Source of the DNA: Acanthamoeba sp. SK_2022b
Taxonomy: Eukaryota; Discosea; Longamoebia; Acanthamoebidae
Direction: 5' to 3'
NCBI GenBank assembly: GCA_027943245.1
Contig: JANDJZ010000064.1
Coordinates: forward strand, 1 to 64,000
Length of the DNA stretch: 64,000 bases
Shown here: piece by piece, positions 1 through 64,000 of the stretch
Position numbering within the stretch: position 1 is the stretch's first letter
Layout of the letters: every line of letters starts with the position of its first letter
Made by a program: the position numbers and the translations under genes
Notes under the pieces: model-generated
The model's input: the letters and a program-made list of their open reading frames with translations, nothing else
The model's database searches: none
What the model was told of the DNA's origin: nothing

Positions 1-2653
1 GGCTGACCTGGAGCTCCCGCGTGCAGCCCTCCGAACCGCACACCAGGTAGTCAAAGTCGCTCCCCTGCCCCTGCTCGCTGTACAATCGGCGAAGGGAGAG
101 GGGGAAGGGGGAGGCTGATTAAGGTGGCGGCACTCGCAAAGACGGGGGGGGGGCAAGGGCGCGATAAGAAGGGGCGCACCCCGCACACGCTTCGCAGCGA
201 CAGGTGAAAAAGTACTGCTGGCGCAGCGCACGCTGCCTCTCGTCGCGCGACGGCATGTGTGCCACGTGTGGGCCGTAGCAGTTGAGCACCTCGCCCCCCT
301 CGACGATGTCCTCGCACGCCCTGCCCTCCCCCCACCTCCCCTGGTCAAGGCGGCCTCTACCAAAGCAGCCCTCCCCCACTACACGCGGGCGGCTCTACCT
401 GATGGTGAGCGTGCGGCCCTCGTAGTTGAGCACGGTGTTGGGGCGACACGAGTGGTTGAACAGGCTGCCGGTGGCGTACATGGCTTCGGCAACCCGCCGC
501 TGCGCGACTGTCGACAGCGTTGATGACACACACACACACACACACACACACATGCGCGTGAGCGAGCGAGAGAAACCCGACGGGGGAGGGGAGAGGCGCG
601 GCGTTACCGTTGCCGCGGTCGTCGTCGTCGACCTCGTAGATGGCGTAGACGTTGGTGTGGGTCTGGCACAGGTGTCGGAGCAGCAGTCCCGCGTCCATCC
701 ACTTGCCCGACCGCACGTCGTCGCCCTCTTCGCCGCTCCACTCGCTCGGTCTTCGAGACGCCCTGTCCTCGACGTAGGCCTGGGCCACGGCGCAGTAGCG
801 CAGGTACTGCTCGAGGGTCTCCCCGGGCAGGTCCTCGGCGTGCGGCAGCAGCGAACGGATGGCCGAGTAGTCGGCCCGCCACTCGCCCTGCACCGACGTA
901 GCCCCGTCGCCATCGACTCCCCCTCTGTCGTCTCCAACGGGCGGGGGCTCGCTGCGCGGCGTGGCTTCCGACGCGCGTCGACGGAGAAGGATGCGCAGAC
1001 AGAGCACCAGCAGGGTGGGCGCCGCCTCGAAGAAGGCCTCGCCGCTGGAGCACGCATGTACGCCAGCCCAGAGACCAACACAACACAACACAACACAACA
1101 CAACACAACACAACACAACACAACACAACACAACACAACACACGTTTAAATGCCCACACACAGCGACCGTGTCAGCCGATGTAGGCTGCGCGGCGGCGGA
1201 GAGGCGTGCGGGCCCAGATGACGTACCACTCGTAGGTGTGGTACCAGGCCGCGGCTTCTCGGCAGCGCTCGGAGCAGAAGCGCGCCCACGAACAGCGAGG
1301 ACAGCTGGCAGGCCATGGACATCAACTGAGCGTTAGCGCGCGTGGAGTCGCGCGTGCGGGAGGCGGCGGAGGCTAGGCGCGGGCCGGGTGTTGGAGTGTA
1401 CGGGATGAGCGCCGCCTCCGGGGCGAAGCAGTGGTGGCAGTGGGTCTTCTCGTAGGGCCGCAGCAGGACGGCGGCGTAGGCCTCCTCCCTCATGACGGGC
1501 TCGCCCAGCTTCACGTCTCGCGCCGCCACGATATAGCGGCCCGCCTCGAATCGCGGACGCGCGTGGCAGCTGCGGCGTCAGCCCCACGCGTTGCACGCGC
1601 GCACAATAGGCTGCGTGCGAGAGGGGAGGACTCACCTCCGGGCTGTGCCGCATCGCGACGGCGGACGAGGCGTGTGCAATGCGCGGATTGCTCATCGCAG
1701 GCGACAGCTGCTGCTGCTGCTGTGATTGCGTTGGACCCTGGTCGCGTGTCCTTCCTTGACCATTTCGCTGCTCGTCGACGATGCCCTTTCTTGCCTGCTC
1801 CGCTTCCTTGACGAGCTGCGCCTTGACGGGCGCAAGGCTGGCGTCCTACCCCAGCACACAGCACGCAGAGGTGAGAGGGCGAGTGAGTGCGTGCGTGCGG
1901 TGAACAGAGCCAGAGGCGAACGAGATACCTGGCCGACGCGGGCCTCCACGAGCTCGAGCGCCTTTCGCAGATCCTCCAGGGCGAGCGTGGCCTGGCCCAG
2001 GCGCAGCCTACAGTTGCCTCGTCGTTGCAGCAGCTTGAACAGCTTGTCTTGGGGATAGCCAGCTCTGCGTTGGTCCGATTCATGAGCAGCCCACTACGAT
2101 TTCCGCATCATGAGATAGGAGGTTGAGGGGGTGGAGAGCTCAACCGTTGTGCCCTGGTGCAGTCCTTGGCGGCTGCGTCGAAGCGGCCAAGTTGGTACAG
2201 AACCGCAGCGCGGTTGGCGTATGCAAGTCCGTCTGTTGGGGACCTGGCAGCTCCACGGCCGGTGCAGAGGGCCTCGGTGTAGGCGTGTAGCGCTTGTTCG
2301 AGCAGGGACACGCTGGCGGGCGGGTTGGAAGCGCTGCGGCTGCGCGTTTGTCGTTCGGCGACCTGCCACTGGTTGTACAACCCATCGCCCTTATGCTTCC
2401 ACTTCATTGCATCGGCAGCACCGTCGTCATTGTCGTCTGCTGCGGCGAGCGAGGTTCTAATCTCTTTCACCATCTGCGCACAGATCGGCCAAGGACAGAG
2501 CGCAGGCAAATCTGCTCCAAGCGAAGCCCGGCATGTGTCAAGTTCTTGTGGGCCGAGTTGGATGCAACTTGCACACGCTAATGCTCGTTCAATAACGTGA
2601 ACACGTTTGTTGACTGCTTTCTCTCTTCCTTCTGCAGCTCCTCCTTCGTCCAT
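1..2653 (-). CDS. SMYD4-like SET/MYND/TPR protein lysine methyltransferase (C-terminus beyond the window)
   Basis: Multi-exon minus-strand gene cut by the left window edge. The N-terminal exon (about 2470-2140) carries a TPR-like helix pair ending LAYANRAAVLYQLGRFDAA, as at the start of SMYD4. A second helical exon lies near 2060-1930. The S-segment of the SET domain follows (ARDVKLGEPVMREEAYAAVL, about 1520). Then comes a MYND zinc finger split by an intron (CHHC near 1430; CPRCSWARFCSERCREAA near 1280). The SET core NHSCRPN is at about 460, and the post-SET cysteines FTCRCEACAG are near 200. SMYD proteins transfer methyl groups from SAM to lysines of histone or other proteins; the substrate here is unknown. 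The start at 2653 is the upstream ATG of an open frame; the ATG at 2473 is an alternative. Confidence is high for the family and moderate for the start and exon ends. Confidence 0.85.
526..552. repeat. (CA)n microsatellite
   Basis: Pure CA dinucleotide run in an intron of the SMYD4-like gene, between the exon ending in acidic DDDDRGN and the exon carrying the NHSC core. Confidence 0.95.
1076..1142. repeat. (AACAC)n pentanucleotide microsatellite
   Basis: About 13 copies of a five-base unit in an intron of the SMYD4-like gene, between the MYND exon and the acidic linker exon. Confidence 0.95.
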
Positions 2654-4253
2654 GTGAAAATTGAGAGATGCGCACAAATTACACATAAAGAAATACTTCA
2701 TGTTTGGCACATGGACAAACACAGGTCATCATCTCTGCTTTGTGCACTTGCTCTGTGCAGCCCAAGTGGGACCAAGTGCACTGGTGAATCTCCTCCAGTG
2801 GTAGATGGAAAGATCATGGAACTGAAGGAGCTGTGCCCCATGGTTATGTGTATAGATGATGAAGAGCAGCACATATTTGAAATAGCATTTTTAATCTTTG
2901 AAGCATATAAATGTTTAAAATTATAGCAAAAGTGAATATGATGTGGTAATATTTTGAGAACTCTTGATATGATGCTAAAAATATCTAATTTTTATTCTGT
3001 TAGGAGGAATAATAAGGCATATGGGTTGATAGGAATTTTTAGATCTCCTGTTTGGGCAAAGGGCAGACACTGGGCAGAAATGAAGCTGTAATTGTTGATG
3101 TGCTTGCAGCACAAGGGACCAACTTAAACATGTTGTGAAAGGGTTGAATTTGCATAAAAACAAAGAAGGCTGTATCTTTAAATGCAAGTTAAACATCACA
3201 GTCAGAGTCCTCAGAAAGGGAGGTCTCAGGCAAGATCCTCCTCCCTATCATGGTGCTTGTAGGAAGAAGTGGAAGAAGAGGATGAGGATGAGGAAGACGA
3301 ATGGCGCTTTTGGGGCTTGCTTCCCCAAGCATCCTTCTCCCTTGAGGGGAAGGAGTCCTCTCCCTCTTCTTGCCACTGCACATCTCCCAAAAGTCGTTGT
3401 TGTGGGTGCTCCAGTGGTGCTTCTTGTGCTTTTCTGGTGAACGATTGGAGCTTGAATGGGAAAGCTTGCATGTAGGTTCTGAAGAAGGTGGTGCAAAGAG
3501 CGTTCCTGGCATTGTGTACACATACGCAGTGATATTGTCAGCTTCACATTTGTTTTTAGGGTCAATTTTTCACTTATCTCTCCATCACATAGGAGTACAC
3601 AGTGAAAAGAAATTCATGGAAGATGCATTGGGCAGCAGCATACCCTAGTCAGAGTGGAAGATGTTTGAAGTTGCACAGTTGAACAAAGTTGGGATTGCAG
3701 AGGAGTGGTCTGTTGGCTAGAGGAAATTGCCTCTAAAGCACCAGTCCATATAGCAATGTCAGTCACATGTCCAAAAAAGAGAAGGCTATCAATGGTGTTG
3801 TTGATGAGCTTGTGCTCAGGTTTGGCTGGCTTGAGAGCAGACATGTGGATGTGGTAGCTGTAATTAAGCTTGAAGCAGGCCAGCATCAGAGTTCCACATA
3901 GAGGATGGTAGTTGAGGATGCTGCGCTTTTCAGGAGAAGCCAGAGTTGTTTCGGCCTGCAGAAGGTACTGGTAGAACTGGTAACCTGTTCACTCACATCG
4001 AATACAAGTATTGATGGGGCATACTTGGTTGAATGACTTGGGGAGATAGGGTGTCCAAGAGGGGCTCCACTTCTTGATGGCGCTGTTTTTATCATAGGCC
4101 TGCAGTTTCAGGATGTAGGACTTGTTCACACAACCTATAAAGACAGTAAGATGGTGACATTCACATACACAATGGAGAGATAGTTGAAAACTGAACAACG
4201 TGAAGCAACATCACCACATACATGTACACAATGACAACATACCATTATGTTGA

Positions 4254-4799
4254 ACTCCTCCTTCAGTCTTCCTTGAGTCATGTCCCACCAATGGCCCTAT
4301 CCCCCTTGTTCCTGCTCAGCTTGATCCAACCACTCTCAAGGATACCCTGCATGCCCTCACAGACCTCAACAACTGTACTCAGCTCCAGGCCGCTTATGAG
4401 TGCATGGTATCTCTGTTCAATAATCCTCCTCATGAGCACCTACTTGTGAATCCATTTCAGTGGGTTTACAACTATGCTGCTTCTCAAGCCCATGATACTA
4501 TTCCTGCTGAGCCTCTTGACCCACCTTACTGTGCTGGCCTCGCCCTGACAGGCAAGGCCACCTGTGATCTCACCACTGATAAGCCTGATGATGGTGCCAT
4601 AATAGCAGTGTCTGTTGAAAAAGGAAGTGTTTGGCTTGGCTTGGTGAAGCACATTACAAGGGCCTGAATCTTCCTCAACTGGTTAGAGGAAGATGATGAT
4701 GGGTCATTCCATCTGGTGCTTGTTGCCATTACCTATGGAGCAATGATGTGTGCTGATGTCTCACTAGACCTGAACAACCACATGAGACCTGCACTATGA
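4254..4799 (+). pseudogene. Decayed ORF of unknown origin with one in-frame TGA
   Basis: A 137-codon open stretch with normal amino-acid variety ends at a TGA at 4665-4667. The same frame then continues open for a further 43 codons to a second TGA at 4797-4799. The second part still looks protein-like (FLNWLEEDDDGSF, then VAITYGAMMCADVSLDL). The codon use is A/T-tolerant, unlike the GC-rich neighbours. I recognise no family. The reading is a pseudogene or mobile-element remnant; a real gene with an intron around 4665 cannot be excluded, although no good splice pair is obvious there. Confidence 0.35.
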
Positions 4800-5585
4800 A
4801 AGCAACTTTTGGACATATGTGAGAGTTGGCCTGAAAATTCTTAGCACAGGCCAGCAGGGTACTTGCAACAGTTGGCCAATGACAAAATCAATGGGGACCG
4901 CGTATGATCAAAATAAAACCATTTCCTGATCTGATTTTCTTGATCTTGCCCCAATTCCAATGACAAAACACATATCCATATAAAACAATTTCTCCATCTG
5001 ATTTTCTTCATGTGTTGAACTGTGCACACCACCTGCACATTGGGCTCTCACCCTTGCACAATTACACATAACTATCTGGTGACTTCATGCTATTTAGAGG
5101 TTGAACACCTCAACACTAAACCACCATCCAATCTCAACTAAATAACAACAACACCCTGCACACCCATAAATTTAACTTCCTTTTGCTACACCAAAAATTA
5201 AGCTCATTATATTCACTTTGATAATAGAGGAGGTTTGTTCTGGATTGGCAAGATTGTCATAGTCAAGCGCACCTGTCTTGTTGTGCATTGGTGGGACAAG
5301 TGGCAAGATGGCTGGCATGACAATCACACCACCCAATCCATCTCCCACAATTGTGTTCTTGCATGTGGCTTTGAATTCAACCCTGTTCAAGGGGTAAGCA
5401 AACACTTTACATGAAATATACTAGCTCTGTCACCCTTGCTCTCTGTAGCTCAACCCTTTTATGTACAGCTTTTAAGCCTGATGGGTGTACATCTCACAAA
5501 ACTTGCCCAAAAAGGAGTCACGGTCTCATTTCCTTGAACACCAGGTTTATTGGTGTGTTCACCATGGTGGTGGAGGATTGGCATT

Positions 5586-5700
5586 GTGGCAAGTTGGTGA
5601 GTTGGTTGGTAAGTTGGTGGTGGAAGAGTGGGTTTGGTGGGCAACTTGGTTGCATGACCAGGTGGCTGACTTGGTTGAGTGACTTGGGGTGAGTAGGTCA
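5586..5700. repeat. Degenerate TTGGT(G/A)AG-type minisatellite
   Basis: Imperfect tandem array of TTGGTGAG, TTGGTTGG and TTGGTAAG units and variants at the right side of the A+T-rich island. Confidence 0.6.
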
Positions 5701-5992
5701 GTTAGTGGGTTGGCAATTTGGAAAACTCCTGGTATCAAAATCATTTTACATAGTCAATTTGGGAGCTGGTAAAGGCATATAACTATGAAATTGAGAGCCA
5801 CTGTTAGGAACAGATCCCCAGAGTTCCCATTGGGGATTTTCGGTGCTGTCGCAGCATTTCCGGAACGCAGCCACTTTCTGTGCGGACATGTCGGTTAGAT
5901 TTCATGGCGCGACTTGGACTCCGCGGACCGACGAGAAGCCGTTTGTGATCCAACCCGCAAACATTCAAGACATCAACAATTCAGCAAGCAAG

Positions 5993-8122
5993 ATGAGCAT
6001 TTTGGGCAAGGTTAAGCACAGTACGTTGAAGTCTCCTTAGTGAGACTGGCGTTCTTTCCTCGCGAAATGCTCACTTTCAAATTGTGGGGCTGCCCCAGGG
6101 CTGCTTGATGAGATGCTGGGAAGCGTCCGTGAGGACGCCGATGATAACGACTGGCGTGTGCTCCTCGTCGACAAGGAGAGCATGAAGATCCTTTCTGCCT
6201 CTTGTCGCCTCTTCGATGTCATGGAGAAGGGCATCTCTGGTGCGCTGATTTATTTCCCTCGCAGAGATGGGCCGCAGCCCATTAGGTGGGGGGGGGGATC
6301 AAATTGTGCGGCATTGGTCTCAAGGCAAGTCAACGATGGCGTGCAGTCGTGGAGGACGTCGCGGTCAACCGGCAGCCGCTTTCCAAGCTGGAGGCCATCT
6401 ACTTCCTGTCGCCCGTGGCCGAGTCGGTGGACGCGCTCATCCGCGACTTTGACCCTGAGGTCAAGAAGCGGCTCATGTATGCCGCTGTTCACATCTTTTT
6501 CACCTCGAGTACGAGCCCTCTTGCCTTCTTCTTCTCTCTTGCGTGCGTTGGTGCACCAAAGCGCCTGCCTTCTGAACACCGTGACACGATCATCTCCAGA
6601 GCTGCCCAGCAAGCTGGCGGACAAGATCAAGCGCGCCAAGGTGTCCTCCAAGATTCGCACTCTCCGCGAGCTCAACATCGACTTCCTGGGTGCGCACTCT
6701 GCTCCCTCCTTCCCCCTCATTTGTGTGTGACTCGGCTCACGCAATCGACCCCTCCCCGTCTCGCACAGCTCCCGAGTCGCGCGCGTTCCATTTGGGAATG
6801 GACGACGCCATGGGCAGCCTCTTCGGTGGCCAGGGCAGCGCACAGGAGACCCAGCGCACCATGGGCCGTAAGGTTTGTCTCTCTCTCTCTCTCTCTCTTG
6901 AATGCCTCGTTGCCTCTTGCCCAGTGTCCGCGCGCATCGTTATAACGCTGGGTGTTCTCCCTTGTGTACGTTCGTCGTGTTGCGTTTCTCAATGATGCAG
7001 TTGGCTGCCGTGTTCACCACGCTGGGCGAATTGCCGTACATCCGCTACGCTCGCACGCCAGTGGCCACCACCCTCGCCGCCGCCACACAGGACGCGCTCG
7101 ACGAGCTCAGCGCCGAGGACAAGGCCCTCCTCAAGGCCGGAGACAACCGACCCACGCTCCTCATCCTCGACCGCTCCATCGACACCTTGGCTCCGGTGCT
7201 CCACGAGTTCACCTACCAAGGTGCGTGGCTCCCCTCCCTTCCCCGGCCACACAGAGGGCATTTTTGTTTAATTTAATTATTTCCAAACATTTGTTTTATT
7301 ATTTTTTTTTTTGAAAAAAAAATGCCGTGTGTTGTAATTGCGCAGCGATGATCTACGATCTGTGCGAGGTGGACAAGGAGTGCACGTACAAGTACAAGTA
7401 CAACAACGGCGGGAAGGAGATCACCAAGGAGGTCCTCCTCGACGAATACGACTTTCTCTGGCCCAAGCTGCGTCACATGCACATCGCCGATTGCATCAAC
7501 AAGGTAAATCATCTCCTCCTCGTCTCGTTCGTCGCTCGTTCATTGCACTCTTCATCTGGTTAACGTAATTACCTGTCGGTCCACGCGAATCTCTAGGTGA
7601 TCGATGACTTCAACGCGTTCCTGAAGACCAACAAGGCCGTGAACCTCAAGTCGGCGTCGTCCAAGAAGGGCGTGGCTTCGCTCCGGGAGATGACCGCGGC
7701 GATGAAGGAGCTGCCTCAGTTCCAGGACACCTTTGCCAAGGTCTGTCTCCCCCCACACCTCCGCTCTCACACTTGTCGCTTCGATGGCGTGAGGTGGGCC
7801 ATGACTGACAACGGTCCGCGCCATGCGTGTCGACCACGTCACCAGTACTCGCTGCACATCCGACTGGCGGGCGAGTGCATGGAGAAGTACCGCGGACAGG
7901 AGCTCGAGCGGCTCGCCATGGTCGAGCAGGACCTGGCCACGGGAGTGTCGGCCGAGGGCGGCAAGGTCAAGAAGGACAAGGTGCTGGCCGCCCTCGAGGA
8001 GATCCTCACCGACGACTCGGTCCCCTCGGCCAACAAGACGCGCCTCCTCATGATCTACCTCACCACCGAGGGCGCTCAGCCTTCCGATAGAGTACGCCGT
8101 GTCCCACCCTCACACAACACAC

Positions 8123-8173
<51 letters not shown>

Positions 8174-8602
8174 CGACGGCAACTGATGTGTGGATGGCCA
8201 AAAGAACTTTGCGAAGCTGCTGGAGAAGGCCCACCTGGGCAGCTCGGAGAGGCAGCTGGTGGAGAACCTGGCCAACCTGCGCAGCACCCTCGACGAGATG
8301 GCCGAGGCCGAGATCCAGCAGTGGGAGAAGAAGAGCGGCAAGAAGAACAAGAGCGAGGAGGTCCCCTACGCCGTCTCCCGCTACGTGCCCGTGGTCAAGC
8401 GTCTCGTCGAGAGCCTGCTCGAGGACCAGCTGCCTGCCGCAGAGTTCCCCTACTACGGCGACGAGCCCCGCGGCGGTGCGGCCAAGGACACCAGGAAGAA
8501 GGCCACCTCCCTCAAGACCCAGACCAGGGTGCGGACCACCAAGGGCAAGGACCGAGTCGACGGCGATGCGGTTCGTATTCCAACTCCTCCTCCTCCTCCT
8601 CG

Positions 8603-8636
<34 letters not shown>

Positions 8637-8779
8637 CCATCTCACCGCGGGGTGTGCTCCTTGCGCTTGCGCTGTGTACACAGGAGGACCTGGGTCCCAA
8701 GGTCATCGTCTTCATCGCTGGTGGCATCACTCACTCCGAAATCCGTTCGGCCTACCAACTGCTCGACAAGAGGTACGCA

Positions 8780-8876
<97 letters not shown>

Positions 8877-9105
8877 GCACCTCGCTCCAGTGCTTGTGCG
8901 CGAGTCGGTGAGCTCGTCCATGGCTAAACGCTGAATGTGCGTTTGGCTCGCCGGCAGGGAGGTGATCATCGGAGGCACGTCCATCTTGACCCCACACAAG
9001 TTCACCTCGCGCCTGGCGTCGCTCTCGGGCGGCAAGCAGCCCCGCCGCAACGCGGACGACCTCGAAGTGGGCGACGCCAGCTCCTCCGACGAGTCGAGCG
9101 ACTAA
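5993..9105 (+). CDS. Sec1/Munc18 (SM) family protein, syntaxin-binding
   Basis: SM proteins clasp syntaxins and promote SNARE-driven vesicle fusion at the plasma membrane. Exon 1 gives MSILGKVKHRLLDEML, followed by the domain-1 strand WRVLLVDKESMKILSASC. Next come VVEDV, EAIYFLSPVAESV, and RPTLLILDRSIDTLAPVLHEFTYQ, which is the SM signature. The helical domain-3 exons include KKGVASLREMTAAMKELPQF and LHIRLAGECM. The end, KVIVFIAGGITHSEIRSAYQL, GGTSILTPHKF and an acidic DDLEVGDASSSDESSD, is also typical. About ten introns separate the exons. The intron after GIS runs from 6240 to the acceptor just before 6337, which keeps the frame into VVEDV. The start ATG at 5993 matches the family N-terminus. 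An AATAAA lies at 9194. The Sec1/Munc18-1 subgroup is more likely than Vps45, Sly1 or Vps33, but this was not tested by tree. Confidence 0.93.
8111..8172. repeat. (CA)n microsatellite
   Basis: In an intron of the Sec1 gene, between exons ending GAQPSDR and starting KNFAKLLEKAH. Confidence 0.95.
8602..8636. repeat. (TTG)n microsatellite
   Basis: Trinucleotide run in an intron of the Sec1 gene before the EDLGPKVIVFIAGG exon. Confidence 0.95.
8782..8874. repeat. Compound (CT)n(GT)n microsatellite
   Basis: CT run followed directly by a long GT run in the last Sec1 intron, shortly after the donor that follows YQLLDKR. Confidence 0.95.
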
Positions 9106-9265
9106 GGCGCTCCCATCCGCTTGGGTGCAACCCAAGGTTGGTCTTAGCGACACGCCGAGCCTGGTGTAGAGGGGAGGAGGGAGAGGGAATAATAATAAAC
9201 AAAAAACATCGAGAATGCTTCTTGTGCTCCGCTGTCCCTGTACCCGCCACTGTCGAAAGGTCTGA

Positions 9266-9488
9266 GAGTACCACCACCACAATACCACCATACCACAATA
9301 CCATCATAATACCACAATACCATCACCACAACATCACCACACCATCACCACAACAACACCATACCACAACATTACCATACCATCACCACACCATCACACC
9401 ACAACATCACCATACCATCACCACAACAACACCACACAACATCACCACAACATCACCACACTATCACCACAACAACACCATACCACAT
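9266..9488. repeat. CACCA/ACAAC-type minisatellite in the 3' flank of Sec1
   Basis: About 220 bp of imperfect tandem repeats built from CCACAATACCA, CCATCACCA and CAACAACACCATA words. It lies between the end of Sec1 and the start of the LPCAT-like gene. The rest of the 9106-9619 gap holds the Sec1 3' end (AATAAA at 9194) and, presumably, the next promoter. Confidence 0.85.
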
Positions 9489-9619
9489 CTGAGAGGACTT
9501 TTGGTGACTTGTGGTGATGGTATGAGTAGTCAGTGCAGGATACCGCAAAAAAAATACGAAAAAAAAGAATTGTAAATAACAAAACCTGCGTAACATTCCA
9601 GCGGACAACGGTAGCGAAG

Positions 9620-12600
9620 ATGAGGCGCTTGGTAATGCATAGAACCATGCCGGCTCCCTTCGTGGCCCGTTTGGGTAACGCCACGGGAGCAAGGTACATC
9701 GTTTGACCCTCTCACTTTGCCGATAGTTCAAATCAAATTGATTAATTCTTGTAGTTACAGGTACCGTGCGGCCGCCGACCTGCCAAGTTGCGTGACTGCA
9801 GCCGGCAGGACTCACCTCACACGTCCGCTCGGCCAGTCCGGGGTCGCTCTGCACAGGTACCGATGCTCCCAAGGGCCCTTTCGCTCCCGCTTTGTGGGCT
9901 TTTGCTCAAGTGTGGCATCGGGTGGCCACAACAGGGCCGCTGTCCATACTCGCCCGGACGTGAGCAGAGCCCAACAGGAGCTCAGGAGAAGGAACCCCGT
10001 GCGTAACCCACTCCTTCCATTGCGGTTGTGCTACTCACGGGCTCGCGCACTGACCAGCTGACCTGCTCGTGTACGACCTGCAGGCGGCGACGGCCAATAC
10101 CCCGCCTCCGCCGCCGGTCAAGGAGGGTCCCTCGTTCGGCGAGCGCCTCATGTACATCGCCGCCGTCGGGTCATTCTTCGTACGCCTCTCACTCAGTCAC
10201 TGCGCTGTGTGACGCGTATGCATGCGTGATTGTGCCGCTCGGGCCCCCGATTAATCGACTGCACGACTTCGTGCGACAAACGCGCGCTCCAACAGGTGGT
10301 GCCGACCGTCGTGTACTATCAGCACGGAGACCAACTCGTGGCCTTGTGGAACAAGAAGTTCGGTGGCGCGGGCGAGCACGAGACGGAGGAGCCCGCCTCC
10401 GCCGCCCCAAACGCCTCCGAGCAGCAGGTCGTGGTGACCAAGGAGCAAGGTTCGTGACGCCCGTCCCGAGGATCGAGCGCGAGCGAGCCCCCCTCGACCC
10501 GCCCCATTCCGCCACCCTTTGTTTAGCCATCGATTTATAAACCACTACAACATCTCTCTCTCTCTCTGTCTATACACGCGCGTTGGTCGCTGACGAGGGG
10601 TTCACAATTCGTGGTGTGGTCGCTTTTTCTGCCCCTCTCGTGTCGCGCTTTCCAGAGGCCGCCACGAATGGCCAGCACGTCAGCACGGTGAATCCGTTCG
10701 TCTACGATTCGCCCCTCACGCTCTACGAGAAGGTCAAGGTGCTGCACACGCCCCCCCCCATTCCTGTAGTTCCTCGTGCTCACCGCCCCTTTTCTTTTCC
10801 CTTTTCTTTTCTGTTTCTTTTTCTTGTGGACGTCGCGGTGGCAGCTGACCTTTGGCGCATTCGTCCTGCTGCCCATCCGCGTGACGCTCCTTGTGCCGGC
10901 GTTGTTCCTCACCTATCTCTTTGCCAAGCTGGCCGTCGTCGGTTTGCCCCAGCCCGGTACACGCGAGAATTGCCCCTGGCGCTGCCCCTGTCGCCGGTGG
11001 TCGCTCACGTCCAACGACACGGCACGACACGGCACGGCACGGCACGACACGACACGACACGACACGACACGACACGACACGACACGACACGACACGACAC
11101 GACACGACACGACACGACACACAAAAGTGTGTGAACGAACGGTGGATGGGCGAACCGAGCTGGTCGTCGACCACAATGCGGCGGGCCCGATCCCGGCGTG
11201 GCGACGCGTTCTGTTCCTCAACCCCTGTCGGCTGCTGGTGCGATACGTCATGTTCCTCATGGGCTTCCACTCCATCTCCATCAAAGGTACACACGGCCAT
11301 ATACGGGCGCGGAAGCCGCACACGGGCTGAGGGAGACTCCCCTCCCCCCTCCCCTCTCTCTTCGCGTTGGTTGCGCAGGCGCACCGGCCAGCAGGAGGGA
11401 GGCGCCCATTGTGGTGGCCAACCACGTGTCGTTCGTGGACCCGTTCTACCTCTTCATCGCCTACTTGCCTTCGTTCGTGGCCAAGAAGGACGTCGAGGTG
11501 ATGCGCGCACGCAACAGAAGCCCAATCCCCTCCCCCCCCCGTCGCTCACTGAGTGACACACGCGCCCCCTCTCCAGAACCTGCCGATTGTCGGCACCGTG
11601 GCCCTCGCTCTGCAGTGCCTCCTGGTGGATCGCCGGTCGGTCACGTCCCGCAGGGACACGCTCGACCTGGTACCCGCTCTGACACGTCTGTGGCGTGGGG
11701 GCTCGCTGGCCGCAGCAGCTGACCTCGCGCGCGCGCGACCAGATCTGTCGACGGGCAGCCGTCGACCGTGTAGCCGTAGCGGCCGAGCCCAAGGAGCAGG
11801 ATGACTCGCCCGCCCAGCACGCAGCCGATGACGCGAGCCACTACTGGCAGCAGTTGCTGGCGCGCAACTCGGTGGCCGTTGGGCTCTCCAGATTCCTGGC
11901 CCGCCTCGCCGCTTTGCCCAAGGCACGCGCGCGCGCTCTCCTCCCGCGCCGCCGCGACGACTCGGCTCACGCTTGCCCCCCTCCCCCTCCCTCCCTCGCT
12001 TGCGTCTGGCAACAGGCCGCCTATCTGCGACACTTTGGCGAGGACGACTACGCGCAGCTGGTCATCTTCCCCGAGGGCACCACGACCAACGGCAAGGCCC
12101 TAATCACGTTCCACCAGGGAGCGTTCGTGCCCGGTAAGCCCCCACACGCCCTCGCCGCCGTGGCTCTGTGTGCGCAGGGGCGGCGCTGACCGCCGACACA
12201 CGCGTGTCGACAGGCGTGCCGCTGCAGCCGGTGCTGATCAAGTACCCGCATCGGCACTTTGACCCGTCGTTCCCCGTGGGCATCTCCCTGGCCCAGCTGA
12301 TGCTGAGCCTCCTGTGCCAGATCACCAACAGCCTCGAGATCGAGTTCCTCGACGTCTACCGGCCGTCCGAGGAGGAGCAGAAGGTGCGCCGCGGGCTGTC
12401 TCCGCCACTCCATGGCCCTCTCTTGACCGACGCGAGAGCGCTCACGCCCCGGGGCGAGCGCAGGACCCGGGCCTCTACGCGCACAACGTGCGGGCCCTGA
12501 TGGCCGAGAAGCTCGGGGTGGAGGTCACCGAGTACACCTACGAAGACGCCCTCCTCATGGTCGAAGGTCTGTCATTTGCTTTACCTTCAAGCGCGCACAC

Positions 12601-12852
12601 GCACACGCACACGCACACGCACACGCACACGCACACGCACACGCACACGCACACGCACACGCACACGCACACGCACTAACAAACCACCCAACGACAGCTC
12701 TTTCGTTGAACATGAAGCCCGACCGCGTCAACATCCCGGTGCAGAGCGTGAAAAGGCTCTACCAGGAGATGACGCTCAAGGATCTCAAGGTGCGCGTGCC
12801 AAGCTCGGGGCCTTGCGTTTGGCCATTCGACTCGGCCGAGTTGACTCACGTC

Positions 12853-12924
<72 letters not shown>

Positions 12925-13819
12925 TGTACAATTAGCATCTGCTGTGGCGCTTCCGACACATCGATAGGGACGGCGATGGCTTGATCTCCTACGCCGAGTT
13001 TGCTCACTCTCTCCGGTTCTCTCCACCTCCCTTCTCCCTTCTCCCTTCTCCCTTCTCCCTTCTCCCTTCTCCCTTCTCCTCCTGCACTTGTAGCCAATCG
13101 TTCTCTCTCTCTCTCTCTCTCTCTGACGAGCGAATTGGACCTTGGGACAGGCTGCCCCAAGACTCGGTCTACACCAAAGACCTGTTCAACCTGCTCGACA
13201 CCGACGAGTCTGGCTCCATCGATTTCCGGTGCGGTCATCTCCCCTCCCCCCACACCCACACGACCCATCGATTGCGTGAAGGCCCGGCGCCTTGTCGCAG
13301 CGCGATAGCCTTGGCTCACGCGGAGTGGCGGTGGGGTTAGGAAATTTGTGGTGGGCATGTCCTCGCTCAACCGCAAGGTAGACAAGCAGCAGATCATCGA
13401 GCTGGCCTTTGCTGCGTTTGACAAAGAAGGTTTCCGAAACCATCGCCCCCCCACCCCCCCAAAGACCACGCATACAGCCGAGGCTCACCGTTGATGTCAG
13501 GGCGAGGCTACATTGAACGAGGACAGCTGCGTGACCTGCTCCACGAGGTGTTCCCCACCATCGGGGACGAGCAGCTGGACGCCCTCTTCGACGCCGCCGA
13601 CGCCGATAAGGACGGCCTCATATCCCAAGGTGCCCGCCTCTGGCCTCGCCAACCCAGCGAGAAATCTGGCTTGCGCGCTGACGCCTCTCTTGTTGCGCGA
13701 AAGGCGACTTCACGCGCTTGGCGGAGGAGCATCCGGGCTACGTGGGCATCATGGAGAGCTCCACCCGCAACCATCATCGTGTCGCTCGCGATGCCAGCGC
13801 CGGGGCCACTGTCCAATAA
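9620..13819 (+). CDS. EF-hand lysophosphatidylcholine acyltransferase (LPCAT1/2-like) with long N-terminal extension
   Basis: LPCATs re-acylate lysophospholipids with acyl-CoA in membranes. The core begins with NPFVYDSPLTLYEKVKLTFG (10690-10850) and a membrane segment. Then come the acyltransferase block I VVANHVSFVDPF (HX4D, about 11412), block III FPEGTTTNGKAL (about 12070) and PLQPVLIKYPHRHFDP. The C-terminus has EF-hands: DRDGDGLISYAEF (12968), DTDESGSIDF (13199) and DADKDGLIS (13598). Upstream exons (9620-10447) give an Arg/Ser-rich stretch without acidic residues, like a mitochondrial presequence. They also give a hydrophobic segment, FGERLMYIAAVGSFFVVPTV. Splicing CAAG to AGGCC at 10654 keeps the frame. 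No in-frame ATG exists downstream of 10457 before the core, which supports one fused gene. If that intron is retained, the frame stops at 10457 and a separate small protein would result. One intron (after ARLAALPK) appears to start with GC. Confidence 0.85.
11015..11121. repeat. (GACAC/GGCAC)n pentanucleotide microsatellite
   Basis: Long run immediately before the 3' splice site of an LPCAT intron. The acceptor AAAAG at 11125 lies only a few bases after the repeat. Confidence 0.95.
12592..12676. repeat. (GCACAC)n microsatellite
   Basis: Hexanucleotide run filling most of an LPCAT intron between EDALLMVE and ALSLNMKPDR. Confidence 0.95.
12854..12922. repeat. (GT)n microsatellite
   Basis: In the LPCAT intron just before the first EF-hand exon. 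Confidence 0.95.
13027..13080. repeat. (TTCTCCC)n minisatellite
   Basis: Seven-base pyrimidine repeat in the LPCAT intron between EF-hand exons. It is followed by a CT run at about 13103-13123 and could itself act as a polypyrimidine tract. Confidence 0.9.
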
Positions 13820-13954
13820 GCAAGTTGATGTTGTGTGTAAACGTTACAAGAAGTCTCTCAACCTCCTGCTTTGCCTTCTCCATTTGGCTGGCCTGCCTGT
13901 AGCGCGTGTAGGACCAAGTGCTCAAAGAGCGATCATTTCATTCGGTTAGCGAAG

Positions 13955-16900
13955 TCACACGGCCACTACACGTGCCGCTGTCCGGACACTCTCCACGTCG
14001 AGGTTGTACTGCACGAGCCGCAGCGCTTCGTCGTCGTTGTCGTCATCTGCACCGTCCTCTCCGTCGCTTTCGCTACCGGAGCTGCTGCTGGAGGTGGTGT
14101 CGTCAGCGCTCGAAGCCGTGGAAGAGTCCCCCGCCACGGATTGTAGAAGCCTTCGCCAACGGCTCGCCCTGGCGTGCTCCTCATCTCCCTGCTTCGGTTG
14201 GCCGTCGCAGCTGCCACTCTCGGCCAGACTCGCCCTTTGTTGCTGTGGCGGTGGCGATGGTCGGAGCTGGGCGAGCAGGGTGTCGAGGGCCCGCACGATC
14301 TCGGTGAAGTTGGGCCGACACTCGGGGTCCGTGGCCAGGCACTGCGCCATCAGGTCGGCGAGGCTGCGGGGGCAGTCCTTGGGTATGGCCAGCTGCCCTC
14401 CGCCGGCGATCTGAGACCAAACCACACAACACAAGAGCCAGCCAGTCAGCCAGCCAGCACTCACCCCCTGGGAAGGGAGGGGAGGGAGATGGAGAGGGAG
14501 AGTGGGGGCACCCGAAGGGCAGCCTGGAGAGGAGGCAGGTCGTCCCACGGCTGCTGGCGCGTCCACATCTCCCACAAAAAGACCTGTAGGAGCATGTGGT
14601 CGTGGTAAAGGGAGGGCTGAGCACAGGTGACTCGCGCGATGTGGTGAGCTGGAAGGGATGCGGTACCCCAAAGGAGTAGGCGTCGGTCTTGTTGCTGTAG
14701 GTGCCCGAGTGGATGGACTCGGGGCTCATCCACTTGACCGCGCCGACGCTGCTGTTGGTGTAGTTGCGCAGCGACGCGGTCACGCCGGCGACCATCCGCG
14801 AGAGGCCCAGATCGCTGATCTTGCCCGTGTAGTTCTCGCCCACGAGCACGTTGCGCGCGGCGATGTCTCGGTGGATGACCTGTTGATGCGATTCCACGCG
14901 ATGTGATGTGCATCGGTTCATTCGAGAAACACTCCGCGCCGCGAGACGTGGGGGGGGGAACGTGTGGGGCGTGCGTACATTCTCCGAATGGAGGTGGAGG
15001 ATGCCGCAGGCAGCGTCGCGAGCCAGCTTCACGATGACCTCCAGCGGCAGCTTCTTTCTCTGGAGGAAGATGGCAGGGGAGGTTGGTACATCAGCTGACG
15101 GTCGTCCATCGGAGTGGAGCAAGGGAAGGGGGGGGGAGAGGGAGGTGGCCTAACGACTTGTTACCTTCTTGATGAGGAGGTCGTAGACGCTGCCGTTCTG
15201 GACCCATTCGGTGACGAGACACAGTTTGGAGCCCACCGTCACGGCGCCAAAGAAGCAGGCTGCCCCCCCCCCCCAAGGACAACGTTCAGAGCCAAGTGAC
15301 AGAGGGACAGCAGGCAAAGTGTGTGTGTGCGTGGCGGAGGGAGGTGCTGGGCGAGAAGACGCACTGCAGTTGGGGTGGTGGCCCAGCGCCTGCATCAACG
15401 CCGCTTCTCTGCGGAACTCCTTGATCAGCAGCGCCCTCTGCTCGGGGTCTGTGCACAGAGACGACGTTGGCCACACGACAAAAGAATGAAAATTAAAAAC
15501 AATTAAATAATTATATAGATAAAAAGCAAAGAACGAAGGCGAAAGGGGGGGGGGCAAGAACGAAGAGGCGATACCGTCGGAGGGCATGAGTTTGAGCTCC
15601 TTGATGGCGCAGTCGACGCCGCGCCACTTGCCCTTGTACACGCGCCCGAACATGCCGCTGGAGATGATGCCCTTCTCCTCGTCCCACTCGAGCTCCTCGA
15701 TCGCCAGCTCCCTGTGCCTGCGCACGAGCGCGTCCAGTCGGTAGTCCTCGTCCAACTTTCTCTGCCGTCGCGCCAGCTCGTCCTTCTGTTGTGCCTTCTG
15801 ATGCGCCTCCTCCTGCTGCTGTGGCCGTCGAGATTCGAGCTTGACCGGCCGCACGGTCGGCGCTTCGCTCTTCCTCTTCTCGTGCGTGATGGTCCACCTC
15901 CTCCTCCTCCGCGCGATGCTGCCCGCCGCGTCTGCAGTCGCCGCCGGGAGGTCATGATCGCCGCTCTCCCTGCCCTCGCTCCTGCTCTTGCGTCGCCCCT
16001 TCTTCTGCTTCTTCTTGAGCATCTTCAGCCTGTGCTCCAGCGTCGTCGTCGAGCCGTCGTCTATGCTCCGTGTCGTGGCCGCACCCGTGATCGAGACGCG
16101 CACGTAGTCCTCGCGCTCATCTTCCTCCTCCTCCTCCTCCTCCTCCGCGGCCTTGCTTCGCCGGTGCACGATTCGGTCGATCGCGCTCTTGCTCCGCTTT
16201 CGGGCAATGCGCACCGACCGAAGCGCACTGCCTGCCAGGCCGCCGCCGCCGCCGCCGCGCGCCCGATCTCCGCCAGCAGACGCATCGCGGCTGCCGGTCG
16301 CCTTCTTGGTGGCCACCTCGCCTTGCTCGTCGCCTCCGGTTGACGCGTCGAGCGAGGGCGCCGTAGTCGATGGCCGGGCGTCGATGGCGTCGGTGCCCAG
16401 GTGCGCCTCGTCCCCTCCGGGCCGGAGCTGCGCCATGGCGTGGGCCACGGGGAGCGACGTGAGCTCATGAACCAGGGCCTCGTTGTGGTGGAGCGTCTTG
16501 ACCAGCCGGCGAGCGTGGTACTTGGTCAAGCGAAAGTCGCACGTCAGCTCCTGTGCGGAAGTGGTGAGTTCGTGGGAGGCCTGGCGTGTGTAGTGTGAGG
16601 GAGGTGGAGCCCGCACCTCTTCGGTCATAGCGGAGAGGTCGTCGAGCAGGATCTCCTGGGCCAGGAAGTGGGGCCAGTACTTGACCAGCTGCAGCTCGCG
16701 CAGGAGACAGTACAGCCGCACGTCGCCAGAGGCCACGACCTCGCGTCGCTCCGTCTCGGTGGTGAAGAGCGAGAAGGAGGTCAGCGACTGCGACGATGAC
16801 AAAGTCGACGACAAGCTCGTCGACACGAAAGCCGAAGACGACCGACGGGACGACAGAGGCGAAGACGATGCAGACTTGGACGTCGCGGCAGGCGTCGCCT

Positions 16901-17965
16901 TGTCCGCGAGCGGCGAGGACACGGAACGCGGCGAGCGCATGAGAGAGAAGCTGGACAGAGACCCGAAGAGATGGGGCACCATCGCGCTAAACGATCGCCG
17001 CCGCCTATGATGCTTCTCGGCTGCTGCACGGCCTCCTCCGTCATCGCCGTCAGTTGACGAGACGTGTGTGTCAAACTCTGAGGAAGACGACAACGAGGCC
17101 AAAGGTGAAGTCTTCAAGGTGGTGGTGGAGTGTAACGCGACGTGCGGGGTGGCCTTCTCCTTCTTGACCTTCTCGCTACGTCGTTCGCTCCAGCTGTGCC
17201 GCTTGTGAGGCGGTTGGGATCTGTTCTCCTCGTCCTTCTTCGCCGGCTCGGTCTCACCTTCGTGTTGCTGCTCTTGGAGGCGCTGCTGGGCTCTCTTCTT
17301 CTCCTTCCTCAGGGAGCGATCATCGGCGCTGATGGTGTTGCTCCTGAGATCGTCTGCCGACTTGGCCGTAGCAAGACGCTTCTTCCGCCGTAGGGGCAAA
17401 GGAGACCAGCCCTTGATCGCGTCTTGTGACTTGCTCTGTGGTTACAGCCGCGCATCAAGAGGGGAGAGGGCGAGATTTAATCGTACATCCTAATGATGGA
17501 AAGATAATGGAGGGAACGTACCAAGTCGGGTTGTGGCAGAGCTGTGGTGGACCCAGGGCGCCTGAAGGGCGTGGGGCTATGTAGTTCGCACGAGTCAAAT
17601 GTATTGGATTGTCGTCGCCCATCCCTGGGCAGGCACAGGGTGGCTCTCGCCCTCTTGCCGCCCTGCTGGTGCGTCTGCGACTGTCCCTGCTCTTCGCCTT
17701 CCTTGACCCCGCACTGCGGCTGTGGCGGCGGTTCGCTTTTCCTTCTTCTTGCTCGCACTATCTCGTCCTTGCCCTTGCGCACTGCCACTCCGCCTGCCTC
17801 GTCGTCCTCGTCCTTATTCACCTGCGCAAGGTTGTTCTCGGGCGGGAAGCCCTCCGACTTCTCTTCACGCTGCCTGGGGGAAGGCGGGGGGACGCGCCTG
17901 GCCTCGAGTATGGCGTCCACTTCGTCCCTGTCCCAGGCCTTGTACCTCTCCACCATGGCTGCCAT
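13955..17965 (-). CDS. SAM-domain protein kinase with tyrosine-kinase-like catalytic motifs
   Basis: Exon 1 starts at MAAMVERYKAWDRDEVDAI (17965). A long basic/Ser-rich disordered region follows to about 16750. Next is a SAM domain (YCLLRELQLVKYWPHFLAQEI, then LTKYHARRLVKTL, 16730-16440), more low-complexity sequence, and the kinase. Kinase landmarks: SSGMFGRVYKG (glycine loop), CAIKEL (Lys), EFRREAALMQALGHH (helix C Glu), HRDIAARNVLV (catalytic loop), SDLGLS (DLG in place of DFG), VKWMSPESI and DAYSFGV. HRD-x-AARN and KWM-PE are typical of tyrosine kinases; Ser/Thr kinases usually have K in the catalytic loop. The tail is Ser/acid-rich and ends at TGA 13957-13955, convergent with the LPCAT gene 135 bp away. 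The SAM domain suggests oligomerisation or docking. Substrates cannot be seen. Confidence 0.9.
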
Positions 17966-18484
17966 CCTTCCAGTCTTCACGTCTTCGCAAGTGGACGCGA
18001 CCGATGGCCTGACTCGCTGACGACTTCGTTTCAACCAGTGCCGTGCGATGAGTGGGCCGCAGCAATGTCGTGCCTTGTCGCAGCCGTCCCCCTTCTCGTG
18101 GGTTCTCGCCGGTTCGAGCTCGGCCTGGAGGCTTGGTGTATGTTTGTGTGTGCAGTGCACCGTGTTGTTGAAGGTAAGGTGGTGCAACAACACCAGCAAC
18201 ACAGCAGCCAAGTATGCTGCAGCCTGGGAGTGCCTGCGTGTTGATGCCCAAAACCAGCCTGCCTTGTCCATTTAGCAGAAATGAAAGGTCACGGATGGCA
18301 TCCAAAGCCTCCCCGGTACATCCATCCAAGGATGTTTGAGATAACTGTATCAAAGTCACGCCCCTGTCTCGCTTTTGGCCACGCGAGTGACTTAGGTGCA
18401 CAAGGGGGGGGGTCCGAGTCCTTTCTGTACAAGAGAACTTTCGACTTACTTACAACTGTACACTACGTCCAGGCACGGTAGTCT
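17966..18484. other. Intergenic region between the SAM-kinase and the histidine kinase
   Basis: Presumed promoter of the SAM-kinase and 3' end of the histidine kinase gene, both on the minus strand. I see no clear TATA box or RNA gene. A GGTTCGA word at about 18112 is not part of a tRNA. Confidence 0.5.
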
Positions 18485-21100
18485 CTAGATCACGTGCTGT
18501 GGCTGCGGGATGTCATGCACGCTGCCTCTCTGCCGAGGCCTCCTCGACTTGGAGTTGGCGCGACCTGAGCCGTCGCATCCTCCGATCCATCGCTCGAGAC
18601 ACCGGTGCAGCTGCTCCATCCTTGGGGGCTTCAGCAAGAAGTCGTTCATCCCGCTTTCGAAGCACTTTCTCGATTCTCCATTGAGCATGGAGGCACTGAT
18701 CCCGATGATGGGCATAGTGCTAGCAGGCGCTGTCGTTCTCTCGTTCGATGACGCAGCCTCCTCACCCTGCTCGCGTTCCTGCAAGGCAAGCTCCCCGCTT
18801 TCGTTCCTTTCGTTCTCGTCTTCGGCTGTGCTCACAGCTCGTTCCCAAGCCCTGATTGCTTCGGCGGTCTGGTAGCCGTCTAGCCCGGGCATGTGGATGT
18901 CGCACAGGATGGCATCGAACGGCAGCCCCGAACCGCCAAGCCGGGGGCTGTGAGAGCCTCCGATGTCGTCTTCCGAGTCATCTCCCGAGTTGACGGTCTC
19001 GTGCGTCTGCTCCTTGTGCTTCTCTTCGAGGAGCTCGAGCGCCTCCGAGCCGTTCCACACGGTATCGACTTTGCACCCGAGGTTGTGGAGCATCCGCTTC
19101 ATCGTCATTTGGATGAGCCTTGAGTCCTCGACCAGCAAGATGCGCTTGCCCTTAAGCGGCGACTCTTCGGCGTCGCCGTGTCGGCAGGGATGCTCGTCGC
19201 CCGAGCTCCCGATATCGTCCTCGTCGGCAGCGGCGCTCTCCCCGACCGGGAGCCGCACTTCGAACCAGAACTTGCTCCCCTGGCTTCGCTTGCTCTCCAC
19301 AGCGATGTGGCCGTCCATAGCCTGCAGTAGCGGTTTGTCTCCGTTCAGTGGGACACACGTCGCTCGTCTACGGTCACCAGGCGCTGTACCTGACATATCT
19401 TCTTGCAGATGGCCAGACCGAGCCCGAAGCCATGCGACTTCTCCAGCTCCGAGTCCACCTGAGTGAAGGACTTGGGTGACGTGGAATATGAGCGATGTTG
19501 AATGGGATGACATGTGCGAGTCTGCCTTGACAGAGGCGCTACCTTAAACAGAGTGGAAGCCACCTCGGAATCGATGCCGATGCCGCTGTCGATCACCTCA
19601 ACGCGGATCTGTTGGCCGCGTACCGAGAGATGAGCTCATCAGTGGAGAGGAGTGGATCGGTTGGGGTGCGCGTGTCTACCTTGTCGGTTTGATTGCGCAC
19701 TTCGGTTATGTTGACTTCAACGAAACCGCCAGCGCGAGTGAACTTAAAGGCGTTGGAGAGCAAGTTGTCGATCACCTGACGCAGCCGGATTGGGTCGCCT
19801 GGAGACGTAAGCTCGGTCAGCGAGAGCTAGGCCGCATCGTTGCACCACAATGAGGGTGACCTACCGCGCCGTATGGGGTGCGAGATGCTGACATTCGCCC
19901 GGAGCTCGATGCTGTTGCTATCAGCCGTGACCTTGGCCGGCCGCAACAACTTGTCGACCAGGTAGGCCAGGTCGAACTGCTGCTCGCGCAGATCGAGTGC
20001 GCCCAGCTCCACCCGAGAAAGCTCCAGCAGATTGTTCAGAAGGCACAAGAGGTGGTTCGACGACTCCTGGACGACATCGACCACCGTCCGCACTTCTACT
20101 TCGCGATATTGTGTTCGCCAGCCGACCATAAGCACACGAACCAAGCAGGTCCACATAGAGTTGGGGAAGGTCTTGCTTAGAACCTTGAGGAAGCTCGGTT
20201 CTGAGCAGATCGGCCGCAACGTATTGAATGCTCTGGAGGGGAGCTCGCAGATCTGGGTGATGAGAGAATGCTCAGGTGAGACGGATAAAAGATCGAGGCG
20301 AGGATATGGGAGAGGGGAACCTCACCGTGGCTGATGAGAGCAAAGAACTTCATGCGTTGGTCCAGGCACTTCTGCAATCGTATCGCAGCGTCTCCGTGCA
20401 GGTACTCGTGCATGAGCGAGGTGAGACAAGTGCACAGCACGATCGAGAGTCGCAGGACGGACGCGTGCAGCGAGCTCGGGTTCGGCGGTGTTGAGCATCC
20501 TATGCTAAGGGTTGGGCGCGATTCCAGAAGGGCCGCTTCTAAAGCGATGACGAACAGGAGGCACATGCCCAATCGCCTCCCAACCACGTGCACGCTTGCC
20601 ACTTAACCAATAAGAGAGTATGAGCCAGACTGTGGCCTTGATAACCTATCATGTCCCCCAGAAGTTGGGTGGGTACCTGCGAAGAGGATAAGGCAGAGGT
20701 ACTCGATGCTATGCGTGTCGCCCTCCTGGCTCAGCCACAACACTACGGCTTGCGAGTAGAGGAGGAACATGAAGACAGCCAATCGGAGGTGGCCCGTCAT
20801 GTGGTAGACCAGCAGGTTGCATGGGTAGAAGGTCAGCGAGACCCACCGCACGAAAACCGCGGCGCTCTCGCCCCGGGCGTTCAGTTCACTGGCCACGAAG
20901 AAGTGATGGACGGCGAGCGAGGGCAGATTTCCCAGGAAGTAGAGCACATGGATGGCCACCAGGAACTGGGCCTTCTTCTTGTCCTCGGCCCCCGCATTCT
21001 GGCTGGGCGACGCGGTGCTGCTGTCAGCAAAGGCAATCGGTGCGGAGCCCTCACCGAGTAAGCTCGCGAGAAGTGAGCGTCGGCGGGCGCCTGAGAACAT
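18485..21100 (-). CDS. Membrane-bound hybrid histidine kinase with receiver domain
   Basis: The N-terminal region (from ATG 21100) has several hydrophobic segments (FLVAIHVLYFLGNL, SLTFYPCNLLVY, AVFMFLLYSQAVVLWL, YLCLILFA, then MCLLFVIALEAALL and LRLSIVLCTCL), consistent with a membrane sensor. The dimerisation/phosphoacceptor helix reads FALISHDLRAPLQSIQYV across an intron, with the H-box histidine intact. The catalytic domain has the N-box RLRQVIDNLLSNAFKFT, G1 VIDSGIGID, the F-box FTQVD and G2 GFGLGLAI. The C-terminal receiver has LLVEDS, phosphoacceptor Asp in AILCDIHMPGLDG, PIIGISAS and LLKPP. It carries two unusually long acidic inserts, after ALELLEEKHK and between IRAWER and TMPIIG. 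This fits the sensor kinases of phosphorelays. The stimulus and partner phosphotransfer protein are unknown. The start is the first ATG in frame. Confidence 0.9.
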
Positions 21101-22202
21101 GACCGCTGCCTTGGGCCCTCGGAACTGACGATCGTTCTTCTCTCCCGCCCACTGCGCTGGCCGTACCGTAGATGGCTCCCGAGTATGTACAACCTTCAAA
21201 CAAACCAACTAGAGGCACCGCTCGTGGGTCCGCCACAGGTACTGATGGTGCCAGGGACAGAAGAGAGAGGACTGCAACAGACTAGTTGGACGATCGGGTG
21301 TGAGGGGAGCAAGTGGAAGAGAGATAGCTTCGAGGTTGGTCACGAGCTCGTGGCGAGGTGCACAGGTTGTGGTGCTTGAGACAGAGAGATAGGGTGGAGA
21401 TGGCGCGCTCTGTTGCTGTGCTGTCGTGTGAGTGGTGCTGGGGTCAAAAGAAACCTGGGCGAAGAGTGGGGGAGCAGGTGGAGTGCTGACTAGGTGTCGG
21501 CACGAGACGTTCAGGAGGTGTGCAGAGACCTATCGCCGGTTTGGTGCCGATGAGCTGGACGTCAACCTCTTGCCAAGGTGCACCGCTCGTCGAGATTCCC
21601 ACCATCTTGAATGCCCCAATGAGGCATGCACATGCGCGGCACGACCTAGTAAAGGATCTGCACATGCCCGCTCCAGCCATTCATGTGATGGCGCTGTTTC
21701 ATCCTTACCCCTTCTCTGTCGCTCGTCAGTTGATTGGGAAACGTCAGCGGCTGAAAGTGGTCGATTATGGTCTAATTCAAGGGTCCTTGACGAATGTACT
21801 GACGCAAAAACGGCGTTGGCACGCGTTGTTCTACAGAAGAGGCATTGGGCGAGGTGGATCAAGCGACTTGCATCACCGTCACTAAAAACAATGCTTCCGC
21901 GTTCAGGTTATCCCGCTGCCATCAGCCACGCCCTTTGTACCAGTTTGTTGCAGAGCTTGCCGCAGAGGCCGCGGACAGGCACACCTCTTGGCCAAGTCGT
22001 GGCTCTGTTGTTAGCGCGCAGATCCGTGGTCTCGACCACCCGCAGTTGATGGTAAATCTGCGTTGTATTTCTTCAATAGAGAGGTTTTCTTTTAGCATTT
22101 CCCTTACGCCTTTTCGGCGAGCACCGAAAAAAACTCGTCACTTGCTTGCCGGGAGAGGAGGATTGCAGCGTTTGCTTCCTGGAACAGGTAAGCAACCACA
22201 AC
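21101..22202. other. 1.1-kb intergenic region between divergent genes
   Basis: Lies between the starts of the histidine kinase (-) and the C2-PARP gene (+). Some open frames exist (for example + strand 21432-22049), but they have no recognisable motifs and overlap each other. I call no gene. It presumably holds both promoters and 5' leaders. Confidence 0.5.
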
Positions 22203-25200
22203 ATGTTCAAACCGCGTAAGACTAGCGCAGCTGATGGTCAGCTTACTGTCCAAGGTGCGCCCCGCCGGCGCCTCGCTACTCCACCGGGACTCGCTCTCAA
22301 CTCCCCCACCCCCTTTCTTTCTTCTCACAGTACTCGAGGCAAGGAACCTTGCCGCCAAAGATAGAAACGGTTTGGCTCTCCACCACCTTTCGCTAGCCAC
22401 TGTCGTTTCTCCCGTTAATAATTCTGTGAATATCATGTTTTTTCGTTGCCTCTCGTGTCGTTGTTGGGCGCTGCCTCCGCCGTAGGATACTCGGACCCGT
22501 ACTGCGTGTTGTTGTGGGGCAGGGAGAAGCAGCAGACAGCCCACATACGCAGGTCGCTCAATCCCGTGTGGGGCGAGACATTCCAATTGTGCGCACCCAT
22601 GTCCCTCATCATCAACCACCGCCATTGCTCCCTTTACCCGAGCTTTTGACTCACCGGCAACGGCGACCACAGCGGTACGACGGCTGACCCAGAGGGAAAG
22701 CTCCAGGTCGTCGTGTGGGACAAGGACCGCCTCTGGCGCGATGTGCGTACTTTTGCAGCAGTGTGCTGCATCGTCTGTTTTTGCTGGCAATGCATTGGTC
22801 TTGGTTGGCCCCGCTCACCTCTCATACTAGGACTTCTTGGGCACGGTCACGATCAACGTTGGCGCCCTGAAGGGCAAGGGCACCCTCGATCAGTGGTATC
22901 AGCTTGGTCCGAGGCCCGGCAGGCAAAAGGAGGTCGTGTCGGGCGACATTCGCCTCATCATCACCCTCCGTCTGCCCAGCGTATGGCCCTTCGCCCGCCA
23001 ACACACACCGCAAGTGATGTCAATCGTGCGCCGTAACAGGCCACGGACACATACGTGTGACTTCTCTCGTATGCTAACCCGACCACGTATGCATTGGGAT
23101 GGCTGCACACCAGGATGGAGACATCAGTTCCGACTCGGAGCCGGAAACGCGCAGCAGCAGCGGCGACTCCACCGTGCCTCCAGCGAAGCCAAGCTCCACT
23201 GACAAGGACGAGCCCAAGGGCGAAGAAGCTGCGGAGCCCGAGAGCGATGAAATGGCCCTGGTCAATTCCTACCTGCACGCATCCCAGAACAAGGCCGAAC
23301 CGAAGAAGAAGCAGCCGAAGAAGGAGGTGAGTAAACGTTTGCTCCCTTCCATGCGTGGACGCCTCACACGCAACGCTCAGAGCTCTCATTGTTTATATAA
23401 TATTCGATTATTGTATTCTTATTTATTGTCACACAATAGGCTAAAAGCGAGAAGAAGCCGAAGAAGGTGCTTAAGCGCAGCGAGCCTGCGACCGAGGCTG
23501 TCATCAAGGAGATGCAGCGCGTGTACCAAAATACTAAGGACTCCTGCGTCAAGAGTACCCTTTCCCCTGATTTCCGCACGCATTGGTCCTGGCAAAATTG
23601 GCTGGACTTATTTTTATTATTTATTATTCAGAGATCCAGTGGGACCGCAGCAACAAGACGGTGAGCGTGCAGCTGTCCAACGTCGAGAATGGCACCGTGA
23701 ATTTGTCCATCTTTCTTGCCGACGACACCAGCCCCGTCACCATGCTCGAGGGCGTGTCGGGACATGTCGACGAAAACAAAGTCGAGGTACCGTGCTCTCG
23801 CTTCCGCATTCCTTGCTCGACCACGGGCTGACATCGCATGGCCGGTCGTTTCTTGACTGGCCGCGATCTGGACAGAGGCTCGTTGACCAGGCCAACGACT
23901 ATGCCAGCGGCCAGAGCCCTGCGCTTGCCGACATCTTGAACTTCATCACTTCGCGTATGCCACCTCCGCGTCTGCTGGTTGCACCATGAAGGCCTTCTGA
24001 GCAACCAATCTATCGACTTTGCGGTTGCGCAGGCTTCGATCGTTCGCTCAACAAGTCGCAGTTTATGGCGTCCATCCGGGCGTCGCAGCTCGCGCCAAAG
24101 GGCGCCGACGCGTCGGATGACGCCCGCAAAGAGGTGGACAGCAAGGGCAAGGGCAAGGCCGACGATGACGACCTGCGCAAGTCCAAGCTGGGCCTCTCGC
24201 AGGCCTTGGGCAAGTCTTGGAGGACTGCCAGCGCCACAATGGTACCGCACGTCAAGCCCTACTCCCACCTTGCGCGTTGTGTCAAAAGAGGGCCCACTCT
24301 CACCCGTGTTTGCACGCGTCGACGCCAGCCCGATGACGATGACGACGAGGACGACTACGACGACAGCGACTACGGCAGCGATGACGAATACGACTGGGAC
24401 CTCCCTGTGGTATGTGCGCGGCCGCTCAAGCGACTTCTCGCTCTCCTTTCCTTTCGTCGACTTCTCACTCGCGCTCGCCTGCGGACGGGCGTGCAGGAGG
24501 AAACGCTGCTTGAAAAGCACGTCAAGCAGCTGCAGGTCGTGTTCGGCAGCGAGTGCGCGAGTGTACGCTTTGCACCGCGTCCTAGTCTGTCCATTTAGCG
24601 CGTACGCGTGATGTACTCACGTTCAGGTAATATTGCAACGTTATGCGGGCAACAGGTGTGGCGGGACCTCGGCGTGGTGCGTCTGTTTGTCGATGCCCAC
24701 TTCTTCGAGGAGAACGCTGCTGAGGCCATGGGCGTCGACCGTGAGCAGCCCATTACCATCATCATCACCTTTGGCGAAGGCTACCTCGAAACCCTCACGG
24801 TACCGGTCTTCTCCGAGCTGTACCTCACACCGCATGCCGGCCAACGCTCACGAGCACTGCATGCGCGTTCAACCACCAGGTGCCCAAGGTGGAGGTGAAG
24901 CAGCTGAAGAATCCTCGCTTCGCACTCGAGTTCCAGCTCACTCAGATCGCGCAGACCTTCATGAGGGTGCGTAACGTGCACGCGCGCAAACCACGCGAGC
25001 ACACGCGCACGGCGCTCACACCACCACCATCGCACACACGGTGGCTATGTGTAGGACAACTGGCCGAAGCGTAAGATGGGCATTTCCCTGCCGTCGACCA
25101 CCGAGAAGAAGGACAGGAAAAAGGTGCGCCTCCTTCCATCTCCTTACTCCTCATCCGCGCCCCTCTCGTCGCGCTAACGCATCGGGCGCGTGTACATGGA

Positions 25201-27608
25201 AACAAACGCAGATGAAGCTCCGCACGGACGACATCGGCAACTTGGTCAAGCAGGGTTACGACCAGCTTGCCGCCGCCAACGCCCTGGAAATCACCGAAAA
25301 CGACTTCGTACGCGCACTCAAGCATAACAAAGCTCATGAATGGTCGCCCTTCTTACGTGTATGTGGATCGTATGTACTCTGTTTGCGCACCAGGCAAAGG
25401 CCGTCAAGCTCCTCAACTCCCAGGGCGGCCACATCGACATCACCGAGATCAGCAAGTCTAAGGGTACAGCTGCCTGCTGCGTACACCGCTGAGCTGCGGT
25501 CCACCGCATGGCCAAGCTTTTGATCGAACTCGACGATCGTGCTCGCGTGACGTGTGCGCAGAGGCCAAGCACAACTTCTTGGGGTGGGTCATGACCTACA
25601 TGCTCGGCCGCATGCGCAACTGCACGGCCAACTGCCTGATCTGCGACGTGAAGCTCGAGGGTGCCCCACCCTCTCTCTCTCTCTCTCTCTCTTCGCGTCG
25701 CGATACGTTTGCGCAGACTGCGTTCGGGCCCAGGCTGACCGGTCTTGGATTCGACGCCATTTCAATTCAACTCCAGGTAGCGGTGTCAAGCCCGTCGTGT
25801 GCAACAACGACCAGTGCGTGTGGCGCTACGAGGAACTGGGCCTCGGCGTTAAGGTCACCAACGAGCTCATGCTCGACGACGACGTCGTCGATCTGCTGAT
25901 GTCCATGCTCTTCTCCGCCTGGTACCAGGCCCTCCCTTTTAACACTGTGAGTCGCTACGAGTCAAACTCTCCGGCCCTAACCCCCCCCCCATTGTTCGAT
26001 TCTCCGTTGCCATCGCCCAGCTCTTCGGACAGGAAGAACCTCATCTGCGACCCGTTCCCCCGCGATTTCATTCGGGACGACGTCAAGAGACACGACGAAG
26101 TGGTACGGCATGGCACCGCTGGGCACATCACGTGCCCACGCGCACGTTTGTGGTGCTGACGCTTTGCCGTGCGCGCGTTCAGCAAAATTGCATCGATTGC
26201 CTGGAGGGCATCCACGAGCTGACAGAGTTCAAGAACGACGAACGAGCCCTGCGTGCGTTCCTTGATGGCAAGGTATATTCCACGCTTTCCGATCCCCCCT
26301 TTTTCATCCATTGATTTTATGATACTTTCGAATTCGTTTATTTGTTTGTGCTGACGTCACGTCGATGGGCACGGCAGGATCCTCACCTGTACCGGCTTAT
26401 TCGCTGGGTGCTGTCCTCCAACCGCGCCTTCATCAAGAAGATCGACCCGGACCTGGTGCCAACCTCTGCTTCGCAACGTTTGCTTTGCTCGCGTCTCACG
26501 CTCGTCACTGCTTGTGCGTGTGCGTGTGCGTGCGTCTAGCACTTGTCCCAAATGCAAACGCCGCATCAGTACCTCCTGCTGAGCTCGCCGCCCGAGAGGA
26601 AGGCCAAGTTCGATGCCTACCGCCTGCAATACGGCTCGTTCTTCGCCTTCCATGGCTCAGCCCTGGTGCGCATGGCCCGTCCTGATTCATTTCCTGTCGG
26701 CGCATTCTCGCGCGTGCGGTGTCGTTCCTAACTAACCGTCGATGATAATTAATAATATAATTTATTGTAAATGTAAATTGTACAGGAAAACTGGCACGCC
26801 ATCATGCGCAAGGGTCTGCGCAACCTCAGTAACACCGAGTTCATGACGACCGGCGCAGCCTACGGAGCGGGCATCTACCTCTCGCCCCACGCGAGCACCT
26901 CCAAGGGCTACGCCCGCTTTGGCCGGGTACTAGATCCGATCTGACTGTTGAAGATGAAGGTTACGGTGATGGCGAGGTAGATCTACGAGGGGCTAACCCA
27001 CGTGCGTCCTGTGCACAGGGCTGGGCCAAGAGCAGATTCGGAAGCACCAACATGACGTGCATGGCGATCTGCGAAAGTACGTACATCTTCGCACACACGA
27101 TGCGTGCGCTTGTCGCGCGCGCGCGGCGCATTGTGCGGCCGTGTGCATCTGGGATATGCGCGTTCTCTCTTCGCGGAGTGTGTGGCGTGCGGTTCTGCGG
27201 TTTTGATTTGTGGTGTCGGCCAAACTTTCGCTTCTCCCTCACCAAACAACCCACACTACTTGTCGCGTTGATGCGTAACGTAGTCATCGACCACCCCTCT
27301 CTGGCCGGGATGCCCAACCCGCACTACGGTACCGCGCCCCCCCCCCTCTCAATCAAGCAACGGCAGACGGCACGGCGGCAACGTGTTGCTGATTGGACGC
27401 CTTTTTTTTTTTGCCAACCATTCATGACATCTTTCCAGTCGTGCAAGACGAGGAGCTGGTGTGCACGCGCGTGTTCTGCTTCTACACAGACAAGGAGCCC
27501 ATCCCCGACAGCGTAGATCTGGCCTCCATCAAGGACGCCCTCTACAAACTCCAGGGCTTCGAGCCCACCATCCCCTACCCCACCAAGACCTACAGCGACG
27601 GCTACTAA
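22203..27608 (+). CDS. C2-domain fused PARP6/PARP8-type ADP-ribosyltransferase
   Basis: The N-terminal C2 domain (22203-22980) has QLTVQVLEARNLAAKDRNGYSDPYCVL, LNPVWGETF, VVVWDKDRLWRDDFLGTV and a GDIRLIITLRLP end. It is likely Ca2+/phospholipid binding; the Asp positions of C2 loops 1 and 3 look present. A charged linker follows, then a region resembling PARP6/8 N-termini (LFVDAHFFEENAAEAMGV, IIITFGEGYLETLTVPKVEV). The cysteine module is NCLICDVKLE and VVCNNDQCVW followed by LGLG, as in PARP6/8. The catalytic domain has HQYLLLSSPPERKAKF, FAFHGSALENWHAIMRKGLRN (His), AAYGAGIYLSPHASTSKGY (Tyr) and ends PYPTKTYSDGY. PARP6/8 add ADP-ribose from NAD+ to proteins, probably mono-ADP-ribose. The start ATG at 22203 gives MFKPRKTSAADGQLTVQ. 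Many introns. The C2 fusion is not part of the animal PARP6/8 I know. Confidence 0.9.
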
Positions 27609-27693
27609 GATCACCCTCCCTTCTACGGGCTGTAGAACCCTGTTGTGTAATCAAGGCAGTTGTGCCCCTTAAGGAGGCTGTACTCTGAATCGA

Positions 27694-27776
27694 CCAATGG
27701 GTTGCGTACGATGGTGAGATTTTCTCCGGGATAACGGATGGAAAACCATTGGTTGGAAGATATTTTCCCGCCCAAT
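27694..27776. promoter_or_regulatory. CCAAT boxes and an E2F-type site upstream of the saposin gene
   Basis: CCAAT at 27694-27698, its inverse ATTGG at 27748-27752 and CCAAT at 27772-27776 lie within 160 bp of the saposin start. TTTTCCCGCC at 27763-27772 matches the E2F consensus TTTSSCGC and abuts the third CCAAT. Motif matches only; binding is inferred. Confidence 0.4.
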
Positions 27777-27852
27777 GAGAAGCGTCAACGAGACCTAAAA
27801 ACGAAGGGACATGTTCTAGCTTTTGTCTTGTCGTTTGCCCCAGCCACACAAC

Positions 27853-28801
27853 ATGCGTTCCGTTCTGGCCCTCGTCGTCGCCCTTCTGGCGCTCGTCGCC
27901 CTCTCTGAGGCTTCGCTCACCCCTAGCTCGCCCTTCCTCACCTCCAAGTCCCTCGAGGCCAACCCTGAATGGTGCCCCACCTGCGTCTCCTTCATGGACC
28001 AGGTAACGCTTTCTTTCGCCCTTGACTGTAGATTTGACTGTAGATTTGTAACTGCAGACACTGTGTGACCGGGTAGGCTAACCTGTCTCTTTCATTTGCC
28101 TGTTATTTATTTATTTTTATTATTATTTGTCGGGCATGTTTTTGTCGACAGTCCATCGACCAGCTGCTCAACATCATCGCCAACGGCGGCGTCCTTGGCA
28201 GCTGCAACACGCTGTGCGGCTACCTGAACCAGCAGCTCGAGGAGGTGGTCTGCAACTTGCTTTGCGAGTACGTGGCCAAGCCCCCGCTGCCCTTCTTCCT
28301 TCGTTGCGTAGAGGGAACGGTTGTGATTGACTAGGCGTTACGTGCAGCTACGTGGGTATTGAGGTGTTCATCAAGCTGGTGGACGCCGTCGACCCCGACA
28401 GCATCTACATCTGCGAGGAGCTCTCCGTGTGCCCCATCAGCAGGAACGCCAGCGCCGTCTTCAGGCAGTTCTCCGTGAGCCCCTCGCGCGGCTCGCAGGG
28501 CACCACCTTCGTGGTCGAGGCCTACTTCCAGGTCAACAACACCATCGGCACCGGCGAGCTCGACGTTGTCGTCCTGCCCCCCGACGGTTTCGCCATTGAG
28601 GGCGGCACTCTCCTCGTCAACGTCAAGCCCGGCGTCTACAGCGCCAAGTTCGAGGTCCAGACCCAGCCCTCCGAGCAGGAGCCCTTCTCGCCCGGCCAGT
28701 ACTACGTCCAGGCCGCCGTGTGCGAGGGCACCTGCGGCTCGTCGCACCCCTACACCAAGACCCTGGCCAAGGCACAGACCTCTTTCTTCATCACCCAGTA
28801 A
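27853..28801 (+). CDS. Secreted saposin-B domain protein (countin-like)
   Basis: The protein starts with a clear signal peptide (MRSVLALVVALLALVALSEA). A saposin-B pattern of cysteines follows: WCPTCVSFMDQ, LGSCNTLCGYL, VVCNLLCDYVGIEVFIKL and YICEELSVCP. The C-terminal half is a beta-rich region (FSVSPSRGSQGTTFVVEAYFQVNNTIGTG) ending FFITQ. The saposin-plus-beta layout resembles the countin family of Dictyostelium secreted proteins, which regulate group size; some amoebic saposin proteins instead act on membranes. Two introns interrupt the saposin part. Two overlapping AATAAA signals follow the stop at 28841-28850. Function by family only: a secreted lipid- or membrane-interacting protein. 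Confidence 0.85.
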
Positions 28802-28840
28802 GCCAGAGTTGCAGAGCCAGAGGCCTCAACCGATCGTGAT

Positions 28841-28850
28841 AATAAATAAA
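28841..28850 (+). terminator. Polyadenylation signal of the saposin gene
   Basis: Overlapping AATAAATAAA about 40 bp after the stop codon. Confidence 0.6.
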
Positions 28851-29266
28851 ACACATGTGTTGTAGTCTCTATTCGTTTGGTTTGGTCAACCGGTCACAAC
28901 TGTCAGTTGTTCGGACATCAGCCTAGTTAGGTCACAATGCAGATTACGATCACAAGCTGTTTAGATCAGGGTACACTGCCACTGTTACTTTACACTCAAA
29001 GGCACTTGTGTCCGGCCTTGCACGTCCAACGTTCGCCTATTCGCTCGAGGTGGCGCACGGATCTCGTCTTGTTGTGTAGCGAGCAGCAAGCCAGCGTAAA
29101 CTCCCCCTGCACGCGACGTGAAGGTCAGGAGACAGGCGCTGTGCCAAGGCCACAAGGGCAGCGCGCGCGTACTTTGGTCGTGGCGGCCAGGAACTGCGAC
29201 TCCTCCTTTGACCGCCAGCGGCCAGAACCACCGCTCCGTCGCTCCGTCGCAGGCACCTGCGGAGTG
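28851..29266. other. Intergenic region between convergent genes
   Basis: Between the 3' ends of the saposin gene (+) and the STEEP1-like gene (-). No gene, repeat or RNA is seen. Confidence 0.5.
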
Positions 29267-30106
29267 TCACAAAAGGTTAGAGCGCACAGCCACCAAACTC
29301 AAGCCGCAAAGCCGAGAGGAGGGGACCTGAGCAGCGGGAATCAAGGCCTCCTTCAAAATGTAGGTGTACTGAGCGGCACCGTGCTGCGGCGACGAGCTGT
29401 AGCCGATCACCTGATGGCAATGGGCACAGTGGTATCTGATGCGCCCCATGGTGGTCGATTGGTAAGTGAGGCGAGCTCATCTTGTCGAATAGCATGCGTA
29501 CAAAGTGGCTTCCTCATTACCTGTACTGCACCTCTACTCCCTTGTCCCTGTGGAGTGCAAGATGCACCAGAGGTGAGTGCGTGGGTCGGGCACACAGCGG
29601 CCCTCGGGCCGTACACAACCACGTACCTTTTGATGGATACCTTCTCGCCCGGCACGATGGTGAGTTTGTACAGTGCCTTGTCTTTGTTGATGACGTAGGA
29701 TTCGTCCGTCTTGCGGCGTGGCAAGCCCTCCAGCGGCTTGTCTGCACAATCCAAATATTTATTTAATTGTTTATTACTCATTTAATAAAATAGAGCTGAA
29801 AAATGGGTAGGTACCGATCTGGAGAGCAAGGGTGCGGCAGAGGGCGCAGTGGTATCGGGTCACTATTTTCTCTATCGTGCGAAGCGTCTCGCGCTCTATC
29901 TGCCTCTCTGTCTGCAGTAAGAGAGCCGCTGCTGTAGCCGCTGCGTCTTCCTCACCATCTCCGCTTCGGTCTCCGGGTGCTGGGCTTGGCCTGGGTTTCT
30001 TAGCATCTCGTAGTTCTGGCTCGCGAGGTCGCGTGCTTGGCGTTGCGCTCTCTACACTCGCATCCCTCTCCTTCCTCTTGCTTCCGCCCGCCCCTTCATA
30101 ATCCAT
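29267..30106 (-). CDS. STEEP1-like protein (CXorf56/UPF0428 family)
   Basis: The N-terminus (MDYEGAGGSKRKERDAS...) is charged and disordered. The core has RYHCALCRTLALQIDKPLEGLPRRKTDESYVI, matching the human family pattern of a CxC/CxxC pair then LEKLPMRPRDRSRVID. It then has GVEVQYRYHCAHCHQVIGYSS, matching the family's [21 protein letters not shown]. The two CxxC pairs may bind zinc. In animals STEEP1 promotes ER exit of the immune adaptor STING, and plant and yeast relatives have other or unknown roles. The DKGVEVQYR segment is a 27-nt microexon (29521-29547) flanked by good splice sites. The last exon ends at TGA 29267-29269. The start ATG at 30106 is 126 bp from the divergent DHX37 start, so the two genes probably share a promoter. 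Confidence 0.8.
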
Positions 30107-30232
30107 CAGAATCAGAATTCCATTTTATTTCTTTTCCCTTTTTTTCTGCAAGTAGCGGAATCAGTTGTGGGGTCGTTGTCATTTTCGAGATTGCCGGCAC
30201 ATCACCACCGCAATCTACGTTCGTGAAGCGCG
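30107..30232. promoter_or_regulatory. 126-bp divergent promoter (STEEP1-like / DHX37-like)
   Basis: Only 126 bp separate the two start codons, so promoter elements for both genes must lie here or within the transcripts. It is A/T-richer than its surroundings, with a pyrimidine-rich tract (TTTTATTTCTTTTCCC) near 30120. No clear TATA box. Confidence 0.5.
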
Positions 30233-31556
30233 ATGCTGAAAAAGAGGGTGAAGAAGGGCGGACGTGGCCGCAAAGAAGCCACGAACAAGGCCAATGGCCC
30301 ATCTCCGTCGGCCACGATCACCGACGAGCTGCGCTCTCAGCTCATCGCAAACAACAGCAACGCCTATGCCGACCAGATGGGTGAAGAGGTGGAGGAAAGT
30401 AACGTTCTAATCGTCGGAGCCAAGAAGAAGAAAGAGAAGGTACAGTTCCTCCAATCGCGATTGGCATCTAGTCTAATCTGTGATTTTTTGCCAATTCAAG
30501 CGATTATTAAATTATTATATTTTTTGATTTAAAAATTAACATTTAATTGGTTTTAAGACGAAGCGATGTTGCAGTCACTTGTTGGACTCTTTTCTGACTT
30601 GCACCCGTTCTCAGAAAGCACCAGAGCCGGAGGAAGAGAAGAAGCCCAAGCTCACCGCCAAGCAGAAGCGGCGGCTCGCCAAGCTCCAAGAAAAGGACCA
30701 AAAGAAGAAACAGCGCCTCGATCTGTTCCAGTCCCTCTCGTACGAGCTCCTCTGCCATTCTTGAGTGCCATTCTACGGCTGTTAGTTCCCTGGAGCGTAC
30801 TCATCAGGCTGCCTTCTTCACTTGACTTGGCACGAATGCTCATGCTGCAGGAACACCATGCTCACGTCCGATCAAATGAAGTTGCTGCATCCCAGTAGCG
30901 ACATCGGCAAGGTACGTCATCGCCATTGTTGCTGATATCTCTTGCCGAACGTGCGCTCACCAACAACATGACACACAGAAAGAGACAAAGAAGGACAAGC
31001 TGAGCCGTGCGTTTAGGGAACAGAAGACGCTCGGCTACACCCTCACCAACGACGTCCAGTTGGAGAAGCCCGTCAAGCGAAAGCGCGAAGAGGAGGATGA
31101 CGGGAGTGAAGACGATCTGCAGTACGACGACAACTTCGACATCCCATTCAAGTTCCCCTCTCTGATCCCTGCCGACGCCTCGGCCACCCCAGCCGCGTCG
31201 TCTTCTGCCTCCTCTTCGTCATCTTCCACTTCATCTTCGACCTCATCCATTTCCACGATGGTTGCTAGCTCCGTCCCCGCGCTGCGCTTCGACTTCTCCG
31301 GCCTGTCGTCCTTTGGCAAGGCAAAGCCCACGCCCGCCCCGGCCGCACCCACCACTCCTGCCAAGCCGGCGGCGGCTGCCACGACCACCGCGGCGGCCCA
31401 GGACCATGGGGGTGCAGGATCGGCCACGTCTACTCCCAGCTCAGAGGCCAAGAGAGCCAGAAAGAAGAGGAAGCAGGACAAGAAGAAGAAGAACAAGGTG
31501 CGATGCCTTCCTACAGCATGGACCAATTCACAGATTACTGGTTCTTGAGGTCGCTG

Positions 31557-31601
<45 letters not shown>

Positions 31602-34600
31602 TAAATTTTATTTATTTCAGGCCGCGCAAGCCGAAGCCAAAGCGGCGGAACAAGCGGCTGAGGCGGCTGAGGAGCTGGAGCCTACCTCTGCGGCCGTAGA
31701 GTCTCAGCCTGCCGCTCCTGCGGCTGCCGCTGTCTCAGAGCCTGCGCCCGCTGCGCCCGCGCCAGTCGCTGCGCCTGCACCGGTGGCCAAGGAGAGTAAA
31801 CCGGCGTTCTTCGTGCCCGTCGTGAGGCTACCCGAGGTCGAGAAACAGCGCCAGGAGCTTCCCATCTACATGGAGGAGCAACGGATCATGGAGGGCATCA
31901 AGGAGAACGACGTCGTCGTCATTTGCGGTGGTACGTATCGAGCGCTGCTGTTGCGAGAGTACGAGGAGCTGATGACCATTGCGTGCTTACGTTCCTTGTT
32001 TATCTCGCATGCAGAGACGGGATCGGGTAAGACTACACAGGTGCCCCAGTTCCTGTATGAAGCCGGCTACGGTTGCCCTGGCTCTGGTACCAGGCGCCTT
32101 CCCGGGCGTTGTCCGTTGTCTCTGTTCTAGTGTGCCGTCTCCGCCGTCGAATGAAATGGCCGACTGACTCAAGTGTTTGTGCTGCGCAGACAATCCCGGC
32201 ATGGTGGCCGTCACTCAGCCTCGTCGTGTGGCCGCGGTCAGTATGGCCCAGCGCGTGGCGCACGAAATCAACGCCGAAAACAAGTCGCTCGTCTCTTACC
32301 AGGTGCGCACGCATCCCTCGGCAATGTCGATGCGTGGTGGGCATGTGTGGCCTCGTGAGTCTTATGCTCACAACTCCGCAATCGATAGATTCGATACGAC
32401 TCCACGGTCAGCAACGACACTCGCATCAAGTTCATGACCGACGGTATCCTGCTCAAGGAGATCCAGGTACAGCACAAGCTAATCTCCACCGTCTTTAATG
32501 AAAACCACGCTCATAGCGTGTCCATCTCTTCACCAGGGTGATTTCCTCATGAAGCGGTACTCCGTCATCATCATCGACGAAGCCCACGAGCGCAACCTCA
32601 ACACCGACATCCTCATCGGTCTCCTCTCGCGCATCGTGCCCCTGCGCGCTCAACTCGCCCGCGAGCACAAGCAGAAGCTCAAACAGAATCCCTCTGCCAT
32701 CCCGACGCAGGACATTATCAGGCCGCTCAAGCTGGTAAGCAGTCCACCGCACGCGCGTGTCGCGTCGTGCCATGCGTTCGTGGCCCGTCCCTACGGTTCT
32801 AACCCAAAGATCGACACTGCGCGACTCAGGTGATCATGTCCGCCACGCTGCGCGTGAGCGATTTTGTCGACAATGCCAAGCTGTTCCCCACGCCGCCGCC
32901 CGTGATCAGCGTCGACGCGCGCCAGTTCCCCGTCACCGTCCACTTCAACCGACGCACCGTCTTGGGCGACTACATCGGCGAGGCCTACAAGAAGGTCTGC
33001 AAGATCCATCAGAAGCTGCCCCAAGGAGGTATCATTCACTGTGGCCCATCGCCCCTTCTTTCTCCGCGGGCTCTGTTCTCACGTCGAGGCCACGGCGCGT
33101 GCGTGGCGCGGGCGCAGGCGTGCTGGTGTTCCTGACCGGCCAGCAGGAGATCGAGGTGCTGTGCCGCAAGCTGCGCGCTGCCTATCCGCCGCACATGGAG
33201 CGGAGAAAGAAGCGGCCGTCGATCCTCGTCGACGAAGAGCCCGAGGCCGAGAACGGCAAGGCCAAGGAGAAGAAGGCGAAGAAGGAGGACGGCACGGGCG
33301 AGAAGGACAAGGCCACGAAGAAGGAGGAGGAAGACGACATGGAAGTCGAGAAGAAGGAGGAGAAGGAGGAGGAGGAGAAGAAGGAGACGGAGGGAAGCGA
33401 GACGACCAAGAAGACCGAAGAGGGAGCGGAAGCGAAAGAGGAACAGGACGACGACGAAGAGCAGGACACAATCGGACCGCTATGGGTCCTCCCCCTCTAC
33501 TCAGCGCTGCCCACCAAGCAGCAGCTGCAAGTGTTCGAGCCGCCGCCTGCTGTACGCCTCCCCCCTTGCCCAACCTCTTTTTATTATTATTATTATTTGG
33601 TCATTTGATTTTAATTAGTTTTTTATATAGAAAAATAATAATAAAAAAAGAAATACATACGGAATGCGCATTCGCTCATCCATACTTGTACTCGACGTGT
33701 AGGGCTATCGCCTGGTCGTGGTGGCCACCAACGTGGCTGAGACCTCGCTGACCATCCCCGGCATCAAGTACGTCGTGGACTCTGGCCGAGCCAAGGAGGT
33801 ATGAATCAACCCCACACGCTTGCCCACTGCTCGGAGAGGACAACCCATCGCCCCATGCGGATCCTCACAGTCGCGGCTGTGCTGCAGAGAGTGTACGAGC
33901 GAGCGTCGGGCATGTCGTCATACGTGGTCCAATGGGAGTCGCAAGCCTCTGCCAATCAGGTGCGCCCCCCCCTCATCCTTCCCTGTGGGTTGCATTCACG
34001 CTCACCACACTGTGTTGTGCAGAGGGCGGGTCGTGCTGGCCGTACCGGTCCGGGTCATTGCTACCGCCTCTTCTCATCGGCCGTGTTCAACGACCAGTTC
34101 CAGCAGTTCTCGGACCCCGAGATCAGTCGGATCCCGATCGAGGGTAGCGCTCTCCCCTCCAACTCTAGTTATTATTTGTTTATTTATTATAATATTATTA
34201 TTATTATTTGTCGTTGTTGTTATTAATTGTTGTCCAACAAATCGCAGGCGTGGTGCTGCAGATGAAGAGCATGGGCATCGATAAGGTCGTCTCGTTCCCT
34301 TTCCCCACGCCCCCCGACATGATCGGGTTGAAGGAAGCCCACAAGGTGCGCCACAAGCTCGACGAACGCTTTTCGTCAGACTCGCCGACGTGTCGTGCTG
34401 ACGCTCACTCTTCGATCATTCTTCTTCTTCTTGTTACTGGCGCGTAGACTCTGTCCTATCTGGGCGCGCTGGACAAGGACAATCGACTCACCCCGCTTGG
34501 TCGTTCGCTCGCCACCTTCCCCGTTGCTCCACGCTACGCCAAGATGTATGCCTCGTCTTCTCCCTTTACTTGTCGCGAGATCAGCGATGGGCTCATCTCC

Positions 34601-34604
34601 TGTG

Positions 34605-34679
<75 letters not shown>

Positions 34680-36479
34680 AACAGGCTCGTGCTCGGTCAT
34701 CAGGGCGGCTGCCTGCCCTATGTGATCGCTCTCGTAGCAGCGCTCTCCGTTGACGACCCCCTGTTGCGGCAGTCCCTGCACGAGGAGAAGGACGACGACG
34801 AAAAAGGTGACCTTACCTCCCCCCACACACACACCCTCGCCCTGGTGCCCCTGTCTTGTGCTAGACTAGGGACGTCCCGCGTGTCCCGACGCTCATCTCC
34901 CGCGCTCGGTGGTCACCGCAGAGGAGAAGAGCAAGGCGGAGTTGCAGATGGAGGAGCAGGAGCGGGAGCAGCGCACGAAGCGGCGCGCGGCCATCATCTC
35001 CGTGCACAACATATGGGCCCATCCGGCCAGCGACCTCCTCGTCATCCTCAGGTACCGGGCCCTCGTTCGGTGGTCGCGACACGACGCGTGATGCTGAGTG
35101 GTCGGTTTTTGGCTCACCTCAGGGCCATCGGCGCCTACGAGTACGGCGGCGCCACCGAGAAGTTCTGCGAGAAGCACTTCCTCAACGCCAAGGTGGGCAC
35201 ACTTGCCGCCCGCACGCCCTGATTCCCTATCTATTTTTATTTTTATTTTTTAATTTTTATTTTATTGTACATACTCAGTAATATGCATTATTTATTGATT
35301 TCTTGGTTTTACGTTACAAACGTAAAAATAGATCATGAAGGAGATCCATCAGCTGCGCGAGCAGTTGACGTATCTCGTCAACACGGTCTACCCGCAAGAC
35401 GAGCCCATCGCCATGGACCCCAACCTGGAGCCGCCCACCCCTGACCAGGTGCCCCTCTCCCCCCTCTCATCCTCGCTCGCACTTGTGCCATCCCGGCTGA
35501 CTCGGTGCCCCTTCCCTCTCTCGCCCCAATCGCCTGCGTGCTTTTAGGAGCTGCTTCTGCGCCAAGTGATCACGGCGGGCCTGGTCGACCAGGTGGCGCG
35601 GCTGCATACGGACAGGAGCGAGATGGGATACATCAACGAGGCCAAGGCACCTCACCTTCTCCTCTTCGTTGCTCCTCTCCTCTCCTCTCCTCTCCCCCTG
35701 GGTCGTGCTAACACGCCATCGCACTCCCAAATGACAACCGCAGGCTCAGAAGCACTTCCAGTACATGACGGTCAAAACCAACGAGATCGTGTACGTGCAC
35801 CCGTCATCGTTCCTCTTCGGCCAGCACGAGGAGTACGTCGTGTACAGGGAGCTGGTGCAGACCAAGAAGACCTACATGAAGGGCGTCACCGCGATCCACC
35901 CGTCGTGGCTGTGTTCCCTCGGCACGGCGCTCTGCCACCTCTCCAAACCGCTCGAGACCCCGCCCCCTCGGTTCGCGCCCCTCCCCTCCTCTCCCCTCCC
36001 CCATCACACGCACCCCTCGATCTCCTCCCCGGCGCTGGCATTGCCCCCCCCCCTCCAATCCTACTCGTCGAGTCCTGACCTTGGCCGGCGCACTTCGCCT
36101 TGGCAGATACGACGAGGAGTCGGACACGATTCGATGCTTCGTATCGCCCACGTACGGCCCCAACGCGTGGACTCTGCCGGTGCAGGAGGTGCGCGGTGGA
36201 CGCTCTCCCCTCTTCCCCCCCCCCAAGGGATACGTCGGGTGGCTGCAAGGGTAGTCGCTGATCTCGTGTTGGTCGCGTGGTGGCCTGGTTTGGGGGGGGG
36301 GCAGGCGGATATGGAGGAGGGCGTAGAGCGGTACAAGTACTTCATGCGCTTCCTTCTCGAAGGACAGATCATTCCCTCTCTCCGAGCTCTGCGTGTACGT
36401 TCCTACGACGAGCTTCGCCTTTCTGCTACAACTACTTCTTGGACCTGGCCGACGAGCAATCTCACCGTTGGGTTCTCTT

Positions 36480-36544
<65 letters not shown>

Positions 36545-36865
36545 TTTAATAGGAGAACCTGTCTGGCCGACCCTCGTTGATCACGACGCCAACCACCACG
36601 CAGCACAAGATACTGGCATTCCTCCAGACGCTCGGCGCCAACAAGATATACAACAGGAGGACGCTGATGGCCAAACTGTACGTTGAGAGCCATTCACCGA
36701 TTGGGGAGCCTAGGGCCACCACCACACTCATCCCATAACGTCGCACGCAGTAAAACGCAGCCCAAGTTCTTGCTGGCCGAGATGAAGCTGTGGGTGAACC
36801 TCCAAACGCACGAGCTTCTCGAGCAGCTGTGGAGCAAGCTCACCCTCAACGCCAACCGAAAGTGA
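30233..36865 (+). CDS. DEAH-box RNA helicase, DHX37/Dhr1 (Ecm16) type
   Basis: DHX37/Dhr1 releases U3 snoRNA from the pre-ribosome during small-subunit maturation in the nucleolus. A basic N-terminal region ([19 protein letters not shown]...) contains [15 protein letters not shown] and [11 protein letters not shown], both usual in this subfamily. Helicase motifs: [19 protein letters not shown] (I), [18 protein letters not shown] (Ia), [29 protein letters not shown] (II), [10 protein letters not shown] (III), [14 protein letters not shown] (IV), [24 protein letters not shown] (V) and [16 protein letters not shown] (VI). The HA2/OB part follows, with [29 protein letters not shown] and [20 protein letters not shown] Lys/Glu-rich acidic insert (33230-33470) sits between the RecA domains, where DHX37 proteins carry an insertion. 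About twenty exons. The stop is at 36863-36865. Confidence 0.95.
31557..31602. repeat. (TTA)n microsatellite
   Basis: In a DHX37 intron, just upstream of the TTTATTTCAG acceptor. Confidence 0.95.
34605..34675. repeat. (CA)n microsatellite
   Basis: About 35 CA units in the DHX37 intron between APRYAKM and [13 protein letters not shown]. Confidence 0.95.
36482..36543. repeat. (GT)n microsatellite
   Basis: About 31 GT units in the DHX37 intron before [13 protein letters not shown]. Confidence 0.95.
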
Positions 36866-37499
36866 GCGTTGGTCGAGCGCGTACGCGCGCGCGTTGATGT
36901 CGGGGCGCCAGGTGGTGTCGCTTCAGCCCGTTCCCTGTTTTCGCTTCAACCAACGCTTTGCACGAACCGGAGCGCTGCACTTCAAAACAAGAAGCACAAA
37001 CACAGCAACGAGCCCTTCAGTTCACCCCCATGATCGTGATCAACGCGGCGTGCATTCCTGCATTCCTTCGGGGTCCTAGGACTCGCTCCCGGTTTTTTCC
37101 CTGCAAACCGGAGGTCTCCGCTGACCAAGCCACACAATAACCGGGCTTCTCTTCCCCAAAGACCCAGTTTTCAGTGCAACGGCTCTTGGTATGCGGCGCG
37201 GCGAGAGAGAGAGAAGTGCTCCGCCCCGGTGGGACTCTGCATTCCTACTTCTGCCCCAAGCCCAGGCAAATGCTACTTGACATAACGTGACGAAAGACAG
37301 AATTGCACCAGAATCGTTTCTACTTGGGGCGCCTACACGTGGCCCATTTTAAAAGGAAGAGATGAACAGAACATCACATCGTCAACAAGAAACCATCTGC
37401 ACCGAGTGGCGAGATTCGCCGGCTTCGGTGTGCGGTGCGGCCAACACCACTCCTACTCCTTCATCACCGCTCAACAAACCAGAGCATCTTCACCATCCG
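36866..37499. other. Intergenic region upstream of the one-TM protein gene
   Basis: Nothing gene-like is seen. A TTTTAAAAG word at about 37347-37355 may serve as the TATA box of the downstream gene. It would place the transcription start after the ATG at 37362, which is why the next ATG (37500) is preferred as the start. Confidence 0.4.
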
Positions 37500-38252
37500 A
37501 TGGAGGCTTTCGGCGGTCTCTGCTTCTCGAGCAAAGATGAAGCGGCCATGGCCGCCGCTCTTGCTCACCCTATGGGCTCTGCTCCCTCCTCCTTCGCGTT
37601 CCCTCCGTCTCCTTCTCCGCTCTCTCCATCTTCCCCCTCCTTCGAATCCCGCTCTACTCTTCCGACGTCGCGATCGCCTCTTCGGTTCTCCCTCTCCCCT
37701 ACTCTCCCCGTCGATTCGTCGGCCCGCTCTCCTGCCGTGCCAGCGCCATGGTGGCGACGTGTGCTCGACGCGCTGTGGGTCGGGGCCAAGATGTGCGTCA
37801 TGTTCTCGCTCGTGTCCGTCCTGTGGGTAATCCTGGCCCTGCCCACGATCGACCAGCAGCTCGGCGCCCTCTTCCGCTTCCTCTGCCGCTCCTTTTCGTC
37901 TGCAGCCGATGGCCACGACGAAGCCCAGAAGCCGAGGCGCACGAAGAGGATCCCGCACTCCCGCCGACCGCACGCCCAACAACAGGACAGCGGCGCTGCG
38001 CTGCGCATCCGCGATGACGGCGACGATGGCACCGGCGAGTGCACGCCGTCAAGCGACGCCATGGAGGCGAAGCCACGGCTCAGCGGCAGTCAGGAGCTGA
38101 AGAAGTCGGAGGAGGGCGACAACGTCAAGGAAGAAACGATAGCAGAGGAGGATGCACGAGCAACAGCAGCAACGTCGTCATCAACAACAGCGGCCTCCAA
38201 GCCCAAGCAAAAGAAGAGGGTCCGATGGTCGGACGATGCGAGCCAGGAGTGA
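37500..38252 (+). CDS. Uncharacterised single-TM protein with RVxW (PP1-docking-like) C-terminus
   Basis: Intronless ORF of about 250 codons from the ATG at 37500; an in-frame ATG at 37362 would add 46 residues. The N-terminal third is Ser/Pro-rich. One strong membrane segment follows PWWRRVLDALW (AKMCVMFSLVSVLWVILALP). The C-terminal half is charged and disordered (RRTKRIPHSRRP, then acidic). It ends KQKKRVRWSDDASQE. K/R-K/R-V-x-F/W preceded by basic residues is the docking motif of protein phosphatase 1 regulators. A membrane-anchored PP1 regulator is therefore a reasonable inference, not a demonstrated role. I recognise no family. Confidence 0.6.
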   Translation: MEAFGGLCFSSKDEAAMAAALAHPMGSAPSSFAFPPSPSPLSPSSPSFESRSTLPTSRSPLRFSLSPTLPVDSSARSPAVPAPWWRRVLDALWVGAKMCVMFSLVSVLWVILALPTIDQQLGALFRFLCRSFSSAADGHDEAQKPRRTKRIPHSRRPHAQQQDSGAALRIRDDGDDGTGECTPSSDAMEAKPRLSGSQELKKSEEGDNVKEETIAEEDARATAATSSSTTAASKPKQKKRVRWSDDASQE

Positions 38253-38761
38253 CGCAGACGGAGGAGACGGAGCGAAGTGTTCGCTCGCCTCATCGGTTCT
38301 CTGTTTCTCCCCTTCTCGCCCCCCTTGTAAAAACAAATCCTGGAGCGGGAGTTTCAGAAACACGAAGGCACGCAAGCAAAGGAGGGCTGTGCACGCTAGA
38401 AGCAGAACATTCGTTTTTACTTGGACTGAAAGAAAACCTGTGTGCTGTTGTGTTGATGAGGTTACCTGCAGCAGCAGCTGAGACCTCACTTCCTCTTGAA
38501 AGACATGTGTGGGGGGGTGTGAGACGGTAAAATACAGCCCGGACAGGGCCAGCAAAGGAGGGGAGCCCCGTGTGGGCTCTCCGCTCTGTCGGGCTGGGCG
38601 CTGAGACCTCCCTTGGAGTACCTACCAAACGCCCCACCGCGCCGCGGCCTTGGTTGTTGGTCGCGGTCGGGGGTGATGGCGCTGGGGCCGCACAGCACAG
38701 CACGCCGCCGGCCTCGTGTGGTTGTTGTGCTGGTGTTGGCACGAGGAGGGGGACTGGTCAC
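38253..38761. other. Intergenic region between convergent genes
   Basis: 3' flanks of the one-TM gene (+) and of E2F (-). No gene or repeat of note. Confidence 0.5.
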
Positions 38762-40803
38762 TCAGACGGTCTTAGAGATGTCTCCCGAGTCGTCGAGAAG
38801 AAAGGCGTTGGTGGCCATGGTCTCCTCCTCCGTGAAGAAGTCGCAGATGCCCTCGGAGTCGTCGATGGCGGAACTCGTGAGGAAGTAGTCCACCGGCGTC
38901 GCGAGCTTCATGATGGGTTGCGCGGGGAGGAAGGCCTCGGGCTCCCCCATTGGCGCCCAGTGCGCGTCGGGCCGCTTGAGCGACGGCACGCCGTGGGCGT
39001 AGGGGCCCGGCGACGCAGCCGCGCCGAGCCGCGCCGGGAGGCCAGCTCCTGCGAGTTGCGACGCTTGCGACTGGCTCTCGTCCCCGCACTCGACGGCTGC
39101 CGCGGAGTCGTGGCCCAAGGCCGAGGGAGGGATGCCCTCGACGCCCAGTAGCTGCGCCGGGTGATGCTGGGCGTGCTGGGCCTCTTCCATCATCTGCAGC
39201 TGCTGCTGCTGGCGGGACTGTACAAGGTAGACGTCGATCGGTTCGCCCGAGCTCTTGAGGAAGATCTGGTACCGGCGCTGGTTGGCGGGCATCCCTTCGT
39301 CGGGGTCGGGCACTTCGAGGCGCGTGCCCGAGGGAGCCTTGATGGCGATGAGCGTGTCCCCCTGGAAGCACGGGAGGCTGACCAGGTCTTCGTAGGTGAT
39401 GAACGCCAGCTGTTGATTCACGGGGTCGTCCGAGAGCCGCTTGATGTTCGTCTGCGCCTGCCGAATCCGTTCGTCGAGCGCCATCTCCTGCTGAACCAGC
39501 CGCGCCACCTCCTCTCGCACGCTCCCCAGTCGCTGCCGTTCCTCCTCCGTTGCCAACCCCTCCCCTCTGCGACGACAAAGAGATCAGTATCGGTAAGGCC
39601 GCCAACACCATCGTACGGCAGGAGCCTGAGGGCAGAGAGGCGACTAGTACCGCCACTGGATGTGATTCTTGGATTTCTTTTCGATCAAGCCTATGCCCTC
39701 CAAAACGTTTGTGATGTCGTAGATCCGTCGCTTCTGTACAGAGAGTTGCTCGGCGGCCTGCCAGGCAAGGAAGGAGGTGTTTATGAGATCGATTCCCGAA
39801 TACTTTGAACAACGCGTATGGAGGTACCTTGTTCAAATCGATGGAACCATCGGGTGCTGTTCGCACTAGGGTGATGAATTTCTTGGTGAGGAGACCCAGA
39901 GAGCTATCGAAGCGTGTTACGGGTTTGCCGTCCTTGTCCAGCTTCGACTGCTTACGCGATCGCTTTCGCGCCTTTCCTTCTTGGCCGCTATTGCCGGCAT
40001 TCTTCCTCTTGCTCTGAAATCATACAGCAGATTACATATAACATTAGATGAGACGGGGGGGGGGGCACAAAACAAATGCAGCGCACCGATTCTTTCTCTG
40101 TCGATTCATCAGAGCTGGTATTGGGCGAAGAGGGGAGAGGCTGCGATGGCTGATTCGCACTCTCATCAATGGAAGGAGGCTTGTCGCTTAGAGATTGGTG
40201 CTGGCCTGCGTTGCGATTACGCTGCTGTGCGGCCGAGAGGGCGAGCTCATCGAGCTTGTTGGAAGGGTGGTCGTCGGTACTGAGAGAGGTGGAAGTAGTA
40301 GAGGTAGTGGTTGAGATGGAGGGCGTTGATGGCAAAGGAGCGGGAGAGGTTATGGATGTCCTTCGCTCTCCCCTTCCCATCCTGGCCGGTGTCTGCGGGA
40401 TCTGGAATTCGCCTCCATTGCCACTACTCGCGTTGTTGCCATTACTCGGGAAGGTGAAGAGGTTTTGGAGTGTCTCGTGCCTAGAGGGCGAGGCCTGGGT
40501 GTGGGAATGCAGGCGGGCGTAGTAGTCGTGTTCGTAGGCGGCCAGAGGGTCGGGAAGAAGGTCGAATGGGGTGAGCATGCCTTCGGCATGGAACTCCTGG
40601 TAATCCGCTACTGTCGCCGACGCAGCAGCGGAGGCGGAAGACGAAGAGGTTGACGACGATGAGGTTCGGGTGGGGGAGGGCGGCAGTTCATCTTGTATCT
40701 TTCTCAATTTTTCGGCCAGGGAAGCAGGAGGGTGGGAGGTGTCCATCATTTTCGACGCTTTCCGAATTGCCTGCACTGGGTTGCACACGATCAAGTCGCC
40801 CAT
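38762..40803 (-). CDS. E2F-family transcription factor
   Basis: E2F proteins, as dimers with DP, control genes for cell-cycle entry. Exon 1 is Ser/Thr-rich and disordered. Exon 2 (40013-39828) holds a basic stretch ([15 protein letters not shown]) and the first part of the winged-helix domain ([27 protein letters not shown]). Exon 3 carries the family hallmark: [21 protein letters not shown] then [16 protein letters not shown]. The dimerisation/marked-box region follows ([16 protein letters not shown], then [36 protein letters not shown]). The C-terminus has [20 protein letters not shown], which aligns with the Rb-binding motif DY-F-x(5-8)-EGI-DLF. This is therefore a typical activator/Rb-regulated E2F rather than an atypical E2F7/8. 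The start at 40803 is chosen because E2F sites lie just upstream; an ATG at 40932 is also open. Confidence 0.93.
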
Positions 40804-40908
40804 CAACCAGGGCGCCCTTCTTGCTTCTCTATCTTCCTCCTTTCCACTGCTACCGCTCTCTTTCAATTCCAAATCTGCTACAAAACCCCCACGCCAAGCG
40901 TTGATCTC

Positions 40909-40956
40909 GCGCCAAAAGTATGCAAAAAGCATTTCTGCGCGCGCAAGGCGGGAAAA
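40909..40956 (-). promoter_or_regulatory. Two E2F-type sites upstream of the E2F gene
   Basis: GCGCCAAAA at 40909-40917 (TTTTGGCGC on the gene strand) and GGCGGGAAAA at 40947-40956 (TTTTCCCGCC on the gene strand). Both fit the TTTSSCGC consensus and lie 105-155 bp upstream of the start codon. This suggests autoregulation. Confidence 0.6.
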
Positions 40957-41747
40957 TGCAACTTTGCCTCGACATCTGATTGGCGCATCACAGGGCACGA
41001 AAATGAAACTATGTGTGGCGTTTCAAGCGCAAAGTGTGCGTGGTGTGCACGTGATTAGCGATGTACGGTGTGCGATGTGCCATGTAATGTGCGTGTGGTG
41101 TGTACATACCACTCATTCAATGATAGAGCAGGTTTATAAACCAGTGATTGATATATATTGTTATCTCATTAATATTAATTCTTAATATGGCTTCCTACTA
41201 GTGGCAACATCACTGTGGTTTTTATCTTGTTGGAGTTCAGATGTGCAAACCCAGATGGCTGCCCTGTCAGGTGAGAGGTTGAAAGGTGGTTGTTTGTGAT
41301 CAAAATGGCTCAAGCAGTGCCACTGTCCATATAAGCTTCTATGGAAGATGCTGAATGATAAGGAAAATAGTGCAAGCATGACATGACACATGTAATTTGT
41401 CCAACCACCTGCCTTTGCTCTTGTTTGGAACTGTTCATGCCTGCACTATAGCCCACCACAGCACAGTGACCTGTCCCAGCACCACTACCTGTGGAACAAG
41501 CAAGGCTGGCCTGTCCCAGCAAGCAACCAATGCAACCAAGGCACAGAAAAGGTGACAAGTAGGATGAGTGGAACACACACAGCAGCAACGCTCACCCTCA
41601 TCTCACGCAACATCAGGCACAAGAAAAAGTGGCAGTTCGGACGCGCCGCGGTAAGGGAGAGGGGAGGGGTAGTGTGTTTTTGGGATTTATTTTTACTTTT
41701 CCGCCGATCAACACGCGCACCCTGTTCAAGAAGTAGACTAAGATGAT
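40957..41747. other. A+T-rich intergenic region between E2F and uS10
   Basis: Compositionally similar to the 2.7-6 kb island. A minus-strand open stretch (41310-41588) has protein-like composition and ends in a stop, but I recognise nothing in it. It may be remnant DNA of a decayed element, plus the E2F promoter and the uS10 3' flank. Confidence 0.4.
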
Positions 41748-42299
41748 TTAGGCAGTGTGGGCCATGGTCACCTCAATCTGCACGTCGGGCTCAATGCTGA
41801 TGGAGGTGATCTGCTTCACGACCTCGGAGGGCGAGTGCAGATCGATGAGCCTCTTGTGAATCTTCATCTCGAAGCGATCCCAGGTCTTGGTACCTAAATG
41901 AAGTTAAGGCCAAACAATGTAGATGAGTACCTGGATGCAAGAGCGGGAGTGAAGGAGGGGGAGCAAGCAAATTGGAGCGACGACATACCCTCACCGCAAG
42001 GGGTCTTCCTGGTGGTGATGCGGAGGTGCTTGGTGGGGAGGCGGACGGGGCCCTTGACCTTGAGGTCCTGGTTCTTGGCACCCCTGATGAGATCAGCGCA
42101 GACTGGCGTGAAGAGATGTGAGATACATGCAAGAGGGTGCCCCATTTACAAGCACAATTATGGAAATTGGATGGAAAATGGAGGCGTAGAGCGTACCCTT
42201 CTCGAGGTTCTTAACGTTGCGGCTGGTCAGGGTGATGCGGATGCGGTGGTAGTGCGACTCGTCATACTGCTCGACGGGCTTCTTCAAGGGGGTCGCCAT
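41748..42299 (-). CDS. RPS20: 40S ribosomal protein uS10 (RPS20)
   Basis: Three exons. Spliced product starts [20 protein letters not shown], continues [24 protein letters not shown], then [42 protein letters not shown] and ends VTMAHTA. It aligns over its whole length with eukaryotic uS10, a head protein of the small ribosomal subunit. Intron junctions (LEK/VCAD and CGEG/TKTW) keep the frame with GT-AG sites. Confidence 0.97.
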
Positions 42300-43100
42300 G
42301 ACGGATCAGCAAAGGAGGGAAGGAAAAGAAGGGAAGGACGATGCAAGGCAAGCAAAAGGAGAAAAGCTCGTTTTGCACATTTTGTCGACATTAGACTCGG
42401 GAATTGTTGTCGACTCACCAGCAGCCTCGGCTGCGGTACGTCTGCGTGTAAGCGATGGTTTGATCGTGCGGAGGGCCGACAATTACACAGTCTTTGTACA
42501 GGCATGAGGTCTGGGGCAGTGGATGCTGGAGGCGCTGTGAGAGTTCACGTGATGTGCCTACGGCTAACCAGACACAGCTCACCGTGTTTTTCGGCATCAG
42601 CGCCAGCACGATGCACCATCCACCGTGCACGCATCACATATCACATATCCACCACACACTATCTCCATTACCAGAGGGTGTACGCCCATGTAGGGCGCCT
42701 GCCCTTACAACTTCTTCAAGGAAAGAGTCTCTTGCCCTCGTCACGTCGCTTGCTGCAACTGATGAAGGCTGACCCTCTCACGCTGTTGTGCTTGCTTGTG
42801 CACACGACACACAAGCAGCAGCAAAGGGCCACCGTGTTTATTCAAGCAGTGTGCTCTCGCCTTACACGCTCAGGCCGCAGACCGAGGCTTGTTGGGTGGA
42901 GTGAGAAACGCGCGTCGTTGCACACGAGAAGCGCTTGCGGCCCAGAGCAATAACAAAATGCGGCGCTCAAGGCACCGCTCACGTCCTTTCAAGGCGAAGT
43001 CGCGCGAGTTAGGGGAAGGAAGAGGCGAGAGGTGGTCCATGGTTGATGTAAAGAGACTTTGTATTTGAGGCATAGCAGAACAATGACCCGGAGGTGCAGT
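42300..43100. other. Intergenic region between uS10 and uS13
   Basis: About 800 bp, uS10 promoter side and uS13 3' flank. No further gene, tRNA or repeat seen; plus-strand open frames here have no recognisable motif. Confidence 0.5.
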
Positions 43101-43751
43101 TTACCTGTTCTCCCTCTTCTTGGACACACCCATGGTGCGACCCTTGCGACCGGTGGTCTTGGTGTGCTGACCGCGCACACGGAGACCCCAGAAGTGACGC
43201 AGACCACGGTGGCACCTCATCCTCTTGAGGCGCTCGAAGTCCTCACGGAGCTTCTGGTCGAGAATGTTAGAGTAGACCTGGGTGTACTTGCCATCCTTGA
43301 TGTCCTTCTTCCTGTTGAGGAACCAGTCGGGGATCTTGAACTGACGGGGGTGCTGGATGATGTTGACGATCTTGTCGACCTCATCGTTGGACAGCTCGCC
43401 GGCCCTGGAAAAAAGTTATAAGAATCACTATGGAGCGTCATCATCTGATACACAGGGAAAAAGCGTACCTCTTGTTCAGGTCAACGTCGGCCTTCTTGCA
43501 CACAACGTTGGCGAAACGGCGACCCACACCCTTGATGGCGGTCAGGGCGAAGACAATCTTCTGCTTACCGTCGATGTTCGTGTTGAGCACACGGAGAATG
43601 TGCTGGAAATCATCCTGCTGCACCAAAGCCTGCATAATTCAAAGAGCGAAACGGATCAGAAAAACGTTGACCTTGGCACATGAATCATCAAGGGGAGGGA
43701 CACAGGCAAGGCCATAAAACCAATCGCGAGAGATGGTGCGCCACGAACCAT
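43101..43751 (-). CDS. RPS18: 40S ribosomal protein uS13 (RPS18)
   Basis: Product contains [38 protein letters not shown], then [44 protein letters not shown] and ends [21 protein letters not shown]. This is full-length uS13, which contacts the P-site tRNA and bridges the subunits. The start is of interest. If an intron begins directly after the ATG at 43751-43749 and ends before GCTTTG, the protein begins [10 protein letters not shown]. That aligns without gaps to the family start MSLVIPEKFQ. The alternative is the ATG at 43635 (MQALVQQ). The first is preferred on length. A pyrimidine-rich leader lies upstream of 43751, as usual for ribosomal protein genes. Confidence 0.95.
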
Positions 43752-44011
43752 CTTTGTAGGGGCTGCTGCGATGCGGACGCGAGAGAGAGAAAGAAAGGAA
43801 GAAAAATTGAGACCCGGAAAAATCCTTTCGCTGGTACATAACACGCCAGGATAAATCCTGGCACGAAAATTTGAACCGCGGGTGCGGTGTGACCTCAGCC
43901 GTGACGAACAATGTGACCGCAGTCGTGTGCCAAGGCGAAGGGCCCGCGGGGCGTTTGCCTCTTCAACGTTCCTCTGTACTCAAGGGGCCTAGAACCCTAG
44001 GTCCCAAACAT
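43752..44011. other. uS13 promoter region
   Basis: Upstream of the uS13 start. A CT-rich stretch on the gene strand (43780-43812) resembles a ribosomal-protein-gene leader. No other feature. Confidence 0.4.
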
Positions 44012-44027
44012 TCAAAAAAAAAAAAAA
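44012..44027 (-). terminator. Pol III terminator of tRNA-Pro
   Basis: A-run on the + strand, so a long T-run on the tRNA strand, about 25 bp after the tRNA 3' end. Confidence 0.7.
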
Positions 44028-44051
44028 AATAAGAAAAACCTGAAAACGCTA

Positions 44052-44122
44052 GGGCGCTGCCCGGAATCGAACCGGGGCCTCCTGCACCCGAAGCAGGAAT
44101 TTTACCACTTAACTACAGCGCC
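44052..44122 (-). tRNA. tRNA-Pro (anticodon CGG)
   Basis: Acceptor stem GGCGCTG/CAGCGCC with discriminator C. Anticodon arm CCTGC-TTCGGGT-GCAGG puts CGG at 34-36. T-arm CCCGG-TTCGATT-CCGGG. A-box (TAGTTAAGTGG) and B-box (GGTTCGATTCC) are present. No intron. Confidence 0.93.
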
Positions 44123-44598
44123 TAGCTTAGCAATATTACTGTATGTTAATCGTAGAACTAATAGCAAAACGTATCTCCAAGTTCGCTGCTGTCGATGAAG
44201 ATGGTGTCCAATTTGCCATCAACTTTGTACTGGCTTAAATGTAAGGGCCAGGATTTGATATAAAGTGATAGGTATTTTGATGATCATCATGCAATGCCAT
44301 CAATGAGTGTCTGCTGGTGGTATTGCATTTATGTTTATATATATCTTTTAATGTAAACAAGAGGGATATCTTTCACCACAAGCATGAGGTTGACAAATTT
44401 TGGACTGAGTTGCAAAGTGGTTAATCTGTAATTTTGATATGACTGGAAAATAATGTACAAAGATAACTTTAAGAGAAGAAAAGCTCATCTCAAAGTAAAA
44501 AATGGTTTTGCTTTGTTTAATGAGTGGCACAAACAGGCATGTTGCAGTGCTACACCACTAGATCTTTTGATCAGCAATGATGCTGTGCTCTTTGTGAA
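44123..44598. other. A+T-rich spacer in the tRNA cluster
   Basis: No gene seen; A/T-rich and free of open frames of note. Confidence 0.5.
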
Positions 44599-44680
44599 GG
44601 ACGGATGGCCGAGCGGTCTAAGGCGACAGTTTAAGGCACTGTTATCTTCGGATGCGTGGGTTCAAATCCCACTCCGTTCA
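44599..44680 (+). tRNA. tRNA-Leu (anticodon AAG)
   Basis: Acceptor GGACGGA pairs with TCCGTTC, discriminator A. Anticodon arm ACAGT-TTAAGGC-ACTGT gives AAG. Long class II variable arm (TATCTTCGGATGC). T-arm GTGGG-TTCAAAT-CCCAC. TTTT at 44685-44688 is the Pol III terminator. Confidence 0.95.
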
Positions 44681-45019
44681 CTCCTTTTGTCTTACCAGGC
44701 CGAGGTGGAGGAGCAGTTTCTTATTGGTACGGGATATGTGGTTGACAGTTCCTCCAGTTCACATTAGCCCCAAGTGGCAGAAGATATCGGCCAAGTGTTT
44801 TACTGATGATGGCTGTTCATCCTTGACAATAAAAACAGTTGCTGTTTGATTGTGGTAGGTTTTGGCCATACTATAGGGTTGGCATACATCCTTTGGTTGA
44901 AGACAACTTATGTTCAACTAGGTTGTTAAAAAAAGATACTATCATACAACATGCACCCCAAAAAAGTCACAAGATAAAGAATGGAGAAACTGGGAAGCTA
45001 TGAGAAAAAGGAGAAGCTA
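44681..45019. other. Spacer between tRNA-Leu and tRNA-Arg
   Basis: A/T-rich spacer. It contains the tRNA-Leu terminator (44685-44688) and the T-run terminator of tRNA-Arg on the minus strand (45005-45009). Nothing else is seen. Confidence 0.6.
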
Positions 45020-45091
45020 CAGGCCTGCTGGGGGTCGAACCCAGAATCTCCTGATTCGTAGTCAGACGCCTTTCCATTGGGCCACAGGCCT
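45020..45091 (-). tRNA. tRNA-Arg (anticodon ACG)
   Basis: Perfect 7-bp acceptor AGGCCTG/CAGGCCT with discriminator G. Anticodon arm TCTGA-CTACGAA-TCAGG gives ACG, read as ICG after modification. T-arm CTGGG-TTCGACC-CCCAG. Typical eukaryotic tRNA-Arg(ACG) sequence (GGCCCAATGG in the D-arm). Confidence 0.95.
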
Positions 45092-45172
45092 TGCTTAAAA
45101 ATTCAGGAGAAGGTAGAGCCACAACGCCATTGGGCCTTTGTGGTACCTGTCCCCACCTAGTCCAAAAGGAGT

Positions 45173-45257
45173 TGGACGAAGTGGGATTCGAACCCACGCC
45201 AGGAGACCCTGACTACGACCTGAACGTAGCGCCTTAGACCAACTCGGCCATCCGTCC
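45173..45257 (-). tRNA. tRNA-Leu (anticodon CAG)
   Basis: Acceptor GGACGGA/TTCGTCC, discriminator A. Anticodon arm CTACG-TTCAGGT-CGTAG gives CAG. Long variable arm (GTCAGGGTCTCCTGGC). T-arm GTGGG-TTCGAAT-CCCAC. AAAA at 45164-45167 is a short Pol III terminator on the minus strand. It shares its acceptor and D-arm start with the AAG isoacceptor nearby, suggesting local duplication or common descent. Confidence 0.95.
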
Positions 45258-45460
45258 TATGTTTTACAGTGCGGCGTTATTGGCACAACCGGCTTTTGGC
45301 TTCCAGGACAGGATCCACAACGGGCGCCAGCAAAGACAGCAGCAACGCGCCAACCGCACGTCATGAGAGGTGGCAGGCGCTGTGGTCTACTGGCAGAGCT
45401 GGCTCAGTGGCATGTCTCTGTTTGGCACGTGGGTAGGAAGACAATTAAATACAAAAGGAA

Positions 45461-48234
45461 CTACATGATCGTGTCGTCCATCGACTCGGTGTTGTGGGAA
45501 GGCGAGTGAGTGGCGCTGGCAGTGTGGGTTCGCGAAATACTGCCGTCCACCACCTGACAGCGTAATACGGAGAATTAGACAAGGACAGCACTCTCGCGAA
45601 CTGTACGGAGCGACAACGCACCAACATAGGTGTTCGCCAGTTCCTGACTAGATCCACCCAAAACACGAATGTTTCCTGTCGATCAAATGTATGGTGAGAA
45701 ATAAGTCACGACCACAACTCGGGTCAGACGAACCTTGGTAAAGGCGAGGACCATGAAGATGATGATGCCGTGACTACCCACAGCCATGGCCTGTATAAGC
45801 CACATCCCGCGGTTCATTCCGCCGGAGAAGGGGCACTCTTCGCCTGGGTTTTAGCAATCGATCTCGTGAGTTGTGGCTGCTGAGTGCGTCATAGACCGAA
45901 AGTCGACAGGGGCGCACCCGTGAGCGCACTGCACTGGATCTGATTGGTGAAGGCCTCCTTATAGTCGTCTTGTCTGGTCTCATTGACCAACCTACAGGCG
46001 AGATCGATTGCGCATGTGTTACTACTGTCCAGTTGCAGTTTGCACGTAGCCCTGATGCAAGCGAGGTCGCGCGCAATACCTGTAGATGCAAAAATACAAA
46101 TAGACGGCCCAATAGAGTACCACTAAGAAGCCCAGACGGATGATCTGGTCGATTTTGATCGCAGATTGCTTGAACTTGGCCTTTACCTGGTGATACGTAC
46201 GGACGGCGTTGGATTGTGAGTGATTCATGTAGATGACGAGGAGCAAATGATCATAGTAGCCACGAGAGTGGTACCCGGATGATCTTAATCAGGCTGATAC
46301 ACACCAGAATCGTGCCGATCAAGAGGTTGAGCAAAACTGGAGGAACAAGCCGGTAAGTTGTTCGTCCGATGGGATCAGATGTCGCCCGATGGAGCATACG
46401 CACCCCATGAATAAAATGCCGCCCAGTCGTAGGGAGCGGCCATCCAGCAGTTGTGGTTGGCGGTTACTCCGCCAAACGCTCGGCCCGCCAGGCCTGACGT
46501 ACCAGCACATACAAAGTTGTGTCGGTGGATGTAAGGGCCAAGCTGGCACTGCATGCCTTCAAGGGCTAGTCAGTATGGAATAGGGTGGCGTACCGATGAT
46601 GACGCACACAGTAGGAACGCCCCAATTAAGAATGTGTTGGAAGTGGTAGATCTTCTTCACCAACTCCTTCCTGATGCCTAGCACCAACAGCTCGAAGATG
46701 TTGAACGTGAGCGTGAGCCACCAGAAACTGCCGGCCACGGCAAAGAAGACCAGTATTATCCCTGCATACGACGAAGGCGTGAGTCGTCTTCGTCGCCAAA
46801 CGCTGCAGCAATGGACCAAGTAAACGCACCTTGGAGCATGCACACGACGCCCTGGCCGTCATTTTCACCGGCGTTGTCCCACGTCGTCATCACCGACGGG
46901 TCGTCCCACGTGCAGGTCACCTTTCTGGGCCCTATTGTGCGCTCGCGTATAAGAGAGATGGTTGGCATGGGGCAACGAGGTGAGAGGTTGGTCCGTGCGG
47001 CGTACCTCCGACCAGGATGGAGAGAAGAATTGACCCGGCGTTCATGGCCGAGCACAGGGAGAGCCAGAAGGGAACGAATGCCGGGAACTGACGCTTGCGG
47101 GGATTGAGCACCCACGTGATGCACATGAAAATGGCCAAGGCGAAGGAGAGACCTGAGACGCGGCGCTAGAGTGTCAGCAACCGTTGGCGGTCTATAGGGA
47201 GGTTGCGAACCTGAGAAGGTAATCATTAGGCCATTTGCCGTATCCCAATCTTCCGGTGTGAACATCGTCGATGGGCACGGCAGCACGCAATAAGTCGACG
47301 GATCGCTGGGATCGGCGCCAGACGCCCTGAACTCGGTCGGATAAGGACAGTCGGCCTGCGAGTACGCCACAGCTGCACACACAAACATCCATCGAGTAAG
47401 ATGGAGCTCCTACCAATGGGCAAAACAAGGAGCATGCGTGAGATGGGCGGCAACGTACTCACATCGCTGGAGGCGTTGTTGCAGTTAGTCGTCGGGTAGA
47501 GCGGACCGCCGGTGAGCGGGTTCGTGGCGTTGCAGTCGGGCGTCTTTGATTGCAGTCCGGCAGCGATAAGGAATGCCCCGCACTTGTCCACCACGTCCTC
47601 GCACACGCTCCTGCATGGCGCTTGGTCTGACAACAAACCACCACGTGCAGGAAAGAAAGTCAGCAACGGTTGCCGTTGGCGGAGAATCTCTCAGAAAAGT
47701 GTGCACGAGAGGTGCGGAGACGAACAGGTGAGACCGGCGGAGGCGTCGAAATGGCAGGAGACGAAGTTGCCCATGCACACCAGCCGTAGCGCGGCGTCAC
47801 GGCATGCTGATGGCACGTAGACGCCAAACAGCTTGGTCATCTCGCTGGCCTCCTTGTCGGCCTGGGCGAAATCCCGTCCCGGCGGCCCGCCAATCCCATC
47901 AGGGATAAGAAATAGTTCTCAAAACTGGCGAACGGGAGCTGGGGCGCAGGTGGTCGCAACGTACGTCGGCATAGGAATGGCCGGGCAGGAGGAGCACGTT
48001 GGGCCATGTCACCACAGGGTCGCACTTGTGCCGCGTGAGCGGCGCCCCTTCGAATGGCACGCACGACTGTCCGTTGGCCAGCACAACCAGCACGCACACA
48101 AGAAAAGCAGCACCCCACGCCACTACGGTCGCGCAAAAGGGCAAAGGAAGGGGCGAGTTGAGGACCAGACGCGGCCAGAGGGTGTGGATGAAGCAAAGGT
48201 CTTCGAGGAAGAACTTACCTCGGGTGGTCATCAC
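45461..48234 (-). CDS. Frizzled/Smoothened-like seven-transmembrane receptor
   Basis: ATG at 48234 starts MTTR; after an intron a signal peptide VAWGAAFLVCVLVVLANG follows. The extracellular part is Cys-rich like a Frizzled CRD: QSCVPFEGAPLTRHKCDPVVTWPNVLLL, a CMGNFVSCHFD segment, then QAPCRSVCEDVVDKCGAFL. Further cysteines lie in TPDCNATN and DCPYPTEF. Seven hydrophobic segments follow over 47.2-45.7 kb, including LSFALAIFMCITWVL, FVPFWLSLCSAMNAGSILL, IILVFFAVAGSFWWLTLTFNIFELLVLG, VLLNLLIGTILVCISLI, IRLGFLVVLYWAVYLYFCIY and GSHGIIIFMVLAFTK. After TM7 comes KETFVFW, a near miss to the Frizzled KTxxxW motif. The Ser/Thr-rich tail ends ESMDDTIM. Dictyostelium has a family of such Fsl receptors with mostly unknown ligands. 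Confidence 0.88.
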
Positions 48235-48804
48235 TGTGGTCTATCGGTGTAGTAAGCAAACTCCCTCACCATCTGGGCGATTATAATCGTAATTAATGAA
48301 AGCGGGGTCTAAAATTCCTTGGTGGAGTCGACACAATTATCAGCGAGGAAGAAACACCTCGGTCGCCGCGTGCGGGAGAGGAAGATGGAGGCTACGAATG
48401 TATTGCAGAGAACAAATAATAAAACATTTTCATGTACAGATGAGGGTCCGAGTGCGAGAGGGACAAAAGAAAACACAAACGGGCAATACAGAAGCACGCC
48501 GGCGCGGATGAACCTAATCCATCGCGAACCACTCGAGAGGCGCAGTCGATTCGTGAAGATGGGTGAACATGTGTGTGCGCGCGCTGCATCGTATTCCATT
48601 ATTTCCTCTTCTGCAGTCTCCCTTCGCTCGGGGCTCGGCTCGTCTTGATGTTGGTGCTTGATTTTAAAGAGGAGAGGTGTGGGAGTAGAGGATGGAGGAT
48701 GTGGTAGTTGGAGGGAGGGAATTGACGTCGTTGTTCAGATGGCATGCGGCTCCATCATGGGGGTAGGGTTCGAATTCGAGAGGTTCGTAGTAGAAGCACA
48801 CAAT
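48235..48804. other. Intergenic region between the Frizzled-like receptor and Rac
   Basis: Promoter of the receptor gene; TATAAT-like sequence on the minus strand near 48284. It also holds the 3' flank of Rac. Open frames here lack recognisable motifs. Confidence 0.4.
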
Positions 48805-49676
48805 TTAGAACAGAGAGCAGCCACCCTTGGCCTTCTTCCTCTTGGAGAAGAGGACCGATTTGACGGCATCGTCGAAAACCGTCTTGAGGTTCTCACCTGA
48901 AAAGGGCCGTGAGGAGGGGGAGAGATGAAGCGAAAAATCGACATTCGTACCAGTAAAGGCAGAGCACTCAATGAACTTGACGGCCTTGAGCTTCCTGGCG
49001 AGCTCCTCGCCCTCCTCGTGCGTGACAGGGCGTTGACCCTGGCCCTTGAGCTTCTCGAGGGTGAGGTTGTCGTTCCTCAGATCGAGCTTGGTGCCAACGA
49101 CGATGAGGGGCACATTGGGGCAGAAGTGGTTGACCTCGGGGAACCACTTGGAGGTCACGTTCTCGAAAGAGACGGGGTTCACCACCGAGAAGCACACCAA
49201 GAACACGTTGGCATTGGCATAGCTGTGCGCCCATTCAGTCAGATGATTTCTCGCCTTAAGTGATGAAGAATTTTTGATGGATGTTTATGGACGAAAGCAC
49301 GCACCTGAGGGGACGCAGACGATCATACTCCTCCTGGCCGGCAGTATCCCACAGACCGAGCTCGATGGTTTCCTCGCCGGCAGTCAGGTTGACGACATAA
49401 TTATCGAAGACGGTAGGCACATACCTGGGGGGGGGGGGTTAGTTGGCTAATCATTCAAAGGGAAACGCATCAAGTCGGCTCAACGCACTCTGTAAGGTTA
49501 AAAAAAGGGAAGAGGTCAGCGGCAGGCTACAAAACATAATAAAATGGCTCAAAATTAGGAAGAAGATGAGGCCCAGTACCTTCGGGGAAGCGGTTGTTGG
49601 CATACGAGATGAGGAGGCACGTCTTACCGACAGCACCGTCGCCTACGACGACCAGCTTGATGGACTTGGTGGCCAT
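48805..49676 (-). CDS. Rac-type Rho GTPase
   Basis: Rho GTPases switch actin dynamics on and off at the membrane. Start [19 protein letters not shown] (P-loop), then [12 protein letters not shown]. After the intron region: [11 protein letters not shown] (switch I, effector loop), [19 protein letters not shown] (switch II), GTKLDLR, ECSAFTG and the insert helix [19 protein letters not shown]. The polybasic end [12 protein letters not shown] is a CaaX box with F at X, which favours geranylgeranylation. Conservation demands one residue (usually E) between FPE and YVPT. Exon 1 ends with G at 49580 and the next large exon begins at 49424 with G, leaving one base missing. An A at 49489, flanked by TTAACCTTACAG and GTGCGTTGAG, supplies it as a single-nucleotide exon and gives FPEEYVPT. 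Confidence 0.95.
49489..49489 (-). other. Candidate single-nucleotide exon of the Rac gene
   Basis: Intron 1 would run 49579-49490 (GTACTGGG to TTACAG) and intron 2 49488-49425 (GTGCGTTG to the C-run and CAG). The A completes codon GAG (Glu) of FPEEYVPT. Other acceptor choices in the interval shift the frame or meet a stop. Confidence 0.7.
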
Positions 49677-50250
49677 TGCTTATGGTGTTGTTGGCTTCTT
49701 AAATTCTTCTACGACAACCTTTTGATTCGATCAGGCCTGTCTCTCCGCTTTTTGCCGGCTCCTCCTTTGGTGTCGGTGGTCGAGAATCGAATGTGTCGAC
49801 TCAAGCCCAGACCGAAATTTAATTCTACCGCGTTGCCGTGTTCGCCGCTCCCGGTAATTCCCCGGTTTAGCCCTAATACCTCCTCCTTTCGCCAAACGCT
49901 GAAAGGCGGGTCGCGTGTCCTGCAGCGAAATTAGCTGCCGCCCGCACGCACCCTTCGGCTAACGCGAGCAACCAGCAGGTGGGTCGTCCTTTTCGCACGC
50001 TTGAGCTTCGGCCAAGGTTGGGCCTGGTTTCACACGAGCACCTTTCGGGGACGTTTCCGGAGCGCTTAGGCTGTTCCTTCAGACATGTTAACCGCGGTGT
50101 TGGTGGTGCGTCTACCGCTTTCTTTTTTTTTCTGGTCGGCAGGACATCATAGTTCACCAGAGACGACGCACGCCGAACGAGCGCCTAAAGTCAAAGGAAG
50201 TGCCAGTGCCTCGGCTGGAGCTGTCCCTGGTACCACATTTAGGACGTGGG
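49677..50250. other. Rac promoter and 3' flank of the large membrane-protein gene
   Basis: Nothing gene-like recognised. Pyrimidine tract near 50118-50132. Confidence 0.4.
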
Positions 50251-51034
50251 TTATGTTGCTGTAGCGACGATGAGCGTTACGGGCTTGTGCGTTGGGTACC
50301 TGAAGTTGCCGGTCCTGTCCGTGGAGCGGCGGGTGAAGTCGAACGACGCAAAGAAGGACGATCCTCCACGCGACTCCCGGGCGCCGTCTTCCGAGAACAT
50401 ACGTGCCCTTCTGGCCTCCATGCTTGGCCGCAACAGGATAGCACTCTGAAGTTGCAAAGAAACGCGTTGGAGAGGAGGCAAGGGTGAGCGTTCAGCCGAG
50501 AGCAGATGCCAGAGATGGTCGGCCCTCCCGGTCGTTGTGCGCACCTCCTTGATCTTGGCGATCTTCTCCTTGAGTTTCTTCTTCCTACGCTTGGCGCGCT
50601 TCTTGCTGCGAAAGTAGAGGGCGTAGATGAGGCCGAACACGAGCAGCAGGAAGGCCGACACGCCGGTGCATATGCCCAGTACATCGTAGAAATTGATGGG
50701 AGGGTAGCCCTCGACATTCATGCTGATGTATAGCCACGGCCACGAGGACAGAAATGCGTCAGCGTCTCAACGCTGGTGATGCACAGCCCCAGTTCGTGTG
50801 TGTGGTGGGAGCAGTGGGCGTGACAGTACCCCAGCAAACCTCCGATCATTACGAACGGCAGCGCAACGGTGGTGAGCGTGTAGGTAAACAGCTCGAATCT
50901 TCTTCGCTTCTTCTCTCTCTGCTTCTCGGCCAGTTGCTTGCTCTTGTTGGCCGCGATTTGGTCCTCAAGCTCTTTACGCTTCACCTTTTTTTGTTCCTAA
51001 GAGGAGGGCCACTCGTGAGCAAGCATGACTCACT

Positions 51035-51097
<63 letters not shown>

Positions 51098-52004
51098 GTT
51101 GTGATGAGAAAGGAGTGCGGTACCTCAAGGTACCCTGATTCGACGATGGCAAGCACGTCGTCGATCTGTTCTCGGATTTCTTCTTTCACCGAGGGGATGC
51201 CAAAGATCAACCGCAGTTCGGCAAAGAAGTGCTGCACACCCCGCGCCAAGTTTGAGGCCCTCCCCAACCTTGCTGGCCGTTCAGACCGAAGAGGGCACCG
51301 AGGGCGAAATGCGTACCGCATACTCAGACCGGCCTCCGCACTCATCGCTGCTCATGCTCAGCGTATACCGCACCATCAGTGTTGCCTAGGTTGGTTGGAT
51401 TAGCGGTCGCTCACGGCCACAGCATACAGCTCGTTCAAGAAGGGAGCAGCATACCAACTCTCTTAGCTGCCCCCGATACCCCTCCATCTGCACGAACGGG
51501 ATGTGGGAGTCCGTGCGCAGGAGATCGGCCTGGCCAATGGACAGATTCCCCAGTTCCAGCAGCACGGCCTGCTCGGCGTGTCTGTACGGAGAGAAAGGGA
51601 GTCGGTGCGCGAACACGAGCAACACGAAATCGAGAGAACGGCCGTACACTTGGAGGGCCAGAAGAAGGTAGATTCCCTGGAAGAGCGAAGGCCAAGTGCG
51701 AACATCAAAGTCCATGTTGTCACTCATCGGCCAGCTCATGCACACGGTGCCTGCAAATAGATTAGGTCGGTGTTAAGAAAACGGTCAATCGAGACGGACA
51801 GCTAGCTCGCTGATAAATGGGAACCAAGCACAGTCGATTGCAGGTACCCTCTCGGGAGAGGCCGATGTAGCGGTTTCTGCGGTGGACCAACACCTTGTCT
51901 TTGCCCTGCGTGCTCGGGTCCGCTGATGGAGGCGGACGGTTGAACTGCCCAAACGCTCTGTGGATTGAGCGTCAGCAAGGGCGCACAGGCAGCCGCACTC
52001 GCAA

Positions 52005-52094
<90 letters not shown>

Positions 52095-53090
52095 GGCTAC
52101 CGCGAGGCCAACGACACAAAGCCGGCGAGGTGTATGCGAACCTGCGGAAGTGGAAGAGACTTTCGTGCAGCTGCCTGGTGGCGGGTTCCTTGTCCACGAC
52201 TATGGTGGTGTGGTGATGGCAGCGCTGAAGGCAGACAGAAACAAGCAGGCACAAACGAGCGTGAGCGCGAAGGCATCTCGGAAGAGGTGATTGCGTGTAG
52301 CAACGAGGAGATCGCAAAGGGAGCAAGCGTACCTGACCGCGGTTGATCCGCATGGGAGGTAGAGACGGGTTCTCGTCGGGCAGGTGGATGAGCCAGTTAC
52401 CGAGGGCCGCCAACGTGATGGGCTTGTCGCCGTAGACCGCCTTGGCCACCCTTCACGTTCACGCGTGCCACAGGTCAGCTAGGACTGGCGTGCCCGGTAT
52501 CTCTTATCGCTACACGTACCTCCCCAGCGCTGCAAAGTGGCGCTCTGCCGGGGACCTCTTGCGCAGCTCCTCCCCTTCGCCCGCCTTCTCCATCGTCTTC
52601 AGCTCCACCATTTCAAAGTCCTCGCCCTCCTCCCCGACCTCTCCTCGGCTTCGCTTCCTGTTCATCTTCTTCAATTTCTTCTTATTCTTCTTCTCCTTGC
52701 CTTTCGCTCCCTTCTTCGCGCGGCCCTCCCCGACGCCGTTCTGACCGCTCGCTTCCTCATCGCTGTTGCATGAGACCTCACCAGCCTCCAGGTCCTGGAC
52801 ATCTCGATGCTCACCGTCGTCGCCTTCCCTCCGGCGGCTCTTCACCTCCTCGGCTCCTCCTCTTCGTTCCGCTGCATCGGTAGGCTTCTCATCGACCTTC
52901 TCCTCGCTCTGCGGCTGCCTCTTCTTTTTCTTTTTCACGTCGCGGCCTTCTTTCTGTCCGGTCTTATCCGACTGTCGTGCCTCCCATCGGGCGTACGCGG
53001 TGCGCAGGTGGTGGACCGTCCCATCGTCGGGCACCTCATCAAAGGTCCAACCGGCGAGTACGCCTTCCACCTGGTGACACGTCACACACA

Positions 53091-53162
<72 letters not shown>

Positions 53163-55753
53163 CACACACACATGCACATGCACACGTCACGCACACATCA
53201 CACACAGACACATGCACACATCACGCACACATGCGTACATCACACAGACACATACAAACATCACGGGCACACACCGCGCAGTGGATAGCAAAGCATTGCC
53301 CACCATCACAGCGTCAGCGATAATGATCATGCTGTCTCGCCCACTTCGAAAGAAACAGCGAACCTGATGCCTGAACTTGGCAAGGAACAGCCACGTGCGT
53401 AGCTCGTCGAGCGTCGCCGACTTGTTGGGCTCTGCGAGGCGGGTTGTAAGCAGACGGCCATGTGGCATCGCCTCGAGACTGGTCCGTACCGTGGTGGAGC
53501 CAATCGAGGTGCAGCACCAGTAGACCGGTGCCCAGTGGATAGAGGACCACCTACAGCAGTTGGCAGTCAGCAAAGATCGCTGAAAGCCTGCGTATGAGAA
53601 TCTGCTACCTCGACGCTGGTAAGGTTAAGCTCGTGGACCAGGACACGCCGCTCGGTGGCGGTGCTGACCTGGCACGAGCCCACTTGTGCCGCCTGTTCGC
53701 CCATGGCCTCCTGCACTCTGTGGCGGCCGGTCGTGTCTCGTCGCCCGTGGTCATGTTCGTGACTGCCTCGGCGATTGCTGGACCTTGCGTCATGCATGCT
53801 CTCTTGCTCCTCGTCCGAGCTCATGCTCTCTTCCTCGCCACCCGCCGGCAGCGCCGAGTCCACGCCCCACACCCTGGCCGTGGGGAAGAGGAGGGTGCGG
53901 GCCTTCTCCGTGAGGCGCAGCGAGCGACACCGCCAGATGTCCAAGCCGAGCCCTGCCAGCGCGCACACATCGAAGACAGCAGGTCAAGTGACTGATCATA
54001 AGCTCAGAGAAGCCGCAGCTGAGGCGCCCGCCACCATAGGTAAGAGAGTGGTGGTACCGTAGGGCTGAGGGAAGTGATCCTTCCACCCCAGTCGCATCCG
54101 AAATTGGGGAGAAAGCTCCCCGGCCTCCACGGGCAGCGTCGGGTTCATCTCCCACAGCTGGATGCCCTTCTATAGAGCAAGCAGGGACACACAGCCAGCA
54201 TCAACGGCTCGAACGAGGGAGATCTCCACAAACAAAAAAAGAAGGGGAGGGAAAGGCCTACTTTTTTGCTCTGGGGCGATGGGATCTTTCGCTGCAGCAG
54301 GAGCTCGGCCCAGTGCGCCGGTTCCGTTTTGGGATCGTCCCAGCTGAAGGCCATCACCAACGCAGTGCGCGCCACGATCGCCTTCACCTCACCTGGAGCC
54401 GCAATTCACACGCGCCATGGGGCATCGAGTGAGATCTGGGCGGCCGTGCCTACACAAACTCACAAGCCAAATAAATAAATAATAAAACAGGTTACGTGAT
54501 TCGTCGGCTGCGTGGTCCAGCTCAAAGGGGTCGCCGATCGGCGGCTGGTGGAACGCGTGGCCAAACGAAGGCAGCAGCTGATGGCATCGCCCAAAAGTGG
54601 ACAACATCCAAACGGGAGAGAGGTGAGCGTAGCTTTCCTAGCGAGCGCCTTGGCGTCCATACCTTTGCCTGCTGATGGGCCACATCAGAGAGCGCTCTCC
54701 TGGCCGAGTGCTTCCCCAGGCTCTGCGTGCGTGTGGTGTGTGTATCGACAGGATCAGGATCTCCCCACCACCAGGGCTCCAAGGAGTAACCTCGCACCGT
54801 CTTTTGGAGCTTCTTCTTGCTCCTTCCGCGGAGATGTTCGCCCGGCGTGCTGACCTCGAAATCCTCGCCTAGAGGAGCGTGTGAGCATGCTGAAAGGGAA
54901 AGAGAGAGGGAAGGGCAACAGGCGGTGGGCGGGGAAGGTGCAGACCCTTCTCCGCAGGCGGCGACGGCGGATGGTAGTCGGACTCGGACTCGGACTCGAC
55001 TTGGATTCGCTCTCGTCTGTCCCGTTTGGAGCGTGGCGTGAGGCCCACCAGACGATCGTCATCGCTGCCGTCGTCGATGAAATAGGACACACGCTTCCTG
55101 CCCTTCTTCTTGCGCTTCTTCTTCTTCTTCTCCTTCTGCCGCTTCCTCCGACTCTTGTCGTCTTCTTCGAGCGTTATCTCTTCTTCATCGCCGTAGGTCG
55201 AGGAGGGAGTAGACGTCGAAGAAGAAGACGACGACGATGAAGTAGAGTCATCCGAAGAAGCGCTTGCCCTTCTTCTCCCGCGCTGCGTAATGTGCTTCTT
55301 GAGTTTCGAACGTCCGAAGGCCGTCAAGTCTTTGATGCTCTTTGTGAGCCTGTTGTCGCCGGAGGAAGAGGAAGAGGAGCTGCTGTCGGATGCTGAGGCT
55401 TCGTCGTGCTCGTCGTTGCTTCCTTTTCGTCTGCTCTTGGCGAGGCGTCTGGTTTCTCCATCGCTTGGAGACACGCTGCCGCTGTTGCTCCTCCGCCGCA
55501 GAGGCCTACGCGACGAAGAGCTGTGCGGGCTCGAGCCGGCCTCATCTTCACTGCTGCTCAGGGTGAACTTGGGCAGTGCGTGGCTCACAGAGAACGTGGC
55601 AGCAGTGTTCAAAGGTCGCTGGGGCGTCGAACCCAAGTGGAGCGATTGCCTTCGATTTGCACTAACTTCATCTCCAGAATCCGACGCAATGTCTTCTTCC
55701 TCTCCTGCTTCGGCACTCTTGGCGTCTGTGTCTGATTCTGAAGAGGTGCCCAT
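50251..55753 (-). CDS. Large uncharacterised protein with charged N-terminus and C-terminal membrane segments
   Basis: The start at 55753 gives MGTSSESDTDAKSAEAG and a long Ser/Lys/Glu-rich disordered region (to about 54900). Folded-looking exons follow: GEVKAIVARTALVMAFSWDDPKTEPAHWAELL (54380), KGIQLWEMNPTLPVEAGELSPQF (54170), GLGLDIWRCRSLRL, and VVLYPLGTGLLVLHLDWLHHG (53540). Then come another Lys/Glu-rich insert (52970-52600), VHRRNRYIGLSREGTVCMSWP (about 51900-51720), and FDVRTWPSLFQGIYLLLALQVYGRSLDFVLL. The end has a helical stretch (EEIREQIDDVLAIVESGYLE), a basic coiled-coil and two membrane segments (TLTTVALPFVMIGGLLG, GICTGVSAFLLLVFGLIYALYF) followed by a basic tail. The beta-strand phrase LYPLGTGLLVLHL, the G-SREG phrase and the paired C-terminal TM helices recall uncharacterised bacterial CorA-like membrane proteins. 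That link is from memory and weak. Exon ends are partly guessed. Confidence 0.65.
51035..51091. repeat. (GT)n microsatellite
   Basis: In an intron of the large membrane-protein gene between ESGYLE and the KVKRKELEDQIAANK exon. Confidence 0.95.
52005..52093. repeat. (CAACAG)n microsatellite
   Basis: Hexanucleotide run of about 14 copies. It would encode poly-Gln on the plus strand and poly-Cys on the minus strand. It lies between the donor after FHFRR and the acceptor before AFGQFNRPPPS, so it is intronic in the minus-strand gene. Confidence 0.9.
53083..53272. repeat. (CA)n microsatellite with degenerate CACAT flank
   Basis: Pure CA run to about 53165, then imperfect ACATCACACA/CACATGCACA units to about 53272. 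It falls in an intron of the large membrane-protein gene. Confidence 0.9.
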
Positions 55754-55811
55754 TGCTCGAGCTAGCTCATTTCTAAAGATATGTTTTATGTGAGATGGAA
55801 ATGCCGAAAAG
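55754..55811. promoter_or_regulatory. Very short divergent promoter
   Basis: Only 58 bp separate the start of the large membrane-protein gene (-) from the first in-frame ATG of the oxygenase gene (+); 103 bp if the oxygenase starts at 55857. No TATA box is evident. Confidence 0.5.
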
Positions 55812-57094
55812 ATGCCAAAAAGTTGGCCAAATCCCTGCCGTTTGGGCCATAATCATATGGAAAAGAAGAGAAAAAGAAATGCAGAAGATGAGGCTGGTGG
55901 CTTGCCAGGACGGGCAGGCGCTCGGTCCGTGAGCATTGCCGCACCGACACATTTCTCTCTAAAGGCGCTTCTCGACACTCACAAGGCCTCGGACATCCGC
56001 AGGACTTTCTGTGCACGATTGCGCCAACACGGCTGGGCAATAATCGAGCTTGACTGTGCCGAGCGAGACAAGGACGGCGATGCAGAGGTAGTGCGCAGGG
56101 CCAGCGAAGCGGGCGAGCGCTTCTTCCTCCAGGCGACGCAGGAACAGAAGGAAGCCTCCCGCCTCCTCTTCAGCGAGGGACCCGGCGGCCGTGGCAAGGG
56201 GCTGGTGGGCTATAACAGTCCCACGCTTGCCAAGGAGGTCTACCGTCTACGTAGAGGGTCCGACGCCCAGCCCTGGCCCTCTCCGGAGGATGGCGCGTTC
56301 AAGGCGTCGGTGGAGGAGGCATTTGCTCTGCTAGAGGAGATTGTCGATACCGCGATGCGATGGGTGGGCGCGGACCTGGCATCAGCCGACGAACCTGCTG
56401 ACCATCTTCTCCAACGCTACTGCCGCACCTCTCATGACCGGCGTGCGCTTCTGAGCGAGGAACACACGGCGGACGGCGGTGATTCCACCACCGCTGATGT
56501 TGTCGAGGAACGATGCGGCCTAAGTGTTCCGAGGATGCGATTCGACACCTCGCCCTTCGATCTCTTCTACTACAAGAACTCCGAAGAAGCACAGCACATT
56601 GCCAATTGCCATCGACACGTCGGTGCGACTAGCTTCGCTGACTGCTGAGAGCAATCTCGTGTGTGTGTGCTGACCGATCCGTATGCTCGCGTGTCCTGGC
56701 GCCAGACCCAGGGTTCATGACAGTGGTGCCTTGTGCAGCGACTCCGGGCCTCCAGCTTCTGGACGCCGCTACGATGGAATGGCTCAGCGTACGGATCCCC
56801 TGGAAGCTGTCCTTGGGCCTTCCGTCTGGGCAATTGATCAAGTCAATGCATCTGTGGCACAGGTCGAGCAGACGGGCAGGGTCCACAGAGACGTGGCCCT
56901 GTTTTGCGGCCAGAGCCTGCAGACAGTATCAGAAGGAGCCTACCCTGGTAAAGAGCACCTCATGTCATCGCTCGTGCGTTCCGCTCTGGTCTCTGACCGT
57001 TCTCGCCCCAGGGATCGTGCATTGCGTGGGGAAGAGCAGCCGGCCGCGGCTGTCGCTCGTCTACGAACTTCGCCCTGCTGTGCCCCACATGTGA
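55812..57094 (+). CDS. 2-oxoglutarate/Fe(II)-dependent oxygenase, isopenicillin-N-synthase-like fold
   Basis: The N-terminal exon has RRTFCARLRQHGWAIIELD and ERFFLQATQEQKEASRLLF, typical of the non-haem dioxygenase N-terminal domain. Then comes GLVGYNSPTLAKEVYRLRRG, as in this family's substrate-side region. The iron site is HVDPGF (His and Asp of HxD; codon split by the intron after CHRHV) and the distal His in AYPGIVHCVG. The 2OG-binding Arg-x-Ser lies in RPRLSLVYELRP. Intermediate exon: VEQTGRVHRDVALFCGQSLQTVSEG. Two further introns are inferred where the unspliced frame is open but unlike the family (56790-56862 and 56942-57011). Substrate unknown. The start is 55812 or 55857 (MEKKRKRN, a basic stretch that could be a nuclear signal). 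Confidence 0.88.
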
Positions 57095-57668
57095 ATGGTG
57101 AAGACGAGGCCGTGTCAGTGTGTGGGAGGACACGTTGATGAGATGATGTACGGTAGAGGAGCGCTCCCCACTCGCATTCTTGGCATTCCACAAGTTTATC
57201 AAAACTGCGCCGATTGGTAGTTCGGGCATTAACGTCTGTCGGACAGGCAACAAGCCAGTTCGCCCCGCATTGGGGAGTGTATGGCTGCCCGCAATTGCCC
57301 AGGAGGAGTCTGCGAGCGGTGAAGCTGCCGAACTCGTCCTCTGGACAGGGTCCGCTGGTTATGTCGAGACGATCGCAAGACTTCCGAGTGGTGGGCGGAG
57401 TGATGGCCTGTCTCCCCTGGGGCTCCCACTGAACCCACTTCCTTCGTCTTCCTCGTGATCCCCTCTATGTTGAACCTCCGCTGACTCCGGGGAGGAGGTA
57501 TATAAGCATCTGCGTTTGGTGGCCAGAGATCCACTCGTCTTCGCTTCACTCAGCACCACACCTTTCCTTCTGTTGCCACCTCCAACAGAAATCAGTGTCA
57601 GAAAGAAGCGAAGTAATCCTTCGAGCCATCTCTCTCTACAACCAAACCAACGCCTTCAGCTAAGCGCC
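57095..57668. promoter_or_regulatory. Upstream region of the cysteine protease gene with TATA box
   Basis: TATATAAG at 57499-57506 lies 163 bp upstream of the ATG, with a pyrimidine-rich leader between. No other gene is recognised; 57200-57460 has open frames without motifs. Confidence 0.6.
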
Positions 57669-59162
57669 ATGAACTCCAAGCTCCTGTTTGCCAGCGCCCT
57701 GCTGCTCTCCCTTGCCGTATGGGGCTCGATGGCCATCAACCCGCGGTTCGATGAGCGCGCCTACACCCTGCTCGCTGACAGCCCGTCCACGCGCCAGTAC
57801 TTCACCAGCTGGGCCAGGTGCGTGCTCTCGTCTGTTGTTCGAACCGTGCTTTCCCTTTGTCGTGATGTCCCCTTCTCATCAATGTCCACCGCAGGTTCCA
57901 TGGCCGCAGCTACGAGAGTGAGGACTTCATGCGTCGCTACGACGTGTGGCGCGACAACTATGCCTACGTCGAACACTTCAACGCCAACGCCAATGCGTCC
58001 TACACGCTGGCCATGAACGAGATGGGCGACATGACGCCGGAAGAGATCGCCGAGAGGTTCACTGGACTGCTGGCCTCGCCTCCGGCCTTCGATGGACACG
58101 CCTATGAGGCCGCCGAGGCGGCGGCCAAGCGCGAGATAGCAGAGCGCTCGATTCCGTCCAGCTATGACTGGCGCACACAGGGCGCTGTGACTGCCGTCAA
58201 GAACCAGGGCTCGTGCGGCGACTGCTACGCTTTCTCTGCGACAGGCGCCATCGAGGGGGCCTACCAGATCGCTACTGGCACCCTCACTTCGCTCTCGGAG
58301 CAGATGATTCGTACGTCCAGCCCGCTCACTCGCTGCTTGCTTGCTGATGCTTGTGTCGCTCACACGTCAACAACATACCCATAGTCGACTGCGCGCAGGG
58401 CACGGGCAACCTGGGCTGCTCAGGCGGTAACATGGAAATCACCTACGCCTGGCTCATCAGCAATGTGGCCGGCGGCATCAACACCGAGGCCTCGTACCCC
58501 TACACGGGCACTCAGAGCACATGCAGCTATTCGGTCAGCAACAATGGAGCTACCATCAAGTACGTCCTTGGATCCTTCAGTCCGAAACCTGCACCAGACT
58601 TACGCCGTTGCCCGTGTGTCCCGCATCAGGGCCTATACGACGGTAACGAGCGGCAGTGAGTCTGACCTGTTGACCAAAGCCGCGGTGGGTCCGGTCTCGG
58701 TGGGCATCAACGCTTCGCCTCGTTCGTTTGCCTACTACAGCAGTGGCACGCTCAATGACGCCACCTGCACGTCGTCGGGACTCAACCACGCTGTGCTGGT
58801 GGTCGGTTGGGGTACCGACTCGAGCGGCAACGCCTATTGGCTCATCAAGAACTCGTGGGGCACATGTACGCTCGCTCTTTGTGTGGGCTTGGCTCTGAGT
58901 GTATCGCTGACGTTGGAAACAACGTTGAACAGCGTGGGGCCTGTCGGGCTACGCTCAGATCGCCCGAGGCAGCAACATGTGCGGAATTGCGACCATGGCT
59001 TCGCTTCCTTGCTACAACTCTGACTGCAGCACCACGTCGACCGTCACGGCCTCTCCCTCTCCCTCGCCCGTAGCTTCGCCTTCGCACACTCCTGCTGCGT
59101 CGCCCTCGAGCTCCCCCTCGAGCTCCCCCTCGGCTTGCACTTGCCCGTGCTCGTGCAAGTAA
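57669..59162 (+). CDS. Papain-family (C1A) cysteine protease with Ser/Pro/Cys-rich tail
   Basis: Signal peptide [22 protein letters not shown], then an I29 inhibitor prodomain ([31 protein letters not shown]). The mature domain starts near [22 protein letters not shown]. The catalytic cysteine sits in [17 protein letters not shown], where the usual GSCWAFS reads [20 protein letters not shown], the histidine [11 protein letters not shown] and the asparagine YWLIKNSWG are present. The C-terminus extends into a Ser/Pro-rich tail ([21 protein letters not shown]) ending CTCPCSCK, not part of the enzyme fold. Such proteases act in lysosomes/phagosomes or are secreted. Five exons; splicing before VDC/LDC and before AYTTVTSG keeps the frame. 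Confidence 0.95.
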
Positions 59163-59386
59163 GGAGGAGATCCTCACCTTCGAATCCCCATGATTCCGAT
59201 GTGAGTGTAAGTAGTGTTTGTGTTGTTAACTGTGCATAAAAACCTTTTCGCTTTGTAACAAAACGCCGAACGCGTAAAGTTGTTCGTCTCTGGTTGGTGG
59301 CTATATTCTATTTTCTCTATCCCCCAGCAACGGTGGGCCATGTTTTGTTCTCCGTCAGTTTGCACACAAAACACAACTAGCGCACA

Positions 59387-60180
59387 ATGAGCGAGATAGA
59401 GCTGCTTATCGCCACAGAGGAGGCGGGGGAGGATACGCCTTCTCGGCCACAAGAGGGAGGCGGGCCGGGGGAGGTGCGGGTGGAAATGAGAGGGGGCTGG
59501 TTGGGCCGCGTGGGCTTCCCCAAGACCACACCAGCCCCCCTGCTCAATCTTGTTTCGGACGCACAGTTCCGTGCCTTGGTGAAAGACCTCAATCGAATCC
59601 TTCGCGCTCCCTTTCTGCTCCGTGTGGGCCTGTGGCTGGCGATACTCGGAGTCTTTGTGTCGTTGGCTACAACCTGCCTCGCCCTGTGGCAGCACAAGGC
59701 CTACTGGGCCTTGCCGGGCCTTGGTTTCATCTTCTTCTTCACCACGCTCGTTGTCATTTGTTCTTTGGCCTTGCATTTTCACGTGCGTAGCCACTGCACC
59801 TTGCTTTATGTGTACCTTTGTGCTGACCCAAACCTCTCGAACCTGCAGTTGAAGCGAAAGTTTGTCGAGTACGTCAAGCACGCCAACCTACGCTACAGCC
59901 GGTTTGGTCTCACCATGCGCATGGAGAAGCAACACCTGTGGCGATGGTCGCTTGTCATCACTGTCTGCCCCATTGATCGTACGCCTACTGCTTGAACACT
60001 GCGCGAACAGACTGTGCCGCTGACGCTTTGATATATTTTGCTCTGCACTGGCCAGCTTTCCAGCAGCTGGCCCCACCAGCGCTGCAGTCTGGCCAGTACT
60101 TGCTAGATGATCCAGTTCGCGTGAGCCCGCAGCACCTGCAGCCGCATCATGTGGGCTACAATCCTGAATTTTTTTCCTGA
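59387..60180 (+). CDS. Uncharacterised protein with two membrane segments
   Basis: MSEIELLIATEEAGEDTPSRPQ and a Gly-rich stretch, then VSDAQFRALVKDLNRILRAPFL leading into two hydrophobic segments (VGLWLAILGVFVSLATTCLALW and YWALPGLGFIFFFTTLVVICSLALHF). After these comes a soluble region KRKFVEYVKHANLRYSRFGLTMRMEKQHLWRWSLVI. A frame-keeping intron (about 59978-60056) would add FQQLAPPALQSGQYLLDDPV to PEFFS; without it the protein ends 59995. A TM hairpin followed by a cytosolic domain is all that can be said; no family recognised. The gap to 60384 (3' flanks of convergent genes) holds nothing else. Confidence 0.65.
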
Positions 60181-60384
60181 AGCGTACGAGGAACACCGCA
60201 CCACAAGCACCTTCATGGTTGTGCACTTGCTGGAGTGGTCAAGTGCAGTCGTGCTACACTGGCAAGTTTGAGACCAGCGTGTCAACGCTTTGTTAGGGAA
60301 AAGGTGGTTCGGATCCTTCGTAAAGTGAACAACGTGTTATACTTACAAAACCCTTTAATTGACAGCTGTAGCGATTTCACACGC

Positions 60385-61308
60385 TTATGGAAGCGGGAGC
60401 ATCACTACCGACTTCACTTCGCCGTTCATGAAATAGGCCTTGGCCTCACCATTATGAGGGGCAGAGGCGTCTGGCGACGAGGCAGCATGGATGTCAGGGG
60501 GGCCTTCGGGGCTCTTGAGGCCATTCTCAGTGAGGGCCACAAAAACGGCTGTCAAGAAGGCGCTGTGCGATACCACGCCAATGCAGTTCTCTGTGTGTAG
60601 ATTTGGGTGAGTGGGGTAGGCATGGAGCAGAAGCCGTAAAACCATGTTCCTTGATGGAGGAAGGGGCACCTGAGCGCTGGCGAGGAAGGTTCTAGCGCGC
60701 TGCAGGAGATCCTCGGTGGGCTCGCGGGCTTCACTCCAGAGACAATCATCTTGATCCTCCACGCGATCGAAGGAGAACTGTGGGAACTTGGACTTGAGCT
60801 CGGTTACATTCCTTCGCTTATCGCAGGGGTGATGACCAATTCGCTCTCGTACGCCCTCGCACACCTCAAACTTGAACTGGCCCTGTGAAGCGCAGACAAT
60901 GTTAGCAATGTGTATGTGGTATTAAGTTGTTGACATATTGCTGAGTGGAGATACCTCTTTAGTGAGTGGTTCGAATACTTCCTCGGCAGTTTGCAGCGTT
61001 CGTGTAAGCGGCGAAACGAGGACCACCTGCGGCTTCATCTGGGCGAGGATGCACTTGCGGGCTTCACGTGCTTGCTCTCGTCCCTTCTCCGTCAAGGGAG
61101 CATCGAGATACGCCCACTGCGCAAGGCACAACACTTAGTAAGTTTGGATCTACTCTTGGGGCAACGAAGGGAATAAACGTACGTTGCGGTACTCTTGGCA
61201 CCCGTGGATACGGGCAGCGACATTGTGTTCGGCCTCACCATGACGGATGAAGTGGATGACCTTGGCATCAGCCAGGTTCACAGGAAGAACGGACGTGGAT
61301 GCGGACAT
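60385..61308 (-). CDS. Histidine phosphatase superfamily (phosphoglycerate-mutase-like) protein
   Basis: Starts MSASTSVLPVNLADAKVIHFIRHGEAEHNVAARIHG: the RHGE motif with the phosphorylated histidine. Then YLDAPLTEKGREQAREA, VVLVSPLTRTLQTAEEVF (second Arg), the acid/base region CEGVRERIGHHPCDKRRNVTEL, and the second histidine in IGVVSHSAFLTAVF. The family includes fungal and plant small-molecule or protein phosphatases and the mutases. The GHHPCDKR region resembles the cytosolic phosphatase branch rather than glycolytic mutase. Substrate unknown. A TATA-like ATAAATA on the gene strand lies at 61383-61377. Three introns. Confidence 0.9.
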
Positions 61309-61769
61309 GTTGTAGTGTTATGTGTGTTTGTATGCGAGTGTAAGGGTTTGTGAGACAAGTGGCCTGAACTGGCCGGTATTTATCCTTGCTGATTTCTACG
61401 CTACCATCTTAAGCAACTCCGCGGAGTTGAGCAACGGCATTCCGCCCCTTTCCTTGCCGCACCCGCCATAGTGCAAGGCAACACCCCACATGCGATCGCG
61501 AGGTCCGGCGATTTAGGACTATCACCTAGCCAATAATGACGAACGTACTGGGCCTAAGTGCTTTGGAAGATCACGGAGTGTCGGGGTGGGCTGTCCGGTT
61601 ATTTCCCGGAAAAAAATAATCTTCCTGGTCGCGTGGAGACTGAGATACGGAGTATGCAGTTGGATTTGGCATGTGCTGCTCGGCCGGAGTCGCCGGTAGG
61701 CTGGGGTATATAACTAGCCCTTTCATTTCTCTTGTAAACAACACACTCTCACAAGACCAATCCACTACT
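61309..61769. promoter_or_regulatory. Divergent promoter region with two TATA boxes
   Basis: ATAAATA (minus strand) at 61377-61383 serves the histidine phosphatase; TATATAA at 61707-61713 serves the glycerol-3-phosphate dehydrogenase, 57 bp before its ATG. About 320 bp lie between the boxes. Confidence 0.6.
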
Positions 61770-63578
61770 ATGAAGACTCCTACTACTGTTAGCACCACAC
61801 CCACTGATGGCGGGCGAAAAGAACCCTTCCAGGTTGCCATTATTGGCTCCGGAAACTGGTAAAGTGCCCACCTCGTGCATACTGCTGCTCCCTTGAGCAC
61901 AAGTGTTCTCAAACTATCACGTTTGCAGGGGGAGTGCAATCGCCAAGGTGGCCGGAGACAACGTCGCTCGCCAGCCCGGCCTATTCCATCCGCGGGTTAA
62001 GATGTACTTGGCCCATCTCCTCTTCTGCCGCGTGCCTCAAGGTTAGCGAGCCTTATTGCGTTACTTGGTTGTGTGAGCGTAGGTGGGTGAAGAACCACGA
62101 ACTGGCCGAGGCCATCAACACCAAACACGAGAACGCCAAGTACCTTCCAGGCGTTAAGTTGCCAACTAACGTCGTGGCAGTGCCTGATCTTCATGAGACG
62201 GTAAAGGACGCTCTCCTACTGGTTTGTGTGGTCCCACACCAGGTATTATACCTCACCTCCGGAGTTGTTGGTATGTGTGCACCAGCCCCACTAATCAGCC
62301 CCCAGTACGTGGAAGAAACGTGTAGGAAGCTGCGGGGGCACATCCGAGCCAACGCGAAGGTTATCTCTTTGATCAAAGGGATGTCAGTGGAGGATGGCGA
62401 ACCGCATCTGATTTCCGAGCTCATCAATGGCACGTGCATTTTCACAGCCTCGATCACTGTCTCAACCATTCTTGTTCTGCTGTTCTGATTGTGACATTTG
62501 TACAACCCAGACATGCTTGACATTGATGTAAGCGTCTTGTGTGGAGGTACCTCGCTCTTATGCTGGGACTTTAAAAGCTTGATCTAATTCTAAACCTTGT
62601 TTTTAGCAAACATCGCGAATGAGGTCGCCAGGGGAGGGTTCAGCGAAGCCACTATTGGTAACCACTCAAAAACTTGAGTTTGAGCTCGCAGAGCACTGGC
62701 TTACCCTACCCACAGGATACAAGGACAAGCAAGTCGGTGAGCTTTGGAAGAAACTGTTCCACGGTCGAACATTCCGAGTATGACACATCCGCCTTGTGGT
62801 CTTGCCCTCCCCAGCTAAATTTTTCGCTTCTGGTTCCGCCACAGATCAACACCGTGGAGGACGTGGCTGGAGTTGAAGTATGCGGTGCTCTGAAGAACGT
62901 GGTCGCTTTGGGCGCTGGCTTCTGTGATGGCCTTGGGTACTGGCTGGACGATTATTAGTTGCTTTGCTGAATGCGTTCACTCATTCCTTGTCTGCCCAGA
63001 CTTTCCTCGAACACGAAGGCCGCAGTCATTCGGTGCGGACTGGCAGAAATGAGGAAGTTCGCTCACACCTTCTTCGACGACGTCAACATGCAAACCTTCT
63101 TTGAGAGGTATGTGGAATGAATCTTAGAAATATCATATGGATGAGCTTACGTAACTCACTCTATTGTCACACAGCTGCGGAGTAGCAGACCTGATTGTCA
63201 CTTGCTTCAGCGGAAGGAACCGAAAAGTGTCAGAGGCTTTCGTAGTAACGAAGAAGGTTTGCCGCTCTACTTACGAAGCAGATTTCCAGTGAAGAGATGT
63301 AACTCAAATATCCTTTTCATTTTGTTTCCCAGAGTTTCGGTCAGCTGGAGAAGGACATTCTGAATGGACAAAAGTTGCAGGGCACCCTCACTGGTACGTC
63401 TCCTCACCCTCAGTATGCCTGCAGGTCTCTGACCACAGAGCGTTCATGTGTTTATTCAGCTCAAGAGGCTCATGAAGTGCTGGAGAAACGAGGACTCACA
63501 GAAGAGTTTCCGCTCTTCATGACTATCTACCGGATCGCGTTCGAAGGCTTGGCGCCCACCCACATCACAGCGTTTTGA
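61770..63578 (+). CDS. GPD1: NAD-dependent glycerol-3-phosphate dehydrogenase
   Basis: Reduces dihydroxyacetone phosphate to glycerol-3-phosphate with NADH, feeding lipid synthesis and redox balance. Motifs: [20 protein letters not shown] (Rossmann loop, split by an intron), [82 protein letters not shown] (catalytic Lys in ALKN), [34 protein letters not shown] and LNGQKLQG. It ends [22 protein letters not shown]. Length and order match cytosolic eukaryotic GPD. The intron between HPRVKM and WVKNHE restores MWV as in relatives. One intron (after ISELIN) appears to use a GC donor. The start follows a TATA box at 61707. Confidence 0.95.
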
Positions 63579-64000
63579 GCTACCCGCACCACAACGTTTT
63601 GAACTACGCGATATCATATCGACTGTACTACCATGTTTTTTTTCCACCTTGCGAGACAGAATGACGAGCATAAAATGGATCTGTTCCAAAGAGTTTAATT
63701 GGCATTGTCAGCCCTTTATCTCTCGGCAAGTGCACAGATCTCAGCTCTGGCACCCCAAGGCAGGAAGGAGACAAGACCTCCTTGTGCTGAGAGGGTGCAG
63801 AACATGTCGCCTGGTGGGCCAGCATGCGAAAGAGAGGGACAATGAATTTGTAATTTCACAAGTCACTTTGTAGGGTTGCACACATGGTCAAGCGTGATAA
63901 TTCGCTCCGTGCCTGAAAGGTCTTAGCAACTCTGCCAGGAGGTACGGCCGAACCAAAGGTTGCCGGTGTACGATCCCGTGTCTGTGGCGGTAGAAGACAC
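63579..64000. other. 3' flank of GPD; no gene recognised
   Basis: T-run at 63635-63642. Short open frames on both strands lack motifs. The right edge may contain the start or end of another gene, but I cannot support one. Confidence 0.4.

Follow-up and report, generated by a model that had tools for sequence, protein, structure and literature searches.

We analysed a window of 64,000 nucleotides (the whole stretch of DNA under study), which belongs to contig C797 in an assembly of 44.9 Mb and 1129 contigs. A Rac-family GTPase gene occupies positions 49676 to 48805 of its minus strand and, as read directly and recomputed, has five exons if a candidate exon of one nucleotide is counted. Exon 1 (49580..49676, 97 nt), delimited by sequence and homology, starts at the ATG and extends one base into codon 33; it encodes 32 residues plus a G and ends in TTC CCC GAA G, the last G being position 49580. 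Intron 1 (49490..49579, 90 nt; GTACTGGG...CTTTTTTTAACCTTACAG) starts with GTACTGGG at 49579, and its acceptor, TTTTTTTAACCTTACAG, ends at 49490. The candidate exon 2 (49489..49489) is a single A that sits between acceptor and donor as CTTTTTTTAACCTTACAG/A/GTGCGTTG and would supply codon 33 with its middle base (GAG, Glu), a residue that we take to be Glu31 in human Rac1 numbering. Intron 2 (49425..49488, 64 nt) reaches from its donor GTGCGTTG, which begins at 49488, to an end composed of CTAA, twelve C and AG. Exon 3 (49305..49424, 120 nt) starts with G TAT GTG CCT and encodes the switch I sequence YVPTVFDNY and the DTAGQ motif. It is followed by intron 3 (49223..49304, 82 nt; GTGCGTGC...GCGCACAG), exon 4 (48951..49222, 272 nt), intron 4 (48897..48950, 54 nt; GTACGAAT...CCTTTTCAG) and exon 5 (48805..48896), which includes the stop codon TAA and a CAAX-type end. 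The run of twelve C (49438-49427, minus strand) directly abuts the exon 3 acceptor, and its length is likely to vary among strains or assemblies.

With the exons joined, the product has 193 residues and the C-terminus CSLF. Judged from its sequence it is a Rac/Rho GTPase with a CAAX-type C-terminus, prenylation being predicted at most. The best matches among solved structures were 4mit (Rho family GTPase, E 9.6e-78) and Rac1 chains, and the two alignments shown for these ran through switch I with no gap, while NCBIfam returned the general small_GTP domain only. Elsewhere in the window, we found exons that match Sec1 (7597-8931, plus strand), protein kinase (14184-15149, minus strand) and the DEAH-helicase C-terminal domains HA2_C and OB_NTP_bind (34332-36577, plus strand).

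Reading frame and splicing paths

The initial annotation had exon 1 stop after the G at 49580 and exon 3 begin with the G at 49424, with one base missing between them, and the sequence agrees with this base for base. Codon 33 receives its first base (G) from exon 1 and its last (G) from exon 3, and the middle base is absent from both. When exon 1 is joined straight to exon 3, the Rac frame is lost after FPE and a stop is met 13 codons on; skipping of the A at 49489 would thus leave a protein of 45 residues. Insertion of the A yields the codon GAG and the sequence FPE-E-YVPT.

We enumerated the splicing paths that connect exon 1 with exon 3 through one or two GT-AG introns (minimum length 30 nt), the inner exon being restricted to 1 to 60 nt and donors being taken from 49626 on. 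This gave 21 in-frame, stop-free paths, and the sequence FPE-[ED]-YVPT was obtained from one of them, the path through the A at 49489. The lone A between AG and GT that was proposed to make GAG and FPEEYVPT can thus be read directly and is unique among the 21 paths. Longer exons had been described as being of the wrong length, and indeed the other 20 paths did not give the conserved sequence. A single canonical intron was rejected, as its three in-frame paths included none with the conserved sequence. The TTAG acceptor near 49447 was also correctly said to meet TAA, the exon from 49446 reading G/CC AAC TAA. Allowing GC donors raised the number of paths to 68 and added one more length-keeping path with a one-nucleotide exon, which was discarded since it puts Val at codon 33.

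Spliced alignment of the locus to P0001, the closest homologue among the matches listed, scored 904 with the one-nucleotide exon and 839 at best without it. The aligner was custom-written, accepted GT-AG introns only and charged a one-nucleotide exon nothing beyond the two intron penalties. Among 100 GTPase loci, of which some were redundant and some poorly aligned, it picked such an exon at 4, and all four were overlapping cuts of the Rac locus. When the aligner was forced to use no one-nucleotide exon, an artefactual "intron" of 42 nt appeared in the Rac locus.

Conservation of codon 33 and nearest relatives

A residue had been expected at this place in Rho GTPases, and Glu or Asp was present there in 245 of the 251 homologues listed (Glu in 139, Asp in 106, Thr in 1, Gln in 1, and no motif in 4). 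These homologues were pooled from three protein searches, one of which took a different Rac of this genome as its query; the 120 matches listed for the first search had Asp in 95, Glu in 24 and Thr in 1 at residue 33. With the outer bases fixed as G..G, Glu is obtained from A only, and Asp from no base.

The closest relative among the matches listed, P0001, is 95% identical to the Rac product, has 193 aa and reads FPEEYVPT. Its coding sequence is uninterrupted on contigs of up to 985 nt, so it is transcript-like, and we take this relative from another strain or species, of which the protein sequence alone is visible, as transcript-derived. Another Rac-like gene of the same genome, L004, has a predicted protein that shares 179 of 194 positions with cRac1B of A. 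castellanii Neff (P0140). The Rac genes of this genome are close to Acanthamoeba ones, and the organism would accordingly be described as Acanthamoeba-like.

None of the 120 matches listed for the full-length query was an Acanthamoeba-named protein of this Rac subtype. When exons 3-5 were used alone as the query, in search of a misbuilt annotation, the 120 matches listed again included no Acanthamoeba-named protein. The same protein database does contain cRac1B of A. castellanii Neff (P0140), a Rac of a different subtype. About one quarter of the proteins in these searches are named, candidates had 0.55-1.75 times the query length, and 120 of thousands of matches were listed; the lack of an Acanthamoeba-named match is thus weak evidence, which would fit a misannotation without showing it.

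Splice-site strength and chance expectation

We collected training introns from 100 loci of the same genome, many of them overlapping, and obtained 215 distinct introns in GTPase genes; loci that scored 150 or less or were intronless and introns longer than 400 nt were left out. A margin test, which gives fair but imperfect intron boundaries, was passed by 155 of the 215, and removal of the three introns of Rac's own locus left 152. The median intron length was 90 nt (n=155). None of the 152 introns exceeded 400 nt, 134 were of at most 155 nt, 75 of at most 90 nt and 7 of at most 64 nt, so the sizes of the flanking introns (90 and 64 nt) are normal, as had been stated. The training donors preferred GTACGT, with GTGCGT less frequent, and the acceptors preferred CAG.

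Compared with these 152 introns, the sites on either side of the A ranked at the 98.7th (acceptor, before it) and the 41st (donor, after it) percentiles. Both splice sites of the one-nucleotide exon are good by the standard of this genome. The outer sites ranked lower, with an ordinary exon 3 acceptor (33rd percentile) and a weak exon 1 donor (11th percentile). In the combined acceptor and donor score, the AG-A-GT site was the best of 398 AGNGT sites on both 64-kb strands. None of the 17 AGNGT sites inside the 152 training introns reached its score, and across the 100 loci this was reached by 4 of 1,532, all four being the same site in overlapping loci. Dinucleotide shuffles of the 155-nt stretch between exons 1 and 3 gave an equal-scoring AG-A-GT in 0 of 5,000 cases and, in a separate run, in 1 of 60,000; a looser test, which asked for an exon A between two sites of 5 bits or more each, gave 204 hits in 60,000 shuffles.

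Each of the two introns also contains a branch-point candidate. In intron 1 this is CTGAC, with its A 27 nt before the one-nucleotide exon, and in intron 2 it is CTAAC, the A of which precedes exon 3 by 15 nt. Of the 152 introns, 26% have the pattern CTRAC near their end; among the early parts of 58 long introns, 1.7% contain it. In the 42 training introns with CTRAC in their last 60 nt, the distance to the acceptor ranged over 17-53 nt, and at 15 nt the intron 2 candidate is nearer to its acceptor than all of them.

Finally, a genome-wide search for a strict CAG-N-GTRCGT pattern, which misses the Rac site itself because the pyrimidine stretch of that site is interrupted, gave 10 sites against 13 in a reversed control. 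This lack of excess indicates that one-nucleotide exons are not a common class in this genome, and the Rac exon looks like an isolated case in it. The ten strong sites (including C624:125206, C624:32583, C609:14084 and seven others) are no more than candidates for additional one-nucleotide exons.

Rac paralogues and intron positions

We examined the Rac-like paralogues with introns, which numbered 15 and had 46 distinct intron positions (introns of up to 300 nt). Three of these genes have an intron in the same Glu codon: L020 (contig C394) at phase 1, G/AG TAT, and L024 (C1110) and L028 (C1093) at phase 2 (GA/G and GA/A, respectively), and all three introns pass the margin test. If positions were random, the chance of sharing would be about 8% for each position and about 0.6% for both. 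The three paralogues are only 54-57% identical to the Rac gene of the window, and a tree (10 of its 23 inner branches open) placed the Rac protein with P0001 and other amoeba proteins, apart from L020, L024 and L028. The paralogue evidence is helpful and not decisive, since an assembly error, the main competing explanation, requires just one intron position.

The same genome also holds four intronless Rac-like genes (L001, L002, L003 and L004); L002 and L003, which do not differ in the 60 residues shown, may be recent copies. In a DNA search of the own genome, the matches listed besides the locus were pieces of two intronless Rac genes with 71-78% identity.

An orthologous locus was not found in viral_contigs, either with P0001 (13 stretches matched, none confirmed) or with Rac query A1 (32 stretches, none confirmed). 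In genome_contigs, Rac query A1 matched at least 581 stretches, of which at least 488 were confirmed relatives, and the best 80 were all titled bacterial or archaeal; none of these 80 loci entered the intron training set. Neither an orthologous genomic locus nor a second assembly of the Rac locus emerged from these searches, in which both collections may omit records very near the genome of the window. Eight Rho-like GTPase genes (L031-L038, 41-56% identical) were found on contigs filed as bacterial (Zetaproteobacteria, Deltaproteobacteria, Maricaulis, Marinicaulis and Robiginitomaculum), and either transfer to bacteria or binning contamination would account for them.

Interpretation of the locus and alternative explanations

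The unique splicing path, the conserved residue, the strength of the sites and the intron positions of the paralogues all support the interpretation first given to the locus. On this evidence, an Acanthamoeba-like amoeba very probably has a Rac-family GTPase gene in which the A at 49489 is a constitutive single-nucleotide exon (probability of about 0.87). We regard this as by far the better explanation because the site around the A is both strong and fitting, a judgement that is not a formal posterior. The weak exon 1 donor (11th percentile) and the unusually close branch-point candidate of intron 2 (15 nt) count against it.

The main rival is that assembly or sequencing lost one base where exon 1 ends or exon 3 begins, so that a single intron of 155 nt is present and the AG-A-GT is coincidental. 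An intron of that length lies within the normal range (134 of 152 reach at most 155 nt), a sequencing error is plausible in the run of twelve C that precedes exon 3, and three paralogues have just one intron at this codon, at phase 1 or 2. However, the error would have to strike one of a few critical bases while the remainder of the 193-codon frame stays intact, and it would have to coincide with a chance AG-A-GT of a strength that was equalled once in 60,000 shuffles and by none of the 398 AGNGT sites compared. That chance site would moreover have to supply exactly the base demanded by the homologues. We therefore consider a one-base assembly error unlikely.

Far less probable is a single intron with a non-canonical end, shifted by one base on either side and so supplying the missing base. 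Such a shift restores the frame, leaves the protein unbroken and produces the same mRNA from either side, but the resulting codon is GGG (Gly), a residue found in none of the 247 motif-bearing homologues listed. It also requires a TA donor or a CA acceptor, the rarity of which cannot be gauged from training introns that are all GT-AG, and it would be incompatible with a cDNA reading GAAGAGTAT.

We give the same very low standing to a recent pseudogene, or to a frame rescued by ribosomal frameshifting or editing. The frame is indeed broken unless the A is counted; yet the remaining exons all stay open in the Rac frame, and the product is 95% identical to an expressed-looking relative. As for frameshifting, the codons after a -1 shift would read FPERYVPT, with the conserved residue lost, and no slippery site was seen on reading the sequence by eye.

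The least probable reading takes the T at 49487 as the one-nucleotide exon, after a tandem AG and before a GC donor (ACAGAG/T/GC, giving FPEVYVPT): it turns up in the enumeration once GC donors are permitted and RhoA does have Val at this residue, but it needs the GC donor together with a weaker acceptor (22nd percentile), and Val was present in none of the 247 motif-bearing homologues listed.

Comparison with known single-nucleotide exons

The initial annotation had named Arabidopsis APC11 as a precedent, which is real: its exon is a single A, essential to the frame, and was shown by cDNA and reporter constructs (PMC4674806). It is not the sole one, since VPS55 and CYP621A have been published too. 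As in Rac, the lone A of APC11 lies between AG and GT, is required for the frame and was overlooked by annotation; unlike Rac, it belongs to a plant gene for another protein and is backed by cDNA (PMC4674806), the Rac exon being proposed from genomic sequence. Microexons of one nucleotide in VPS55 and APC11 were confirmed by RNA-seq and RT-PCR across land plants; they resemble the Rac exon in their strong flanking splice sites and in the occurrence of gene copies with and without the exon, and differ in being conserved over many species, the Rac exon having been seen in one genome (PMC8831610). In Fusarium CYP621A, a one-nucleotide exon was reported from 20 orthologues, with 18 transcript reads aligned in two species (PMC12940212). 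That exon, too, supplies the second of the three bases of a conserved codon and is followed by a phase-two boundary, and it was likewise inferred from homology first, but it lies in a fungal P450 gene and has transcript reads (PMC12940212). A mitochondrial single-nucleotide exon has also been described in placozoan cox1 (PMC5436844).

Among the open-licence papers listed in our literature searches, we found no case of an amoebozoan single-nucleotide exon. The Rac exon most likely adds to a very rare published kind, known from plants and Fusarium. A. castellanii has 6.2 introns per gene (PMC4053784), and closely spaced introns may for this reason be likelier there than in most genomes. If the Rac exon is real, nuclear single-nucleotide exons would reach a third major eukaryotic group and a central signalling gene. 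The case is also a warning for annotation, no Acanthamoeba-named protein of this subtype having been among the matches listed.

Proposed splicing mechanism and origin

In the mechanism that we propose, each of the two short introns would be recognised by intron definition. With a single base between acceptor and donor, spliceosomes could hardly occupy both simultaneously, so the two introns would be removed one after the other. It is generally considered unlikely, as also in the discussion of the APC11 study (PMC4674806), that both sites of a one-nucleotide exon are recognised at once, and intron definition with stepwise removal is favoured. If intron 1 left first, for example, the joining of exon 1 to the A would create a normal-looking donor, ...GAAGA/GTGCGT, for intron 2. 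That each intron is short and comes with a separate donor, branch-point candidate and acceptor would fit stepwise removal. The mature mRNA would then read CCC GAA GAG TAT GTG and encode FPEEYVPT. A transcript containing the one-nucleotide exon is expected to read CCCGAAGAGTATGTG, and the contrary joins would read CCCGAAGGTATGTG or CCCGAAGGGTATGTG.

If the A were skipped, the frame would shift and Rac would be lost. Since the protein would be truncated at 45 residues, inclusion should be near-constitutive unless skipping is used as a control. As to its origin, the exon may have arisen from the phase 1 and phase 2 intron positions of one codon, which occur singly in the Rac paralogues and would both be present in this gene. 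The paralogues thereby suggest a concrete route by which such exons could originate, through two intron positions in one codon. We put forward only tentatively the fuller proposal that this is, as far as the open-licence literature searched shows, the first single-nucleotide exon of Amoebozoa, derived from both of the intron positions of its sister genes, and that it forms a stepwise-spliced switch I base with a possible role in the on/off control of Rac.

Recursive splicing offers a further comparison. Its ratchet sites are of the form AG/GT and correspond to exons of zero length. Like the Rac site, a ratchet site has an acceptor and a donor juxtaposed within an apparent single intron; unlike the Rac site, it keeps no base, whereas in Rac one A is kept and is essential to the frame. 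We therefore rejected a recursive zero-nucleotide site for Rac, as one A separates the AG from the GT. The authors of the APC11 study propose that the two introns around its exon are removed stepwise and mention recursive splicing (PMC4674806). A ratchet-like arrangement was found at the start of exon 3 (49426-49418, minus strand; AG/GTATGTG), where the acceptor abuts a donor-like GTATGT, and splicing at this donor-like sequence would leave out switch I.
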